DNA of 64,000 nucleotides from Nocardiopsis kunsanensis DSM 44524 (lineage in GTDB: Bacteria > Actinomycetota > Actinomycetes > Streptosporangiales > Streptosporangiaceae): NCBI RefSeq assembly GCF_000340965.1, contig NZ_ANAY01000034.1, positions 1 through 64,000 of the forward strand, read 5' to 3'. The first letter of the stretch is position 1; each line of letters opens with the position of its first letter. A program made the position numbers and the translations under genes. The notes below the pieces were generated by a model. The model saw nothing but the letters and a program-made list of their open reading frames with translations. It ran no database searches and was not told the origin of the DNA. This document shows, piece after piece, positions 1-64,000 of the stretch.

Positions 1-114
1 GGGGAACTCCTCGTGCTGGTCAACAACAAGTGGCGTCTGCGGGTCATCGAGCGCGACCACCCGGAACTGTTCATGGAGGCGTTGCTCGCCGGCGGCGCCG
101 ACGAAGAACACTGA
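1..114 (+). CDS. C-terminal end of an unidentified protein (partial)
   Basis: The frame is open from the window edge and ends at TGA 112-114. It encodes the last 37 residues of a longer protein, ending in a charged tail (GGADEEH). I do not recognise the family from this fragment. The next gene downstream is a decayed transporter on the same strand, 107 bases away, so no functional link can be drawn. Confidence 0.6.
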   Translation, partial: GELLVLVNNKWRLRVIERDHPELFMEALLAGGADEEH

Positions 115-220
115 CCCCTTCGCCGCCTCTCGTTCTCGGAGGTCGTCAGCTCTGTCCCGGCGAACCCCGTCACGGTCACGCGTGCGCATCGCTCCGCCCC
201 TGCCGCTCCCCGAGGAGTCC

Positions 221-905
221 GTGCTGTCCACCACCGCACCGCCCGATACCGGCACGTCCCCGACGCCTCGCTCCGTCACCAGGATCGTCACCGCCTCCGC
301 ACTGGTTCTGGTGTTGAGCGGTCCGGGCCGGACCGCGGGCATCGCCGTCTTCGCCGATCACGTCATCGCCGACCTGGGGTGAGCCGCTCAGCCGGCTCCC
401 TCGCCTGCATGGTGGGAACCCTGTCCGGCGCGCTCGCGCTCCCTTGGATCGGCCGCGCGGTGGACCGGTTCGGGGTCCGACGAGTCCTGGCGCTGGTGGC
501 GCTCGGCTTCGGTGCCTCCTCCTGTTGGCCTGTGCTCAGGAACTCGTCGGACTGACGGCCGGGTTCGTCGGAGTACGCGCCTCGGGCCAGGGCGGTACGA
601 CCATGGTCTCTCCGGGCCTGGGCGCTCTGCTCTACGGAGCCGTGCTGGGTGTGGCAGCCTCCGGCGCCCGAGCCGTGGAGAGCGCCGCTCTGCCCTTCTA
701 CTTCGGCACGGCCGGCCTGGGCACCCTGCGGGGACTGACCCAATCGGTCGCGGTCGCCTCCACCGCCGTCGGGCCCATCCTGCTGTCCTTGGCCCGTGGG
801 TGGTCGGGTTCCTATCTGCCCGGGGTCATGGGACTGTCGATGCTGTGCGCCCTCGTGGCGGTCGCGGTGTGCTTCGCCCGCAGACCCGAGCACCGCACCG
901 TCTGA
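221..905 (+). pseudogene. Decayed MFS transporter
   Basis: Three consecutive frames together read as a major facilitator superfamily transporter. The first (from GTG 221, after GAGGAG) holds TM1 and stops at TGA 380. The second (about 379-555) carries the loop 2-3 motif region (GRAVDRFGVRRVLALVALGFG). The third (to 905) carries helices resembling the end of the C-terminal half. Each junction fits a one-base indel, near 379 and near 521. The joined product would be about 228 residues, against about 400 for a 12-helix MFS protein, so an internal segment of roughly 150 residues is also missing around 600-640. It cannot make a working transporter. Substrate unknown. Confidence 0.75.
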
Positions 906-1252
906 TCCCGTGCGCGCCTCTTTCCGAACACATGCGGGACACGCCTGTCCTGTGACAGTCATCTCAGCCGCCGAGAGTGACTCGAACCTTCACGTAAGGG
1001 TAGCTTTGCCTCAGGTTGCCTCCCGCAGGAAAGCGCGGGATCACCGCATTCTTCCCGACCTGCTCCCAACGACATGGTCGGGTCCGTAGCGACGGAGCCG
1101 CGCCCAGGGCACCACGAGTACCGCACCGGATCCACTGCGTTTGATCGCGTTGCGGCCGCCTGGCCCGGTGCGTGTCCACCCGCGCCGTCGCCGAACTCCT
1201 GACCCCGAACACCGCGGTCCTTGCTGTGGACCGCCCGAACCAGATGGGTTCC
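906..1252. other. Intergenic region before the SulP gene
   Basis: About 350 bases without a convincing gene. It holds the iron-box-like site at 995-1013 and an in-frame GTG at 1172 that would add 27 residues to the SulP protein. No Shine-Dalgarno sequence is evident for any SulP start, and I see no clear promoter. Confidence 0.4.
995..1013. promoter_or_regulatory. Possible iron-box (DmdR/IdeR-type) site, weak
   Basis: The 19-mer TAAGGGTAGCTTTGCCTCA matches about 12-13 of 19 positions of the actinobacterial iron box (TTAGGTTAGGCTAACCTAA), depending on strand. It sits between the MFS remnant and the SulP gene. The match is only moderate and no promoter is placed beside it, so this is a suggestion. 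Confidence 0.2.
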
Positions 1253-2743
1253 ATGAATCTGCCTGTGAAGACCCCTCGGTCTTTGATGCCCAAGATCCCC
1301 GCCGCAGCGCAGCTGCGCGCCGACGTCCTGGCCGGGCTCGTGGTGGCCCTGGCGCTGATTCCCGAGGCCATCGCGTTCTCGCTCATCGCCGGCGTCGACC
1401 CCCGGGTGGGCCTGTACGCCTCCTTCGTCATGGCCGTGTCCATCGCTTTCCTGGGCGGACGCCCGGCGATGATCTCCGCCGCCACCGGCGCCATGGCCCT
1501 GGTCGCGGCGCCCTTGTCCACCGAATACGGCGTCGATTACCTCATCGCCGCCACCGTCCTGGCCGGACTCGTACAGATCGCCTTGGGCCTGCTCGGGGTG
1601 GCCAAACTGATGCGGTTCGTGCCGCCCAGCGTCATGACCGGGTTCATCAACGCCCTGGCCATCCTCATCTTCTTGTCGCAGGTTCCGTACCTGACCGACG
1701 GAGACGTACCGGTCTACGTCATGGTCGCCATCGGCCTGGGCATCATCTTCGGCCTGCCGTACCTGACCAAGCTGGTCCCCGCCCCGCTGGTGGCCATCGT
1801 CGTACTCACCGTCGCCGCGGTGGCCATGGGCATCTCCACCCGTACCGTGGGCGACGAGGGCGAACTGCCCGAAACAGTTCCCGTGCCGCTGATCCCGGAC
1901 GTGCCCTTCACCTGGGACACGCTGACCCTCATCGCGCCCTACGCCCTGACCCTGGCCCTGGTCGGGCTGATGGAGTCGCTGATGACCGCCAAGGTCGTCG
2001 ACGACCGCACCGAGACCACCTCGAACCACGGCCGCGAGGCCCGTGGACAGGGCATCGCCAACGTCCTCGTCGGCTTCTTCGGCGGCATGGCCGGGTGCGC
2101 GATGATCGGCCAGACCATGATCAACGTCTCCTCCGGTGCCCGCACCCGGGTCTCGACCTTCCTGGCCGGTGCGTTCCTGCTCGTCCTGTGCGTGGGCCTG
2201 GGTGACATCGTCGGCATGATCCCCATGGCCGCTCTGGTCGCGGTGATGATCTTCGTCTCGATCGTGACCTTCGACTGGCACAGCATCGCACCAGCCACCC
2301 TGAGGCGCATGCCCTGGAGCGAGACCCTGGTCATGGTCGTCACCGTCGCCGTGGTCGTGGCCACCCACAACCTCGCCATCGGCGTGGTCGTGGGCGTGCT
2401 GGTGTCGATGGTCTCCTTCGCCCGTCGGGCCGCCACGCAGGCCGACGTGACCAGCGTCCTGGACCCTGATGGCGGCACCCGGGTGTACTCGGTCAACGGC
2501 GAGCTCTTCTTCGCCTCCACCGGTGAACTGGTCAACCGGTTCGACTACACCGAGCAGGGCCTGGACCGGGTCGTGATCGACATGTCCGACGCACATGTGT
2601 GGGATTCCTCCGCGGTCGCGGCCCTGGACCAGATCAGCGAACACTTCCGCAGGCACGGCGTGAAGATGGAGATCACCGGACTGAACGAACCCAGCCAGAA
2701 GCTGCACGAGGAACTGTCCGGAACCCTGACCGGCGGCCACTGA
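1253..2743 (+). CDS. SulP family anion transporter with STAS domain
   Basis: A 496-residue membrane protein of the SulP/SLC26 family, which carries sulfate, bicarbonate or related anions. The N-terminal part has the family signature around LIPEAIAFSLIAGVDPRVGLY, followed by about ten hydrophobic segments. The last ~100 residues form a STAS domain with the conserved DSSAVAAL loop, whose serine is equivalent to the phosphorylated serine of anti-sigma antagonists. The substrate cannot be read from sequence; no carbonic anhydrase or sulfate-assimilation gene is adjacent. ATG 1253 is preferred because it leaves ~22 residues before the first conserved segment. GTG 1172 in the same frame is possible. 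A strong terminator follows 15 bases after the stop. Confidence 0.92.
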   Translation: MNLPVKTPRSLMPKIPAAAQLRADVLAGLVVALALIPEAIAFSLIAGVDPRVGLYASFVMAVSIAFLGGRPAMISAATGAMALVAAPLSTEYGVDYLIAATVLAGLVQIALGLLGVAKLMRFVPPSVMTGFINALAILIFLSQVPYLTDGDVPVYVMVAIGLGIIFGLPYLTKLVPAPLVAIVVLTVAAVAMGISTRTVGDEGELPETVPVPLIPDVPFTWDTLTLIAPYALTLALVGLMESLMTAKVVDDRTETTSNHGREARGQGIANVLVGFFGGMAGCAMIGQTMINVSSGARTRVSTFLAGAFLLVLCVGLGDIVGMIPMAALVAVMIFVSIVTFDWHSIAPATLRRMPWSETLVMVVTVAVVVATHNLAIGVVVGVLVSMVSFARRAATQADVTSVLDPDGGTRVYSVNGELFFASTGELVNRFDYTEQGLDRVVIDMSDAHVWDSSAVAALDQISEHFRRHGVKMEITGLNEPSQKLHEELSGTLTGGH

Positions 2744-2758
2744 CCGCAGCAGGGCCCA

Positions 2759-2796
2759 AGGCGGGGCCGCCAGGACCACTCCAGGCGGCCCCGCCT
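2759..2796 (+). terminator. Hairpin terminator after SulP gene
   Basis: A perfect 13-bp stem AGGCGGGGCCGCC / GGCGGCCCCGCCT encloses a 12-base loop, 15 bases after the SulP stop. There is no long T tract, as is common in high-GC actinomycetes. Confidence 0.85.
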
Positions 2797-2915
2797 CTGT
2801 ATGGGTCCACCGACCACGGGTTACACCGGAACTGGGCCGGAACGGAGCGCTGCGAGCTGGGAAACAGCCCTGCTCCTTACATGCGGGAGTGTTTCTTTCA
2901 TTCGGGCAGAACAAC

Positions 2916-3275
2916 TCACGGCGCCACTTTCTGCACGGGCGTTCCACTGATCACAAAAGAACGGCATGCGGTCACGGTTCCTTTCCCGTCGCGGACCAGG
3001 TCGGAGGGCACGAGCAGGTCACGTCGCTCCGGGTGGGCCGACCCCACGACCGAGGAGACGATGAACCACGTACCCTCACACGGTTCGGGCAGGTCGGCGC
3101 GCACGCGTTCCTCGGTCAGCAGCGGCACTCCCTCGGGTACACCTGCCGCCCGGGTCACCCGCACACGCACCGCCTCGACCCGGGCCGGACTGTCGGCTCG
3201 GGGCCAGCGCTGGATCACACGTGAGCGCTCGTCGACGACCGTCACCATGTGCGGGGTCAGGTTGACCACCGGCAT
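2916..3275 (-). CDS. Small NLTPH-motif protein of unknown function
   Basis: A 119-residue protein starting MPVVNLTPH. This N-terminal signature marks a widespread family of small uncharacterised proteins found in phages and bacterial accessory regions. It has a central WFIVSSVVGSAHPERRDLLVPSD segment and no membrane helix or signal peptide. ATG 3273-3275 is chosen because GGAGG lies 7 bases upstream and the motif normally sits at the very N-terminus; the frame stays open further upstream but with proline/arginine-rich, non-coding-like sequence. It reads away from the unknown gene at 3630 and sits at the edge of the CRISPR-type island. An accessory role there is only a guess. Confidence 0.8.
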   Translation of the reverse strand: MPVVNLTPHMVTVVDERSRVIQRWPRADSPARVEAVRVRVTRAAGVPEGVPLLTEERVRADLPEPCEGTWFIVSSVVGSAHPERRDLLVPSDLVRDGKGTVTACRSFVISGTPVQKVAP

Positions 3276-3629
3276 CCGAGGCCTCCGTTCTGTGCTGCGC
3301 GCGGCCGTCCGGGTCCGTGCGGCGGTGTCCGCGCCCGTGCTCTCATCGCAAGTCTCTCGGACACCGTCGGCACGCCTGCGCAGGCACGTCTGAGGAGGTG
3401 GGGGCGGGCGCGTCCGGAGCGTGGGAGGCCTTTCGCGGTGCGGGCGGTGCGGTTGCCGCCTGCATTCCCGGCATCCGGCAATTGACAGCAGCAACGCGAC
3501 GGATCTAATTTGTTCTCAGACCTTCCGTTGACTCGGGAGTGTCGGAAATAGCCTCACGTCTCTTCACACACGCTTTTCCGCGGGGCTGGGAAAGCGACCC
3601 GGCCCGGGTCCACCCGGGGAGAAGAGTTC
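3276..3629. other. Divergent intergenic region
   Basis: 354 bases separating the NLTPH gene (minus) from the unknown gene at 3630 (plus). The right half is noticeably less GC-rich and carries the consensus-like promoter at 3482-3509. A second, poorer TTGACT (3528-3533) / TAGCCT (3549-3554) pair has a short 15-base spacer. The left half has no recognisable element. Confidence 0.5.
3482..3509 (+). promoter_or_regulatory. Strong sigma70-type promoter for the 3630 gene
   Basis: TTGACA (3482-3487) and TCTAAT (3504-3509) are separated by 16 bases, a near-consensus housekeeping promoter reading rightwards. Transcription would start near 3516, giving a leader of about 114 bases before GTG 3630. Confidence 0.6.
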
Positions 3630-4862
3630 GTGAGCACGCACCACTGTTCCGCATGGGAACTGTTCCGTTCGACCACGTTCCTGCGCGTCTTCACACGCGT
3701 GGTGGGCTGCGGCCCGTGTTCGGGCGACGGAACCGCACAGAGCTGCCCGGGCCACTCCGAGCAGTTCTACAACTACGTCAACCTGTGTGCCGAGCACTGC
3801 CCGTGCGCGGAACACCGGGGCGACGCCGAGAGTGTGATCGCGGTGCGCATGCGGCGCGCCGCGCCGGTCCGTGCCCCGGACACCGGACCCGGGTGCGGCC
3901 CCCTCCTCGTGCGCGGGCGCGAGCATGTCGACCGCAGCGCCGCGCACCGGTTGCGCGACGCCCTGGACGACGTGCGCCGCGACCGCTCCTACAAAAACCT
4001 GCGGCGCGTCTACCCCCAGTACACCGTCGGCGGCTCGGTACGGTGCGCGTTCTCCGAACGTCCCCGGCGCTGGGCCCAGCGCCGCGACGTGTCCCGGGTG
4101 GCCTCCGACCTGGTCGACCAGGAAGCGCTGGCGATGCTCGTGCTCACCGCCGGCTGGGGCAACCCGGCCGCCGACCTGCCCGAGGACATCGCCCCCGGCG
4201 AGCACGTCTCCTTCACCGAGGACGGCAGCGCGGTGCCCGTGTCCGACCTGCACGGACGTTCGGTGAGTGAGGAGCGCGACCCGCCGCTGGTCTCCACCGC
4301 CACCGGCGACTACCTGCTGCGCAAGCTCACCGAGCTGGCGGCCGGACGCGACGCCGACCTCGGCCGCACCCCCGACCAGCGCCGCCGGTTGGTGTTGCGC
4401 CGGTTACTGCCCGACCTGAGCGGTGAGGACCTGGCCCGGCGCCTGACCGGGGTGCTCGGGCGTATGGCCGTGGACATGCCCTCCCACTTCCGTCTGGTGC
4501 AGCAGGCCCGCGGGAGGGCCCGCAGCGCCCCTTACACACCGGTGCCCGACCCCGACGAGGTACCGGAGGGGTTCGCCGAGCGGCCCAGACGCCAGGTCCT
4601 GAGCGAGCAGGAGCTCACCTGGCTGTCCGGGGCCGCCTCACGGCTGGCGGAGGAGGCCCAGAGCGACCGCGCCGCTTTCGACTCCGACCCCCGAGGCGCA
4701 CTGGACACCCTGGTCTGCGCACTGTTGGCCGAGGACGGCACGGCGCCCGTCCGGTGGCGTCCGGCCCTGGAGGACCCCGACGTGCGCGCCGACCTGCTGG
4801 AGGCCCTCGCCGAGTCCGCCGAGACCCTCGAGACCGCCGGGGACCGAGACTCCGCACCCTGA
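3630..4862 (+). CDS. Unidentified protein with cysteine-rich N-terminus, beside CRISPR-type locus
   Basis: A 410-residue soluble protein I do not recognise. The first ~65 residues are rich in cysteine and histidine (CGPCSGDGTAQSC, CAEHCPCAEH), spaced like metal or disulfide sites. The rest is charged and largely helical in composition with an acidic C-terminus. No membrane segment, CARF, HEPN or nuclease motif is visible. GTG 3630 follows a GGGGAGAAG ribosome site. It is transcribed towards the cas genes from its own promoter and separated from them by a 12-bp-stem terminator. Its position makes it a candidate accessory gene of the island; nothing in the sequence gives a function. Confidence 0.75.
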   Translation: MSTHHCSAWELFRSTTFLRVFTRVVGCGPCSGDGTAQSCPGHSEQFYNYVNLCAEHCPCAEHRGDAESVIAVRMRRAAPVRAPDTGPGCGPLLVRGREHVDRSAAHRLRDALDDVRRDRSYKNLRRVYPQYTVGGSVRCAFSERPRRWAQRRDVSRVASDLVDQEALAMLVLTAGWGNPAADLPEDIAPGEHVSFTEDGSAVPVSDLHGRSVSEERDPPLVSTATGDYLLRKLTELAAGRDADLGRTPDQRRRLVLRRLLPDLSGEDLARRLTGVLGRMAVDMPSHFRLVQQARGRARSAPYTPVPDPDEVPEGFAERPRRQVLSEQELTWLSGAASRLAEEAQSDRAAFDSDPRGALDTLVCALLAEDGTAPVRWRPALEDPDVRADLLEALAESAETLETAGDRDSAP

Positions 4863-4917
4863 CGGGACGACCGCGCCGCCTTCCCCCTTGCCGCGCGGAA
4901 CCCGCTCCGGTGTGCGG

Positions 4918-4947
4918 GCCCCGGACCCGTTCCCCCGGGTCCGGGGC
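4918..4947. terminator. Hairpin terminator between convergent transcripts
   Basis: A perfect 12-bp stem GCCCCGGACCCG / CGGGTCCGGGGC with a 6-base loop, followed by ATTTCT on the plus strand. It lies between the plus-strand gene ending at 4862 and the minus-strand cas operon ending at 5047, so it can serve both. Confidence 0.85.
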
Positions 4948-5046
4948 ATTTCTGTGTGTACGCCCCCGGGGCGTGCCGTTCCTGTCCGGTGCGCGCCCCG
5001 AAGAGGATCAGCGCCGCCACCGGCCCGTCGGAAGAGCCTCCCGGCC

Positions 5047-7341
5047 TCAGGCAGGCGGCCCCCGACCGGAGAACCGGCGGACCAGCGGGGGCAGGACGGG
5101 ATACTCGGCGAACTCGCGCAGACTCATCACGGCCGTCTCCTCCAGAGGCAGGCGGTGGCGCCAGCGTGCGGCCAGGCACAGGTCCCGGGCCTGGGCGACC
5201 TGTCTCCAACGGGCAGGGTCGGCGCCGTCGGGCAGTCGGCGGGCGGTCAGGGCGGTGCCGAAGGCGTCCAGGAAACGGCGGACCTCGCCCGCCCCGGCCC
5301 GGCGCACCCCGGCCGCAGGGTCCAGGGACAGGGCCCGCGCACCCCGGTTCACCAGGTACAGCTCCGGTCTCAGGTGCACACTCCCGAGGCCGAGGGCCTT
5401 TCCCATCCCGAGCTTGTGGGCGTACTCGGGGTCGCGTGCGTCTCCACCGTCGACGGGGTTGTCCAGGAGCAGGGCCCGTAGCAGCGCTCCGAGTTCGGCG
5501 CTGGTCAGGTTGGTGAAGGTGAGGCGGGAGCGAAAAGTGAGCCCGCCCCGCAGAGGAACGACGTCGCGCTGGGTCTCACGGGGCGGGCCGTCACCGTGAG
5601 TGGGCAGACCGAACCCCAGGGCCTCCTGCGCAGCGCGGTCGTAGCGCTCCGGGGTCCCCACCCCCTCCGGATGGCGGTGCAGGTAGACCTTGTACCCGCC
5701 CAGGCGCACCCGCCCCTCGTGCGACCAGGTCACCAGGTCGGGCCGCTCGCCCACCTCGGTCTCGGGCCCCTGCAGCAGATAGTTGGCGAAACAGCCGCGC
5801 TGGGGGGAGAGCAACCGTACACGCAGGGGTCCGTCCGGCAGGTCCGCGTCGGTCCGGTCGCAGACGGCGTCACCGACCTGGACCCTGCCCCGGGTCGCGC
5901 CGCCGGGGCCGGCGAAGGTGTCGAGGTCGCCGAAGAGGGCCCGGGGAACGTCGACGGGGCGTCCGGCCCGTTCGTCGCGGTCGGGGTCCTCGTGTTGGGG
6001 GCCCAGGACCCTCGGTGGCACGGCACGCCGGATCGGGTTCTCCTCACTGACGGCGATGCGGTACCCGCCGGAACGGCCGAAGGAGACCACCGCACCGGAG
6101 AGGTCCTGGTCGAACCAGACCGGCTCCACCCCGGACCGGGGCAGTCCCCCTCCCCCGGCCCCGGCCACGGGCGGGCGTTCGGGGTCGCCGGGGCCGGCAC
6201 CGAGGTGGTCGGGGAAGGCCAGGCGCTGGTAATCGGTGATCTGCTCGGCGGACTCGAAGAGTTCCACCAAGGCTTCGGGGACGGGCAGGCGTCCGGTGCG
6301 CATGTCGTGCGGGCGGGGGAAGAGGAAGGCGTTGCGGCGCTCGGCGGAAGCCTGTCCGGTGAGCACGATCAGGGCCGGGACGACGGTTCCCCCGTCGGTG
6401 CCGTGGGCGTGCAGGTGGTCCAGGGCCTGGGCCCGAGTGGGGGCGACCGCGACCACCCCCTTGGTCCCGGGGACGTGGAGTGCGTGTACCCACCGGTGCT
6501 GGAGCATCCCGTGCTGCGGGTGGAGCGTGGGTACGTAGCCGGTACCGCGCGGCGGGTCGGGGAAGGTGTCGACACCGAAGTCCCAGGTACGCAGGCTACG
6601 GCGCAGGGTCTCGAAGGGGAGCTTGAGGGCCTGGCCGGGTTCGGGGGTCCAGGGGGTGGGCGCCACCTCCACCACGTACCAGCGGTCCTCGGGACCGTCG
6701 TGCTGGAGGAACCCCTGGCGGGTGCGTAGCCCGGCGCGGCGTTTGCGGTAGTGGGCGTGGCGGTGGGCCATGACCTGGCGGGTGCGGGCGGGCAGGGTGC
6801 TGTCACCGCTGTCGGGGTCGATACGTACGGGAGCGCGGAAGTAGAGCATGGGGGTGTTGACCGGTCCGGTCTCGCCTCCGGTGAGGATGCGGACGGTGTT
6901 GCGGATCAGGCCCCGCAGGCTGGAGCCGGGCAGGACCGGCAGTCCCGGGCCGTCCGGATCGGGCAGGCGCAGGGAACGGCCGACGCGTCCACGGTCGGGG
7001 CTCCGGCCGACATAGGTGGGGGTGAGAGTGGTGGCGGTCAGTTCGATCCAGCCCGTGTGGGTGCCGGGAACGGTGCGGTCGTGCGAGCGCAGCAGATCGG
7101 CGGTCCGGTGTCCTGGGTGCAGGTCGGCAGCGGGCAGGGGTGTGTCGGCGAGCGGGACGGAACCGTAGGGGGCGGTGGCGGTGTGGCGGACCCGGGTGCC
7201 GGACGTGACGGGGCCGGGTCCGGTGGGGCCCTCTTCGGTACCGTCCTGGTCCTCGCCGGGGCCCTGATCTCCCCCGCCGTGTCCGCAGGTTCCCTCCCCG
7301 CGCCCGGTGGAGCGGGCGGCCAGGTCACGGGGGTCGGGCAT
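5047..7341 (-). CDS. Type III CRISPR RAMP protein, TIGR03986-like
   Basis: A 764-residue RAMP (Cas7-like) protein, last gene of the cas operon. After a disordered Gly/Asp-rich head (about residues 1-60) comes a RAMP segment with the phosphate-binding type motif PGSSLRGLIRNTV near residue 140. A second conserved block lies near the C-terminus (LTFTNLTSAELGALLRAL ... HKLGMGKALGLGSV). Large size, the SSLRG motif and the K-G-KALG-G loop fit TIGR03986, known from type III effector complexes alongside Csx10 and Csx19. The expected role is part of the crRNA-binding backbone. ATG 7339-7341 overlaps the csx19 stop (TGATG) and has GGAGG 4 bases upstream; a GTG one codon earlier is possible. Confidence 0.8.
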   Translation of the reverse strand: MPDPRDLAARSTGRGEGTCGHGGGDQGPGEDQDGTEEGPTGPGPVTSGTRVRHTATAPYGSVPLADTPLPAADLHPGHRTADLLRSHDRTVPGTHTGWIELTATTLTPTYVGRSPDRGRVGRSLRLPDPDGPGLPVLPGSSLRGLIRNTVRILTGGETGPVNTPMLYFRAPVRIDPDSGDSTLPARTRQVMAHRHAHYRKRRAGLRTRQGFLQHDGPEDRWYVVEVAPTPWTPEPGQALKLPFETLRRSLRTWDFGVDTFPDPPRGTGYVPTLHPQHGMLQHRWVHALHVPGTKGVVAVAPTRAQALDHLHAHGTDGGTVVPALIVLTGQASAERRNAFLFPRPHDMRTGRLPVPEALVELFESAEQITDYQRLAFPDHLGAGPGDPERPPVAGAGGGGLPRSGVEPVWFDQDLSGAVVSFGRSGGYRIAVSEENPIRRAVPPRVLGPQHEDPDRDERAGRPVDVPRALFGDLDTFAGPGGATRGRVQVGDAVCDRTDADLPDGPLRVRLLSPQRGCFANYLLQGPETEVGERPDLVTWSHEGRVRLGGYKVYLHRHPEGVGTPERYDRAAQEALGFGLPTHGDGPPRETQRDVVPLRGGLTFRSRLTFTNLTSAELGALLRALLLDNPVDGGDARDPEYAHKLGMGKALGLGSVHLRPELYLVNRGARALSLDPAAGVRRAGAGEVRRFLDAFGTALTARRLPDGADPARWRQVAQARDLCLAARWRHRLPLEETAVMSLREFAEYPVLPPLVRRFSGRGPPA

Positions 7342-8120
7342 CACACCTCCTCGACCGGGTCACCGGTGCCGGGATCGGGCCCGGGGCCGGCGGGGTCGGG
7401 GCCGGTGTGCAGCCCGGTGAGGCGGTGGAAGGCCACACCGACCGCGCCGGTCGCGGGATCCTCGGCCCAGTACTCGCGCACGGTGAGCCACATCCCGACG
7501 GTGCGGGCGAGGGTGCTCCCGTCATCGAGGGGGCGGGTAGTGCCGCTGGTGTCTACGGGATCGAGGGGAAGGACCGCACGGGTTCCGTCGGGTTCGGAGG
7601 CGAGGGTCAGCGGGGGCGGTTCCTGCGGACCGTGGTCGGGGTCCCGGTGGCCGGGCGCGGAACGGACCGGCCGACGGTACTCGGGTCCGTTGTGCCCACG
7701 CAGCAGGAACGCGCGGTCGCGGGGGCGCAGCGGGGCGGGCAGCGGCTCGGGCGCGTCGGCGCTGAGCCAGCCGTGTTCGCCGCCCTCCCCCAGCCGTATC
7801 TGGGCGTGCGGTGTGAACACGAGCACCTCCAGGATCCGCCACCGGTCCCCCGGCCCGGGGACGGACGCGGAGGACGCGGCGGCCCCGAGGTCGGAAAGGC
7901 GCCACCGTTCGTGCGGGCAAGCACCGGTGACACGCCCGTCCCCGAGTTCGGCCAGGAGCCACTGGGGCTCGCCGGCACGAGCGGGGAAGCCGGACGGTGG
8001 GTGGTCGAGCAGGCCGCAGCGCACACCCCGGGTGAAGACCTGCTCCAGCACGGCCTCGATCTGGCCGGGGGTGAGTTCGTGCCGCAGGAGCCCTGCGGGC
8101 GGGGGCGGGTCGAGGTTCAC
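7341..8120 (-). CDS. csx19: Csx19-like (TIGR03984) CRISPR-associated protein
   Basis: A 259-residue protein between two RAMP genes. Its position directly before a TIGR03986-type RAMP, its length, and the segment DRWRILEVLVFTPHAQIRLGEGGEHGWL with DRAFLLRGH match Csx19/TIGR03984, a small non-RAMP component characteristic of type III-D loci. Its biochemical role in the complex is not settled. GTG 8118-8120 overlaps the preceding stop by four bases (GTGA), and its own stop overlaps the next start, so translation is coupled at both ends. Assignment rests on context plus partial sequence resemblance. Confidence 0.65.
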   Translation of the reverse strand: MNLDPPPPAGLLRHELTPGQIEAVLEQVFTRGVRCGLLDHPPSGFPARAGEPQWLLAELGDGRVTGACPHERWRLSDLGAAASSASVPGPGDRWRILEVLVFTPHAQIRLGEGGEHGWLSADAPEPLPAPLRPRDRAFLLRGHNGPEYRRPVRSAPGHRDPDHGPQEPPPLTLASEPDGTRAVLPLDPVDTSGTTRPLDDGSTLARTVGMWLTVREYWAEDPATGAVGVAFHRLTGLHTGPDPAGPGPDPGTGDPVEEV

Positions 8121-9838
8121 CGGTCCCCCTCCGCCACGGGTCGGGGACGCAGACGTGCGTGCCAGCGCGAGACCCAGGCGCGTGCGGTACGGGCCTCGGC
8201 GCTGTCGGGCTCACGCACGGCGGTGAGGAGGTCCACGGTCCGGGCGGGTGCGTCGTGGCCGGGGTGCAGGGTGAGCGTTGCGGCGGTGGCGGTGACACGT
8301 CCGTGCCCGTTCCCGGCACCCGAACCGAGGGTGTGGAGGGGCACGGTCGCCAGTTCACGGACCAGGAGAGCGATCAGGCCCCGGACGGCGTCGTCGGGTT
8401 CGTGCACGTCCAGGACGGCCTCGGCGCTGCCCCCGCAGTACATGTCATCGGTGGACAGGTGCCCGTCGACGGCGTCGCCGAAGAGGGAGTCCACGGTCAG
8501 GCGTGTGGTCGTCAAGGGCGCACCACCTGTCAGGACGGGGGTGCGGCGCAACCGGACGCGGGAGGGCCGGGGCAGGGCGGTGGCCGGGTCGGTGTCGCCG
8601 CCCCACCAGTGGGCGTGCCAGTGCCGCCACAGGTCCTCGTGCCCGCCCAGGGCCTCACAGGCGTCGCGGGCCAGCCGGGCAGCGATGCGTTTGAGGAGGG
8701 CATGGAGCGCGGTGTCGCCCAGGACCGGCTCGTTCCCGGGGCTCTGCAACGCGGGCCCGGAGGCCGCGGACGGGTTCTGCGCCTCCTCGGGCCTGCTGAC
8801 GGAGGGCCCCGGCCCCCGGTACGCCGGGGTGGGTCCCTCGGCGGGCGGGGCGGGACGGGCGGGAGGGCGGTGCCGGTGGACACGGTCGACGGCCCCCGCC
8901 CGGTCGGGCGGGGGGTGGTCCGTGATCATGAGCAGCCCGGGACGGACCCGTCCGGGGACCGACGGCCGGTCCGGTTCGCCCACGGCCAGGGTCAGGCGGA
9001 GCTCGTCGCGGCGGCGCCGGTCCGTGGTCCCGGCCGGCAGGTCGCAGGCGAGGTCGGGCAGGCCCTCGGTGTGCAGGACCCGGGCCAACGCCTCGGTCAG
9101 GGTGGCCGGGCCGTCGGCGAGGGTGTGTTCACCGTCCTGGTGCCGTCGGTCCCAGGTACGGGCGTGGTGGGCGAACCATCCCTCGGCGGTGGTGAGGTCG
9201 TGGCGCCGGGCTCCCCAGGCGGTGGCGGCGACGGCTCCGTGCCCGCGCCCGGTGCGTGCGCCCACGTGGAGCCCGGGTCCCGGGCCGGGGGCCGGGGCGC
9301 GGGCCTGCTCGGGCGCGGGCGCGTGCAACCCGGCGACGGCCTCGACGAGCAGACCGAGCAGCCGCCCCTCGTCCCCGGGTTCGTGCACGTGCAAGCGCAG
9401 ATGGGCGGTGAGGACGGTCCCGGCGGGTAGGATCTCCCGGCTCCACAGGTGTCCGGGCAACGCCGTACCGGAGGCAGGGTCCACCCGGTTCCCGGATCTG
9501 GGGACCACGGGGGCGGGAACCCGGCCCTGGGCATCGTCCAGGTCCAGCGCGCCGGGGTACCCGTTCCCGTCGGGGTCCTCGGCCGCGGCGGTACCGAACA
9601 GGGTGGCGGCGGCCTCGGCGTCACCGGTACGGGCAGTGAGGTCGTGGCGCAGCAGCCCGGCCAGGGTGGTGGCACGCAGGCGGGGCAGACCGGTGTCCGG
9701 GGCACGGTCCACGGGCAGGTCGGTCCCGGTCTCGTCGGCGCGGCGGTGGGCCGGGTCGGCGGACCCGACATGGGTGTCGGACCACAGCACCAGGCGGACG
9801 GTGATCTCCCAGAGCACGGACGTCGGGGTCTTGCTCAC
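8117..9838 (-). CDS. Double-RAMP (Cas7-Cas7-like) type III protein
   Basis: A 573-residue protein that reads as two RAMP halves. The N-terminal half has LRATTLAGLLRHDLTART and a glycine-rich loop GARTGRGHGAVAATAWG near residue 195. A Pro/Gly-rich linker follows. The C-terminal half has LSTDDMYCGGSAEAVLDVH and a second loop LGSGAGNGHGRVTATAATL near residue 520. Paired glycine-rich loops each following a Cas7-like core indicate a fusion, or two Cas7 subunits on one chain, as known for some type III-D/E proteins. It would supply backbone subunits that cradle the crRNA and cut target RNA between them. Start: GTG 9836-9838, overlapping the csx10 stop (GTGA); longer in-frame starts run into csx10. 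Confidence 0.75.
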   Translation of the reverse strand: MSKTPTSVLWEITVRLVLWSDTHVGSADPAHRRADETGTDLPVDRAPDTGLPRLRATTLAGLLRHDLTARTGDAEAAATLFGTAAAEDPDGNGYPGALDLDDAQGRVPAPVVPRSGNRVDPASGTALPGHLWSREILPAGTVLTAHLRLHVHEPGDEGRLLGLLVEAVAGLHAPAPEQARAPAPGPGPGLHVGARTGRGHGAVAATAWGARRHDLTTAEGWFAHHARTWDRRHQDGEHTLADGPATLTEALARVLHTEGLPDLACDLPAGTTDRRRRDELRLTLAVGEPDRPSVPGRVRPGLLMITDHPPPDRAGAVDRVHRHRPPARPAPPAEGPTPAYRGPGPSVSRPEEAQNPSAASGPALQSPGNEPVLGDTALHALLKRIAARLARDACEALGGHEDLWRHWHAHWWGGDTDPATALPRPSRVRLRRTPVLTGGAPLTTTRLTVDSLFGDAVDGHLSTDDMYCGGSAEAVLDVHEPDDAVRGLIALLVRELATVPLHTLGSGAGNGHGRVTATAATLTLHPGHDAPARTVDLLTAVREPDSAEARTARAWVSRWHARLRPRPVAEGDR

Positions 9839-11730
9839 GAGTGCACACCCCCGCGGGCCCGCAGCAGGCGGGCGGCCTCCGTCATCCAGGCCACCAGGTG
9901 GGCACGGGCCAGGCGGGCAGCAGCACGGCGTTCCCATTCGCGGGCGCGCGGGGACAGTTCACCGGGTGCGGGCGGACGCCCGTCGGCCAGGTCGAGGTCG
10001 ACGGCGGCCAGGGCCGCGGCGTAGTCGGGGTCGGCGCCGGATGCGGGGCGGTGGTCGGTCCACCAGGCGGCCACGGCGCCGGGGTCGCCGGGCAGGGTGA
10101 GCCATGCACGTGCGGTGACCGGAGCGGGGCGCTCGGCGCCGGTGGGGCGTGCGTGTTCCAGGGCACGCACGGCCTTGGCCGAGAGCACCCCGTCGCCCCC
10201 GGCCACGGCACGGGCCAGATCGGCCAGGCAACCGTGCGGGGTGCGGTCCGGGCGAGTGAGGACGGCGCGCAGACGGTCCAGGAGTCCGGGGGTCAGAGGA
10301 GGGAGCCGGTGTTCGCAGGCGCGGGCACGGGCCCGGGCGTGGGCGCGTACGACGGGTCGGGCGGCGTCCCACAGCAGGGCGTCCTGGAGTCGGCCCGGAG
10401 GCCCGCCCCAATACTCGGCCCCGGGAGGGTCCGTGCCGTCCTGCCCGGGCCGGCCTGGTGAAGGGTCGTGCCCGTCGGCACGGGGGAGGCGGGGGGCGGA
10501 CGCGGGGCCGCCACCCGCCCGCCCGGGGGCCGGGGATGCGGCGGGAACGGCCGTGTGGGCCCCGGACGGAGCCGAAGAGGTCCGGGCCGCCACGGGCTCT
10601 GCTCTCGGGGGCAGGGGTACGGGAGTCTCCGGTGGCGGCGGGAGCAGCGTGAACTGTCCGTACCCCTCCACGGCACGTTCTCCCACCTGGTGGGTCTCCA
10701 GCTCGCGGACCTGCTCGGTCGACAGGCCCGCGCGGGTGAACAGGCGCACAACGGCCCCGGGGGCGGCCGCCCAGCGTTGGGCCATGGGTCCGTGGTAACC
10801 GCGGTGGTAGGCGCCCACGAGCACCGGCTCCACGTGTGCGGTACCGACCTCGATCCCGGCCCCGGGCAGGACCCTCCCGCACAGGTCGGCGACCTCGGCG
10901 ACCAGGGAGCGGGGGGAGGCTCCCCCGTGCGCCCCCACGACCAGGGCCGGGGCGAGCAGGAGCAGGTCGAGGGTCCCCCCGGGCGGTACGGAACGTTCCG
11001 TCCACGGGAGACGGACACGGTCCGGGGAGAGAGGACGGTCGGGGTCGGCCGGTCCCACCCGTACGCCCCCGTGGGCGCGGGTTCCCCCCGAACCCAGGGT
11101 GAGGGAGCCGCCGGCCCGGTCCAGGGTGTCGAGGATGTCGTGGGCCAGGTTCTGCAGGGCCCGCGTGTGCGGCGCGCGCAGATGCCAGCGGGCCTCGAAG
11201 ACCTGGTCGGCGTCGAGAGCGGTGGTGTGGAAGGGGCCGCCCGGCGTGTGCCGGCCCGGTCGGGACAGGAACCGTTCGGTGGTGGTCCGGACACGGGCGC
11301 GCAGCACACGGTCCGGGGTGAGGGGCTCACGGACCGCCTTGTAGGGCACGGACGGGTCGGTGGGGCCGAAGACGTCCACCAGGGTGGTTCCGTCCTTTCC
11401 GGGCGTGTAGAGGTTGGCCGGCGCAGGACAGGCCACACGCACTGTTGCGGGGTCGGGGTGGGGCGTGCCGTCCTCGACACAGCCCGGCTCGAGGCGTGGA
11501 TGGGCGGTGGCGAAACACACCTGCCGGCCGCGGGCCACCCAGTCGTGCAGGGCCCCCTCCCGGCCCGCGTGTCGCAGCACGGCGGCGAGCATGCCGCGCT
11601 GGGCCCGCCCGGGCACGGTCAGGTCGGTGGCCACTTGCAAGGGGTCTCGCCGGGTGCGCACGGCCACTGTGTCGGTGAGCACGTAGCGGAGAGGCAGGTA
11701 GGCGCTCACCGGGAGGTCGGAGGATCTCAC
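9835..11730 (-). CDS. csx10: Csx10-like RAMP protein
   Basis: A 631-residue RAMP protein resembling Csx10, the Cas5-type subunit that defines subtype III-D. It opens with a RAMP strand and helix (YLPLRYVLTDTVAVRTRRD, then PGRAQRGMLAAVLRH). It carries one glycine loop at about residues 205-220 (LGSGGTRAHGGVRVG) and the Csx10-like HQVGERAVEGYGQFTLL near residue 390. A long Pro/Ala-rich linker then leads to a helical C-terminal domain of ~200 residues. Csx10 is expected to bind the crRNA 5' handle. The start is GTG 11728-11730, two bases after the upstream RAMP stop with GAAGAGG upstream; the frame extends much further but there only mirrors cas10 and RAMP sequence. Confidence 0.78.
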   Translation of the reverse strand: MRSSDLPVSAYLPLRYVLTDTVAVRTRRDPLQVATDLTVPGRAQRGMLAAVLRHAGREGALHDWVARGRQVCFATAHPRLEPGCVEDGTPHPDPATVRVACPAPANLYTPGKDGTTLVDVFGPTDPSVPYKAVREPLTPDRVLRARVRTTTERFLSRPGRHTPGGPFHTTALDADQVFEARWHLRAPHTRALQNLAHDILDTLDRAGGSLTLGSGGTRAHGGVRVGPADPDRPLSPDRVRLPWTERSVPPGGTLDLLLLAPALVVGAHGGASPRSLVAEVADLCGRVLPGAGIEVGTAHVEPVLVGAYHRGYHGPMAQRWAAAPGAVVRLFTRAGLSTEQVRELETHQVGERAVEGYGQFTLLPPPPETPVPLPPRAEPVAARTSSAPSGAHTAVPAASPAPGRAGGGPASAPRLPRADGHDPSPGRPGQDGTDPPGAEYWGGPPGRLQDALLWDAARPVVRAHARARARACEHRLPPLTPGLLDRLRAVLTRPDRTPHGCLADLARAVAGGDGVLSAKAVRALEHARPTGAERPAPVTARAWLTLPGDPGAVAAWWTDHRPASGADPDYAAALAAVDLDLADGRPPAPGELSPRAREWERRAAARLARAHLVAWMTEAARLLRARGGVHS

Positions 11731-11732
11731 GT

Positions 11733-12419
11733 CTACACCTCTTCCCCGTCGGGACCGGTTCCTCTCCCTGGGTCCGCCTCCTTCCCCGGTGGTGCGGCGA
11801 GGGCGAGGGTGAGGGCGTCGGGGTCGGTGGTGCCCGGGGCGGCCAGGCGGACCTCGACCCTGCCGCGTCCCCGGCGGGTGCGGGCGCCGATGCGGTCGGT
11901 GGCCAGGCAGGCACGGGCAAGGACGAGCCAGTGGTCCGGGGACGGGGTACGGGCCCAGGTCAGTGCGGCGGTCAGGGTCGTCCCCGGCAGGAGGGCGCGG
12001 TGGGTGCGCAGGTGCCCGGGCTCGGGGGCGCCGTCCGTGCCCACGGCGGTGCTCGTCTCCACGACGGTGCGGACCCGGGTCAGGGCACGGCGCAAGGTGC
12101 TGTGTTCCGGTTCGGCGCGTCCGGCGAGCGCACGTGCCACGACCGCTCGGGTCTGCTGGTCGGCGCCGGCGTGGCCGAGCCGGAGGATTCGGTCGGGGCC
12201 GTGGGAGCCCGGCCGTCCGAAGAGCTCGTCGGCGACCCCGGCCAGGTGCGGTGTGAGCACGAGTGCGGCCTCGGCCCCGGTCCGCAGGCATGCGGCGAGG
12301 CGGTGGCGGGGAAGGTGGGGCAGGCCGTGCTCGTCGGTGGCCGCGTCGGTCGCTCCGCCGGACCCGGTGAACAGGGCCGGGGAGGCCAGACGGACCAGCA
12401 CGCGGTCCGGTGCGCTCAC
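11733..12419 (-). CDS. Small Cas7-like RAMP protein (Csm3-type position)
   Basis: A 228-residue single-domain RAMP. It has the N-terminal substrate loop LPHLPRHRLAACLRTGAEAA and the C-terminal glycine/arginine loop RIGARTRRGRGRVEVRL, the usual Cas7 arrangement. Size and position directly after cas10 match the Csm3gr7-like backbone subunit of type III-D complexes. The usual catalytic aspartate of Csm3 cannot be assigned with confidence without an alignment. GTG 12417-12419 is preceded by GGGAAGG; the upstream in-frame stretch overlaps cas10 and is not protein-like. Confidence 0.75.
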   Translation of the reverse strand: MSAPDRVLVRLASPALFTGSGGATDAATDEHGLPHLPRHRLAACLRTGAEAALVLTPHLAGVADELFGRPGSHGPDRILRLGHAGADQQTRAVVARALAGRAEPEHSTLRRALTRVRTVVETSTAVGTDGAPEPGHLRTHRALLPGTTLTAALTWARTPSPDHWLVLARACLATDRIGARTRRGRGRVEVRLAAPGTTDPDALTLALAAPPGKEADPGRGTGPDGEEV

Positions 12420-12543
12420 CCGAGGCCTTCCCGGAGCGGGTGGTGGCGGCGTACACGTGCGGGGTTCCCCGTACGGGCCGGCCCGTGCGGGCGGTCGGGA
12501 CGGCTCGGCAGGAAGAGCCGCCGGGCACCGTGGGCGGACGATG

Positions 12544-14367
12544 TCACGGCATCGGCCCTCCCTCTGCCGGAAGGACTGGGCCACCGGCCCCGGTCCGCCC
12601 CTGTGGTTGGGGCCGGTGGGGTTCGAGCGCCGCGGCGAGACCGGGGTCCAGGTACAGGTCCATGACCTCCACGGCGTCCAGGAGCCCGCCGGGGGTCCAG
12701 CCCCGGGGCAGCTCGGCGGGACGCCCGGTCGCGTGCTCGCGGCGTAGGAGTTCGGAGGCCGGGTCGGCCCCTGCTTCCAGGAGGGGAAGGAGGGTGGAGT
12801 GCAGCCAGCTCCTCTCGCGCGGGGCACCGTCGGGCAGCAGTGACCCGGGGGCCCGAGCGTCGAGATGGGTGTCCAGGAACGTGCGCAGACCGTGCCCGGT
12901 CAGCGGCAGGGTAGCGCGTTCGTCGAGGCGGTGCAGGGCACGTTCGATGCCGTCGGCACCGGTGGTCCAGGCGACGACATGGTCGTCCTCCTCACCGTCG
13001 GGGCGCGCGGTCCGCCGTGCTTTCGCCCGGGAGCACAGTGCCTCGCACACGTCGTACCCGAGCGCCAGGGGCGCGCCCACGGACTGCACCGCCACGCCCA
13101 CACCCACCGTGGGCACACACGTGGTGTGGCCCGGCCGTGTACCGGGGGCGGTACGCCCCCCGGCCCCGTCCGCCGGCGGCACGGTGCGCCGGGGGCCGCG
13201 GCCATCGTGGTCGAGGGCGCGGTGGAGAGCCACGCGTGGGTCGGCCGGGTCGGCGATCCGCACGGGGTCGGCGTCCAACCAGTCCAGCGCGTACCGCACC
13301 AGAGGCAGGGCCAGGCGGGCATCACACACGATCGTGAGGTCGTCCCCGGCCACCACGATCGGCCGCACCGGGACACTCACCGTCCCCTCGGCGTCGCGGT
13401 GCAGGGTGACCGCTCCCCCGGGGCCCACACCGGGCACGACGGGGTGGGACCCGGGTTCGGTACGCACGGTCGCGGCCACCGCCCGTACCAGCGCGCGGGC
13501 CAACCCCTCGATCAGACCGGCGATCCGGCGGGAGAGCTCGCGCTGGGCGAGCGCGCCCGAACCGGGCACCCCGGGGTCGGCCGCACGCTCGCGGTACTCG
13601 CCCAACAGCGTCCCGAGCCCGTTGACGTCGATGTGGGCGACGGCGGCCCGGCTCACCTGCCCGTGTTCGCGTCCGAGGTGGTCGGTCTCCTTGGGCAGGG
13701 CCAGGTGCGGCCCGGGCAGCCAGGCGTGTTCCTGTTCCCGGTGCCAGCGCCGCCCCACCCCTCGGGCACGGGCCACGTCGGCCGAGACCCGCTCGGGTAC
13801 GCCGCCCTGCGAGCGCCGGGTGCGGCTGGTGTCCACGACCTCCGCGGGCGCACCGCTGACCGCGCACTCGGCGGTGATCCCGTATCCGTGAGCGGGCACG
13901 TGCAGTGCGGACATGTGCTGCCGGGCCTCACGCAACCGTCGGGGCAGCAGGGCCAGGGCCCCGTCCACACCGATCGTGCAGGAGGTCCCCTGCGCGGGGC
14001 CGTAAGGCACGTGCGCGACCACGGGCGTCAGCCCTCCGGCGCGTTCCCGGAGGTGGCGGGTGTAGCGGGAGGTGAACAGCCGCGCGGACCCGCGGTCCGC
14101 GAAGACCCCGGTGAAAGCGCCTCCGGCGTCACGCAGCACCAGGCAGTCGCCGGGCACCAGGGAGGCGATCCCGCGCTCTGGATCGCCGGTGTCGGTCAGC
14201 TCGGCGACCAGGGCAGCACGCCCCACGGCGTCCAGGATGCGGCGCCCCTGGTAGACGAAGGCCTGGATCCCGCGCAGGTCCACGCCCACGACCACCCCCG
14301 AGGCCGGTGGGGCCCAGGAGGGTCCGTCCGCACCTGTGGCAGGCCGTTGCGGCGAAAAGCAGGTCAC
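12544..14367 (-). CDS. cas10: Cas10-like large subunit (palm domain, no HD domain)
   Basis: A 607-residue Cas10/Cmr2-type protein. Near the N-terminus is the characteristic GIQAFVYQGRRILDAVGRAA (about residues 33-52), where type III large subunits have GIQ-F-F----L-G-S. The block AECAVSGAPAEVV follows. The palm domain shows AHIDVNGLG (about 246-254) and VVAGDDLTIVCD (about 339-350), the GGDD-equivalent with alanine for the first glycine. No N-terminal HD nuclease motif is present, so no DNA cleavage is expected; the paired aspartates needed for cyclic oligoadenylate synthesis remain. Start GTG 14365-14367 has GGAGGAG ten bases upstream; an in-frame extension to 14670 is low-complexity and unlikely. 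Confidence 0.85.
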   Translation of the reverse strand: MTCFSPQRPATGADGPSWAPPASGVVVGVDLRGIQAFVYQGRRILDAVGRAALVAELTDTGDPERGIASLVPGDCLVLRDAGGAFTGVFADRGSARLFTSRYTRHLRERAGGLTPVVAHVPYGPAQGTSCTIGVDGALALLPRRLREARQHMSALHVPAHGYGITAECAVSGAPAEVVDTSRTRRSQGGVPERVSADVARARGVGRRWHREQEHAWLPGPHLALPKETDHLGREHGQVSRAAVAHIDVNGLGTLLGEYRERAADPGVPGSGALAQRELSRRIAGLIEGLARALVRAVAATVRTEPGSHPVVPGVGPGGAVTLHRDAEGTVSVPVRPIVVAGDDLTIVCDARLALPLVRYALDWLDADPVRIADPADPRVALHRALDHDGRGPRRTVPPADGAGGRTAPGTRPGHTTCVPTVGVGVAVQSVGAPLALGYDVCEALCSRAKARRTARPDGEEDDHVVAWTTGADGIERALHRLDERATLPLTGHGLRTFLDTHLDARAPGSLLPDGAPRERSWLHSTLLPLLEAGADPASELLRREHATGRPAELPRGWTPGGLLDAVEVMDLYLDPGLAAALEPHRPQPQGRTGAGGPVLPAEGGPMP

Positions 14368-14907
14368 CGGAAGTGAGCTCCTCCTCGGCGGGGACAGGGC
14401 GGGAAGACGAGGGCCTGCGTCCGTGGCAGACCGTCCCGGTCCTCTCTCTCGGACAGAACGCCACACGACCGGTAACCGTAACCAATCGGCCTCCGCACGG
14501 ATCCCCGCGGGGGACGGGAAAGCAGCGCCGGACGGCGGTCCGGACAGCGGCCCCGCGGGCGCCGCTGTCCGAGAGAGCTGGGTGCACAGCCCCCGCCAGG
14601 AAGGCCCACGCATGTCCGCCTCGCCTCCCCCACGCATGACAGCGGCCCGCCCCCCGTCCCCCGTAGGCACGACCCCCCGCGAGCCGCCCCTGCACCCACC
14701 GGATCTGGCCCCGCACCTGCGCGGCCTGGCCAGGTCGCTGCGGTCCCGGTCCCGGCCCCGACCCGCCCCGACCCCGCGGAGCTGAACACACGCGTGGGCC
14801 GGCCGGCCCCGTACCTGTGCCCGGGAACCGACCGGCCGCGCCCCGGCCCGCGCTCGCCGTCCCCGAGCGGGACCGGTGGTCGTCGGGGCCTGCTCGCCCA
14901 GCGGCCC
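14368..14907. other. Long gap inside the cas operon (cas6-cas10)
   Basis: 540 bases separate the cas6 stop from the cas10 start, while the genes from the small RAMP (11733-12419) onward nearly touch. No repeat array, terminator or convincing minus-strand gene is seen. A plus-strand Pro/Arg-rich ORF (14612-14785) lies inside. The stretch around 14461-14490 is locally less GC-rich and could hold a promoter for cas10, but no clear -10/-35 pair was found. Confidence 0.4.
14612..14785 (+). CDS. Doubtful small Pro/Arg-rich ORF
   Basis: A 57-codon plus-strand frame (MSASPPPRMTAARPPSP...) with AGGAAGG seven bases before ATG. It is antisense to the cas transcript, has extreme Pro/Arg/Ser content and no recognisable family. 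The ribosome site is the only support; it may be chance. Confidence 0.15.
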   Translation: MSASPPPRMTAARPPSPVGTTPREPPLHPPDLAPHLRGLARSLRSRSRPRPAPTPRS

Positions 14908-15855
14908 CTAGTCGAAGAGCGCACCTCCGAACTCACCGGCCTCGGCCACAGCGGGTCGACGCGGTTCGTGCACACGGTGCGGGGTGCGGCGCGCCGTGCC
15001 CCGGCCCTGGCGTCCGGAACGCCGGGCTGCGGCCCGCGTATCCGGCTCCGGGGCGGTGACGGTGTCCACACGCACCGACCCGAACCCCTGCGCGGTGTAC
15101 TTTCCGACCCCGGCCAGTTCCACCAGTTCCAGCAGCGAGGCGAAGGCACGGACGTGCCGGGGATCGCCGCCGACGAGTTCGAGCCGCATACCGCCCTGCC
15201 AGGCGAGAACGGAACGGTTGTCCGCGTGGTGGTGTTCACCCAGCCGGATCTCCTCCCCGGGAAGGGGTGTGCGCCGCAGCTTCGCCATACCGCCCAACAC
15301 CAGGTCGAGCCAGGGCTCGGCCAGTTCGGGCGGGGCGAACCGGGCGACCGCGCCGACAGCACCGCTGCCGCCGACGATGCCGCCCCCGGAGCGGTGGACG
15401 GCGCCGAAGAGCCTGCGGGGGTCGGGCCACACGTGCGGGATACGGTCACCGGTGGCGTCGCGTGTGGTGGTGACCACGGGGGTGTGGCTGCGGAGCTCTG
15501 CCGTGCGCGGGGCGTGCGTGCGGTGCTCGCCGGAGAGCAGGGTGGCGTAGCCGGTGTCGAAGGTGCGGGTGACCGACAACGGTTCCATGAGGTGGTCACC
15601 GATGCGCTGGGCACGGCCCACGAGTTCGGAGGGGTCCAGCGGGGGCGGCACGTCGTCGAGCCAGGTGAGGGTCCAGTGGTGCAGCCGGTCCCCCAGAGGT
15701 ACGGGCCAGCCGTTCATCGCCCACTTCTTCGCACCGGTGTGTTCCCCGCAGGGCTGGGGCCACCAGGTGTTGAGCAGGCCGTGACAGTCCTCGGGCCGCA
15801 CGGGCCGGGCAGTCTCGGCCCGCTCACGCAGGATCAGGGTCCACCGTCGGGGCAC
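14908..15855 (-). CDS. cas6: Cas6-like CRISPR repeat endoribonuclease
   Basis: A 315-residue RAMP-fold protein at the head of the operon. The C-terminal half carries the Cas6 glycine-rich loop GVGKYTAQGFGSVRV, preceded by the typical RLELVGGDPRHVRAFASLLELVELAG helix. Cas6 processes CRISPR precursor RNA by cutting at each repeat, so its presence implies an array somewhere in the genome. The catalytic histidine is not obvious. The tail after the loop is Arg/Pro-rich. GTG 15853-15855 is preferred because GAGGAA lies nine bases upstream; two other GTG codons at 15861 and 15864 are in frame. Confidence 0.78.
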   Translation of the reverse strand: MPRRWTLILRERAETARPVRPEDCHGLLNTWWPQPCGEHTGAKKWAMNGWPVPLGDRLHHWTLTWLDDVPPPLDPSELVGRAQRIGDHLMEPLSVTRTFDTGYATLLSGEHRTHAPRTAELRSHTPVVTTTRDATGDRIPHVWPDPRRLFGAVHRSGGGIVGGSGAVGAVARFAPPELAEPWLDLVLGGMAKLRRTPLPGEEIRLGEHHHADNRSVLAWQGGMRLELVGGDPRHVRAFASLLELVELAGVGKYTAQGFGSVRVDTVTAPEPDTRAAARRSGRQGRGTARRTPHRVHEPRRPAVAEAGEFGGALFD

Positions 15856-16082
15856 GGTCACCACTTCCTCGTCACGCGGTCGTGACGGCGGGATCGCCGC
15901 CGTCCTCGGTCCACCGAGGATTCCTCTCGGACACTCGCATACACCCGCGCGCCGTGGTGTTCCTCCTCTCTCCCGGGGCGGGGGCACCGCACCGGGCACG
16001 GTCGCGGCCCGGCGGGCGCCGCTAATGTGGTGGCGGCGGTGCGCCCCACCGCCGTGCCCGGAGCCGATCGACCGGAGGGCCG

Positions 16083-17108
16083 ATGCCCCGCCTGAGCCAC
16101 ACCCTCGACATCACCCCCGTGGACCGCGCGGTTCTGGCCGACACCGTGGCCGCGCTCCACGAGATGGCCCGCGCCTGCCGCTTCGACGGGCGGGGCTGGC
16201 TCGCCCTGCCCGACCGCGCCACCGTCGCGGATCTGCGCGCCGAGGCCGATGATCTGGGTCTGATCGACGCCGATCAGGCCCGCCGCCTGCGCGAGGAGCA
16301 ACGCGAGGCGGCCGAGCGCAGCGCTCGGGCCGGGGCCGAGGGTGACACCGCGACCGCCGAGGAGGAGGCCGTGGCCGCCTCACGGTTGGCACTGCAGCTG
16401 AAGAACGGCCGCCACCTGGCCCCGCGTTCGCGCTATCTCCTTGCCGAGCTCTCCCCCGCCGGGGTGCCGCTGGAACCGGCCGAGGAGGACAAGGGCTGGA
16501 GCGGCACGGGGCTGACCGTGACCTCCTGGGACGAGCACGGAAAATCCGCGGTCTCCTACGACATGCCCGACACCTCCGGGGGAGAGCCCGCGGTGACTTG
16601 GGGCGACGTGGAGCACGACGGGGATCGCGAACACCTGCGCGCCACCACCGAGGTCCAGATCCCCGGCCGCGGCGCCTGGCTTCGGCGAGCCCGTGCCGAC
16701 CTGGCCTTCGACACCGGCGCCTGGTACGAGGCCGCCGCCGGCCGCGGCGACCCCGAGTCCCCGCCGGCCCTGGTGGTGGCCGAGCACCGGCTGGTGCGGG
16801 TCCGCGCGTGGGTGGCGCCCTCCCCCGGCGAGAACGGGTACTGGTCGGTGGAGGCTGTCCTCGACGTGCGTGGCCGGGGGTTGTTCCGTCCCATGGTCGC
16901 GTTGATGTTCTGGGCGATCCGGGCTTCGACCCGCCGTGAGGAACGAGGCAAGGTCGGCCGGGGCGAACGCACCCTCCGCGAGCAGCTGGCCGAGGACGCC
17001 GTCCGTTACGACCGCATCGCGCGCAACGCCCCGCGCATCCCGGGGTTCCTGCGCCGGGTGCGCGACGCCATGGCCGGCGCCCGCGACGCCCCGCCCGAAA
17101 CCCCGTGA
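16083..17108 (+). CDS. Unidentified protein divergent from cas6
   Basis: A 341-residue protein with GGAGG seven bases before ATG 16083. The N-terminal ~110 residues are charged, alanine-rich and predicted helical, including a possible coiled coil around LREEQREAAERSARAGAEG. The middle reads as beta-rich. A short hydrophobic stretch (GLFRPMVALMFWAIRAS, about residues 268-284) precedes a basic C-terminus; this helix could touch the membrane. I do not recognise a family. It is divergent from cas6 and convergent with actP (10 bases between stops), so it may be an island neighbour rather than part of the CRISPR system. Confidence 0.75.
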   Translation: MPRLSHTLDITPVDRAVLADTVAALHEMARACRFDGRGWLALPDRATVADLRAEADDLGLIDADQARRLREEQREAAERSARAGAEGDTATAEEEAVAASRLALQLKNGRHLAPRSRYLLAELSPAGVPLEPAEEDKGWSGTGLTVTSWDEHGKSAVSYDMPDTSGGEPAVTWGDVEHDGDREHLRATTEVQIPGRGAWLRRARADLAFDTGAWYEAAAGRGDPESPPALVVAEHRLVRVRAWVAPSPGENGYWSVEAVLDVRGRGLFRPMVALMFWAIRASTRREERGKVGRGERTLREQLAEDAVRYDRIARNAPRIPGFLRRVRDAMAGARDAPPETP

Positions 17109-17118
17109 GCCTCCCGTG

Positions 17119-18840
17119 TCAGGGTCCCTCCCGTTCGGCGGCCCAGCCGGTGAGTGAGCGCACGCGCAGTTCGGCGTAGCGGGCGGCGTTGCGTTCGTCC
17201 GAGAGCAGGCTGCCCACGATCGCGCACAGGAACCCGAGGGGCACCGCCACGAGCGCGGGGTTCTCCAGGGGCACGAACTGGATGTCGACGGAGGCGGGCA
17301 GCACCGACAGGTTCTCGCCGGTGACGGGGTCGGTCCTGCCCGACATCACCGGGGAGAACAGCATGAGCAGCATGGTCGCCGCGAGCCCGCCGTAGATGCC
17401 CCACTCCACGCCGCGGGTGTTGAACCGCCGCCAGAACAGGGTCAGGACGATGACGGGCAGGTTGGCGGCCGCGGCCATGGAGAACGCCAGTCCGACGAGA
17501 GCGGCGACGTTCTGTTCCTGGACCTGGATCGCCAGCACGATGGCCAGCCCGCCGATGACACACGCCGAGAGGCGGGCCACCACGACCTCCTGCGACTCCC
17601 GCGGGCGTCCCCACATGAGCACGTGTCCGAACAGATCGTGGGCGATGGAGGAGGACGAAGCCAGGGTCAGGCCGGCGACAACGGCGAGGATCGTGGCCAG
17701 GGCGATGGCGCAGACCAGGGCGAGCAGCACGGCGGCGCCGGCCGGTCCCGCGGTGAGCCGGCCCAGTTCCTCGGCGAGCAGGGGCACGGCTGTGTTCCCG
17801 GAGGGGTCCAGGGCCGCGATGCGTTCGGAACCGACCAGGGCGGCCGCGCCGAAACCGAGCGCGAGCGTCATGAGGTAGAAGGTGCCGACCATGAACACCG
17901 CGCGATTGGCCGAGGACCGCGCCGCGCGACCGTCGGGCACCGTGTAGAAGCGGATGAGGATGTGCGGCAGAGCGACGGTCCCCAGTACCAGTGCCAGGCC
18001 GAGACTGATCATGTCGAGCTTGTTGTACAGGGTCGCGGCGGCGTCGCCGGGAACTTCGCGTCCGAGCCCGAGTCCGGGTTCGAGGAAGGCCGTTCCGTGT
18101 CCGCTCGCCTCGGCGGCCCCGCCGAGCAGGGCGCGGGGGTCGAAGGAGAAGACGGCCAGCACCAGGACGGTGAGCAGCCCGGTCACGCCCAACAGTGCGA
18201 CGGCCTTGATGATCTGCAGCCAGGTGGCGGCCTTCATCCCGCCGTACATGACGTAGACGATCATGAGCACGCCCACGAGCACGATGGCTCCGGTGCGGGC
18301 CTGGGAATCGGTGAGCCCCAGGAAGGGCCCGTCGTGCAGACCGAGCAGGACCGAGAAGAGGGCTCCGGCACCGACCATCTGCGCGACGAGGTAGAACACG
18401 CAGACGGTGACGGTGGAGACGGTGCAGGCCAGGCGTACGCGCATGCGGCGCATCCGGAAGGCGGGCAGGTCGGCCATGGTGAAGCGGCCGGTGTTGCGCA
18501 TGAGTTGGGCCATGGGCAGCACGAGCAGCCAGGCCACGAGGAATCCGATGGAGTACAGGAACCCGTCGTAGCCCTGCAGGGCGATCATCCCGGCGATGCC
18601 GAGGAAGGAGGCGGCCGACAGGTAGTCCCCGGTCAGGGCGAGGCCGTTCTGGGTGCCGGAGAAACCGCGGCCGCCGGCGTAGAAGTCGACGGCGTCTCGG
18701 GTGGTGCGGCGGGCCCGGACCGTGATGGCCAGGGTGAACAGGACGAAGAGGGCGCACAGGCCGACGGTCCACACGTGCGCGGCGCCCAGTTGTCCTGCCA
18801 GGACTCCATCGGCGAGCTGTCGGGCGGGCGCGGCGGTCAC
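17119..18840 (-). CDS. actP: ActP-like cation/acetate symporter (SSS family)
   Basis: A 573-residue sodium:solute symporter with about 13 hydrophobic segments. FYAGGRGFSGTQNGLALTGDYLSAASFLGIAGMIAL is the classic early SSS block, and it matches the monocarboxylate (acetate) subgroup. GTG 18838-18840 overlaps the DUF485 stop (GTGA), reproducing the yjcH-actP arrangement known for acetate uptake. The frame extends upstream only as antisense-like sequence. Substrate (acetate versus pyruvate/propionate) is inferred. Confidence 0.88.
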   Translation of the reverse strand: MTAAPARQLADGVLAGQLGAAHVWTVGLCALFVLFTLAITVRARRTTRDAVDFYAGGRGFSGTQNGLALTGDYLSAASFLGIAGMIALQGYDGFLYSIGFLVAWLLVLPMAQLMRNTGRFTMADLPAFRMRRMRVRLACTVSTVTVCVFYLVAQMVGAGALFSVLLGLHDGPFLGLTDSQARTGAIVLVGVLMIVYVMYGGMKAATWLQIIKAVALLGVTGLLTVLVLAVFSFDPRALLGGAAEASGHGTAFLEPGLGLGREVPGDAAATLYNKLDMISLGLALVLGTVALPHILIRFYTVPDGRAARSSANRAVFMVGTFYLMTLALGFGAAALVGSERIAALDPSGNTAVPLLAEELGRLTAGPAGAAVLLALVCAIALATILAVVAGLTLASSSSIAHDLFGHVLMWGRPRESQEVVVARLSACVIGGLAIVLAIQVQEQNVAALVGLAFSMAAAANLPVIVLTLFWRRFNTRGVEWGIYGGLAATMLLMLFSPVMSGRTDPVTGENLSVLPASVDIQFVPLENPALVAVPLGFLCAIVGSLLSDERNAARYAELRVRSLTGWAAEREGP

Positions 18841-19268
18841 GGTCGCACCGCCCCGGTGCCGTGCTCGGCCTCCATGCGGGAGCGCACGCGGTCGGCGAGC
18901 GGATCGACCCACCGGCGGGCACAGCTGCCGAAGGCCCAGGTGAGGACGGACACGAGCAGGAACTGGCCCAGACCGGAGACCAACGCGACATTGACCGGTC
19001 CGGTGAGGGCGATACTCATGAAATCGCGGGCGTAGGCGCTCAACAACAGATGTGTGAGGTATCCGCTCAGGAACAGAGTGATGAGAATGCCGGACAACAG
19101 GGCATATCTTCGCCGCAACCGCACGAAATCGGGGTCGATCCACAGGCGTTCGCAGGCGTGGGCGATATCGACCTCCTCGGCCCTGCTCGCGCTGCGGCGC
19201 TGCGGCCCTGCGGGTCCGCCGCTGCGGCCGCGGGGGGCCGCCTCCATGTATTCGACGTGCTCGACCAT
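18837..19268 (-). CDS. DUF485 membrane protein, ActP partner
   Basis: A 143-residue protein with a basic cytoplasmic N-terminus and two membrane helices (YALLSGILITLFLSGYL and VALVSGLGQFLLVSVLTWAF). The block DPDFVRLRRRYALLSG is typical of DUF485 (YjcH-like), nearly always encoded directly before an ActP-type symporter. ATG 19266-19268 has GGGGGAGG four bases upstream. It is translationally coupled to actP. Its role, probably in assembly or regulation of the transporter, is not established. Confidence 0.88.
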   Translation of the reverse strand: MVEHVEYMEAAPRGRSGGPAGPQRRSASRAEEVDIAHACERLWIDPDFVRLRRRYALLSGILITLFLSGYLTHLLLSAYARDFMSIALTGPVNVALVSGLGQFLLVSVLTWAFGSCARRWVDPLADRVRSRMEAEHGTGAVRP

Positions 19269-19727
19269 GATCCTCCCCCTGGATGATCTGCGTGGATGCG
19301 CATGTGCGGCCCGAGCGGCCGCGCGCGGCCGCTCCCCTCGTGCCCGGCCGCACTCCGGGATCGGCTCGCACCCTGCGGGCGGATTCGTCCCGGTTGGGGA
19401 TTCACCCTAGCCAGGCCGCTGCGCGCGTTGTGGCCGAATTCCGAAATCCATCCTGGACCCGAGACCACAAGAAAAGGAAAAAGCGGACGAACGATTCACC
19501 GAGGCATTTTCCATCCGTTTCCGAGGTCCGGCGGAGCCACCGCGGACGGTCGGCCGGACCCAGCGGCCGGGGCACGCGTGGCCACGGTGACCTCCGGTCT
19601 TCGCTAGGCTTCCAGGGCGACCCCGGTTCCGTTACGGCTGCCCTGAGTCCATCCTCCTCGGCCTTCGTACACGTGTATGATTACTGGGGTCCGCCCGTTC
19701 ACGCGATACCGAAGGGAAATCCCCGCC
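19269..19727. other. Divergent intergenic region
   Basis: About 460 bases between the DUF485 gene and the Lsr2-like gene. The stretch 19430-19520 is AT-richer than its surroundings and probably holds promoters, but no convincing -35/-10 pair was fixed. A TATGATT just before 19685 could act as a -10 for the rightward gene, with a leader of about 40 bases. Confidence 0.35.
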
Positions 19728-20021
19728 GTGGTCACCGAGGTCTTCACGCGCAAGTACTGCGATTCCCACGCCGTCCGCGAGGAGAAGGTCGAGGCGACTG
19801 AGGTCATCCAGTTCGCCTGGGAGGGCACGGTCCGCGAGGTCGACGCGTGCACCGAGTGCTTCGAGGAGCACCAGGAACGCTTCGAGCCCCTCGTCGACTT
19901 CTCCCGTCCGGTGAAGAAGCGCCGCAAGAAGGCTGCCGCGCAGAGCTCCACCGAGAAGACGGACAGCGAGAAGAGCGACTCCGAGGAGCCCGCGCCCGCG
20001 GGCGCCGACGCGGACGCCTGA
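19728..20021 (+). CDS. Small Lsr2-dimerisation-like zinc-binding protein
   Basis: A 97-residue protein. CDSH near the N-terminus and CTEC about 40 residues later form a likely zinc site. Between them, VIQFAWEGTVREVDACTECFEEHQERFEPL resembles the strand-strand-helix dimerisation fold of Lsr2, ending in PVKKRRKK, a basic patch. The Ser/Glu/Asp tail is disordered. It lacks the Lsr2 C-terminal DNA-binding domain. Nucleoid or regulatory binding is a guess from the fold and basic patch. GTG 19728 follows GAAGGGA; an earlier ATG at 19677 would add 17 unlikely residues. A strong terminator follows. Confidence 0.7.
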   Translation: MVTEVFTRKYCDSHAVREEKVEATEVIQFAWEGTVREVDACTECFEEHQERFEPLVDFSRPVKKRRKKAAAQSSTEKTDSEKSDSEEPAPAGADADA

Positions 20022-20414
20022 GCCGAACGGCCGTGATCGTGCGGGGTCCGTCGCCCACAGGGGCGGCGGGCCCCGCGCGTGTTCGTGGCCAACCCAGCGC
20101 CACCCCTCGTGCGCGAGAGGCCCAGCGCTGACCGGTGGGAAGAACGGTCTTCGGTCCCGGACCCTGGTCGGGCTCGATTGAAGCCCGGACCTCTTCCATC
20201 TGTGGCCGGTATGTGACCCCAGATCGGCCCCGAAGGCTCTTGCTGTGGTCAGACCCGGTGCTCACCCCTCGCATCGACAGTGAGTCGGCACTCGGTCGGG
20301 GACGGACGCCCCGGGTCTGCCACCACTCCCGGGGGATCAGCATGTACGCCCACCGAGCCGACCAGAACCGCCCTGACCAGCTGACGGTTCGCATGCAGTC
20401 ATGGGACCGGTGGG
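20022..20414. other. Region between terminator and RHS remnant
   Basis: Contains the terminator at 20041-20076. The remaining ~340 bases continue the open minus-strand frame of the RHS remnant, but the translated sequence no longer resembles an RHS protein (no GARYYDP/DP-G boundary). I recognise no gene here; it may be a fragment joined on when the RHS 3' end was lost. Confidence 0.35.
20041..20076 (+). terminator. Hairpin terminator
   Basis: A 16-bp stem (two G-U pairs) GCGGGGTCCGTCGCCC / GGGCGGCGGGCCCCGC with ACAG loop, 19 bases after the Lsr2-like gene. Confidence 0.85.
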
Positions 20415-23243
20415 ACTGGTGCACCGTCCCGTCCAGGAACTGGTACGCCCCCGTGCAGCCGAACGCGTTCAACTCCCCGGCCCGGCTGTCTTCGATGGTC
20501 TCACTGGACTGCTCGCCGTAGGGGCTGTAGTCGTAGACCGCCTCCGGGGACTCGGCCTCGCTGTCTTCGGCCGTGAGCGCCAGAACCGTGTTCTGCCCGT
20601 CCAGGGTGTAATGGAAGCGCTCATCGCCCTCCCAGTCGACCATCGAGATCAGCTCACCCTCAGGGTCCCGGACGAAGCTCGTCCGGTCACCCTCGGAGGC
20701 GATGTTGGTGACACCCAGCGCGGTGTTGGACAGCTGCCGGTCCACACGCTCGTCGCCGTCCACATCCGTGATCCCGCGCATCTGGGTCTGGTCGGAGGTG
20801 TCATAGCTCAGACTCGTGGACAGGTCCCCGTCGCCGTCGTCGGAGCGCAGCATCTGGTTGGTGGGGCTGTACTCATAGGAGTTGCCGCCGCGCTCGACCA
20901 TGTTGCCGGCCTCGTCGTGGGCCACGTCCTCGCCGCGGGCCGAGGTGGTCTGGTCGGCGTCGTCGTAGGCGAAGCTCTCGTCGCCGGCCTCGACCATGTT
21001 TCCGGCGTCGTCGTAGGTGTAGTCCCTCTCGCCGTTGCTGGTCAGACGCTGCAGCCCGTCGTAGGTGAAGGACTCGGTCTCACCGTTCACGGTGCGGGCC
21101 TGCATCTGGTCGCTGTCGGCACCCTCGTTGTCGTAGGAGTAGGACGCCGACAGCAGCTCCTGGCCCTCGGCCCCGGTCGTGGTAATGCCGGTCAGCCGGG
21201 CCGAGTCGTCGTAGGAGCGGCTCTCCTCGGCCCCGTCGGGGTGGGTGATCGACGTGCGCTGGTTGTTGCCGTCGTTGTCGAAGGTGGTCTCCGCACCGGT
21301 GTGGTCGGTCAGCGAAGTGAGCCGGAACGCGTCGTCGTAGGCGTAAGTGGTGGTCTGGCCGTGCTCGGTCAGCTCGGTCAGGTTGCCGGCCGCGTCGTAG
21401 GCGTAGGCGGTGGTCTCCGTGCCGCTCGAGTCCGTGCGCTCGGACTCGAGCAGGTCGCCGCGCCCGTTGTAGGCCATCTCGGTGGTGGCCTGGTCGGTGT
21501 GGGTGGCGACCTGGCGGCCGTTGCCGTCGTAGTCGATGGACTCGACGACCTCGCCGTCGTGGCTGATGGAGACGATGCGGTCGAGCCGGTCATAGCCGTA
21601 CTCGATCGTGGTGCCGTTGCCGTCGGTCACCTCAGTGACTCGGGAGAGCGAGTCGTAGCCGAACTCCGTGGTGCCCACGGGCCCGGGTTCGGACATCGCG
21701 GTCATGTTCCCGGCACCGTCATAGGAGTATTCGGTGGTGTTGCCGTTGGCATCGGTGGAAGAGGAGACCAACCCCTGGCCGGTGTAGCTCATGTCGGCCA
21801 CGGTGATGTCCATGTCGTCCTGGCTCGCGGAGGTCATGTTGCCCGCGTCGTCGTAGGACATGGACAGTTCGTCGCCGTCGGGCGTGGTCACGCTGGTCGG
21901 CTTGGCGGGGTTGGCGGTGTCGGTGAACCCGACCGAGGTCGACGCGCCGGTGGGCAGCTCGGTGCCGATGAGGTTGTTGAAGTCGTCGTGCTCGTAGGTC
22001 ACCGAAGCTTCGAGCGCGTCGGTGGTGGTGGCGACGTCGGAGTTGGCCGTCCAGGTCTGCGAACGCGTGTTGTCGACCTGGTCGCTGGCCTCGGTCTGAC
22101 GACCCTGATCGTCGAAGACGAACGTCGACTCACCCCCGTTCGGGTCTTCGACGGCGGTCTCGCTGCCCTCCTCGGGGCTGTCGTCGTAGGAGTAGGACGT
22201 GGTCGCCCCGCCCTCGGAGCCGTTCGGCGCGCTCAGGGACGAGACCTGGTCGTCGTCGTTGTAGGCCACGCTCCACGTGGCACCGGTGGCGTCGGTGACC
22301 GAGGACAGCAGCCCGCCGTCGGTGTAGGAGAACTCCAGGTCCTGGCCGGCCCGGTCGGTCAGCTCGGTCAGGTTCCCCTCATCGTCGTAGGAGAAGGCCG
22401 AGGCGGTTTCACCGATGGGGTCGGTGATGGAACCGGGCTGGTACCACTCCTCCCAGTCGAAGGAGGTGACGCGGTCCTGGGTGTCCACGACCGAGGCCAG
22501 GTCGCCCTCGGAGTCGTAACGCATCCGGTGGGTGTTGCCGTTGCGGTCGGCCTGGGAGTACAGCCAGCCCTGGGCGGTGAAGGTCCAGACCTGGTCGGCG
22601 TACTCGCCCCGGTGGAAGGTGAGCGCGTAGTGGCCGTTGTCGAGCTCGACCAGGTCACCGTTGATGCCGGCCGGGGAGGTGAAGGAGCCGTCGTCCTCGA
22701 CGTCGAAGCGTTCGCAGTAGCCGGAGGGGCCCTGGAAGATGATGGAGTTGCTGAAGACCTGCAGGCCCACGTCGCGCCCGTGGGAGAGGGTCCAGCCGTC
22801 CTGGCCGTCGGTGGAGTTGTAGAAGCTGGAGACCGACAGGTCCAGCCCGGTGCCGGCCATGGTCAGGTCGCGATGCTGGAGGACGAGTTTCCGGTAGCGG
22901 TATTGACCGCCAGTTCCAGACGGTCGCTGACCTGGTGGCGCTCCAGCGGATACCAGTCCTGGATGCCGCCGTTGCCCCAGTTGGCGCAAGTGTCCGCCTG
23001 GGGTTCGCTGTCGGAGGGTTCCGGGTCACCCCCGGCTGGGGCCCAGGGTTCATCGGGCGGGTCGCCGCCTTCGGGGTCGGTGTTGGCCTCACCCGGTTCC
23101 CAGGTCTCAGGGACCGGAACGGTGCGATCCGCCGGGGAATGGGGATCATCGTCGGCCCAGGCCGGGGGTGCGTACAGCAGGCCGCTGACGAGTGTGGCCG
23201 CGGCGACCGAGGCCACAGCGACGCGGGGGAATCGGCGTCTCAC
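20415..23243 (-). pseudogene. Broken secreted RHS/YD-repeat protein
   Basis: GTG 23241-23243 (GGAG ten bases upstream) begins a signal peptide (RRRFPRVAVASVAAATLVSGLLYAPPAWA) and a Pro/Asp-rich linker. The frame breaks at about 22887: GGAAAC then TCGTC, where one extra C restores NTATGNLVLQHRDLTM. The downstream frame holds roughly 800 residues of YD repeats (for example YDDEGNLTELTDRAG, YDSLSRVTEVTDGNG), up to FLDGTVH at about 20418. The normal end of such proteins (LGARYYDP core boundary and a variable toxin domain) is absent. Intact RHS proteins form a shell that delivers a C-terminal toxin. A one-base sequencing error could explain the first defect but not the missing end. Confidence 0.8.
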
Positions 23244-23769
23244 GGGGGGTCGCTCCAAACAGAGGCGGGGGATGGGGGATCGGAGCGTCGATCGAGCGGG
23301 GTGAGAGCGGGTGACCACCGCGGGTGCGCTGACGCCTCGAAGAGATTAGGTTCTGGAAAGCGACCATGTAAAGCACAGATAAAGACCCCCTCATGGTCAT
23401 CTGTGGGATCCACCTGTGTGAGGTCTCATCAGCGAGATGGGGGCGAAGCGGTCTACATTGCGTGCCACCTGAGCAGATCCCCTCAGCCCGCGCCACACGA
23501 AGCCGAGGGATTCTCTGACGCCTTGATGACTTGGGCACCTGCGATGGCCAGCTGTGGCCACGGGGCACCGCTTGATCACCTCAGGTGGGTTTTCGTCCGG
23601 AGAGCGGGCCCATCTGTTCTTCGAAGAGCGGCGTCGCCCGAGCTCGAGCGACCCGCGGTGGAACTCAGCGGGGAGAGGGTGCGCGAGTAATCGTTGCTTG
23701 CTACAGCCCACAGGGGTGGCACCCCCGCCCACAGATCCTGCGGCGTCTGATCTGTGGGTGAACCTCAGG
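23244..23769. other. Non-coding region upstream of RHS remnant
   Basis: About 525 bases with no credible gene on either strand. AT content is raised near 23340-23400. The word CACAGAT or its complement occurs four times (23374, 23399, 23730, 23750) in inverted pairs, the last pair forming a hairpin. Confidence 0.4.
23728..23758 (-). terminator. Hairpin after the 23770 gene
   Basis: Perfect 10-bp stem CCCACAGATC / GATCTGTGGG with an 11-base loop, 12 bases beyond the stop of the minus-strand gene. No T tract. Confidence 0.55.
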
Positions 23770-24330
23770 TCAGGGGTCCGGACCTTCGTCAACGGGGGTG
23801 AGCAAGGCCGCGTGGATCAGTCGCACCCGGCCGCGATCACGGCCGGTCGCCACCTGGTAGGCCACGGTCGCTCGGGAACGCCCCAGCTTGGTGATCACCC
23901 CGGTCCGCGGGTGTCCGCCCAACCGGAACGCGACCTGCTGTCCCACGCGCATCCCCTGGATCACTTTCCGGGACTCGGCCAGCATGGCACGGTGCTCGCA
24001 ACGTTGCTGCTCTTTTTCGTCCTCCCACATCAGGCGGTCTTGTTCCGCCTCGAGGTCCTGCTCGGCGCGACGAGTGATCTGACGCCGGCATTCCTGGGCC
24101 AGCCGGGGGAAAGCTTGTGCGATCGCCTCGCAGGCGGCCCGGTGGCGGTGACTGCTCTGGTCGAGGTCGTAGTCGGTGCACACGTGGCGCAGGTAGTTGA
24201 CGACCAAGCGGTCGAGCGGGGTCCGGGAACTGTCACCTCCGTATTCGAGATCCAGCAGTTGAGCGTGTTCTCGGGCGAGGCGTTCCAACCGGGCCGGAGT
24301 GGGCTTGGCAGGGAAGAAGGTCGTGACCAT
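23770..24330 (-). CDS. Unidentified coiled-coil protein
   Basis: A 186-residue protein starting MVTTFFPAKPTPARLERLAREH. The middle (about 70-120) is a strongly charged helix, likely a coiled coil (RRAEQDLEAEQDRLMWEDEKEQQRCEHR). The end is a small beta-rich module VGQQVAFRLGGHPRTGVITKLGRSRATVAY, which looks like a KOW/SH3-type barrel. No family recognised. It lies between an RHS remnant and the XRE/DUF397 cluster, in accessory-type DNA. A hairpin follows the stop. Confidence 0.65.
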   Translation of the reverse strand: MVTTFFPAKPTPARLERLAREHAQLLDLEYGGDSSRTPLDRLVVNYLRHVCTDYDLDQSSHRHRAACEAIAQAFPRLAQECRRQITRRAEQDLEAEQDRLMWEDEKEQQRCEHRAMLAESRKVIQGMRVGQQVAFRLGGHPRTGVITKLGRSRATVAYQVATGRDRGRVRLIHAALLTPVDEGPDP

Positions 24331-24507
24331 CGCAGCTCACATGGGATGGGGGTGAGTGGACCTCCAGTGTGAGCTGTGGTCGCGGATCCTGCAGAGGCCC
24401 TGTGGACAGAGCACGTTCAGGCTCTGGATCGGCTGCGCCGTTCGAGAGGTCGGCGCCCTGGCCCGTGTGGGGCAGGACGCCGAAGGATCGAGGGTGGGTG
24501 GTCGGGG

Positions 24508-24759
24508 CTACGAACGACCGGTGCGGGCGGAGGTGAGGAAGGCCGTCCACTCGTCGGAGGAGAAGGGGAGATGACCCTTCGCGGGGTTCTTGGAGTCCCG
24601 GAGGGCTGCGCCACAGGGGAGGTCAGCGACCTCCACGCAGTCCGGGCCTTGCCCGCTGTAGCTACTCTTTCGGAAGCTGGTGGGGATGTGGGCGACTTCA
24701 ACGCAGTTTGGCTCTTGGCCGCTGTAGCTGCTCTTGTGGAAAACCAGCTCGTTGATCAT
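24508..24759 (-). CDS. DUF397 protein with duplicated N-terminal module
   Basis: An 83-residue DUF397 protein. The family module KSSYSG--P-CVEVA occurs twice in tandem (about residues 9-27 and 31-48), then the usual LRDSKNPAKGHLPFSSDEWTAFL ending. DUF397 proteins are actinobacterial and usually paired with an XRE-type regulator, as here: ATG 24757-24759 overlaps the XRE stop by one base (TGATG). The pair resembles regulator/antagonist units controlling development or antibiotic genes. The internal duplication is recent enough to be seen at DNA level. Confidence 0.9.
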   Translation of the reverse strand: MINELVFHKSSYSGQEPNCVEVAHIPTSFRKSSYSGQGPDCVEVADLPCGAALRDSKNPAKGHLPFSSDEWTAFLTSARTGRS

Positions 24760-25619
24760 CAGTCGCTTTCTAGAGAGGTGAGCACGTCGGCGATGAACCG
24801 TGCGCTCTGTGTGGTGCTCAGGGCAGTCCCCTGGATGTCGCCGAACGTGGCACTGTAGCGAGCGACATCCTTGGGCTGCTCGAAGAATACTGAATCGGTC
24901 ACCGTGCCCACATGGACGATAGGCAGATCCATCTGCTCAGGGAACTCCAAGATGCTGAACGGGGCGACCAACGCAGCGTGGGAGCCTTCAGCGAACGGAA
25001 GCACTTGCACATCAATGTGGGGCATCTTCGCCATGTGAAGCAAGTGCTTGAGCTGTTCACCCATGATCGATGAGGTGCCGATCATGCGCCGTAGCGCGGC
25101 CTCGTCCATGACGACCCGCAGGTGAACCGGATTGAAGCGTGTCAGGATCTCCCGTCGCGCCATACGAGCTTCCACACGGTGGGCGATGTCGTTGGCGTCG
25201 GTGTAACGCCCTCCCTGGAAGAGGGCTTCGGCATAGTTCGGGGTCTGCAACAGCCCCGGAATCACGAGTCCTTCGAAGCTGCGGATGACGGAGGCTTCGG
25301 CCTCGAAGTCCGGTAGTGCTTGGTCTCCGAAGACCTCCTTGTAGGAGGACCACCAGCCACGTTTCTTGGCATCCTTCGCCAGCGCGTGCATGGCTTGCCG
25401 CTTGGCAGGGTCCTCGATCTTGTACAGGTCCATCATCTTGTCGAGGTCGCTCGTGACGATGCGACGTGTCTGCCCAGTCTCGAGCTTGCTGATCTTGGAT
25501 GATGTCCACCCCAAAGCTTTGCCTGCCTGAGAGACGGTCAACTCGGACCTTTCGCGCCCTTGCTTGAGCTGAGCAGCGAGGCGGCGGAAGCGGAGGGTAG
25601 GGCTGTGCGGCTCATGCAT
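24759..25619 (-). CDS. XRE-family regulator with DUF5753 domain
   Basis: A 286-residue regulator. Residues ~9-65 form an HTH_XRE domain (FRRLAAQLKQGRERSELTVSQAGKALGWTSSKISKLETGQT). The remainder is the DUF5753 domain (FEGLVIPGLLQTPNYAEALF, RRMIGTSSIMGEQLKHLL, DIQVLPF-like VDVQVLPFAEGSHAAL). It is typical of actinomycete XRE-DUF397 pairs. It is translationally coupled to the DUF397 gene and divergent from an HATPase gene across an intergenic region with direct repeats that it may bind. Confidence 0.95.
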   Translation of the reverse strand: MHEPHSPTLRFRRLAAQLKQGRERSELTVSQAGKALGWTSSKISKLETGQTRRIVTSDLDKMMDLYKIEDPAKRQAMHALAKDAKKRGWWSSYKEVFGDQALPDFEAEASVIRSFEGLVIPGLLQTPNYAEALFQGGRYTDANDIAHRVEARMARREILTRFNPVHLRVVMDEAALRRMIGTSSIMGEQLKHLLHMAKMPHIDVQVLPFAEGSHAALVAPFSILEFPEQMDLPIVHVGTVTDSVFFEQPKDVARYSATFGDIQGTALSTTQSARFIADVLTSLESD

Positions 25620-25639
25620 GGGGACAGCCTAGAGCAAGC

Positions 25640-25695
25640 CATTAGACATTGTCGAAGAAAATCAGTTGACTCTCGCCAATGTCGAGTTAAGGTAT
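25640..25695. promoter_or_regulatory. Promoter and possible regulator sites between XRE and HATPase genes
   Basis: Two near-identical 9-mers in the same orientation, CATTGTCGA (25647-25655) and CAATGTCGA (25677-25685), lie 30 bp apart (three helical turns). A plausible rightward promoter, TTGACT (25666-25671) with TAAGGT (25688-25693), has the second 9-mer in its spacer, where a bound protein would block it. The adjacent XRE regulator is the natural candidate. Confidence 0.4.
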
Positions 25696-25846
25696 TGAGT
25701 GTAGTCAGTGATCAGGCACTCACACTGAGTCGCAGATGGCCAGGCTACGCCGTGCCCCTCCCGTCGACCGGGAAACGCGAAGGCCACACCCCTGCGGGCA
25801 CGCCGACCCCCAGTTCAACTCCCATGCGCGAAGGAGCTCGTTCGTC

Positions 25847-26440
25847 ATGCCCGTAACCGCAGCCGCACCCTTGGCCGACCTGCCCGAAGTGACCGTCCCG
25901 CTCGGGGAGCTGGTCCCACCCCGTTGCCGCCACTACTTCACCGGGCGCTCCGACCGCGCCCACTTCCGTGTCCGCCGCTACGACTTCGGCGGCTCTACCC
26001 GCTACATGCCGCTCGTTCGCGCCTTCCTGAACACCTGCGCGGCCGAGCGCGACGAGGACTTCCGCTACCTGTTCACCCTGCTGGGCAGCGAACTCGCGAA
26101 CAATGCGCTCGAACACTCACGCTCGGGCCGGCCCTTCGGCGTCTACAGCCTCACCTGCGAGCGCGCACGCGACGGGCTCCGCCTGACCTGTCGGGACCAG
26201 GGCTCCCGCGATGGCGCGACGGCGCCCTTCGGAAAGCGCGCACACCTGAAGGCCGCTCCGAACGCACTGGACCTCTCCGCGGAGTCCGGGCGCGGGCTGG
26301 CATTGATCGACGCCCTGGCCACCACGTGGGGCGACAACGGCATCCCCGACCGGCGCCAGGTGTGGTTCTTCCTCGCCCACGACCTGACCGGCAGCCTCTG
26401 GAACACCGACCACGAGCCCGCTCACGGCTCCGACCTCTAG
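25847..26440 (+). CDS. HATPase (anti-sigma-factor-type) protein
   Basis: A 197-residue protein with a GHKL ATPase fold: N-box in LLGSELANNALEHSRSG, G1-type region LTCRDQGSRDGA and G2-like ESGRGLALIDALATTWG. This is the RsbW/SpoIIAB-like single-domain type abundant in actinomycetes and commonly next to XRE/DUF397 genes. It probably binds ATP and a partner protein; a sigma factor target is not visible nearby. ATG 25847 has AAGGAG ten bases upstream. An ATG at 25736 would add 37 unlikely residues. Confidence 0.88.
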   Translation: MPVTAAAPLADLPEVTVPLGELVPPRCRHYFTGRSDRAHFRVRRYDFGGSTRYMPLVRAFLNTCAAERDEDFRYLFTLLGSELANNALEHSRSGRPFGVYSLTCERARDGLRLTCRDQGSRDGATAPFGKRAHLKAAPNALDLSAESGRGLALIDALATTWGDNGIPDRRQVWFFLAHDLTGSLWNTDHEPAHGSDL

Positions 26441-26549
26441 GAACACCTCACGCCCCTGGACGTGAAACGGGCCCAGGAGAGCGCGCCAACGCCTCCCGGG
26501 CCCCAATCCCGAAATCCGACCACTTCCACATGAACAGAAAGCAGGATCG

Positions 26550-26891
26550 ATGACGCATCCTATCCCGCAGCCCCGCCCGTCCAGCGACCCGCTGCACCGT
26601 TCGTTCCCGACGCTGCCCCGGCGCGGTCCGCTCGTCGGCCCCTCCTGCCTCTCTTGCGAACACCGCTCCTGCCGGCGGCGCCGGGCCCAGGGCCTGCCCC
26701 GCTTGGGCGGGCACCGGTCCGAGTACGCCGCTGAACACTCCGAAGCAGCCGCCGCGCAGGGACGGCATCCGCACCTGATCATCTGGTTCGGCGAATCCAC
26801 GGGATCGTTCTGGGTCGCTTCTTCCACCGGCCTGGCCGAGATCCCCGACGCCCGGACACTGGCCCGCGTCCTGGAACCCGTACCGGCCTGA
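26550..26891 (+). CDS. Small hypothetical protein linked to HATPase gene
   Basis: A 113-residue protein starting 109 bases after the HATPase gene, with AGGA five bases before ATG. It contains CLSCEHRSCRRRR, a compact cysteine/arginine cluster, and a hydrophobic strand LIIWFGESTGSFWVAS. Family not recognised, but small proteins like this often accompany XRE/HATPase clusters. Not translationally coupled to its neighbours. Confidence 0.65.
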   Translation: MTHPIPQPRPSSDPLHRSFPTLPRRGPLVGPSCLSCEHRSCRRRRAQGLPRLGGHRSEYAAEHSEAAAAQGRHPHLIIWFGESTGSFWVASSTGLAEIPDARTLARVLEPVPA

Positions 26892-26898
26892 CCCGGGT

Positions 26899-26930
26899 CC
26901 AAACTGAACCTTCCAAAAGGTACAGTTTGG
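26899..26930. promoter_or_regulatory. TetR-type operator overlapping the MFS promoter
   Basis: Inverted repeat with 14-bp arms, CCAAACTGAACCTT (26899-26912) and AAGGTACAGTTTGG (26917-26930), one mismatch, four-base centre. TACAGT (26921-26926) within the right arm fits a -10 element, placing the transcript start at about the ATG 26934. The TetR gene just downstream is the likely ligand-responsive repressor. Confidence 0.75.
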
Positions 26931-26933
26931 TCC

Positions 26934-28454
26934 ATGTCTCAGCTCAGCGCCCGGCAGGAACGCATGTCCCCGGCGCGTCGGTGGTTGCTCCTGGCCACCG
27001 TCGCCTCGGGGCTCTTCCTGATCACCCTGGACAACACCATCCTCTACACGGCTTTGCCGACGCTTACCGAGGAGCTGGGGGCCACCGGATCGCAGAGCCT
27101 GTGGATCATCAACGCCTATCCGGTGGTCATGGCGGGGCTGATCCTGGGCAGCGGCACCTTCGGGGACCGCGCGGGCCACGTGCGCATGTTCCTGCTGGGC
27201 CTGGTCGTCTTCGGCCTGGCCTCGCTGGTGGCGGCCTTCTCCCCGACAGCGGGGATCCTCATCGCCACCCGGGTGCTGCTGGCGGTGGGCGCGGCGATCA
27301 TGATGCCCGCGACGTTGGCGTTGATCCGCATCACCTTCACCCGGGAGCGCGAACGCAACTTCGCGATCGCGATCTGGGGCAGCATCTCGGTCATCGGTAT
27401 CGCCGTGGGCCCGATCGTGGGCGGCGCCCTCCTGGAGTTCTTCTGGTGGGGTTCGGTCTTCCTGCTCAACGTTCCCATCGTGCTCATCGCACTGGTGGCC
27501 ACGCTCGTGATCGCGCCGCCCAACCGGCCCGACCCGAGCAAACACTGGGATCTGATCTCCTCGCTGCAAGCCATGGTCGGTCTTGTCGCCGGCGTCCTGG
27601 CCATCAAGGAGATCGGGCACGTGCCTCCGAACCCGTGGGTGATCGCTCTGGCGGTGGCCGTGGCCGGCATCGCCTTCACCCTGTTCGTGCGACGCCAGAG
27701 GCGCCTGTCCGACCCGCTGCTGGACTTCGCGATCTTCCGCAACCCTGCCTTCTCCGCCGGGGTGCTCACCGCGGCCCTGGCGATGTTCGCCATCGGCGGC
27801 ATCCAGCTGGTCACCACCCAGCGGTACCAGCTGGTGGCCGGGTTCAGCCCTCTGGAGTCCGGTCTGCTGGTCGCCGCGCTCGCCGTTGGTTCGCTGCCCA
27901 CGGCGCTGCTGGGCGGGGCCGTCCTGCACCGCACCGGGCTGCTGCCGCTGATCGCCGGTGGCCTGGGTGTGGCCACGGTGGGCGTGGGCACCACGATCGC
28001 CGGGTTCCACCTGGCCTTCCCCCTCCTGGTGGCGGGGATGGTCCTGACCGGGGCGGGCCTGGGTGCGGCGATGTCGGTCGCCTCCGTCGCGATCGTGGGC
28101 AACGCGCCCGGCAACCGCGCCGGGATGGCCTCGGCGGTGGAGGAGGTCTCCTACGAGTTCGGCAACCTCAGTGCCGTGGCACTGCTGGGCAGCCTGCTCA
28201 CGTTCGTCTACTCGGCCACCGTGCAGCTGCCCGCCCACGCTCCGGACCGCGCCGGGCTGAGCCTGGCCGACGCGCTGGCCGTGGTCGGGGACGACGCCGG
28301 TGTCCTCTCGGCCGCCTACAACGCCTTCGACACCGCGTACCTGGTGGTGATGGCGGCGGTGACCCTGGTGTTGGCGGTGGGCGCGGCCGGCACCGGTCGG
28401 ATGCTGCGCCGTCACGGCCCCGGAAGCTCCTCCCAGCACTACGTCGACCACTGA
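26934..28454 (+). CDS. MFS multidrug exporter, DHA2 (EmrB/QacA) type
   Basis: A 506-residue transporter with about 14 hydrophobic segments. The block LDNTILYTALPTLTEELGA is the DHA2 motif (LDxTIVNVALP). GSGTFGDRAGHVRMFLLGL is the loop 2-3 motif A, and AVGAAIMMPATLALI precedes the antiporter-type region. The family expels drugs by proton antiport; the substrate here is unknown. ATG 26934 lies four bases after the operator with no ribosome site, so the mRNA is probably leaderless. It is followed 12 bases later by its TetR regulator. Confidence 0.93.
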   Translation: MSQLSARQERMSPARRWLLLATVASGLFLITLDNTILYTALPTLTEELGATGSQSLWIINAYPVVMAGLILGSGTFGDRAGHVRMFLLGLVVFGLASLVAAFSPTAGILIATRVLLAVGAAIMMPATLALIRITFTRERERNFAIAIWGSISVIGIAVGPIVGGALLEFFWWGSVFLLNVPIVLIALVATLVIAPPNRPDPSKHWDLISSLQAMVGLVAGVLAIKEIGHVPPNPWVIALAVAVAGIAFTLFVRRQRRLSDPLLDFAIFRNPAFSAGVLTAALAMFAIGGIQLVTTQRYQLVAGFSPLESGLLVAALAVGSLPTALLGGAVLHRTGLLPLIAGGLGVATVGVGTTIAGFHLAFPLLVAGMVLTGAGLGAAMSVASVAIVGNAPGNRAGMASAVEEVSYEFGNLSAVALLGSLLTFVYSATVQLPAHAPDRAGLSLADALAVVGDDAGVLSAAYNAFDTAYLVVMAAVTLVLAVGAAGTGRMLRRHGPGSSSQHYVDH

Positions 28455-28466
28455 GCGGAGCGCACC

Positions 28467-29030
28467 GTGCGTCAGAGCAAGCGAACACTGATTTTGGACG
28501 CAGCCGTCCAGGTGGTCCAGCGTGAGGGCATCGCCGCGGTCACCTTCGATTCGGTGGCGGCACAGGCAGAACTGACCAAGGGCGGTCTGCTCTACCACTT
28601 CCGTTCCCGGGAGGCCCTGTTGGAGGCAGTGCACGAACACCTGGCCCACCAGTGGGAGTCCCAGTTGGAGCAGGCCGCCGGGACCACGGCCGACCATGCG
28701 GGTCCCCGGGAGAGGTCGGCGGCCTACGCAGCGGTGTGCACCACCAGCGCCACCCGCGCGGAACTGCTGTTGCTGGTCGAGGCCGCCAACGACCCGACCT
28801 TGAGCGCCTACTGGGAGGACGTACAGAACCGGTGGGTGCCCTCGCCCGATTCCGCTGAACTGCCACAGGCCGACCTGGAAGACTTCGTGCTGCGGCTGGC
28901 CGCGGACGGCCTGTGGCTGCACGAATCCATCGGAGGCCGCCCGCTCGATCCCCGGCTGTGCCGCCAGGTCGCCGAGTATCTCATCGCCGCCTTGACGGGT
29001 TCTGACGGCACAGGCCCGGCCGCGGGCTGA
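28467..29030 (+). CDS. TetR-family repressor of the adjacent exporter
   Basis: A 187-residue TetR regulator. Residues ~5-50 form the HTH (LILDAAVQVVQREGIAAVTFDSVAAQAELTKGGLLYHFRSREAL). The C-terminal part is a helical ligand-binding domain. GTG 28467 has GGAG upstream and lies 12 bases after the MFS gene, so the two are co-transcribed and the repressor controls its own synthesis through the operator at 26899-26930. Confidence 0.93.
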   Translation: MRQSKRTLILDAAVQVVQREGIAAVTFDSVAAQAELTKGGLLYHFRSREALLEAVHEHLAHQWESQLEQAAGTTADHAGPRERSAAYAAVCTTSATRAELLLLVEAANDPTLSAYWEDVQNRWVPSPDSAELPQADLEDFVLRLAADGLWLHESIGGRPLDPRLCRQVAEYLIAALTGSDGTGPAAG

Positions 29031-29047
29031 GCCGCCGGGCCTCCGGG

Positions 29048-29251
29048 TTATCTGCTGCCCGAGGTCGGCGTCGACGGACGCCAATACATGGTCCCCGCCG
29101 CGAAGACCGCTACGAGGCACGCGAGCGCTGCGAGGGGCCAGATGCTGATCTGCTCGCCCGAGCCGAACAGCGACGGGACGAGCAACATCAACCCGGCAGC
29201 AGATATGGACATCCCGGCCAGGCTGATCACGAACATCCACGTCTTTTTCAT
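29048..29251 (-). CDS. Small two-helix membrane protein
   Basis: A 67-residue protein (MKKTWMFVISLAGMSISAAGLMLLVPSLF ...) with two hydrophobic helices joined by a short loop and a polar tail. ATG 29249-29251 has GAGG eight bases upstream. Codon use is less GC-biased than in the neighbours. No family recognised. It directly follows a possible gene remnant. Confidence 0.6.
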   Translation of the reverse strand: MKKTWMFVISLAGMSISAAGLMLLVPSLFGSGEQISIWPLAALACLVAVFAAGTMYWRPSTPTSGSR

Positions 29252-29261
29252 CGTCAGGACC

Positions 29262-29426
29262 TCACCCGAAGCAGTTGGTGACGGCGGTGACCGGTGCTCC
29301 GCCGACAGTTGCGTATGCGCCGATACAGGCAACATACCGCCTGCCCGTCCAGGGGACCGTGCGCCAACCTGCGCAGGCACTCGCGATGTCCCGTGCCCGC
29401 TCCCTCCACCGATAGGACGGGGCACC
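29262..29426 (-). pseudogene. Possible remnant or start-less small ORF
   Basis: An open frame ending 10 bases before the small membrane protein gene reads [20 protein letters not shown], then ACAGWRTVPWTGRRYVACIG, and ends VTAVTNCFG. Regular cysteines, aromatic residues and low-GC codons (TAT, GTT, GTA) look like real coding sequence of a small secreted protein. No ATG or GTG start lies in the intergenic part; upstream the frame runs into hutI. It may be a gene truncated by the hut cluster. Confidence 0.25.
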
Positions 29427-29434
29427 GGCACAGT

Positions 29435-30655
29435 TCAGAGCTGCCCGGTGACCAGCTCCCCGTCCTTCCACACCGCCGCCACCTGCGGGACCCCCGGCCG
29501 GTAGGCCAGGTAGAGGTGGTTGGGTGCCTCCAGCAGCGTCAGGTCGGCGCGGGCACCGGGGGCGAGGTGTCCCACGTCGTCGCGGCGCAGCGCACGGGCC
29601 CCGCCGGCGGTGGCGGCCCACACCGCCTCGTCCGGTGTCAGACCCATGTCGCGCACAGCGATCGCGATACAGAACGCCAGGCTGGAGGTGAAGCAGGAAC
29701 CCGGGTTGCAGTCGCTGGCCAGCGCCACCGTCGCGCCCGCGTCCACGAGGCGGCGGGCGTCGGGGTAGGGCTGGCGGGTGGAGAAGTCCACGCCGGGAAG
29801 CAGCGTCGCCACGGTCGGTTCGGGGCGCCGCGCGGCCTGGGCGAGGGCGTCCACGTCACCGTCGGACAGGTACGTGCAGTGGTCGACCGAGGCCGCCCCG
29901 ACCTCGACGGCCAGCTGCACCCCGGGGCCCTCCCCCAGCTGGTTGCCGTGCACGCGTGGCAGGAGCCCGTGCTCGACACCCGCCGCCAGGATCCGGCGCG
30001 AGGCCTGCTCGTCGAAGGCGCCGCGTTCGCAGAAGACGTCCACCCACCGGGCCAGGGGTGCGCACGCCTGGACCATCGGCCCGGTCACGAGGTCGATGTA
30101 GGCCTCGGGGTCGCCGTCGTACTCGGGCGGGACCAGGTGTGCGCCCATGAAGGTGACCTCGTCGGTGACCCGTCCGGCGATGGACAGGACCCGGACCTCG
30201 TCCTCGACGGTGAGCCCGTACCCGGACTTGACCTCCAGGGTCGTGGTGCCCTGGGCGCGGGCCTCGCGCGTCAGGTTCCGTGCGGTGGCCAGGAGGTCGG
30301 CGTCGGAGGCCTGTCGTGTGGCGGCCACTGTGGTGCGGATGCCCCCTGCGGTGTAGGGGGTGCCGCTCATCCGGGCGGCGAACTCGCGGCTGCGGTCGCC
30401 GGCGAAGACGATGTGGGAGTGGCTGTCGACGAACCCGGGGACGACGCAGCGTCCGGCGGCGTCCACACGCGCGTCGGCGGCGGGGGCCTGCGCACGCGGG
30501 CCGGCCCAGGCCACACGTCCCTCCTCCAGGACCAGTGCGGCGTGGGGGATCTCCCCGAGCGGGCCACGGCCCAGTGCGGGGTCGTTGGTGATCAGGGTGC
30601 CGATGTCGTCGACCAGGATCGTCCCGGGCACGTCGGCGGTCTCGGTCGGGTTCAT
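29435..30655 (-). CDS. hutI: Imidazolonepropionase
   Basis: A 406-residue amidohydrolase, third step of histidine breakdown: it opens imidazolone propionate to N-formimino-L-glutamate in the cytoplasm. Metal ligands are in [67 protein letters not shown] are the HutI blocks. ATG 30653-30655 overlaps the hutF stop (ATGA). It is last in the hut operon, after hutF. Confidence 0.97.
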
Positions 30656-31998
30656 GGGTCGAGCTCCTTGATGACCGTGTCGAGGTCCTCGGCGGCGTCG
30701 GGCAGGTGCATGTGTTCTCCCCCGCGCACGATCCACCTGCCGTCGGCCATGACGTGGCGCACGTGGTCGGCGGTGGCGGCGAAGACGGCGGCGTCGGCTG
30801 CGCGTTCGGGCGGCGCTCCGGCCAGGCCGATGCCGTCCAGGGGCACGTTGACCAGGTCGGCCCGCGCTCCCACACGCAGCGCCCCGGCGTCGTCCCAGCC
30901 GAGCGAGGCGTGGTGGGTGGCGGCCCGCAACAGGTCGCCGGCACCGAGCGTGCCCCGGCGGTGGGTGCGCAGCCGCTCGTGCAGTTCCACGCCCCGGGCC
31001 TCGGCGAACAGGTCGGTGAGGACGTGCTGGTCGGTACCCAGGCTCAGCGGGGCGGGCAGCAGATCGCCGGTGCGGGGCAGCCCGTCGGCCAGGTCGCGTT
31101 CGGTGGTCGGGCACAGGCACACGGTCGCACCGCTGGCGCGCACGAGCGCGACGTCGTCGTCGGTCAGGTGGGTGGCGTGCACCAGGCTGGTCCGCGGCCC
31201 CAGGAAACCGGCAGTATCCAGGACCTCGACGGGGGTGCGGCCGTGGGCGGCCAGGCTCGCGGTGTTCTCGGCGGGCTGTTCGGACACGTGCACGTGCAGG
31301 GGCAGGTCCCGCTCGTGCGCGGTGCGGGCGACCGCGGCCAGGTCATCGGGGGTCAGGGCACGCACCGAGTGGGCGGCCACCCCGGCTCTGGCGTGGTCGC
31401 CGTCCAGCTCCAGGTGCCGGATGCGCTCGGCCCAGCTCTGTACGTCGCCGTCGCCGAAGCGCCGTTGCGGTCCGGTGAGCGGCTGGCGGGTGCCGTCGGT
31501 GTCCAGGCCGCCGGACAGGTAACACACGTCCAGCAGGGTCAGGCGGATCCCGGCCTGGCTGGCCGCTTCCACCAGGGCCTGCCCCATCGCATTGGGGTCG
31601 GGGTAGGCCTCTCCCCCGGGCGTGTGGTGCAGGTAGTGGAACTCCCCCACCGCCGTGATGCCGGCCAGGGCCATCTCCGCGTAGGCGCCCCGGGCCAGGC
31701 GCAGGTAGGTGTGCGGGTCCAGGCGGTCGGCGACGCGGTACATGGTCTCGCGCCAGGTCCAGAACGATCCCCCGCCGGTGTGGGTGCGCCCGCGCAGGGC
31801 GCGGTGGAAGGCGTGGGAGTGGGCGTTGGCCAGCCCCGGCAGGGTGAGGCCGCGCAGTGCCTCGGCGCCTGCGGGCGGGTCCGGGGGGCGGGTCAGGTCG
31901 GTGATGCGCCCGTTCTCCACGGTCAGCAGGATCCCGTGCTCGACCCCGCCGTCGGCGGCCCCGGTCCAGGCCCACTCGGCCCAGTGGCGCGACCTCAC
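30652..31998 (-). CDS. hutF: Formimidoylglutamate deiminase
   Basis: A 448-residue amidohydrolase that deiminates N-formimino-L-glutamate to N-formyl-L-glutamate and ammonia. Metal-binding [13 protein letters not shown] lies near residue 60; [35 protein letters not shown] and the C-terminal [17 protein letters not shown] are typical HutF blocks. GTG 31996-31998 overlaps the stop of the M20 amidohydrolase (GTGA), and its own stop overlaps hutI. Its presence means this pathway goes through formylglutamate rather than formamide release by HutG. Confidence 0.95.
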
Positions 31999-33233
31999 GG
32001 GGCCACCTCCCCCGTCGGGCCCTCCAGGAAGTCCTGGAGCACGTCGGCCAGGGCGAACACACCGGCGTGGCAGTCCTCGGGGTCGGCCCGCTCCTGCGGT
32101 GAGTGCGAGATGCCGGTGGGGTTGCGTACGTACAGCATGGCGGTGGGCACGTGCGCGGAGAGCACGGCGGCGTCGTGGCCGGCCCCGGTCGGGAGCACGG
32201 GCACTTCCGGCTCGGGGGCGCGGCGGGCCAGGACCTCGGCGACCCGGTCGCGCAGGGCGCGGGGGAAGTCGACGAGCGGGGTGTGGGACTCCTGCGCCAT
32301 CCGCAGCTGCACGCCGTGTTCGTCGGCCCCGCGTTCGGCCTCGGCCCGCACCCCGGCGACGACCGCCTCCAGGGTGGTCTGGTCGGCGGCGCGGGCGTCC
32401 AGCCAGGCGCTCACCCGGGAGGCGATGGCGTTGGTTCCGTTGGGCACGGCCCGGACCTTGCCGACGGTGGCGCGGGCGTCGTGGGCAGCGGCGCTCTCCC
32501 GGGCGGCCAGCACGGCGCGGGCGAAGGGCAGCATGGGGTCGGCACGGTCCTGCAGGAGGGTGGTGCCGGCGTGGTCGGCGCGGCCGGTCAGGTCCAGGCG
32601 CCAGCGTCCGTGCGGCCACACCGAGCTCGCGGCGGCGACCGGGTGCGGGGTGCCGGCGAGGTGGCGGCCCTGTTCCACGTGCAGTTCCACGAACGCGTCG
32701 AGCTGGCGGAGCAGGTGCGGGTCGGGGCCCAGCGCTTCGGGGTCGAGCCCGGCGTCGGCCATGGCTTCGTCCCAGGTGATCCCGTCGGCGTCGGTGAGGG
32801 CGCGGACTCGGTCGGGATCGATCTCCCCGGCGGTGAGGCGGCTGCCCAGGCACGGCACACCGAAACGGCCGCCCTCCTCCTCGACGAAGACGACCACGGC
32901 CAGGGGACGCTCGGGCCTCAGGCCGCGTTCGCGCAGGATGTCGACGGCTGCCAGGGCGGAGACCACCCCGAGGGGACCGTCGAAGGCACCGCCCTCGGGG
33001 ACCGAGTCCAGGTGCGAGCCGGTCGCCACGGCGCCGGGTGCGGGTGTGCCCCACCAGGCCCACAGGTTGCCGTTGCGGTCGGTGCGCACGTCCAGGTCAC
33101 GGGCGCGGGCGGCGTCGGTGAACCAGGCACGGGCCCGGGCGTCGGCGGCGTTCCAGGCGTGCCGGTGGTACCCGCCGGTGGCGGGGTCGCGGCCGATGGG
33201 TACGAGGTCGGCCCACAAGCGGTCGAAGCCCAT
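31995..33233 (-). CDS. M20-family amidohydrolase (allantoate amidohydrolase-like) in hut operon
   Basis: A 412-residue zinc amidohydrolase of the allantoate amidohydrolase / N-carbamoylase group. Metal ligands appear in GSHLDSVPEGGAFDGPLG, EEEGGRFGVPCLGSR and ELHVEQGRHL. The dimerisation lid holds GRADHAGTT, and PTGAGHDAAVLS plus PTGISHSPQE complete the site. No allantoin genes are nearby. It sits between hutU and hutF, overlapping hutF by four bases. Because the HutF product is N-formylglutamate and no separate formylglutamate deformylase is seen, the likely job is hydrolysis of N-formylglutamate to glutamate and formate. That is inference from context. ATG 33231-33233 directly follows the hutU stop. 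Confidence 0.9.
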   Translation of the reverse strand: MGFDRLWADLVPIGRDPATGGYHRHAWNAADARARAWFTDAARARDLDVRTDRNGNLWAWWGTPAPGAVATGSHLDSVPEGGAFDGPLGVVSALAAVDILRERGLRPERPLAVVVFVEEEGGRFGVPCLGSRLTAGEIDPDRVRALTDADGITWDEAMADAGLDPEALGPDPHLLRQLDAFVELHVEQGRHLAGTPHPVAAASSVWPHGRWRLDLTGRADHAGTTLLQDRADPMLPFARAVLAARESAAAHDARATVGKVRAVPNGTNAIASRVSAWLDARAADQTTLEAVVAGVRAEAERGADEHGVQLRMAQESHTPLVDFPRALRDRVAEVLARRAPEPEVPVLPTGAGHDAAVLSAHVPTAMLYVRNPTGISHSPQERADPEDCHAGVFALADVLQDFLEGPTGEVAP

Positions 33234-34910
33234 TCATTCCCCCTCGTGGGACGGGACACGGATGCCGTGGGTGTGCGCGACGCGTTCGGCCTCGGGGTAA
33301 CCGGCGTCGACGTGGCGCAGCACCCCGGTGGCCGGGTCGTTGGTCAGGACCCGGGCGAGTTTGGCGGCGGCCAGGTCGGTGCCGTCGGCGACGCTGACCT
33401 GCCCGGCGTGCAGGGAACGGCCCATCCCGACGCCGCCGCCGTGGTGGATCGACACCCAGGAGGCGCCGGAGGAGGTGTTGACCAGGGCGTTGAGCAGCGG
33501 CCAGTCGGCGATGGCGTCGGAGCCGTCGCGCATGCCCTCGGTCTCGCGGTAGGGCGAAGCCACCGACCCGGTGTCGAGGTGGTCGCGGCCGATGGCCAGG
33601 GGTGCGCTGATCTCACCGGCGGCGACCAGTTCGTTGAAGCGCTGCCCGGCGGCGGCGCGTTCGCCCTGGCCGAGCCAGCAGATCCGGGCGGGCAGGCCCT
33701 GGAAGGCCACCCGTTCGCCGGCCATGCGGATCCACCGCGCGAGGTGGTCGTTGTCGGGGAACAGGTCGAGGATCGCGCGGTCGGTGCGGGCGATGTCGGC
33801 GGGGTCGCCGGAGAGCGCGGCCCAACGGAAGGGGCCCTTGCCCTCGCAGAACAGCGGCCGGATGTAGGCGGGCACGAACCCGGGGAAGTCGAAGGCGCGG
33901 GCGAAACCGCCGGTGCGGGCCTCGTCCCGGATCGAGTTGCCGTAGTCGAAGACCTCCGCGCCCGCGTCCATGAAGCCGACCATGGCCTGCACGTGTGCGG
34001 CCATGGACTCGCGGGCGCGGGTGGTGAACTCCTCGGGTCTTGCGGCGGCGAGTTCCTTGTGGTCCTCCACCGCCACGCCCAGAGGCAGGTAGGCGAGCGG
34101 GTCGTGGGCGGAGGTCTGGTCGGTGACCACGTCGATGTCGGCGCCGCGGGCCAGCAGCTCGGGAAAGACCTCGGCTGCGTTGCCCAGGACACCGATGGAG
34201 AGGGGGCGGCGTTCGGCGCGGGCGGTCTCGGCCAGTTCGAGGGCGTGGTCGAGGTCGTCGGCGCACACGTCGAGGTAGCGGGTCCGCAGCCGGCGTTCGA
34301 TGCGGGTGGGGTCGCACTCCACGACCAGGGCGACCCCGCCGTTCATGGTCACGGCCAGGGGCTGGGCGCCGCCCATGCCGCCCAGGCCTGCGGTGAGGGT
34401 GACGGTGCCGGCCAGGGTCCCGCCACTGTGCCTGCCCGAACCGCTCAACTCGGCGGCGACGGCGGCGAAGGTCTCGTAGGTGCCCTGGAGGATGCCCTGC
34501 GTACCGATGTAGGTCCAGGACCCGGCGGTCATCTGCCCGTACATGGTCAGGCCCTGGGCCTCCAGGCGGCGGAACTCGGGCCAGTTGGCCCAGTCCCCCA
34601 CGAGGTTGCTGTTGGCGATGAGCACGCGCGGCGCCCACTCGTGTGTGCGCAGGATCCCCACGGGTCTGCCGGACTGCACCAGGAGGGTCTCGTCGCCCTC
34701 CAGGTCGCGCAGGGACGCGGTGATGCGGTCGAAGCTGCGCCAGTCGCGGGCGGCCCGGCCGGTGCCGCCGTAGACCACGAGGTCCTCGGGGTGCTCGGCG
34801 ACCTCGGGGTCGAGGTTGTTGTGGAACATGCGCAGGGCGCCCTCCTGGGGCCAGCCCTTGGCCGACAGGGTGGTGCCGCGTGCGGCGCGGACGGTGCGTG
34901 GAGCGCTCAA
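33234..34910 (-). CDS. hutU: Urocanate hydratase
   Basis: A 558-residue urocanase that converts urocanate to imidazolone propionate using tightly bound NAD+. Recognisable blocks are [81 protein letters not shown] and the active-site region [21 protein letters not shown]. Length equals the family norm. The start appears to be TTG 34908-34910 with AAAGGA about ten bases upstream; no nearer ATG or GTG preserves the conserved N-terminus. It is 22 bases after hutH. Confidence 0.97.
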
Positions 34911-34932
34911 CGTCGGGTGTCCTTTCGCTGGA

Positions 34933-36480
34933 TCAGGCGAGGGGGGTCACGGACTCGGCGGCCGCCACGACGGTGCCGTCGGTGATGAGATCGGCCGCGG
35001 CGGCGATCTCCGGGGCCAGGTGCCGGTCGGGCCCGGGGCCGGGCACGTGTTCGCGCAGGGCACGCACGACCGCGCCGGTGGCCGGTCCGGGTTCCAGGGG
35101 CGAGCGCAGGTCGAGGGCGCGGGCGGCGGTGAGCAGCTCCACGGCCAGGACGGTGGTGAGGCCGTCGACGGCGCGGCGGAGTTTGCGGGCGGCCGACCAG
35201 CCCATGGACACGTGGTCCTCCTGCATGGCCGAGCTGGGGATGGAGTCGACACTGGCGGGTGCGGCCAGGCGCTTGAGTTCGGAGACGACGGCGGCCTGGG
35301 TGTACTGGGCGATCATGTGCCCGGAGTCCACACCGGGGTCGTCGGCGAGGAAGGCCGGCAGACCGTGCGAACGGGCCACGTCGAGCATGCGGTCGGTGCG
35401 GCGTTCGGCGATGGAGGCGGTGTCGGCGACGGCGACGGCCAGGAAGTCGAGCACGTAGGCGACCGGTGCGCCGTGGAAGTTGCCGTTGGACTCCACGCGC
35501 CCGTCCTCGAGGACGACGGGGTTGTCGATGATGCTGTCGAGTTCGCGCTCGGCCACGGTGCGGGCGTGGGCGAGGGTGTCGCGGGCGGCACCGGCGACCT
35601 GGGGTGCGCAGCGCAGGGAGTAGGCGTCCTGTACACGGTCGCAGTCGGGACCCTGGTGGGAGGCGACCACGGGGGAACCGGCCAGGAGGGCGCGCAGGTT
35701 CGACGCGGAGGCAGCCTGACCGGGATGCGGGCGCAGACGCTGGAGCTCGTCGGCGAAGACACGGTCGCTGCCCAGCAGCGCCTCGACGCTCATGGCCGCG
35801 GTGATGTCGGCGACGGTGAGCAGCCGGCCCAGGTCCTGGCAGGCCAGGGCGAGCATGCCCAGCATCCCGTCGGTGCCGTTGATCAGGGCCAGGCCCTCCT
35901 TGGCACCCAGTTCGACGGGGTCGAGACCGGCAGCGGCGAGCGCCTCGCCGGCGGGGCGGCGTTCACCGGAGGCGTCGCGGACCTCACCTTCCCCCATGAG
36001 GGCGAGCGCGACGTGCGACAGGGGCGCCAGGTCGCCGGAGCAGCCCAGGCTGCCGTACTCGTGCACGATCGGGGTGATCCCGGCGTTGAGCAGGCCCGCG
36101 AGCGTTTCGACGGTGACGGCCTGAACGCCGGTGCGGCCGGAGCACAGGGTGCGCAGGCGCAGGAGCATGAGCCCGCGCACGACCTCGCGTTCGACCTCGG
36201 GGCCGGCGCCGGCGGCGTGGGAGCGGATGAGTGAACGTTGCAGGTCGGCGCGCAGGTCGGGGGCGATGTGGCGGGTGGCCAGCGCCCCGAAACCGGTGCT
36301 GACACCGTAGGCGGGCTGCTCCCCGGCGGCCAGGGCCTCCACGCGTTCGCGCCCGTGGCGGACGGCCTTGCGGGTGTCCTCGGCCAGGACGACACGGGCG
36401 CCATTGCGGGCCACGTCCAGGACCTGGGCGGGTGTGAGCGGCGTACCGCCGATGGTGAGGGAAGGAACTGCTGTGGACAT
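34933..36480 (-). CDS. hutH: Histidine ammonia-lyase
   Basis: A 515-residue lyase that removes ammonia from histidine to give urocanate, the first pathway step. [15 protein letters not shown] and [16 protein letters not shown] are diagnostic. The MIO prosthetic group forms here from Cys-Ser-Gly rather than the commoner Ala-Ser-Gly. The C-terminal [16 protein letters not shown] block is intact. It is first in the hut operon, divergent from an IclR regulator, with a palindromic operator in the intergenic region. ATG 36478-36480 gives the usual family length. Confidence 0.97.
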
Positions 36481-36532
36481 GGTCCCATTCGATCCCCCGC
36501 GGAGGCTCGCGTGAAGTGCCCACACGTGAGTT

Positions 36533-36552
36533 CTGTCCGAGATATCAGACAG
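36533..36552. promoter_or_regulatory. Palindromic operator between hutH and IclR gene
   Basis: CTGTCCGAGATATCAGACAG is a 20-bp imperfect palindrome (16 of 20 positions symmetric). It lies between the divergent hutH and IclR genes, 53 bases from hutH and 37 from the regulator. Size and placement suit the neighbouring IclR-family protein. Confidence 0.55.
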
Positions 36553-36588
36553 CCGGCCGCGGCCCGCGCGTGTGGCAGCATCGGGGGC

Positions 36589-37353
36589 ATGAGCCACGTT
36601 CCGGCCGCCACACGGGCGCTGCGGTTGCTGCGGTTCCTGGCCACCCGGCCCGGGCCGGTCTCGGCCTCGGCCATCGCCGACGGGATCGGGGTGCCCCGGT
36701 CGAGCGTGTACCAGCTCCTGGAGGCCATGGCCGAGGAAGGTTTCGTCACCCACCTTCCCGAGGAGCGCCGGTGGGGGCTGGGGGTGGCGGCCTTCGAGAT
36801 CGGATCGGCCTACCTGCGCCACGACGGTGTGGAGCGGCTCGCGCGTCCTCTGCTGCGCCGGCTCACCGAGTCCACCGGCGCGACCGCGCAACTGGGGATC
36901 CTGCACGGTTCCGACACCCTGTACCTGCTCAAGGAGCAGCCCCCGCACGCGCCCACGCTCATCACCGGCGTGGGCGTGCGCCTGCCCGCGCACCTGACCG
37001 CGTCGGGCCGGGCGATGCTGGCGCTGCTGCCGCGTGCGCAGGTACGGGCGCTCTACCCGGGCACCGGCTCCTTCACCGACCGCACGGGCCGGGGCCCGGC
37101 CACCCCGGGGGAACTGCGCCAGGTCCTGGCCGAGGAACGCCGACAGGGATGGTCCTCGGAGGAGGGCCAGGTCACCGAAGGGTTCCTCTCGGTGGCCTCG
37201 GCCGCCACCGACCACAACGGACATCCGGTCGCCGCGATCGCCCTGACCGTGCCCAGCGCACGCCCCATCACCCGGGCAGCGCTGACCGCACGGGTGCGCG
37301 ACGCCGCCTCGGAGCTCACGCGCCGCCTCGCCGGCCGTGCGAGCCCTGCGTAG
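36589..37353 (+). CDS. IclR-family regulator, probable hut regulator
   Basis: A 254-residue IclR protein. The N-terminal winged helix (TRALRLLRFLATRPGPVSASAIADGIGVPRSSVYQLLEAMAEEGFV) is followed by the ligand-binding domain (GVRLPAHLTASGRAMLALL, EEGQVTEGFLSVASAATDHNG, VAAIALTVPS). It is divergent from hutH, so it most likely senses histidine or urocanate and controls the cluster. Whether it represses or activates is not readable from sequence. Confidence 0.93.
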   Translation: MSHVPAATRALRLLRFLATRPGPVSASAIADGIGVPRSSVYQLLEAMAEEGFVTHLPEERRWGLGVAAFEIGSAYLRHDGVERLARPLLRRLTESTGATAQLGILHGSDTLYLLKEQPPHAPTLITGVGVRLPAHLTASGRAMLALLPRAQVRALYPGTGSFTDRTGRGPATPGELRQVLAEERRQGWSSEEGQVTEGFLSVASAATDHNGHPVAAIALTVPSARPITRAALTARVRDAASELTRRLAGRASPA

Positions 37354-37370
37354 GGGGCCGGTCGGGCCCC
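37354..37370. terminator. Short hairpin between convergent genes
   Basis: GGGGCC / GGCCCC with a 5-base loop lies between the IclR stop and the convergent stop at 37374. A short stem without T tract; plausible bidirectional terminator. Confidence 0.4.
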
Positions 37371-37373
37371 GGG

Positions 37374-38090
37374 TCAGCCCGCGAGGGGATCGCGTTGGAC
37401 GACGGAGGGCAGGGGCGAGGTGCGCTCGATCATGCGCAGGATCTTCTCGCCGTGGTCGCGGGGCACCTGCACGTAGAACTGGGTGGTCGCGTCCGGTTCG
37501 GCCGGTTCCAGTCCCAGCCCCTCGGCGGTCTCGGCCCAGTTCGGGAGTTCGGCCCCCGAGCGGTGGGTCTCCAGCACGAACTCGATGAATTCGTGGCGCC
37601 GCGCCCCCGTGGTGACCTCGCGGACACGCCGGATCTCGGACCAGGCGATGAAGGTGCCCTCCCCGGGGAACCACCACTTGCGTTCCTGCAGCACCGTGAC
37701 CCCGTCGCTGTCGGCGCTGATGCCCTGGCGCGTGATGCGCTGGGGCAGGCCGCGGAGCACGATGACGTTGCTCCCGGGGCCAATGAAGGCCATCACGACG
37801 GCGGCCGAACCCCACAGTGACACAGATCCGGCGGTGGCCTCCCCCGTGAACACCTCCCGCCCCAGGGAAACGGCCACGAGGAGGAAACCCACGGTCAGCA
37901 CCAGCGAGAAGTAGGTCACGGCCATCCACATGCGCGCGTTGGGCCCGCGCAGGCTCACATAACGCCGCAGGTGGGAAACGCTGTTGGGTCCTCCGCTCAG
38001 GTCCGAGGGGGTTCCCTGGGGTGCGGCGGGCGCCTCTTCGGAAGCGTCCGTGGGGTCGGGGGTCACGTCCGTGGGGTCGGGGGCATCCAT
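37374..38090 (-). CDS. Membrane protein with cytoplasmic PH-like domain, unknown function
   Basis: A 238-residue protein. A disordered acidic/proline N-terminus (~45 residues) is followed by two membrane helices (MAVTYFSLVLTVGFLLVAV and GSAAVVMAFIGPGSNVIVL). A soluble ~130-residue part follows, whose pattern (ITRQGISADSDGVTVLQERKWWFPGEGTFIAWSEIRRVREVTTG) resembles bacterial PH-like domains behind membrane hairpins. No family name recognised. Convergent with the IclR gene. Confidence 0.75.
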   Translation of the reverse strand: MDAPDPTDVTPDPTDASEEAPAAPQGTPSDLSGGPNSVSHLRRYVSLRGPNARMWMAVTYFSLVLTVGFLLVAVSLGREVFTGEATAGSVSLWGSAAVVMAFIGPGSNVIVLRGLPQRITRQGISADSDGVTVLQERKWWFPGEGTFIAWSEIRRVREVTTGARRHEFIEFVLETHRSGAELPNWAETAEGLGLEPAEPDATTQFYVQVPRDHGEKILRMIERTSPLPSVVQRDPLAG

Positions 38091-38194
38091 GTCCCCATTC
38101 TTCCAATTCCCACGCGTGGTCGGGCCCGTGCGCCGGGGCGGACTTTCCCGGAAGTCCGATCCGTCCCGGCTCCGCCGCGTTAGAGTTGCCGTCC

Positions 38195-38452
38195 ATGAGG
38201 CCCAAGACGCACGAGTACGACACGGAACTGCACGTCGACGGGCAGGTCCTCGTCCTGGACGGGATCTCCTACCGGGGACGCACCGTGCTACGGGAGGGTC
38301 CCGACCAGTTCCAGCCCTTGGAACGCTGGGCCAAGGGGGTGGCCGAGGCCGTGGGTGAACCTGTCACGTGGCGGGCATCGGACCGGGGTGAACTGGCCGC
38401 GCGGGGCACGGTGCGTCCGGGGGAGGTTACTCAGAACCGCCGAGCGCTCTGA
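38195..38452 (+). CDS. Small hypothetical protein
   Basis: An 85-residue protein (MRPKTHEYDTELHVDGQVLVLDG ...) with no recognised family. No ribosome site precedes ATG 38195; instead TAGAGT (38181-38186) sits where a -10 would start the transcript at about the ATG, suggesting a leaderless mRNA. Its end overlaps the convergent tiny zinc-ribbon gene by 22 bases. Confidence 0.6.
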   Translation: MRPKTHEYDTELHVDGQVLVLDGISYRGRTVLREGPDQFQPLERWAKGVAEAVGEPVTWRASDRGELAARGTVRPGEVTQNRRAL

Positions 38453-38532
38453 GCCCCGCACTTGGCGCACTGGAACTTCCGGTCGTTGCCGAGGACCCAG
38501 TCGTGGTCGCCTCCGGTCGGGCACGAGGACAT
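38431..38532 (-). CDS. Tiny zinc-ribbon protein
   Basis: A 33-residue protein, MSSCPTGGDHDWVLGNDRKF then QCAKCGAQSARRF. Cys/His in CPTGGDH and the pair CAKC form a minimal zinc ribbon. GGAGGAG stands nine bases before ATG 38530-38532; an ATG three codons earlier is possible but only two bases from the ribosome site. It lies downstream of rbpA beyond a terminator. Too small for most gene finders; function unknown. Confidence 0.6.
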   Translation of the reverse strand: MSSCPTGGDHDWVLGNDRKFQCAKCGAQSARRF

Positions 38533-38695
38533 CGACACCATCTCCTCCAGGTGGGGGCATCCGGGATGTGTGGCTCACTGTATTTCTCACCAGCCACACC
38601 AGTCCCAGGAATGAGAACTTCGGGCCGGTCCCTCATGTTCGGCCCCGGCCGGTGCCCGGAACGCGCCCGCACCGCCCACCACGGTCCCGCACACG

Positions 38696-38731
38696 CGTCG
38701 GGGCCCGTCCGGACTCGGACGGACCCCGACG
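38696..38731 (-). terminator. Hairpin terminator after rbpA
   Basis: CGTCGGGG ... CCCCGACG (8 bp) continues inward, past one mismatch, as CCGTCCG / CGGACGG (7 bp) with a 4-base loop, 33 bases beyond the rbpA stop on the minus strand. Confidence 0.8.
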
Positions 38732-38763
38732 GCGGAAGTCCCGCTCGCGCGCAGGCGCGGGCG

Positions 38764-39135
38764 TCAGTTCTTCGAGGCCTTGATGTGGGCCTCCACCGCG
38801 GCACGGTCGGCACGCAGCTTTGCGAGCGCCTCGTCGAGGATGAGCTTGCCCTCCTCCTCGCTGCGCCGCTCCTTCACGTAGGCCAGGTGGGTCTTGTACG
38901 GCTCGGTACGCGGGGGCGCAGGGGGGTTGGCCCGGTCCTTGCCCGCGGGGAACCCGCACCGGGGGCAGTCCCACTCCTCGGGGACCGCGGCCTCGCTGGC
39001 GAAGCTCGGCACGACCCGGTGCATGTTGGCGCAATAGAACGGAACGCGCACACGCGGCGCGGACTCACCCCGTTCCATCTCGCCCATGGGGCCGGCTCCG
39101 ACCCGGCTGCCACGAATGGCACTGCCACTACCCAT
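38764..39135 (-). CDS. rbpA: RNA polymerase-binding protein RbpA
   Basis: A 123-residue RbpA, an actinobacterial factor that binds RNA polymerase and principal sigma factors and stabilises open complexes. The N-terminal tail AIRGSRVGAGPMGEMERGESAPR is diagnostic. The zinc-binding core has FYCANMH and WDCPRCGFPAGKD, and the sigma-interaction region is PPRTEPYKTHLAYVKERRS. ATG 39133-39135 gives the standard N-terminus, with AAGGAG 12 bases upstream; GTG 39141 is an alternative. It lies downstream of secG. Confidence 0.97.
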   Translation of the reverse strand: MGSGSAIRGSRVGAGPMGEMERGESAPRVRVPFYCANMHRVVPSFASEAAVPEEWDCPRCGFPAGKDRANPPAPPRTEPYKTHLAYVKERRSEEEGKLILDEALAKLRADRAAVEAHIKASKN

Positions 39136-39362
39136 ACCCACGAGAAACTCCTTCGGCGGACCCACCGGCGGCTCCGGCGGGTGTGACGGTGAACGGGGCG
39201 CCTGCCGACCGGGCCGTGGGAGACCCGTACGTCTCGGGCGATGAGCGCCCCGGGACCCGGTCGTCCAACCCGACTCGGCCCCAGGGGATGACCGACGTCC
39301 CGCAGGCCCTGGCTTCGGTGCCGCGGCGGTGCGCCGGGATGGGAGGAAAGCCCGTGCGGGGC

Positions 39363-39602
39363 CTACATGGCTCCCCGGCTCAGCAACAGGCCCAGAACCA
39401 CGATGGAGATGATCCACGCGGCGGCGATCCCGACCGTCATACGGTCGAGGTTGCGCTCGACCACGGACGATCCGCCCAGCGAGGACGTGACGCCGCCGCC
39501 GAACATGTCGGACAGGCCACCGCCCTTGCCCTTGTGCATGAGCACCAGGAAGATCAGCAGCACGCTGAGAAGCATCACGAAGATGGACAGACCGAGGATC
39601 AC
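39363..39602 (-). CDS. secG: Preprotein translocase subunit SecG
   Basis: A 79-residue membrane protein with two helices (ILGLSIFVMLLSVLLIFLVLM and MTVGIAAAWIISIVVLGLLL) joined by HKGKGGGLSDMFGGGVTSSLGGSSVVERNLDR, the SecG signature loop. It is part of the SecYEG export channel. GTG 39600-39602 with GGGTGAG just upstream gives the normal length. Encoded after tpiA as in many actinobacteria. Confidence 0.96.
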   Translation of the reverse strand: MILGLSIFVMLLSVLLIFLVLMHKGKGGGLSDMFGGGVTSSLGGSSVVERNLDRMTVGIAAAWIISIVVLGLLLSRGAM

Positions 39603-39903
39603 ACGCTCACCCGCAGCTCGACCCCGCAGTGGGGGAAAGATGGACACCATGGCCCCTCGACACCACTCACAGGTTTCGACGCGGGTTGCACGGGCCGATC
39701 GGCGAGCGGGGCGCTGAGGAGGCCGGGACATTTTCGGATTTTACCGTGCCCATGGTGACACGGAGGGAGCACCGCGAGGTACGGAAGAACCCCACAACGA
39801 AGTGTAGCCCGGACCCGGGCTGTTCGTGTCCGCACGGGCCAGCCGGTCCCGCCGCGGATCGCGGCGGGAGCGGCGGGCCTCGCGTGCGGTGGCTCCGCGC
39901 GGC
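39603..39903. other. secG-tpiA intergenic region
   Basis: About 300 bases containing the tpiA terminator (39847-39869) and a smaller hairpin AGCCCGG / CCGGGCT (39806-39821). AT-richer DNA at 39730-39745 is a likely site for a secG promoter, not defined. No gene seen. Confidence 0.4.
39847..39869 (-). terminator. Hairpin terminator after tpiA
   Basis: Perfect 10-bp stem TCCCGCCGCG / CGCGGCGGGA with GAT loop, about 35 bases beyond the tpiA stop on the minus strand. Confidence 0.7.
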
Positions 39904-40683
39904 CTACTTGGCGTCGCCGAAGCGGATGATCTTGACGAAGTCGTCGGCCTTGAGGCTGGCACCGCCGACCAGGGCGCCGTCGACGTCGTCCTGGCCCATG
40001 ATGCTGGCGGCGTTGTCGCCCTTGACCGAACCGCCGTAGAGCAGACGCACGGCCCCGGCGACCTCGGGCGAGTAGAGCTCGGCCAGGCGGGTGCGGATCG
40101 CCGAGCAGACCTCCTGGGCGTCCTCGGGGGTGGCCACCTCGCCGGTACCGATGGCCCAGACGGGCTCGTAGGCGATGACGAGCTTCTCGGCCTGCTCGGC
40201 AGTGATGTCCTTCAACGCACCGTCGACCTGGCCCAGGACGTGCTCGACCTGGTTGCCGGCCTTACGCACCTGAAGACCCTCGCCCACGCACACGATCGGC
40301 ACGACGCCGTTGCCGAAGGCGGCCTTGGCCTTGGTGTTGACCAGGGCGTCGTCCTCGGCGTGGTGCTCACGGCGCTCGGAGTGGCCCACGAGCACGTAGG
40401 AGCACTCCAGCTTGGCCAGCATCGAACCGGAGACCTCACCGGTGTGGGCGCCCTTCTCGTGGGCGGAGAGGTCCTGGGCGCCGTAGCCGATACGCAGCTT
40501 GTCGCCGTCCACGAGCGTCTGGACGCTGCGCAGGTCGGTGAAGGGCGGCAGGACGACGACCTCGGCGTTGTCGTAGTCCTTGTCCTCCAGGGCGAACGCC
40601 AACTTCTGGACGAGCGCGATGGCTTCCAGGTGGTTGTTGTTCATCTTCCAGTTGCCGGCGATGAGCGGCAGGCGGTTGGACAT
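39904..40683 (-). CDS. tpiA: Triosephosphate isomerase
   Basis: A 259-residue glycolytic isomerase interconverting dihydroxyacetone phosphate and glyceraldehyde 3-phosphate. GNWKMN (catalytic lysine and asparagine), VGHSERR (catalytic histidine), [11 protein letters not shown] (catalytic glutamate and loop 6) and [10 protein letters not shown] (phosphate loop) are all present. ATG 40681-40683 fits the family N-terminus. Third in the gap-pgk-tpiA set, 211 bases after pgk. Confidence 0.98.
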
Positions 40684-40894
40684 GGTCGGTGTATCCCTAC
40701 TGGTGAAGGTCCGGTCCGAAGGACCAGGGTCTGTGTGCTGCGTTGTCTCGGCCCGAGGAGGTGTTGGTTCCGAGCGGTCCCGGCAGGTTCCTGCCACAGG
40801 AGCGCACCCGATGAGCGCCGCACCGCCGCGCGTCAGCCGAGGGCGGTGGCGGGCGACGGGCGGGCCCCTGCCGGAACGGGCCCGGGAGCACAGC

Positions 40895-42079
40895 CTAAGC
40901 CAGGGCGTCGATGCCGGGCAGATCCTTGCCCTCGAGGTACTCCAGGCTGGCGCCGCCGCCGGTGGAGATGTGGCCGAAAGCGGCCTCGTCGAAGCCCAGG
41001 GAACGCACGGCCGCCGCGGAGTCGCCCCCGCCGACCACGGTGAAGGCCCCGGAGTCGATGAGGGCCCGGGCCAGGGCGCGCGTACCGCCGGCGTAGGGCT
41101 CCATCTCGAACACACCCATGGGACCGTTCCAGAAGACCGTGCGGGCGTCGGCGAGCTTCTCGGCGAACAGGGCGCGGCTCCTGGGGCCGATGTCCAGCCC
41201 CATCCGGTCCGCGGGGATGTTCTCGACGTCGGCGGGGCCGTGCGCGGCGTCGGCGGCGAACTTCTCGGCGGCGACCACGTCCACGGGCAGGACGATCTCC
41301 ACGCCTTCGCGCTCGGCACGCTCCAGGTAGGCCTTGACCGTGTCGATCTGCTCGGCCTCCAGGATGCTGGAGCCGATCTCGTACCCCTTGGCCTTGAGGA
41401 AGGTGAAGACCATGCCGCCGCCGATGATCAGACGGTCGGCGGTGCCCAGGAGGTTGTCGATGACGCCGAGCTTGTCGGAGACCTTCGAGCCGCCGAGCAC
41501 GACCGCGTAGGGGCGCTGGGGGTGGCTCGTGAGCTTCTTCAGGACCTCGATCTCGGTCAGGACCAGGCCCCCGACGGAGTTCGGGAGACGTGCGGGCAGG
41601 TCGTAGACGCTGGCGTGCTTGCGGTGCACGGCCCCGAAGGCGTCCCCCACGTAGAGGTCGGCGAGCTGGGCGAAACGGTCGGCCAGTTCACCGCGCTCGG
41701 CGTCGTCCTTGCTGGTCTCACCGGGTTCGAAACGCACGTTCTCCAGGAGCGCGACCCGGCCGTCGGTCAGGGCCTCGCTGACGGCGTGCGCGGACTTCCC
41801 GGCGGTGTCGGTGGCGAAGGCCACGTCGGTGCCGAGCAGCTCACCCAGACGGGCGGCGACGGGACGCAGGGAGTAACGGGTGTCGGGTTCGCCCTTGGGG
41901 CGGCCCAGGTGGGCGGCGACGATGACACGTGCGCCGCGCTCGCTGAGCGCGCGGATGGTCGGCAGGGCGGCACGGATACGACCGTCGTCGCTGATCCGGT
42001 CACCGTCCAGGGGCACGTTGAGGTCGGCCCGGACGAACACGCGCTTGCCGGAGACGTCGAGGTCGTCGATCGTCCGCAT
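40895..42079 (-). CDS. pgk: Phosphoglycerate kinase
   Basis: A 394-residue kinase that makes ATP from 1,3-bisphosphoglycerate. [34 protein letters not shown] and the nucleotide-binding [10 protein letters not shown] are intact. ATG 42077-42079 has GAGGAG eight bases upstream. Preceded by gap with a 169-base spacer holding strong hairpins. Confidence 0.98.
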
Positions 42080-42181
42080 GCTGGTTCTCCTCGGTGGTCG
42101 GCCCGGCCGCGGCGGCCGGGCTCTGTCTGTCGGTCCGGTGGGCGGGGCGTGGGCGCGCCGTGCCCGGGGCGCGCCCACGGC

Positions 42182-42212
42182 GGCATCCCCTCGCCGCGTG
42201 CGAGGGGATGCC
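42182..42212 (-). terminator. Strong hairpin between gap and pgk
   Basis: Perfect 13-bp stem GGCATCCCCTCGC / GCGAGGGGATGCC, loop CGCGT, 37 bases beyond the gap stop. Two further GC hairpins follow towards pgk (42151-42176 and 42101-42121). They could terminate, attenuate or process the gap-pgk transcript. Confidence 0.65.
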
Positions 42213-42248
42213 GACCGCGACTCGGGCGCCCTGGGGCCTCGGCCTCAC

Positions 42249-43594
<1,346 letters not shown>

Positions 43595-44575
43595 TCAGGG
43601 CACGAGCATGTCCGGAGTGAGGTTCGCCTCGGTGCCTTCGATACCCAGATCGCCCGCACGCTTGTCGGCCATGGCCAACAGCCTGCGGATCCGCCCGGCG
43701 ATGGCGTCCTTGGTCAGCGGGGGGACGGAGAGCTGGCCGAGCTCCTCCAACGAGGCCTGCTTGTGCGCCAGGCGCAGCTTGCCGGCCGCGACCAGGTGCT
43801 CGGGGGCCTCCTCACCCAGGATCTCCAGTGCCCGTTCCACACGCGCGCCCGCAGCGACCGCGGCCCTGGCGCTGCGGCGCAGGTTGGCGTCGTCGAAGTT
43901 GGCCAGGCGGTTGGCGGTCGCACGCACCTCACGGCGCATACGGCGCTCCTCCCAGGCCAGGACGCTCTGGTGGGCGCCCAGGAGGGTCAGCAATGCACCG
44001 ATGGAGTCCCCGTCACGCACCACCACACGGTCCACACCGCGCACTTCACGGGCCTTGGCGTGCACCTTCAGGCGCCGGGCCGAGCCCACCAGGGCCAGCG
44101 CCGCCTCGGGGCCGGGGCAGGTGACCTCCAGCGACATGGACCGGCCCGGCTCGGTGAGCGAACCGTGCGCGATGAAAGCACCCCTCCACGCCGACTCGGC
44201 ATCACACGCACCGCCGGCGACCACGTGCCGGGGCAGACCCCGCACGGGACGGCCGTTGTTGTCGACCAGACCGGTCTGGCGCGCCAGGGACTCCCCGTCC
44301 TTGATCACACGTACCACGTACCGGTTGCCCTTGCGCAGCCCGCTCGGGGAGAGCACGACCACCTCGGACTCGTGCCCGAAGACCTCGGAGATGTCCTTGC
44401 GCAGGCGCCGTGCGGCCGCTCCGGTGTCCAGCTCGGCCTCGATGACGATACGTCCACCCACCAGGTGCAGTCCCCCGGTGAACCGGAGAATGGTCGAAAC
44501 CTCTGCTTTGCGGCAGCATGGCTTCAGAATGGCCAGACGGCTCAACTCGTCCTTCACCACGCCGGTCATCGCCAT
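43595..44575 (-). CDS. whiA: Sporulation regulator WhiA
   Basis: A 326-residue WhiA, needed in streptomycetes to switch aerial hyphae to sporulation. The N-terminal LAGLIDADG-like part begins with VKDELSRL and [31 protein letters not shown]. The C-terminal helix-turn-helix ([60 protein letters not shown]) is complete. It supports a sporulating actinomycete. Normally it follows yvcK directly; here a DUF488 gene stands between. Confidence 0.98.
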
Positions 44576-44777
44576 CGCCGCGATCCTCCCCTTGAACTGG
44601 ACCGTCCCGGTACCTCACACACGACACCGGGCTCCCGTGACCCGTGACCTCCTCACGGGCCACCGTCTCCGAGGCAGACTACGCGACGAGGTGCCGACGG
44701 CCGACCCCTGAACAGCGTGTTGCCCATCCCCGACCGGCGCTTGACCTGCACCATGTCGGGCTTCGTGCGGGTGTGCC

Positions 44778-45188
44778 TCAAATGCCCCCGCCCCCGCCGG
44801 CCGACCGCTCGGCCAGGTACTCGCGCAGGACCACAGCATGGTTGTGTTCGGTGTCCTTAGCCGCGTACAGCAGGGTGACCGGGCCACGACCGGCCGCGGA
44901 CAGGAGCGGGTCGAGGGCCTCGGGGTTCGACTCCAGCTCGGTCCGGTACCGCTCGGAGAACTCCGCGAAACGGTCCGGATCATGCCCGAACCAGGTCCGC
45001 AGCTCTGCGCTGGGAGCGACTGCCCTGAGCCAAGTGACACCCTCCATGGCGGTCTTGCTCACACCGCGGGGCCACATGCGGTCCACCAGAAAACGCTCAC
45101 CGGGCGGCGGTTCCGGCCCCTCCTCCGGACGCTCGCGAGCACGGAGCTCGTCGTGGACACGTTCCAGGAAAACCTCGTCACCAGCCAT
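44778..45188 (-). CDS. DUF488 family protein
   Basis: A 136-residue DUF488 protein. FLVDRMWPRGVSKTAMEGVTWLRAVAPSAELRTWFGHDPDRF is the family core, and LLYAAKDTEHNHAVVLREYL is the usual C-terminal block. Function is unknown. It lies between yvcK and whiA (39 bases after yvcK, 202 before whiA), an unusual guest in an otherwise conserved row, but on the same strand. Confidence 0.92.
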   Translation of the reverse strand: MAGDEVFLERVHDELRARERPEEGPEPPPGERFLVDRMWPRGVSKTAMEGVTWLRAVAPSAELRTWFGHDPDRFAEFSERYRTELESNPEALDPLLSAAGRGPVTLLYAAKDTEHNHAVVLREYLAERSAGGGGGI

Positions 45189-45227
45189 GGTGCGAGGCGT
45201 TCCCCGGCACCGGCCGCCGCCAACCCC

Positions 45228-46205
45228 TCACTTCGACAGGATCCGTTCGAAGGCAGCGGCCAGACGTTCGGTGTCGTGGCGCGGCGTGCCGTCGACACGG
45301 CTGAGATCGTCCAGTTCGAGGACCCCGCCCAGATCGCGCACCACCCGGTCCAGCAGCGTGGCCTCCTCCACGGCCTCATGGTCGGCCAACACCACGTCGA
45401 CCCCGAGTTTCGGTGCGTGCTCGCGCAGCACCTCGAGATAGGTCTCGGGCCTGAAGTGGTCGGTCTCCCCGAGCTGCGGGGACAGGTTGAGGGTGACCAA
45501 CCGCCGGGCGCGCGTGGAGACCAGGGCCTCGGCCAACTCGGGCACCAGCAGGTGCGGGAGCACACTGGTGAACCACGATCCGGGACCGAAGACCACCCAG
45601 TCGGCCTCACGGACCGCTTTGAGCGCCTGTGTGCTCGCCGGCGGGGATTCCGGGACCAGGGAGATCGAACGCACGGAACCGCCCGTACTGGCACAGGCGA
45701 CCTGCCCGCGTACCGTGCGCATCTCCTGGGGCCGCTCGGGGTCGGAGCCCTGCACCTCGGCGACGATCTCCAACGGCACCGACGACATCGGCAGGACCCG
45801 CCCGTGCGCACCCAGCAACTGGCCGACCCAGTCCAGGCCGGCCACGGAGTCGCCCAGCAGCTCCCACAGGGCGACGATGAGCAGGTTGCCGACCGCGTGC
45901 CCGTGCAGGTCCCCCTCGCTGCGGAAACGGTGCTGGAGCACCTCGCTCCAGGTGTGGCCCCACTCGTCGTCACCGCACAGGGCCGCCAGGGCCATACGCA
46001 GGTCGCCGGGCGGCAGCACACCGAGCTCCTGACGCAGGCGCCCGCTGGAACCGCCGTCGTCGGCGACCGTGACGATCGCCGTGACGTCGGTGGTGACCTG
46101 TCTCAGTGCGGACAGGGAGGCATGCAAGCCGTGCCCTCCCCCGAGCGCGACCACCCGTGGTGGGCGCTCGTCGTCGCCGCCGTCCACCGCGGTGTTGCTG
46201 GACAT
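45228..46205 (-). CDS. yvcK: YvcK/CofD-like protein (gluconeogenesis factor)
   Basis: A 325-residue protein of the YvcK family. VVALGGGHGLHASLSALRQ and VADDGGSSGRLRQELGVLPPGDLR are the nucleotide-binding signatures, with GNLLIVALWELLGD and FGPGSWFTSVLPHLLV downstream. YvcK binds UDP-GlcNAc and affects central carbon flow and cell-wall precursor supply in other Gram-positives. It lies between rapZ and whiA as in most actinobacteria. ATG 46203-46205. Confidence 0.96.
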   Translation of the reverse strand: MSSNTAVDGGDDERPPRVVALGGGHGLHASLSALRQVTTDVTAIVTVADDGGSSGRLRQELGVLPPGDLRMALAALCGDDEWGHTWSEVLQHRFRSEGDLHGHAVGNLLIVALWELLGDSVAGLDWVGQLLGAHGRVLPMSSVPLEIVAEVQGSDPERPQEMRTVRGQVACASTGGSVRSISLVPESPPASTQALKAVREADWVVFGPGSWFTSVLPHLLVPELAEALVSTRARRLVTLNLSPQLGETDHFRPETYLEVLREHAPKLGVDVVLADHEAVEEATLLDRVVRDLGGVLELDDLSRVDGTPRHDTERLAAAFERILSK

Positions 46206-46340
46206 CGTCGAGGCCTGCCCCCTCGTCCCCGTGCTGCACTCGGACGTGCGACCGTGTCCGCCCTGGGCGGTGGGCCGCCGGTCGTACCACGCCCCGGACC
46301 GTGCCGGCCCTCCGCCGCAGCGGGCACCGACACCGGGATC

Positions 46341-47225
46341 CTACTCCCGGCCCACGTCCCTGTGGACCACGTTGACCTCCACCCCCTGGTCACGGAGGCG
46401 CCCGGCGAACTGCTCGGCCATTGCCACACTGCGGTGCTTACCGCCCGTGCACCCCACCGCCAAGGTCATGTAGTGCTTACCCTCACGCTGGTAACCGGCG
46501 GTCGTGAGCTTGAGGACCTCGCCGTAGGCCTCCAGCATGTCCTTGGCCCCGTCCTGGGACAGCACGTAGTCGCGCACCGGCTCGTCGCGCCCGTTCAGGG
46601 CTCTGAGCTCGGGGACCCAGTGGGGGTTGGGCAGGAAACGGCAGTCGAGCACCAGATCCGCATCGACGGGCAGACCGTGCTTGAAACCGAAGGAGACGAC
46701 GTTGGCACGCGGCCGGGACTCGTCGCTCTCCCCGAAGAAACCGATCACCCGCGCCTTGAGCTGGTGCACGTTGAGCTGGGAGGTGTCGATGACCAGGTCG
46801 GCCTCACCACGTACCGCGCGCAGGGTCTCCCGTTCGCGGGCGATGCCCTCGGTCAGGCGTCCGTCGCCCTGCAGGGGGTGAGGACGGCGCACGCCCTCGA
46901 AGCGCCGCACCAGCGCCTCGTCACCGGCCTCCAAGTAGAGCACACGGGCGACGATGTCGCGCTTGCGCAGTTCCTCCACCGTGGAGAGCAGATCCTCGGT
47001 GAAGGCCAGTGAACGCACGTCCACGACCACGGCCACACGCGGGACGGCCCCGTGTGTACGCCCGGCCAGCTCGATCATCGTGGGCAGCAGTCCGGGGGGA
47101 AGGTTGTCCACCACGAACCAGTCCAGGTCCTCCAGGGCACGTGCCGCGGTGCTGCGCCCGGCCCCGGACATACCGGTGACGACCACCACCTCTGGTGGCA
47201 GGTCCCCACCCAGTTCGACCGTCAT
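46341..47225 (-). CDS. rapZ: RapZ/YvcJ nucleotide-binding protein
   Basis: A 294-residue RapZ/YvcJ P-loop protein. Walker A is [33 protein letters not shown] and [12 protein letters not shown] follow. The C-terminal [18 protein letters not shown] block is diagnostic. In enterobacteria it steers RNase E to small RNAs; in Gram-positives it is a GTPase-like protein of unclear role. ATG overlaps the uvrC stop by four bases (ATGA). Confidence 0.96.
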
Positions 47226-49225
47226 GCGTCTCCTCCCCCGTCGTTGTTCTCGTCGGCCTTCGTCCTGCCGTCACTTCCACCCGACAGGTGTGCGTGCACA
47301 GTCTCCGCCAGTTTGGGCCCGATCCCCGGAACTTTCGCGATCTCCTCGGGGGTGGCCCCGGAGAGTTTGCGCACCGAACCGAACCCCTTGATCAGAGCGG
47401 CCCGGCGCGAGGGCCCCAGCCCCTCGATCTCGTCCAGAGCGCTGCCCGTGAGCGCCTTGGCCCGTTTCTGCCGGTGGTAGCGGATCGCGAACCGGTGTGC
47501 CTCGTCACGGACCCGCTGCAGCATGTAGAGCCCCTCCCCGGCCCGCGGCAGGATCACCGGGTCCTCGTCGTCGGGCAACCAGACCTCCTCCAGCCGTTTG
47601 GCCAGACCGCACACCGCGACGTCCTCCACACCGAGCTCGTCCAGGGCGCGCCGGGCCGCCTCGGCCTGGGGACGGGCCCCGTCGACCACCACGAGGTTGG
47701 GCGGGTAGGCGAACTTGCCCGGCGCCGCGTCCTCCCCCTCACGGCGCTCCCCGTGGTCGCCGGACCGGCCCATGTTCGCGACCTCGCCGCTGCGGGAACT
47801 CTCCTCCAGGTAGCGGCGGAACCGGCGGGTGATGACCTCGTGCATGGCAGCGACGTCGTTCTGTCCCCCGCCGCGCACCTGGAAACGCCGGTACTCGGAC
47901 TTGCGGGCCAGACCGTCCTCGAAGACCACCATGGAGGCGACCACGTGCTCGCCCTGGAGGTTGGAGATGTCGTAGCACTCGATGCGCAGCGGCGCCTCGG
48001 GCAGGTCCAGTGCCTCCTGGAGCTCGTTGAGCGCACTGCTGCGGGTGCTCAGGTCGCCGGCGCGATGGGTCTTGTGCCGGGCCAGGGCCTCACGGGCGTT
48101 CTTCTGCACGGTCTCCATCAGCGACTTCTTGTCACCGCGCTGGGGAACCCTGAGGTCGACGTTGGAGCCGCGCCGCTGCGAGAGCCACTCGGCGACGGCG
48201 CGCGTGTCGCCGGGGGCGTGGGAGACCAGGACCTCGCGCGGGACGACGGTGGCCGACTCCTCCCGGTCCTGCTCGTCCTCGTCTCCCCCACCGTCGCCGT
48301 AGAGCTGGCCCAGGAGGGTCTGCACGAGTTCGTCCGTGTCGGCGTCGGTGACCCGGTCGACGACGTAACCGCGCCGGCCGCGGATACGTCCGCCGCGTAC
48401 GTAGAAGATCTGCACGGCCGCCTCGAGCTGGTCCTCGGCCATGGCGATGACGTCGCAGTCGGTGGAGTCGGGCAGCACGACCGCCTGCTTCTCCAGGGCG
48501 GAGCGCAGGGCCGCGATGTCGTCGCGCAGCCGGGCCGCGCGTTCGTACTCCATCTCCTGGGCGGCCTCGCCCATCCGCCCCTCGAGTTCACGGAGGAAGC
48601 GCCCGGTGTCCCCTGCCAGGAAGGAACAGAAGTCGTCGACGAGCCTGCGGTGCTCCTCCGCGCTGACCCGGTCCACACAAGGGGCCACACACTTGCCGAT
48701 GTAGCCCAACAGGCAGGGCCGACCGCTGCTCCGCGCGCTGCGGTAGACCCCGGCCGAACACGTACGCACCGGAAAGACCCGAAGCAACAGGTCGACGGTC
48801 TCGCGGATGGCCCAGGCGTGGGAGTAGGGCCCGAAATAGCGCACACCCTTGCGTTTGGCACCGCGCATGACCTGCACTCGGGGGATCTCCTCGCCGAGGG
48901 TCACCGCGAGGTAGGGGTAGCTCTTGTCGTCGCGGTACTTGATGTTGAACCGGGGATCGTACTGCTTGATCCAGGAGTACTCGAGCTGGAGCGCCTCGAC
49001 CTCGGTACCGACGATGGTCCAGTCGACGTCGGCGGCCGTGGAGACCATCTGCTGCGTGCGCGGGTGCAGCCCGGCGAAGTCGCGGAAGTAGGAGGACAGC
49101 CGCGAGCGCAGGTTCTTCGCCTTGCCCACGTAGATGACGTGGTCGGACGCGTCCTTGAACCTGTAGACCCCCGGGGAGGTCGGGATGCTTCCGGGCGCGG
49201 GACGCAGGTGAGGAGTCGCAGCCAT
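47222..49225 (-). CDS. uvrC: Excinuclease ABC subunit C
   Basis: A 667-residue nuclease making both incisions in nucleotide excision repair. GIY-YIG domain at the N-terminus ([25 protein letters not shown]), a cysteine cluster [13 protein letters not shown], the UVR domain ([20 protein letters not shown]), the RNase H-like endonuclease ([24 protein letters not shown]) and a C-terminal HhH ([16 protein letters not shown]). ATG 49223-49225 fits family length; upstream in-frame codons are not conserved. It heads uvrC-rapZ. Confidence 0.98.
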
Positions 49226-49394
49226 GCCCCCATTCTGGTCGCTCCCTGGGACATACGGCCACCGGCGCCGCACACTTCACACTGCCGTGGCCGGTCCGGG
49301 GCGTTTTCCACGGCCACCGCCCGGGTCCGGAAGCCGCGCTCCACCCTGGACCCGACGCTCTCACCCCAGAGCAGGTAGCACAAACGTCACAATT

Positions 49395-49410
49395 GAGTAT
49401 CTGGATACTC
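49395..49410. promoter_or_regulatory. Perfect inverted repeat between uvrC and mscS
   Basis: GAGTATC TG GATACTC, a perfect 7-bp inverted repeat with a 2-base centre, in AT-rich DNA between the divergent uvrC and mscS genes, 60 bases before mscS. It does not match the LexA consensus. Likely an operator for an unidentified dimeric regulator. Confidence 0.5.
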
Positions 49411-49469
49411 TAGTTTGGTCGGGTACACAGAACAGCCCGACATGAACGACACAAGGGGGCCATTTCACC

Positions 49470-50624
49470 GTGGAACCGAAGCACTGGATCACGCTCGGCA
49501 TAGCCGTCGGGATCGCCGTTCTCCTGGTGGCGGCCGCGCACTGGGTGCTCCGGCACCATCTCGCCAAACAATGGAACCTGGCGGAGTTCATCGTCAACCG
49601 GACGAAGGTCAGCGCCTACACCGCCGCGGCCGTGGTCGGCGCCAACCTGGCCCTTCCCAAACGCGAGGACGTGGACTCGGCCACCTACTCGACCATCAAC
49701 CACGTGATGGTCATCCTGATGATCGCCACGCTCACCGCGTTCGGCATCGCTGTGGCCTACGCGGCCACCGACACGATCCTGGCCCGCCTGAACCAGACCA
49801 ACACCGACGCCGACCGCCGTGCGCGCCGGTTGAAGACCCAGGTGCGGCTGCTGCGCCGGGTCATCACCTCCATCATCGTCACCCTGGCCGTGGCCGCCAT
49901 CCTCTTCACCTTCGACGAGATCCAGGCGCTCGGGGCAGGGCTCCTGGCTTCGGCCGGTGTACTCGGCATCGTCGCCGGTGTGGCCGCCCAGTCCACGCTC
50001 GGCAACCTGTTCGCCGGACTCCAGCTCGCCTTCAGCGACGCCCTGCGCCTGGGCGACGTGGTCGTGGTCGAGGGGGAATGGGGCCGGGTCGAGGAACTCA
50101 GCCTGGTCAACGTCACCATCAAGATCTGGGACGAGCGCCACCTCGTGGTACCGGTCTCCAACTTCACCACCACCAGTTTCGAGAACTGGACCAAGCAGGG
50201 CACCAACATCACCGCCAAGGTGGTCTTCCCGCTGGACTGGCAGGTGCCGGTCCAGGAGATGCGCGAGGAAGCCGGCCGGATCATCACCTCCAGCGAACAC
50301 TGGGACGGCCGGCAGTGGTCCTGCCAGGTCGTGGACATCGCCGAGACCGGCGAGGTCATGGTGCGTGTGGTCGCCTCCGCTTCCCACACCGACAGCCAGT
50401 GGTTCATCTCCTGCGAGATCCGGGAGCACCTGGTCGCTTGGCTGGCCGAGAACTACCCCGAGTCCCTGCCGCGCAAGCGCACCGAGTTCGTCGCAGACTC
50501 CTCCGAGGAGAGCGAGTACGCCTCGCAGTACCCCACCTCGGCCTTCCGCCGTGTCGGGGCCGGTGCAGCGGCGGTCGCGGGCGAGAAGAACGGTATGGCC
50601 GGGGGCGATCCCGGAGAGGCCTGA
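49470..50624 (+). CDS. MscS-family mechanosensitive channel
   Basis: A 384-residue membrane protein. Three to four helices lead into the pore helix and MscS beta domain: AGLLASAGVLGIVAGVAAQSTLGNLFAGLQLAFSDALRLGDVVVVEGEWGRVEELSLVNVTIKIWDERHLVVPVSNF is the family hallmark. The C-terminus is a soluble cage domain and a Ser/Glu tail. It opens under membrane tension to release solutes in osmotic downshock. GTG 49470 has GGGGG nine bases upstream. Terminator follows. Confidence 0.93.
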   Translation: MEPKHWITLGIAVGIAVLLVAAAHWVLRHHLAKQWNLAEFIVNRTKVSAYTAAAVVGANLALPKREDVDSATYSTINHVMVILMIATLTAFGIAVAYAATDTILARLNQTNTDADRRARRLKTQVRLLRRVITSIIVTLAVAAILFTFDEIQALGAGLLASAGVLGIVAGVAAQSTLGNLFAGLQLAFSDALRLGDVVVVEGEWGRVEELSLVNVTIKIWDERHLVVPVSNFTTTSFENWTKQGTNITAKVVFPLDWQVPVQEMREEAGRIITSSEHWDGRQWSCQVVDIAETGEVMVRVVASASHTDSQWFISCEIREHLVAWLAENYPESLPRKRTEFVADSSEESEYASQYPTSAFRRVGAGAAAVAGEKNGMAGGDPGEA

Positions 50625-50660
50625 CCCCTCCGCCCCTCCCTCAGCAGTCCCCCACACGTA

Positions 50661-50695
50661 CGGGGCGCACGGAACCGGGAGTTCCGTGCGCCCCG
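50661..50695. terminator. Bidirectional hairpin terminator
   Basis: Perfect 14-bp stem CGGGGCGCACGGAA / TTCCGTGCGCCCCG with 7-base loop, between the convergent mscS and Rieske genes. Confidence 0.9.
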
Positions 50696-50704
50696 TTCGT
50701 TCGT

Positions 50705-51100
50705 CTACTCCTCGTCGAGCACGATGTCGGTACCCTGGACGGTCACCGTGAACGCCGCCAACGGCTCCTGCGCGGGACCGGTCACCGGCTCACCGGTGGC
50801 GTAGTCGAACTTGCTGCCGTGGCACAGGCAATGGATGAGCTCCTCCTGGATCTCCTGCACCGTGCACCCGCCATGGGTGCAGGAGGCGCTGAAGGCCTTG
50901 TACTCACCCTTCTCCGGCTGGGTCACCACGAGCTTGCTCTGATCGAAGACCGCTCCCCCGCCCTCGGGTACGTCGTCGGTACTGCCCACGACCTGCCCGC
51001 GGCGGATGTCCTGCGGCGCGGGCGGTTCTCCCCCGCACGCACTCACGGCCCCCACCGCGGCGACCGTCCCCGCAGCGCCGAACAGGCTGCGCCTGCCCAT
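50705..51100 (-). CDS. Rieske [2Fe-2S] lipoprotein, Tat-exported
   Basis: A 131-residue protein. The signal MGRRSLFGAAGTVAAVGAVSACGG has a twin-arginine start and a lipobox (AVSAC), so it should be exported folded by Tat and anchored by lipid. The cluster ligands are in SCTHGGCTV and CLCHGSKFD. It is a small stand-alone Rieske protein, not the QcrA subunit (no three-helix anchor). Its electron partner is unknown. ATG 51098-51100 preserves the signal; a GTG about 11 codons upstream is possible. Confidence 0.9.
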   Translation of the reverse strand: MGRRSLFGAAGTVAAVGAVSACGGEPPAPQDIRRGQVVGSTDDVPEGGGAVFDQSKLVVTQPEKGEYKAFSASCTHGGCTVQEIQEELIHCLCHGSKFDYATGEPVTGPAQEPLAAFTVTVQGTDIVLDEE

Positions 51101-51239
51101 CGCGCACCCGCACGTCCTCTCACCGGCCACGTCAGAACGCTCCTCACCTGCGCCGAAAACTTCAACTACAAACCGTAGTACGTCCGTCGGACCGGTTCGA
51201 CTCGGGTACGCGGTCTGCGACGCGTCCTCAGCCAGACCC

Positions 51240-51542
51240 TCAGCCCGGTGCCCGTTCCTCGTTCCGAGCGCAGTGCGGCGGCACCAGGGCGTCGCGGACC
51301 CGGCGCCAGTCCACCCCGGACAGGCCCAGCGCACCGAGATCCTCCACGACCGCACGGATGGACCTCAGGTCCGACTCGTCGGTGATCTCGGTCCCGTCGT
51401 CGCGGTGGCCGGAGACCAGATCGGTGACGTAGCGACGCAGAGGCTCGAGCCCGTTCTGAGCGGCGGACCGTGCGCGCGTGTGCCAGCGTGCGTCGTGCGG
51501 GATCCAACCGGTGATGACCTCGGTCGGCTCGGGCGTGTCCAT
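51240..51542 (-). CDS. Small hypothetical protein
   Basis: A 100-residue soluble protein, MDTPEPTEVITGWIPHDARWHTRARS..., ending in ALVPPHCARNEERAPG. No recognised family or motif. It lies between the Rieske gene and uvrA on the same strand; no clear ribosome site. Reality supported by sensible amino-acid composition only. Confidence 0.5.
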   Translation of the reverse strand: MDTPEPTEVITGWIPHDARWHTRARSAAQNGLEPLRRYVTDLVSGHRDDGTEITDESDLRSIRAVVEDLGALGLSGVDWRRVRDALVPPHCARNEERAPG

Positions 51543-51630
51543 GCAGGGACATTAACAGGGCGCAGGCACCGCGATGCCCTGTGCACAAGGATTCCCGCCC
51601 CGCGGCCGCAGCCGTCGGGGCGGGCCGGGC

Positions 51631-54468
<2,838 letters not shown>

Positions 54469-54780
54469 CGAGTGAGACATCCTTCGGCTTGAGCGCACAG
54501 GAGGCGGGCTCGCCGCGGCGACGGCCGGCCCGAGTAGCGTGGCGGCACGGCGGTCGAACTGCTCCCTGACGTACCCGCGCGACCGTGCGTAGGGACCGGT
54601 CGCCGTTCGGGCGGATGGAGGGTGACGCGCCTGTGGGTCCGTCCGCCCAGCCTAACGACGGGTGGGGACACTTTCTTCCCGGGCGGGAAGAGACAACACA
54701 GCCTTCCCACGCGCGAAGGGGCCGCATCCCCGGACGGGAAGTGGCGGCACCCCGTCCGCGTCACCGCGAGGAGTACCGCC
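54469..54780 (-). other. Long untranslated leader of uvrA
   Basis: From the promoter at 54781-54808 to the start codon there are about 305 bases without a clear gene. A hairpin TCTTCCC / GGGAAGA (54674-54691) and other short GC repeats lie in it. Attenuation or an unrecognised small leader peptide is possible; nothing definite is seen. Confidence 0.4.
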
Positions 54781-54808
54781 ACTATAGACGAACACCCGTT
54801 CGAGTTCA
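54781..54808 (-). promoter_or_regulatory. uvrA promoter with LexA (SOS) box
   Basis: On the minus strand the -10 TATAGT (54781-54786) is preceded by the palindrome CGAACGGGTGTTCG (54789-54802), which has the CGAAC-N4-GTTCG form of the Gram-positive LexA box. The box fills the -35/-10 spacer; a weak -35 (CTGAAC) lies 17 bases from the -10. LexA bound here would block uvrA until DNA damage. Confidence 0.7.
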
Positions 54809-54855
54809 GCCGTTCCGGGTGGAACACCGCGAAGTATCCGCGGCCTCCCGGGCGC

Positions 54856-55872
54856 TCAGGAGCGGTCGGAGGCCGGGCGGGAGCGCTCCAGCTCCTCCGC
54901 ACGGCGCTTGTCGATACCGCTCTTGACGAGGCTGCCGGCCACGGTGATGCCCATGACCCCGAGGATGACCGTCAGCGAGAGGCCGATACCGACCTCGGGC
55001 ACCGCCACCCCGTTCTCGTGCAGGGCGTGCAGGATCATCTTGGCGCCGATGAACAGCATGATCGCCGACAGGCCCCAGCTGATGTAGGCCAGGCGGTCCA
55101 TCAGCCCGGCCAGCAGGAAGTAGAGCTGGCGCAGCCCCATCAGGGCGAAGGCGTTGGCGGTGAAGACGATGTAGGCGTCCTGGGTCAGGCCGAAGATCGC
55201 CGGGATCGAGTCCACCGCGAAGACCAGGTCGATCACACCGATCGCGACGATGACCAGCAGCATCGGCGTGATGTAGCGGATCCCGTCGAGCTTCACGGTC
55301 ATCTTGGCACCGTGGTAGTCCTCGGTGACCGGCCAGAAACGCTTGATGAAGCGCACGACGGCGTTCTGCGAGAAGTCCTTCTCGTCCTCGTCGCCCTTCA
55401 CGTGGTCGCGCACGATCTTGTACGCGGTCCAGATGAGGAAGGCACCGAAGAGGTAGAAGACCTCACTCCAGGCGTTGATGACCTGAGCACCCAGGACGAT
55501 GAAGACACCGCGCATCACGATGGCGATGACGATGCCCACGAGCAGAACCTCGTGCTGGTACCTGTGCGGCACGGCGAAAGCGCTGATCAACAGGTAGAAC
55601 ACGAACAGGTTGTCGATGCTCAAGCTCTTCTCGGTCACGAACCCGGCGAAGTACTCCGCGCCGGCGGTCGTCCCGCCGAAGTACATGAGGCCGAAACCGA
55701 ACACCACTGCGAGGGCGATGTAGAAGACCGCCCACCACGCGGCCTGACGCATCCCGAATTCGCTCGGGCCCTTCGTCTTGCTCCACGGGCGGTCGACGAT
55801 GACGAGGTCCAGTGCCAAGACGGCGACCATCGCGCCGATGGTCACGGCCCAGACCCACAAGGGAACGTTCAC
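54856..55872 (-). CDS. terC: TerC-family membrane protein (putative Mn2+ exporter)
   Basis: A 338-residue protein with about nine helices. MVAVLALDLVIVDRP, the EKSLSIDNLFVFYLLIS segment and the acidic helix VIDLVFAVDSIPAIFGLTQDAYIVFTANAFALMGLRQLYFLL are TerC hallmarks (acidic residues in helices 2 and 6). Members act in metal homeostasis, notably manganese export, and metallation of exported proteins. GTG 55870-55872 is preceded by GGAGGAG. The upstream leader looks like a yybP-ykoY manganese riboswitch, which supports a manganese role here. Confidence 0.95.
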   Translation of the reverse strand: MNVPLWVWAVTIGAMVAVLALDLVIVDRPWSKTKGPSEFGMRQAAWWAVFYIALAVVFGFGLMYFGGTTAGAEYFAGFVTEKSLSIDNLFVFYLLISAFAVPHRYQHEVLLVGIVIAIVMRGVFIVLGAQVINAWSEVFYLFGAFLIWTAYKIVRDHVKGDEDEKDFSQNAVVRFIKRFWPVTEDYHGAKMTVKLDGIRYITPMLLVIVAIGVIDLVFAVDSIPAIFGLTQDAYIVFTANAFALMGLRQLYFLLAGLMDRLAYISWGLSAIMLFIGAKMILHALHENGVAVPEVGIGLSLTVILGVMGITVAGSLVKSGIDKRRAEELERSRPASDRS

Positions 55873-55924
55873 GGGTGTCTACTCCTCCGGTGTGAGTGCG
55901 CGCGAGCGTTGTGCACGCACGACG

Positions 55925-56045
55925 AACAACCGGAGGTCTCTCCCGCCCGTGCCCCGGGGGCTCGGACCGACGGAACCGGGAACACGTCCTTGTGCTCCGT
56001 GATGACGGCGCCGCCGCGGTAGGGATACTCCCCTCGCGTACTGAA
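55925..56045 (-). promoter_or_regulatory. yybP-ykoY-like (Mn2+) riboswitch upstream of terC
   Basis: In the minus-strand leader, in order: GGGGAGTA (56026-56033), CGTCATCACGG (55997-56007), a GC-rich arm, and GAGACC (55935-55940). These match conserved elements of the yybP-ykoY aptamer (GGGGAGUA..., CGUCA, GAGACC), which controls TerC-type genes in response to Mn2+. Just after GAGACC, CCTCCGGT (55929-55936) is the exact complement of ACCGGAGG (55884-55891), the terC ribosome site. In the unbound state it could hide the site. Confidence 0.75.
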
Positions 56046-56162
56046 TTGCGGCCACGACCGCCGTACCGGCAGTCGTGGACCGGCTCCAAGCATGCCATCA
56101 AATCGTGTTCCGAGGAAGTCGGTCCGCAGTGGCATCGGTCGCGCCGCACGGCCACCCTCGGA

Positions 56163-57245
56163 TCACCATGCCGCAACACCCGTGTAGGCCTTCAACGCCG
56201 CCTCGACGGCGTCCTCCTCCGTGGGCAGCGCCTCGGCGGCCTCACGCGAGCGTCTGCGCAGGTCGTCGGCGAGACCGGCATCGTCCAGGACCCGGCCCAC
56301 CGCGGCCGCGAGCGCCTCCGGATCGCCCGGGGGCACCAGCACCGCAGTACCCGAGTACAGCTCGGGGATACCGCCCACCCGGGTGGAGACCACGGGAAGA
56401 CCTGCCCGGAGCGCCTCCATGACGACCAGGGAGGAGCCCTCCCACCGGCTGGTGAGACAGAACACGTCGGCGGCGGCGAGCAGGTCGGCCACGTCGGTGC
56501 GGTGTCCGAGCATGCGCACGTCGGCGTCGAGCTCGGCAGCGGTGTCGTGCAGACTCCCCCACAGCGGGCCGTCCCCGGCGATGGCGATGACGGGCTCGGG
56601 ACGGCGGTCGGCGATGGCGGGAACGGCGGCCAGGAGGGTGTCCAGACCCTTCCGCTCGACGAGGCGTCCGATGGTCAGCACCAGCGGCCGCTCGGGCAGT
56701 ACCGCGAGGTCGGTGCGGGTGTGCTCTCGCCCGTTGAGGGCCGGACCGAGGTCGGGGGCGGCCACCACCGCCAGGCGCGTGTCGCGTGCCCCGGCCGCGC
56801 CCAGGCGTTCGACCAGGTCGCCGGAGACACCGAGGCACAGGTCGGCACGGCGGGCCACGACCTTCTCCAGGAACGAGTGGGCCACCGCGCGCACCCCGGA
56901 GACCTCGGTCGGAGCGTTGTGCACGGTCACCACGAGGGGCCCGACCCCGGCCAGCGCACACAGACCCCCGGCCCGGACCCCGTGCGCATGGACGACGTCG
57001 GCGCTGCGCAGCAAGGCGCGCAGCCGTAGCACGGTCCCGGCGTCACCCGGCTCGGGGTCGGCACCGATGGGGACCGGGGAAAAACGCAACCCAGCTTCGG
57101 TGAAGCCGACCTCCCGCTCGGTCTCGGCCGGGCCGACCACCACCACCCGATGGCCCCGGGCCGCCAGGCCCGTCCCGAGCGAGCGCACGTGCCTGTCCGA
57201 CCCCCCACCGCTGGTTCCCACCACCAGCGCGATCCTGGCGTTCAC
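56163..57245 (-). CDS. Glycosyltransferase family 4 protein
   Basis: A 360-residue GT-B glycosyltransferase. The N-terminal Rossmann part is GTSGGGSDRHVRSLGTGLAARGH; DVVHAHGVRAGGLCAL lies in the acceptor lobe. The donor lobe has VLTIGRLVERKGLDTLL, RTDVADLLAAADVFCLTSRWEGSSLVVMEALRAGLPVVSTRVGGIPEL, the GT4 E-x7-E motif. Donor and acceptor unknown. GTG overlaps the upstream stop (GTGA), in an operon with the MctB-like gene and steA. Confidence 0.93.
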   Translation of the reverse strand: MNARIALVVGTSGGGSDRHVRSLGTGLAARGHRVVVVGPAETEREVGFTEAGLRFSPVPIGADPEPGDAGTVLRLRALLRSADVVHAHGVRAGGLCALAGVGPLVVTVHNAPTEVSGVRAVAHSFLEKVVARRADLCLGVSGDLVERLGAAGARDTRLAVVAAPDLGPALNGREHTRTDLAVLPERPLVLTIGRLVERKGLDTLLAAVPAIADRRPEPVIAIAGDGPLWGSLHDTAAELDADVRMLGHRTDVADLLAAADVFCLTSRWEGSSLVVMEALRAGLPVVSTRVGGIPELYSGTAVLVPPGDPEALAAAVGRVLDDAGLADDLRRRSREAAEALPTEEDAVEAALKAYTGVAAW

Positions 57246-58342
57246 CGTTCCCCCTCCGTGTTCGCTCTCGTCCCCAGTGCCTCCGGCAGCGGGTCGGGCA
57301 GGAACCCCTCGGTGCCCTCACCGATACCGAAGGAACCGCCCCGGCCCTGGGCGTGGGCCGACAGTGCCAGCACGGTGACCACATCGCCGACGGTGCGTCC
57401 GGCCACGTCCACGGTGCTGTAAGCAGACCGCCCCTCGCGGGCCTGTGCGAGTACACGGCCCTGCTCCGCGGAGGAGGGCCCGCCCGCGAGCACGGTCGGG
57501 CCCACGGATGCGTGCAGGGCTCCGGTGAGGGCCTCCAGGGCAGTACCCACGGTCTGCCCCTCACCGCCCTGCCCGGCCCCCTCCCCGGCGGGGGCGACCA
57601 CGACGAGTGCGTCGGCGGCCCCGGCGGGCTCGCCCGTGACGGTGAGCAGGTCGGCCTCGGCGAAGGCGGACAGGACCGCCTGGGCGTCGTACCCGTTGCC
57701 GGGATCGCCACCGTCGTCGCCGCCGGGGCCCGCGTCATCGGAGGACTCGCCCTCGCCGTCGTCGACAGGGGTGTCCCGGTCCTCGGGAACGGCGTCCGGG
57801 CCCTGCCCGGCAGCGGAGCCCTCCCCGGAGGCACTCTCCGCCTCGTCCGGGACGGCCAGGACACGGCCGAGCTCCGTACCGGCCTTGGTGTGGGGACCAC
57901 CGGAGAGGCGTTCGGCCACGGGTGAGACCTGCACGGCGAGTTCGTCGACGAACGTGGCGTTGCTCTGTTCCAGGAACCCCTCCGCCAGGTCGACACGGCC
58001 CTCCACGGTCCCGCCGGCCTGCTCCACACGCCGCTCCAGGGAAGCGAGCACCTCCCCGTCGGCCCCGGGCGCGGCGACCCCGACCACCCCCACACCCCGG
58101 AGACGGCCCCGAAGCATGTCCTCGGCAGCGGCGTCGACCATCTCGTCCGCGCCCTCCCCGAGCCGCTCGGACACCTCGTGTTCGGTGCGCAGGTCCGCGC
58201 TCCGGCCGCGCAGTTCGTCCGCCTCGGACTCCAGGGCCTCCAGCAACGGCCCCTGGAGCACGGTCGATCCCAGGGCCAGCCCCACGGTCAGCGCCAGGAA
58301 CACCGCGATGGTGGAAACAAGGTGGTAGCGGAAGTCGATCAC
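57242..58342 (-). CDS. MctB-like copper transporter family protein
   Basis: A 366-residue protein starting VIDFRYHLVSTIAVFLALTVGLALGSTVLQGPLL, a single N-terminal helix followed by a coiled-coil stretch (LESEADELRGRSADLRTEHE). It matches the DUF3186/MctB family, named from a mycobacterial channel linked to copper. The middle (about 190-240) is an acidic Gly/Asp/Ser insert. In actinobacteria it is coupled to steA, as here: GTG 58340-58342 overlaps the steA stop. A cell-division or envelope role is as likely as copper transport. Confidence 0.88.
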   Translation of the reverse strand: MIDFRYHLVSTIAVFLALTVGLALGSTVLQGPLLEALESEADELRGRSADLRTEHEVSERLGEGADEMVDAAAEDMLRGRLRGVGVVGVAAPGADGEVLASLERRVEQAGGTVEGRVDLAEGFLEQSNATFVDELAVQVSPVAERLSGGPHTKAGTELGRVLAVPDEAESASGEGSAAGQGPDAVPEDRDTPVDDGEGESSDDAGPGGDDGGDPGNGYDAQAVLSAFAEADLLTVTGEPAGAADALVVVAPAGEGAGQGGEGQTVGTALEALTGALHASVGPTVLAGGPSSAEQGRVLAQAREGRSAYSTVDVAGRTVGDVVTVLALSAHAQGRGGSFGIGEGTEGFLPDPLPEALGTRANTEGER

Positions 58343-59553
58343 GTGAACAGCCCCGTCAACCAGTAGGAGAAGGTGTCCCAATGCATGGCGAGAAAGGCCA
58401 GCTGCTCCCGCCCGGCGGGGGAGACGACGGCGGCCACCACGATGGTGAGCAGACACGCAGCGACCAGCCCGGCCAAGGACCACGGGGAGACACGGGGCCG
58501 GTGCAGACGGATCACAGCCCCTGCGTCGACGAGTTTGCCGCCGGCCCGGAGACGGGTCAGGAACGTGCCGGCCATGCCCGCACGGCCCTTGTCCAGGAAC
58601 TCCTCCAGGGTGGCGTGGGTACCGACCGCCACGATGAGGGCGGCCCCGCAGCCGTCGGCGAGCATCATCGCCACGTCCTCACTGGTGCCGGTCAAGGGAA
58701 AGACCACGGCCCGGTACCCCAGACCGGTGGCACGGGCCAGGCCCGGGGCGCGCCCGTCCCGATAGGCGTGCACCACGAGTTCGGCGTCCCCGGCCAAGGC
58801 GCCGTCGGAGACCGAGTCGAAATCACCGACGACGACGTCGGGGCGGAACCCGGCCTCCAGGACGGCGTCGGCGCCACCGTCCACACCGATGATCACGGGA
58901 CGGAACTCGCGGATGTAGGGCCGCAGGGCCCTCAGCTCCTCGCGGTAGCGGTAGCCGCGCACCACGATCAGGACGTGGCGTCCCTCCATGGCGGTGCCGA
59001 CGGTGGGCACACCGACGCCGTCGAGCAACAGGTCGCGCTCGCGTTGGAGGTAGGCCGTGGTGTTGGCTGCGAAGGCCTCCAGCTGGGTGGCCAGCCCCGC
59101 ACGCGCGGCCTCCATGGCCGCCTCGACCGAAACGGTGTCCTGACGGACACCGCGGACGAGCAGCTCGGCCCCGCGGTAGAGGCTCCCGCCCTCCAGACAC
59201 AGGTGTTCGCCCTCACGCACCAGGGTGAGGACCTCGGGGGCCACGCCGTCGATCAGCGGGACACCCGCGGCCACGAGGAGTTCGGGCCCCTGGTTGGGAT
59301 GGCGTCCGCTGATGCTCTCGGCGGCATTGACCACCGCCGAGACCCCGCAGCTGAGGAGGGCCTCCGCACTGACCCGGTCGAGATCGACGTGGTCGATGAC
59401 CGCGATGTCGCCAGGACGCAGACGCTTGGTGAGATTCTTGGTACGACGGTCCACACGGACGGGGGCCACCAGCCCGTTGGAGGCCTGCGTCCGCGTGCGG
59501 CGCAACCGCATGACTGTGGCGCTGAACGCCTCCGACACCTTCATCGATGACAT
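58339..59553 (-). CDS. steA: SteA-like putative cytokinetic ring protein
   Basis: A ~404-residue protein. VRVDRRTKNLTKRLRPGDIAVIDHVDLDRVSAEALLSCGVSAVVNAAESISGRHPNQGPELLVAAG is the SteA N-terminal signature. A thiamine-pyrophosphokinase-like fold follows (VIIGVDGGADAVLEAGFRPDVVVGDFDSVSDGAL). One C-terminal membrane helix (LAGLVAACLLTIVVAAVVSP). In Corynebacterium SteA works with SteB (an MctB-like protein) in daughter-cell separation; the gene pair here is the same. Start ATG 59553 or 59544; neither has a good ribosome site. Confidence 0.9.
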   Translation of the reverse strand: MSSMKVSEAFSATVMRLRRTRTQASNGLVAPVRVDRRTKNLTKRLRPGDIAVIDHVDLDRVSAEALLSCGVSAVVNAAESISGRHPNQGPELLVAAGVPLIDGVAPEVLTLVREGEHLCLEGGSLYRGAELLVRGVRQDTVSVEAAMEAARAGLATQLEAFAANTTAYLQRERDLLLDGVGVPTVGTAMEGRHVLIVVRGYRYREELRALRPYIREFRPVIIGVDGGADAVLEAGFRPDVVVGDFDSVSDGALAGDAELVVHAYRDGRAPGLARATGLGYRAVVFPLTGTSEDVAMMLADGCGAALIVAVGTHATLEEFLDKGRAGMAGTFLTRLRAGGKLVDAGAVIRLHRPRVSPWSLAGLVAACLLTIVVAAVVSPAGREQLAFLAMHWDTFSYWLTGLFT

Positions 59554-59580
59554 ACTGCCAGAACGCGACCACACAGGGTT

Positions 59581-59626
59581 ATAAAAGTCGGCGGGCAGGC
59601 GTGTTCAGGACAAAACACACCCCGCC
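59581..59626 (-). terminator. Intrinsic terminator after recN
   Basis: On the minus strand a GC stem (GGCGGG / CCCGCC) continuing through GTGTT / AACAC is followed by GACTTTTAT, a true T tract, ~50 bases beyond the recN stop. TATAAC in the same stretch could serve as a -10 for steA. Confidence 0.7.
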
Positions 59627-59674
59627 CCGCGGCGGAAGAACACAGAACGCCCGGACCGACAGGGCGACACGGGC

Positions 59675-61384
59675 TCAGACCGCCGGGTGGGCCCGCTCGG
59701 GATCGGCGTTGCTCAGCAGCTCCTCGGCGTGGGCACGGCCCAGCTCGGAATCCTCCAGGCCGGCCAGCATCCGCGAGAGTTCCCGCACCCGGCCGTCCCG
59801 GTCCAGACGCACCACGCCGCTCTCGGTGACCAGACCGTCGGTGGACTTCTCCACCACCAGGTGCGCGTCGGCGAACGCGGCGACCTGCGGCAGGTGGGTG
59901 ACCACGATGACCTGGGCACGGCGGGCCAGCCGGGCCAGACGGCGGCCGATCTCGACCGCGGCCTTGCCGCCCACACCCGCATCGACCTCGTCGAAGACGA
60001 ACGTGGGCACCGGGTCGGCGCCCGCGAAGACCACCTCGATGGCCAGCATCACCCGCGAGAGTTCACCCCCCGAGGCGCCCTTGTTCAGCGCCAGGGGCCT
60101 CGCACTGGGGTGCGGGGCCAGCAGCAGCTCGACCTCGTCGCGTCCCTGCGGGCCGAACTCCTCCCCGGTGGTGATACGGACACTGACCTGTGCGTGCGGC
60201 ATCGCCAGGGCAGTGAGCTCCTCGGTGACTGCCGCACCGAAACGCTCAGCGGCCTCCTCCCGCAACCGGGTCAGTTCCTGGGCCGACTCGGCCATGGCGG
60301 TGTACAGCTCCTCGGTCTCCGAGGTCAGCTGCTCGATACGCTCGTCGTCGCCCTCCAGGTCCGCCAGGCGCTTGCCCGCGTCCTCGGCCCAGGCCAGCAC
60401 GTCGTCGGTGGTCGCGCCGTACTTGCGGCTCAACTGGGTCAGCAGCGCACGCCGTTCCTGCACCTCGGCCAGACGGGCGGGATCGGCATCGACCGACTCC
60501 GCGTAGGAGGCCAACTCGGTGGCGGCGTCGGTGAGGATGAAGGAGGCCTCGTCCAGGCGCCCACCGATCGCGGACAGCTCGGCGTCGTGCTCGCTCACCG
60601 CCGAGACCGCACTACGGGCCGCCGACAGCAGGGCCGCCACATCCACCTCCACGTCCGAGGCCGGGTCCCCGGCCAAGGCCTCGTGGGCCGTGGTCGCAGC
60701 CATGCGCAACCCGTCGGCGTGGGCCAGACGGGTCTCCTCGGCGAGCAGTTCGGCGTCCTCACCCGGCTGCGGTTCGGCGGCGGCGATCTCCTCCACGCCG
60801 AACCGCAGCATGTCCGCTTCCTGGGAACGCTCGCGGGCACGCTGGACGATCTCCTCCAGCTCCCCCGCGAGCTCCCGGTGCCGACGGTAGGCCGCCGAGT
60901 ACCGCTTGAGCTCCTTGCCCAGTTCCTCCCCGGCGAAGCGGTCCAAGGACGAGCGCTGGCGGTCGGTGCGCAGCAAGCGCTGCTGATCGGACTGGCCGTG
61001 CACGGCCACCAGGTCGTCGGCCAGATAGGACAGCAGACTCACCGGGGCCGAACGTCCACCCATGGTGGCGCGCGAGCGACCCTCCGCGGAGACCGCACGG
61101 GTCAGGATCAGCACGTTGTCGTCGATGTCGCCGCCGGCCTCGAAGACCCGCGAAGCCACCCGGCCGTCCTCGGGTACGAGCAACCGGCCCTCGACGCCGG
61201 CGCGCTCGGCCCCGGGCCGGACACGCTGCGGATCGGCACGGCCTCCGAAGAGCAGACCGAGCCCGGTGACCACCATGGTCTTGCCCGCCCCGGTCTCACC
61301 CGTGACCACGGTCAGCCCCGGTGACAGCTCCAGAACGGCGTCGTCAATGACCCCGAGCCCCTGGATTCGGACTTCTTCGAGCAC
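59675..61384 (-). CDS. recN: DNA repair protein RecN
   Basis: A 569-residue SMC-like ATPase used in double-strand break repair. Walker A GETGAGKTMVV near residue 30, signature NKGASGGELSRVMLAI and Walker B TFVFDEVDAGVGG near the end, with a long coiled-coil middle. GTG 61382-61384 has GGAGAGGG upstream and gives the standard start VLEEVRIQGLGVIDDA. It lies 81 bases after nadK. No SOS box is visible at its start; it is probably read through from nadK. Confidence 0.97.
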   Translation of the reverse strand: MLEEVRIQGLGVIDDAVLELSPGLTVVTGETGAGKTMVVTGLGLLFGGRADPQRVRPGAERAGVEGRLLVPEDGRVASRVFEAGGDIDDNVLILTRAVSAEGRSRATMGGRSAPVSLLSYLADDLVAVHGQSDQQRLLRTDRQRSSLDRFAGEELGKELKRYSAAYRRHRELAGELEEIVQRARERSQEADMLRFGVEEIAAAEPQPGEDAELLAEETRLAHADGLRMAATTAHEALAGDPASDVEVDVAALLSAARSAVSAVSEHDAELSAIGGRLDEASFILTDAATELASYAESVDADPARLAEVQERRALLTQLSRKYGATTDDVLAWAEDAGKRLADLEGDDERIEQLTSETEELYTAMAESAQELTRLREEAAERFGAAVTEELTALAMPHAQVSVRITTGEEFGPQGRDEVELLLAPHPSARPLALNKGASGGELSRVMLAIEVVFAGADPVPTFVFDEVDAGVGGKAAVEIGRRLARLARRAQVIVVTHLPQVAAFADAHLVVEKSTDGLVTESGVVRLDRDGRVRELSRMLAGLEDSELGRAHAEELLSNADPERAHPAV

Positions 61385-61465
61385 CGATCCCTCTCCTGAT
61401 AGTCGACGCCACTGTCCACACGTCCACACACACGCGTGCACCGCAAGCCGGGGAGCACTCCCCGG

Positions 61466-62392
61466 TCAACGGCCGTGCTCACCCCTGCCTCTCCACCCGG
61501 CGACCGGCAGCCCGAACTTGGCCACCAATCGGTCGGTGAACGGAGCCCGGTGCAACCGGGCCAACCGAACCGGCGTATCGGCACGGGTGATCTCGATTCG
61601 TGCCCCTGCGGGCAATTCGACCATACGCCGTCCGTCGCACCACAGTACGCCCGGCACCGTCTCCGGCAGCACCTCCAGGGCCACCGACGTGTGCGGACCC
61701 ACCACGAGAGGCCGGGCGAACAAGGCATGTGCGCTCAACGGAACCACGAGGAGGGCGTCCACGTCCGGCCAGACGACAGGACCTCCGGCGGAGAACGCAT
61801 GCGCGGTCGAACCGGTGGGGGTCGCGCACACGACACCGTCGCACGCCCAGCGTGAGAGGGGCCGGCCGTCCAACTCCAGTATGGTCTCCAGGACCCTCCG
61901 CGCGTCGCCCTTCTCCAAGGTCGCCTCGTTCAGGGCCCACGTGCGTTCCGAAGGCACACCCTCGTTACGGCCGCTGTGGAAGACCGCCACGTCCAGGGTC
62001 ATCCGTTCCTCGACGGCGTAGTCGCGCTCGACCACACTACGGACCGTCTCGTTCAGGTCCTCGCGTTCGGCCTCGGCGAGGAACCCCACGTGCCCCAGGT
62101 TCACACCCAGCAACGGAGCTCCGGCCGGTCTGGCCAACTCGGCGGCGCGCAACAAAGTACCGTCACCACCCAGGACCATGACGAGCTCGACCCCCTGTGC
62201 GGCCTCGTCGTCCTCCACGACCTCGACCGGCGCGAGCTCGAAACCGGACCGGGCCAGTTCCTCGGCCTCCTCCTTGAGCATGCGCACGTTCAGACCCTCA
62301 CGGGTGAGGCTCTCGTGCACGAGCTGGGCGCTGCGGAGCGCCGCGGGCCGACCGGTGTGGGCCAGTAGGAGAACACTGCGTCCCCTGGTCAT
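61466..62392 (-). CDS. nadK: NAD kinase
   Basis: A 308-residue kinase phosphorylating NAD to NADP. GGDGT motif in VMVLGGDGTLLRAAEL, NLGHVGFLAEAE, and CATPTGSTAHAFSAGGPVVWPDVDALLVVPLSAH, the NAD-binding core. Placement between tlyA and recN is the conserved actinobacterial order. ATG 62390-62392. Confidence 0.97.
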   Translation of the reverse strand: MTRGRSVLLLAHTGRPAALRSAQLVHESLTREGLNVRMLKEEAEELARSGFELAPVEVVEDDEAAQGVELVMVLGGDGTLLRAAELARPAGAPLLGVNLGHVGFLAEAEREDLNETVRSVVERDYAVEERMTLDVAVFHSGRNEGVPSERTWALNEATLEKGDARRVLETILELDGRPLSRWACDGVVCATPTGSTAHAFSAGGPVVWPDVDALLVVPLSAHALFARPLVVGPHTSVALEVLPETVPGVLWCDGRRMVELPAGARIEITRADTPVRLARLHRAPFTDRLVAKFGLPVAGWRGRGEHGR

Positions 62393-62531
62393 CGTCGTCC
62401 CCTCAACGTTGTCTCCCTACGAGGGAGTGGTACCGACACCCGGTTCCCTCGGCCGGGACACGTTACCCAACCGACCGGGCGCACTGTCACGCGGTCCGGG
62501 CGCCCCGAAGGCGCGCCGTGCGGCCACTGCC

Positions 62532-63332
62532 CTACCGCGGGCCCTCCTCGATGACCCGGGCCAGCACATCCGTGTCCAAGGGCCCGGCACCGGCACGCAA
62601 CCACAGGAAGTACTCGACATTGCCGGAGGGGCCGGGCAGAGGGCTCGCGGCGACATCGACCACACCCAACCCCAGAGCGCGGGCGTGCTCGGCCACGGAG
62701 GTCACGGCCTCCGCCCGCATCCCGGGCTCACGCACCACACCCCCGGCGCCCACACGTTCCTTGCCGACCTCGAACTGGGGTTTGACCATGAGCACGAAGT
62801 CGGCCCCGGGATCCACGCACTCCAGCAGCGGACCGAGCACGAGCTTCAGGGAGATGAAGGACAGATCACCCACCACCAGGTCGGGACGGGGCTCACCGAC
62901 CTGTTCGGGGCTCAGTTCGCGCACGTTCACACGTTCCATGACGCGCACACGGTCGTTGCTGCGCAGGGCCCAGGCCAACTGCCCGTACCCGACGTCGACC
63001 GCGCTCACGTGTGCGGCGTTGCGCCGCAGGAGCACGTCGGTGAACCCGCCCGTGGAGGCCCCGGCGTCCAGGGCACGACGGCCCGCCACGTCCAGGGAGA
63101 AGGCATCCAGGGCGCCGATGAGCTTGTGGGCGCCACGAGAGACGTAGGGCGGCTCGTCGGAAGGGGTACGCACGACGATGGGCTGGTCCGTACCGACCTG
63201 GGTGGCGGCCTTGGCGGCCACCATCCCGGCGACCTTGACCGACCCGCTCTCGATGATCTCTGCGGCGTGTCCGCGGGAACGGGCCAGCCCACGGCGGACC
63301 AGTTCGGCGTCGAGCCGACTACGTTTTGCCAT
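62532..63332 (-). CDS. tlyA: TlyA-type 2'-O-ribose rRNA methyltransferase
   Basis: A 266-residue protein. The N-terminal S4 RNA-binding domain (RLDAELVRRGLARSRGHAAEIIESGSVKVAG) is joined to an FtsJ-like methyltransferase: SAM loop ALDAGASTGGFTDVLL, SAVDVGYGQLAWAL, DLVVGDLSFISLKL, FVLMVKPQFEVGKE. Mycobacterial TlyA 2'-O-methylates 16S and 23S rRNA and sets capreomycin sensitivity; family members are also annotated as hemolysins. ATG 63330-63332 is preferred; GTG 63338 and TTG 63341 are in frame. Confidence 0.95.
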   Translation of the reverse strand: MAKRSRLDAELVRRGLARSRGHAAEIIESGSVKVAGMVAAKAATQVGTDQPIVVRTPSDEPPYVSRGAHKLIGALDAFSLDVAGRRALDAGASTGGFTDVLLRRNAAHVSAVDVGYGQLAWALRSNDRVRVMERVNVRELSPEQVGEPRPDLVVGDLSFISLKLVLGPLLECVDPGADFVLMVKPQFEVGKERVGAGGVVREPGMRAEAVTSVAEHARALGLGVVDVAASPLPGPSGNVEYFLWLRAGAGPLDTDVLARVIEEGPR

Positions 63333-63353
63333 GGTCACCAAGAATACCGGGGT

Positions 63354-63521
63354 TCAGCGTGCTCCGTCGGTGCCTTGGTCCAGAGTTCCCAGTACCGCGG
63401 TGAGTTCCTGATGGAGGCTGTCGAAGACCTCCACGTGCTCGTCGGTGGGGCGCTGGTCCAGCGCGGCCAGGCGTTCCTTGGTGGCCTCGAGCGTACGTCG
63501 GGCCAACTCGGCGGGCTCCAC
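63354..63521 (-). CDS. Small conserved-position helical protein
   Basis: A 55-residue protein, starting at GTG 63519-63521 with GGAGAGG upstream: MEPAELARRTLEATKERLAA, LDQRPTDEHVEVFDSLHQEL, then TAVLGTLDQGTDGAR. Two amphipathic helices, no cysteines. A small ORF in this position upstream of tlyA is common in actinobacteria. Function unknown. 21 bases before tlyA, so co-translated with it. Confidence 0.7.
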   Translation of the reverse strand: MEPAELARRTLEATKERLAALDQRPTDEHVEVFDSLHQELTAVLGTLDQGTDGAR

Positions 63522-63639
63522 GACCTCTCCCCCCGTCTGCTGCTGCGGTGCGTCCCGACCCTATCTCCCGGCCGGCAGCGCGTGTACACACCTTCGGCCC
63601 GCCGTGGCCCGGCCGTCCGGCCCGCGCGGGCACGGGCGC

Positions 63640-64000
63640 CTACTTCTTGCTCTTGGCCTTGCCGGAACGTTTGCCGTTCGACTTGCCCTTGGCGGATCTG
63701 GCCTGAGCGGACCTGGCGGGGTCGGGCTTGGCAGGGGCCGACTCGGCCGAGCCGGACCTGGCGGGGGCCGGGGCTGCGCTCTCCGCGCTCCCCTCCTCCG
63801 GCCGGTCCCCGCCGTCGGCCCCGGAACCCGCCTCCGGGGTGTGCTCGGCCTCCTCCCCCGGAGCGTTGCCGGCCTCGGGAGTCTCCTCCGCCTCGGTGCT
63901 GTCCTGGGCGCTCACGCCGGGGTTCTCCCCGCCGGCCGGATCCTCCGCTCCGACGACGGCGCCCTCCTCCCGGCGGCCCGTCCCGTGCCCGACTCCGTCC
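63640..64000 (-). CDS. C-terminal low-complexity tail of a protein (partial)
   Basis: The frame is open from the window edge to the stop at 63640. The visible ~119 residues are disordered: Glu/Gly/Ala/Pro-rich, ending in a lysine-rich tail (KGKSNGKRSGKAKSKK). It is probably the extension of a longer protein encoded beyond the edge rather than a gene starting at GTG 63915. The basic tail suggests contact with nucleic acid or an acidic partner, but that is speculative. Confidence 0.6.
   Translation of the reverse strand, partial: DGVGHGTGRREEGAVVGAEDPAGGENPGVSAQDSTEAEETPEAGNAPGEEAEHTPEAGSGADGGDRPEEGSAESAAPAPARSGSAESAPAKPDPARSAQARSAKGKSNGKRSGKAKSKK

Follow-up and report, generated by a model that had tools for sequence, protein, structure and literature searches.

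A type III-D-like CRISPR effector operon without its own array in nearly all Nocardiopsis genomes and its probable use of I-E-type arrays

CRISPR systems are usually patchy in their distribution, even within one species. What selection, then, keeps an adaptation-less type III effector operon in 39 of 40 genomes of the genus Nocardiopsis and in neighboring genera? The question arises from a window of 64,000 nucleotides, bases 1 to 64000 of contig C34 (73,004 bp) in a draft genome of 5.31 Mb and 97 contigs whose relatives belong to Nocardiopsis and Streptomonospora. The operon belongs to the standard Nocardiopsis gene set and, having no array of its own, probably takes its guide RNAs from arrays at other places in the genome. 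The explanation that we consider the probable one is a vertically inherited III-D (III-D1/III-Dv-like) effector that lacks its own array and adaptation genes, receives crRNAs in trans from I-E-type arrays, and signals to a Can1-like nuclease.

Gene content of the operon

A sequence-only reading of the window had described seven minus-strand genes at positions 5047 to 15855 as an effector module, and both the open reading frames and the profile matches bear this out. With gene boundaries set by starts that are conserved among relatives, the minus strand encodes cas6 (14908 to 15855; PADLOC Cas6, 551 bits; Pfam CRISPR_Cas6, 27.4 bits with a cutoff of 25; alignment), a cas10 without an HD domain (12544 to 14367; PADLOC Cas10h, 843 bits), the small RAMP cas7 (11733 to 12419; PADLOC Csm3 of III-A/III-D, 245 bits; alignment), a Csx10-like cas5 (9835 to 11730; PADLOC Cas5_IIIh, 777 bits), the double RAMP cas7-2x (8117 to 9838; PADLOC Cas7_IIIh, 205 bits; Pfam RAMPs, 44.4 bits), csx25 (7341 to 8120; PADLOC Csx25, 406 bits), whose product folds like the subunit presumed to be Csx19 in the III-D complex, and a TIGR03986-family RAMP in the cas7-insertion position (5047 to 7344). 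The close coupling noted for the last five genes also holds, with a 2-base gap between cas7 and cas5 and 4-base overlaps at the next three junctions.

Searches of each protein against the PADLOC and NCBIfam profiles gave matches consistent with a III-D-like effector. TIGR03986 (347.6 bits; cutoff, 161.35), a RAMP family of type III-D, is the sole NCBIfam profile to score over its cutoff among the seven proteins, whereas specific PADLOC models exist for most of them; Cas5, at 777 bits to Cas5_IIIh, scores 24.6 bits to Cas5_IIId and 13.1 bits to NCBIfam Csx10, under the cutoff of 177.3. Pfam gave no match in Cas5 or in Csx25, though PF27799 is listed for Csx25 relatives in the protein search. 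The fold of Csx25 matches chain B of the type III-Dv structure 8s9t, as expected of the Csx19 subunit of type III-D. Cas10 has a single solved match, the III-D Cas10 8s9t_C (E value, 5e-14), and the solved relatives of the TIGR03986-family RAMP are 9wxh_D and Cas7-11. The original label of a type III-D-like effector operon was right.

The Cas10 palm residues D247, N249, D342, and D343, which make up the DxN and AGDD motifs, are invariant in 16 of 16 sequences. The palm starts within about 40 residues of the N terminus, which leaves no room for an HD domain, and Pfam finds none, in agreement with the HD-less description. H25, H39, K43, and the glycine-rich loop of Cas6 are invariant in all 14 aligned sequences, as is D34 of the small RAMP Cas7 in all 15.

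The Can1-like nuclease and the cas6-cas10 gap

The statement that no CARF effector accompanies the operon is correct within the window and fails beyond it, since the same genome carries a Can1-like gene on contig C35, 1.2 to 1.3 kb from the contig end. Its product matches PADLOC CARF4_CARF_PDDEXK_CARF at 1123 bits and Can1 at 511 bits and has the CARF-PD-(D/E)xK-CARF architecture; the gene was found in all 40 Nocardiopsis genomes. In six stretches of relatives examined for it (L106, L107, L108, L109, L112, and L113) it lies beside the operon, after a gene for the PADLOC family Unk_06. The Unk_06 companion in the window (3630 to 4862, plus strand; 679 bits) encodes a protein with a cysteine- and histidine-rich start, and its predicted structure (pLDDT, 66.9) is too weak to interpret. 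This gene adjoins the operon in nine of nine loci (L002 to L010), the copy in L005 being a fragment at a contig end.

Homology to the relative L112 resumes at position 2901 of the window and stops at C35:68136. Because these two edges are only 49 bp apart on L112, we infer that C34 and C35 are adjacent, though not assembled as such, and that an insertion holding the contig break separates the Can1-like gene from Unk_06 and the operon in this genome. Positions 1 to 2900 of the window (no strand assigned), compared with L112, and C35:68137-69387 (L105) would be the inserted sequence, which is missing from this place in relatives; the frames within both parts have no Pfam or PADLOC match.

Loci outside the main genus encode a CARF-PDDEXK-CARF protein of about 750 residues upstream of cas10. 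Among ten such loci (L065 to L074), the gene lies between cas6 and cas10 in seven and, in L068, which has no cas6, between the Unk_06 gene and cas10, while L070 and L071 showed no CARF-PDDEXK-CARF gene, cas6, or Unk_06 within the 20 kb examined.

The 540-bp gap between cas6 and cas10 in the window is not empty. Divergent from cas10, an unannotated small gene (14612 to 14785, plus strand) has 57 codons here and encodes 51 to 90 residues in relatives, with a conserved helix around DLxPHLRxLAR. A frame with this motif was present in 38 of 65 loci scanned, a count that takes in duplicates, truncated loci, and other genera; all ten loci from outside the main genus (L065 to L074) lacked it. Its product is perhaps a local regulator. 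Between the small gene and cas10 lies an inverted pair of GTCCGAGAGAG (14444 to 14454 and 14567 to 14577, together spanning 14444 to 14577; no strand assigned). Both 11-bp copies, each with at most one mismatch and in the same order, recurred in 22 of the 29 scorable loci (31 were given, among which the window and L015 represent one genome), compared with 0 of 580 for shuffled motifs. A 13-bp form of the motif was found at 39 places, spread over 29 of the 40 genomes and adjoining cas10 in 30 cases, and its reversed control at 2. The conservation of this stretch suggests a local regulatory region. An array remnant in the gap was also considered and rejected: chance-like 12-base repeats were all that was found, in three of nine gap sequences, none of them in the window.

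Distribution, constraint, and guide source

Matches to cas10 were found in 39 of the 40 Nocardiopsis genomes and in 35 of the 36 of high completeness. The remaining genome, G017, is counted as a miss; a contig break as the cause was dropped, as the 7.2-kb contig bearing the locus motif holds no operon genes. Among 298 genomes of the family, 60 had a cas10 match at an E value of 1e-3: the 39 of Nocardiopsis, 12 clear cases from other genera (E < 1e-40), and 9 weak cases (E of 1e-6 or worse). In protein searches that scored up to 8000 candidates each, named matches came from Nocardiopsis, Streptomonospora, Thermobifida halotolerans, Marinitenerispora, Salinactinospora, Lipingzhangella, Marinactinospora, and one record labeled Glycomyces fuscus. 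Nearly all named matches of Cas10 and Csx25 are called "hypothetical protein" in the source records, so this core Nocardiopsis gene set is largely unlabeled there. A mobile-element origin is disfavored, because cas10 has no match in 72,556 plasmid and 50,697 phage records and the neighbors of the operon are kept in the relatives examined.

Relative to the nearest relative, G039, dN/dS values are 0.17 to 0.39 for the seven genes, 0.20 for Unk_06, and 0.30 for the Can1-like gene, against 2.0 to 4.4 for an antisense open frame in the four pairs measured, which marks the operon genes as more than chance frames. Another open frame, g17006 (17006 to 18991), behaves by dN/dS as an antisense frame and is thus treated as conserved sequence, unproven as a gene. 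In more distant pairs, operon dN/dS rises to 0.56, and a neighboring gene (16083 to 17108) has 0.32 to 0.54; between G024 and G031, neither of which has a Cas1 or Cse1 match, the values are 0.32 to 0.48 for the operon and 0.49 for the neighbor, and in the closest pair tested (L003 and L009) they are 0.24 to 0.67 and 0.63. Constraint on the operon genes is clear, yet no stronger than that on the neighboring gene, whose values the operon ranges resemble. The cas10 matches are without internal stops except for one TGA in a short match in G009, and some Can1-like matches, like some from outside the genus, read through TGA.

No array was found in the 64-kb window, as the sequence-only reading had stated, and the absence of cas1 from the window stands as well: for Cas1, Cse1, and the Can1-like protein alike, the single match in this genome lies on a contig other than the window's. 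An array with cas1 close to the window was looked for and not found nearby, and both are present elsewhere in the genome. Cas1 and Cse1 are both encoded on C21, and the stretches examined contain at least eight arrays of 29-nt I-E-type repeats with at least 105 repeats, seven arrays on C21 and one on C15. Two guide sources had been proposed, a distant array or non-CRISPR guides; the former is favored by the I-E-type arrays in the same genome and by linked arrays in two relatives. One of these, L072, has about 16 I-E-type repeats between cas10 and cas7 (12 counted by script and the rest by eye). The other, L068, has an 18-repeat I-E-type array beside Unk_06 and, in the same genome, a Cse1 gene about 9 kb beyond the operon. 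They are the only linked arrays of at least three repeats among 29 relatives' loci (L002 to L010 and L065 to L084), a survey in which L075 has no operon genes and some genomes occur twice.

A genome-wide search across the genus, which covered the I-E-type repeat family, detected pairs spaced as in an array in 39 of 40 genomes; the reversed control gave 0 every time. Cse1 and Cas1 are each present in 27 of the 40 genomes, in sets that differ, and 10 genomes have no match to either. At least three I-E-type pairs were found in 10 of the 13 genomes without Cse1 and in 8 of the 10 without both proteins. The median number of pairs is 86 in the genomes with Cse1 and 8 in those without, and G026, G031, and G024, with 0, 1, and 2 pairs, respectively, all have cas10.

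We infer that crRNAs would come from the I-E-type arrays and be matured by the operon's own Cas6 or by Cas6e of a resident I-E system. The three outside loci without cas6 (L068, L070, and L071) all belong to Cse1-carrying genomes, as though Cas6e might replace the missing protein, although these cases are few and 11 of the 12 outside genomes have Cse1. By analogy with type III-Dv, Cas10, Cas5, the three Cas7-type proteins, and Csx25 in the place of Csx19 would form one complex on the crRNA. Binding of target RNA would then lead to cleavage by Cas7 and to a nucleotide signal from the Cas10 palm, and this messenger would activate the linked Can1-like CARF-PD-(D/E)xK-CARF nuclease.

Sharing of I-E-type arrays is supported by the III-Dv-like operon order, the Csx25 fold, the invariant palm, the retention of Cas6, purifying selection, the Can1-like gene in 40 of 40 genomes, the excess of genomes with I-E-type pairs (39) over those with Cse1 (27), and the linked arrays of L072 and L068. 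Counting against it are the persistence of cas10 in the near-arrayless G026, G031, and G024, the linkage of arrays in 2 of 29 loci, the lack of a spacer target for the one array searched, and the dN/dS of 0.67, similar to the neighbor's 0.63, in the closest pair. Moreover, the arrays in genomes without Cse1 may be decaying I-E relics, because they are shorter.

That shortening, together with an I-E presence that seems to change fast between related genomes and the high dN/dS in one close pair, would fit an operon that is itself a relic or idle where I-E is absent, kept by inertia or after recent I-E loss. Such an operon would hardly be expected to keep invariant palm and Cas6 residues, cas10 in 39 of 40 genomes beside a universal Can1-like gene, and cas10 matches free of stops save the TGA noted above; we therefore find idleness improbable.

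The near-universality of the complex while adaptation genes come and go would also be explained by recruitment to a fixed cellular task with a non-CRISPR guide. The 39 of 40 genomes with cas10 fit this proposal, as do the intact operon genes of G024 and G031, which are under constraint (dN/dS, 0.32 to 0.48) in genomes that have two and one I-E-type pairs, respectively, and match neither Cas1 nor Cse1. However, that constraint is close to the neighboring gene's, some I-E-type pairs exist in 39 of 40 genomes, Cas6 is retained and conserved, and the only conserved noncoding feature found is the short, regulatory-looking inverted motif, all of which makes such recruitment rather unlikely. Similarly doubtful is a broader proposal in which the III-D complex is a fixed Nocardiopsis component, selected irrespective of adaptation genes or long arrays, that does part of its work without freshly acquired crRNAs (by a fixed guide or by surveillance that needs no memory of phages) and is regulated through the small gene and the locus-specific inverted motif.

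A further alternative assigns the I-E-type arrays to the I-E systems alone and has the complex serve other arrays in these genomes. Arrays with other repeats do adjoin other Cas1 genes in eight loci examined (within L045 to L053), G026 included, and the genome-wide search was confined to one repeat family. Nevertheless, the arrays linked to the operon (2 of 29 loci) are all I-E-type, and 10 of 40 genomes have no Cas1 or Cse1 match, so we judge this alternative unlikely. Sharing of I-E-type arrays remains our preferred reading, and it makes the genus a natural, testable case of a III-D complex living off I-E-type arrays, with variants that lack the I-E genes or nearly all such arrays.

The arrays themselves gave several further observations. 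No spacer was shared between species among the 235 extracted, identical ones reflecting overlapping stretches or duplication within an array. Arrays in the same chromosomal neighborhood of two sister species, the window's genome (G000:C21; L129 and L130) and G039 (C53; L131 and L132), have zero spacers in common; the arrays at C53 of G039, a genome without a Cas1 or Cse1 match, have only two to five repeats each. A 19-repeat array in G021 (L123:5569-6690), a genome without a Cas1 or Cse1 match, carries one spacer in ten copies, which looks like tandem duplication. The search of one array's spacers against phages returned 18 records, of which the two inspected are array-like phage regions and not spacer targets. 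The actinophage records MT451982.1 (L136:1503-1800) and JX006077.1 (L137:1502-1710) hold short I-E-type arrays of six and four cores, spaced by about 50 to 61 bp and apparently carrying no array annotation. The genus has at least two I-E-type repeat families, of the TGCTCCCC...ATGGTCCC and TGAGCCCC...ATGGACCG types; the Cas1 genes beside them align with different segments of the Cas1 profile, so the genus may contain two coexisting I-E lineages.

Relation to known systems

The PADLOC models Cas10h, Cas5_IIIh, Cas6_IIIh, Csx25, Unk_06, and CARF4_CARF_PDDEXK_CARF match these proteins at 406 to 1123 bits, and the families were thus already familiar to database curators by 2023. These labels suggested subtype III-H, which was ruled out by the intact palm motif and the missing HD domain. 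As defined in the 2025 classification (PMC12669027), III-H has an inactive Cas10 palm, an apparently active HD domain, and no adaptation genes. The Nocardiopsis Cas10 has invariant AGDD and DxN residues and no space before the palm for an HD nuclease domain, so that only the label and the absence of adaptation genes are in common.

The operon shares its gene order of cas10, cas7/cas5, cas7-2x, csx19-type, and TIGR03986/cas7-insertion-type genes with the type III-Dv effector of Synechocystis sp. PCC6803 (PDB 8s9t; PMC11026444), the sole solved relative found for its Cas10 and the source of the chain that matches the Csx25 fold. In the Synechocystis locus cas7, cas5, and cas11 are fused, and an array, cas6-2a, adaptation genes, csm6, and csx1 are all present. 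In Nocardiopsis, by contrast, cas7 and cas5 are separate, the accessory protein is Can1-like, and no array or adaptation genes are nearby.

In the literature searched, mostly outside subscription journals, we found no account of this system, of how widely it occurs, or of where its guides come from. Array sharing and the protein families are already known; neither the occurrence throughout the genus nor the connection to I-E-type arrays was found stated there. In two publications (PMC8482600 and PMC5576922), type III systems that lack adaptation genes and use the arrays of type I systems have mainly I-A, I-B, I-C, and I-F partners, with I-F and III-B array sharing described in the latter. Such sharers are not reported there as fixed in a genus, and the Nocardiopsis repeats are of I-E type; common to both is an effector presumed to use type I crRNAs.
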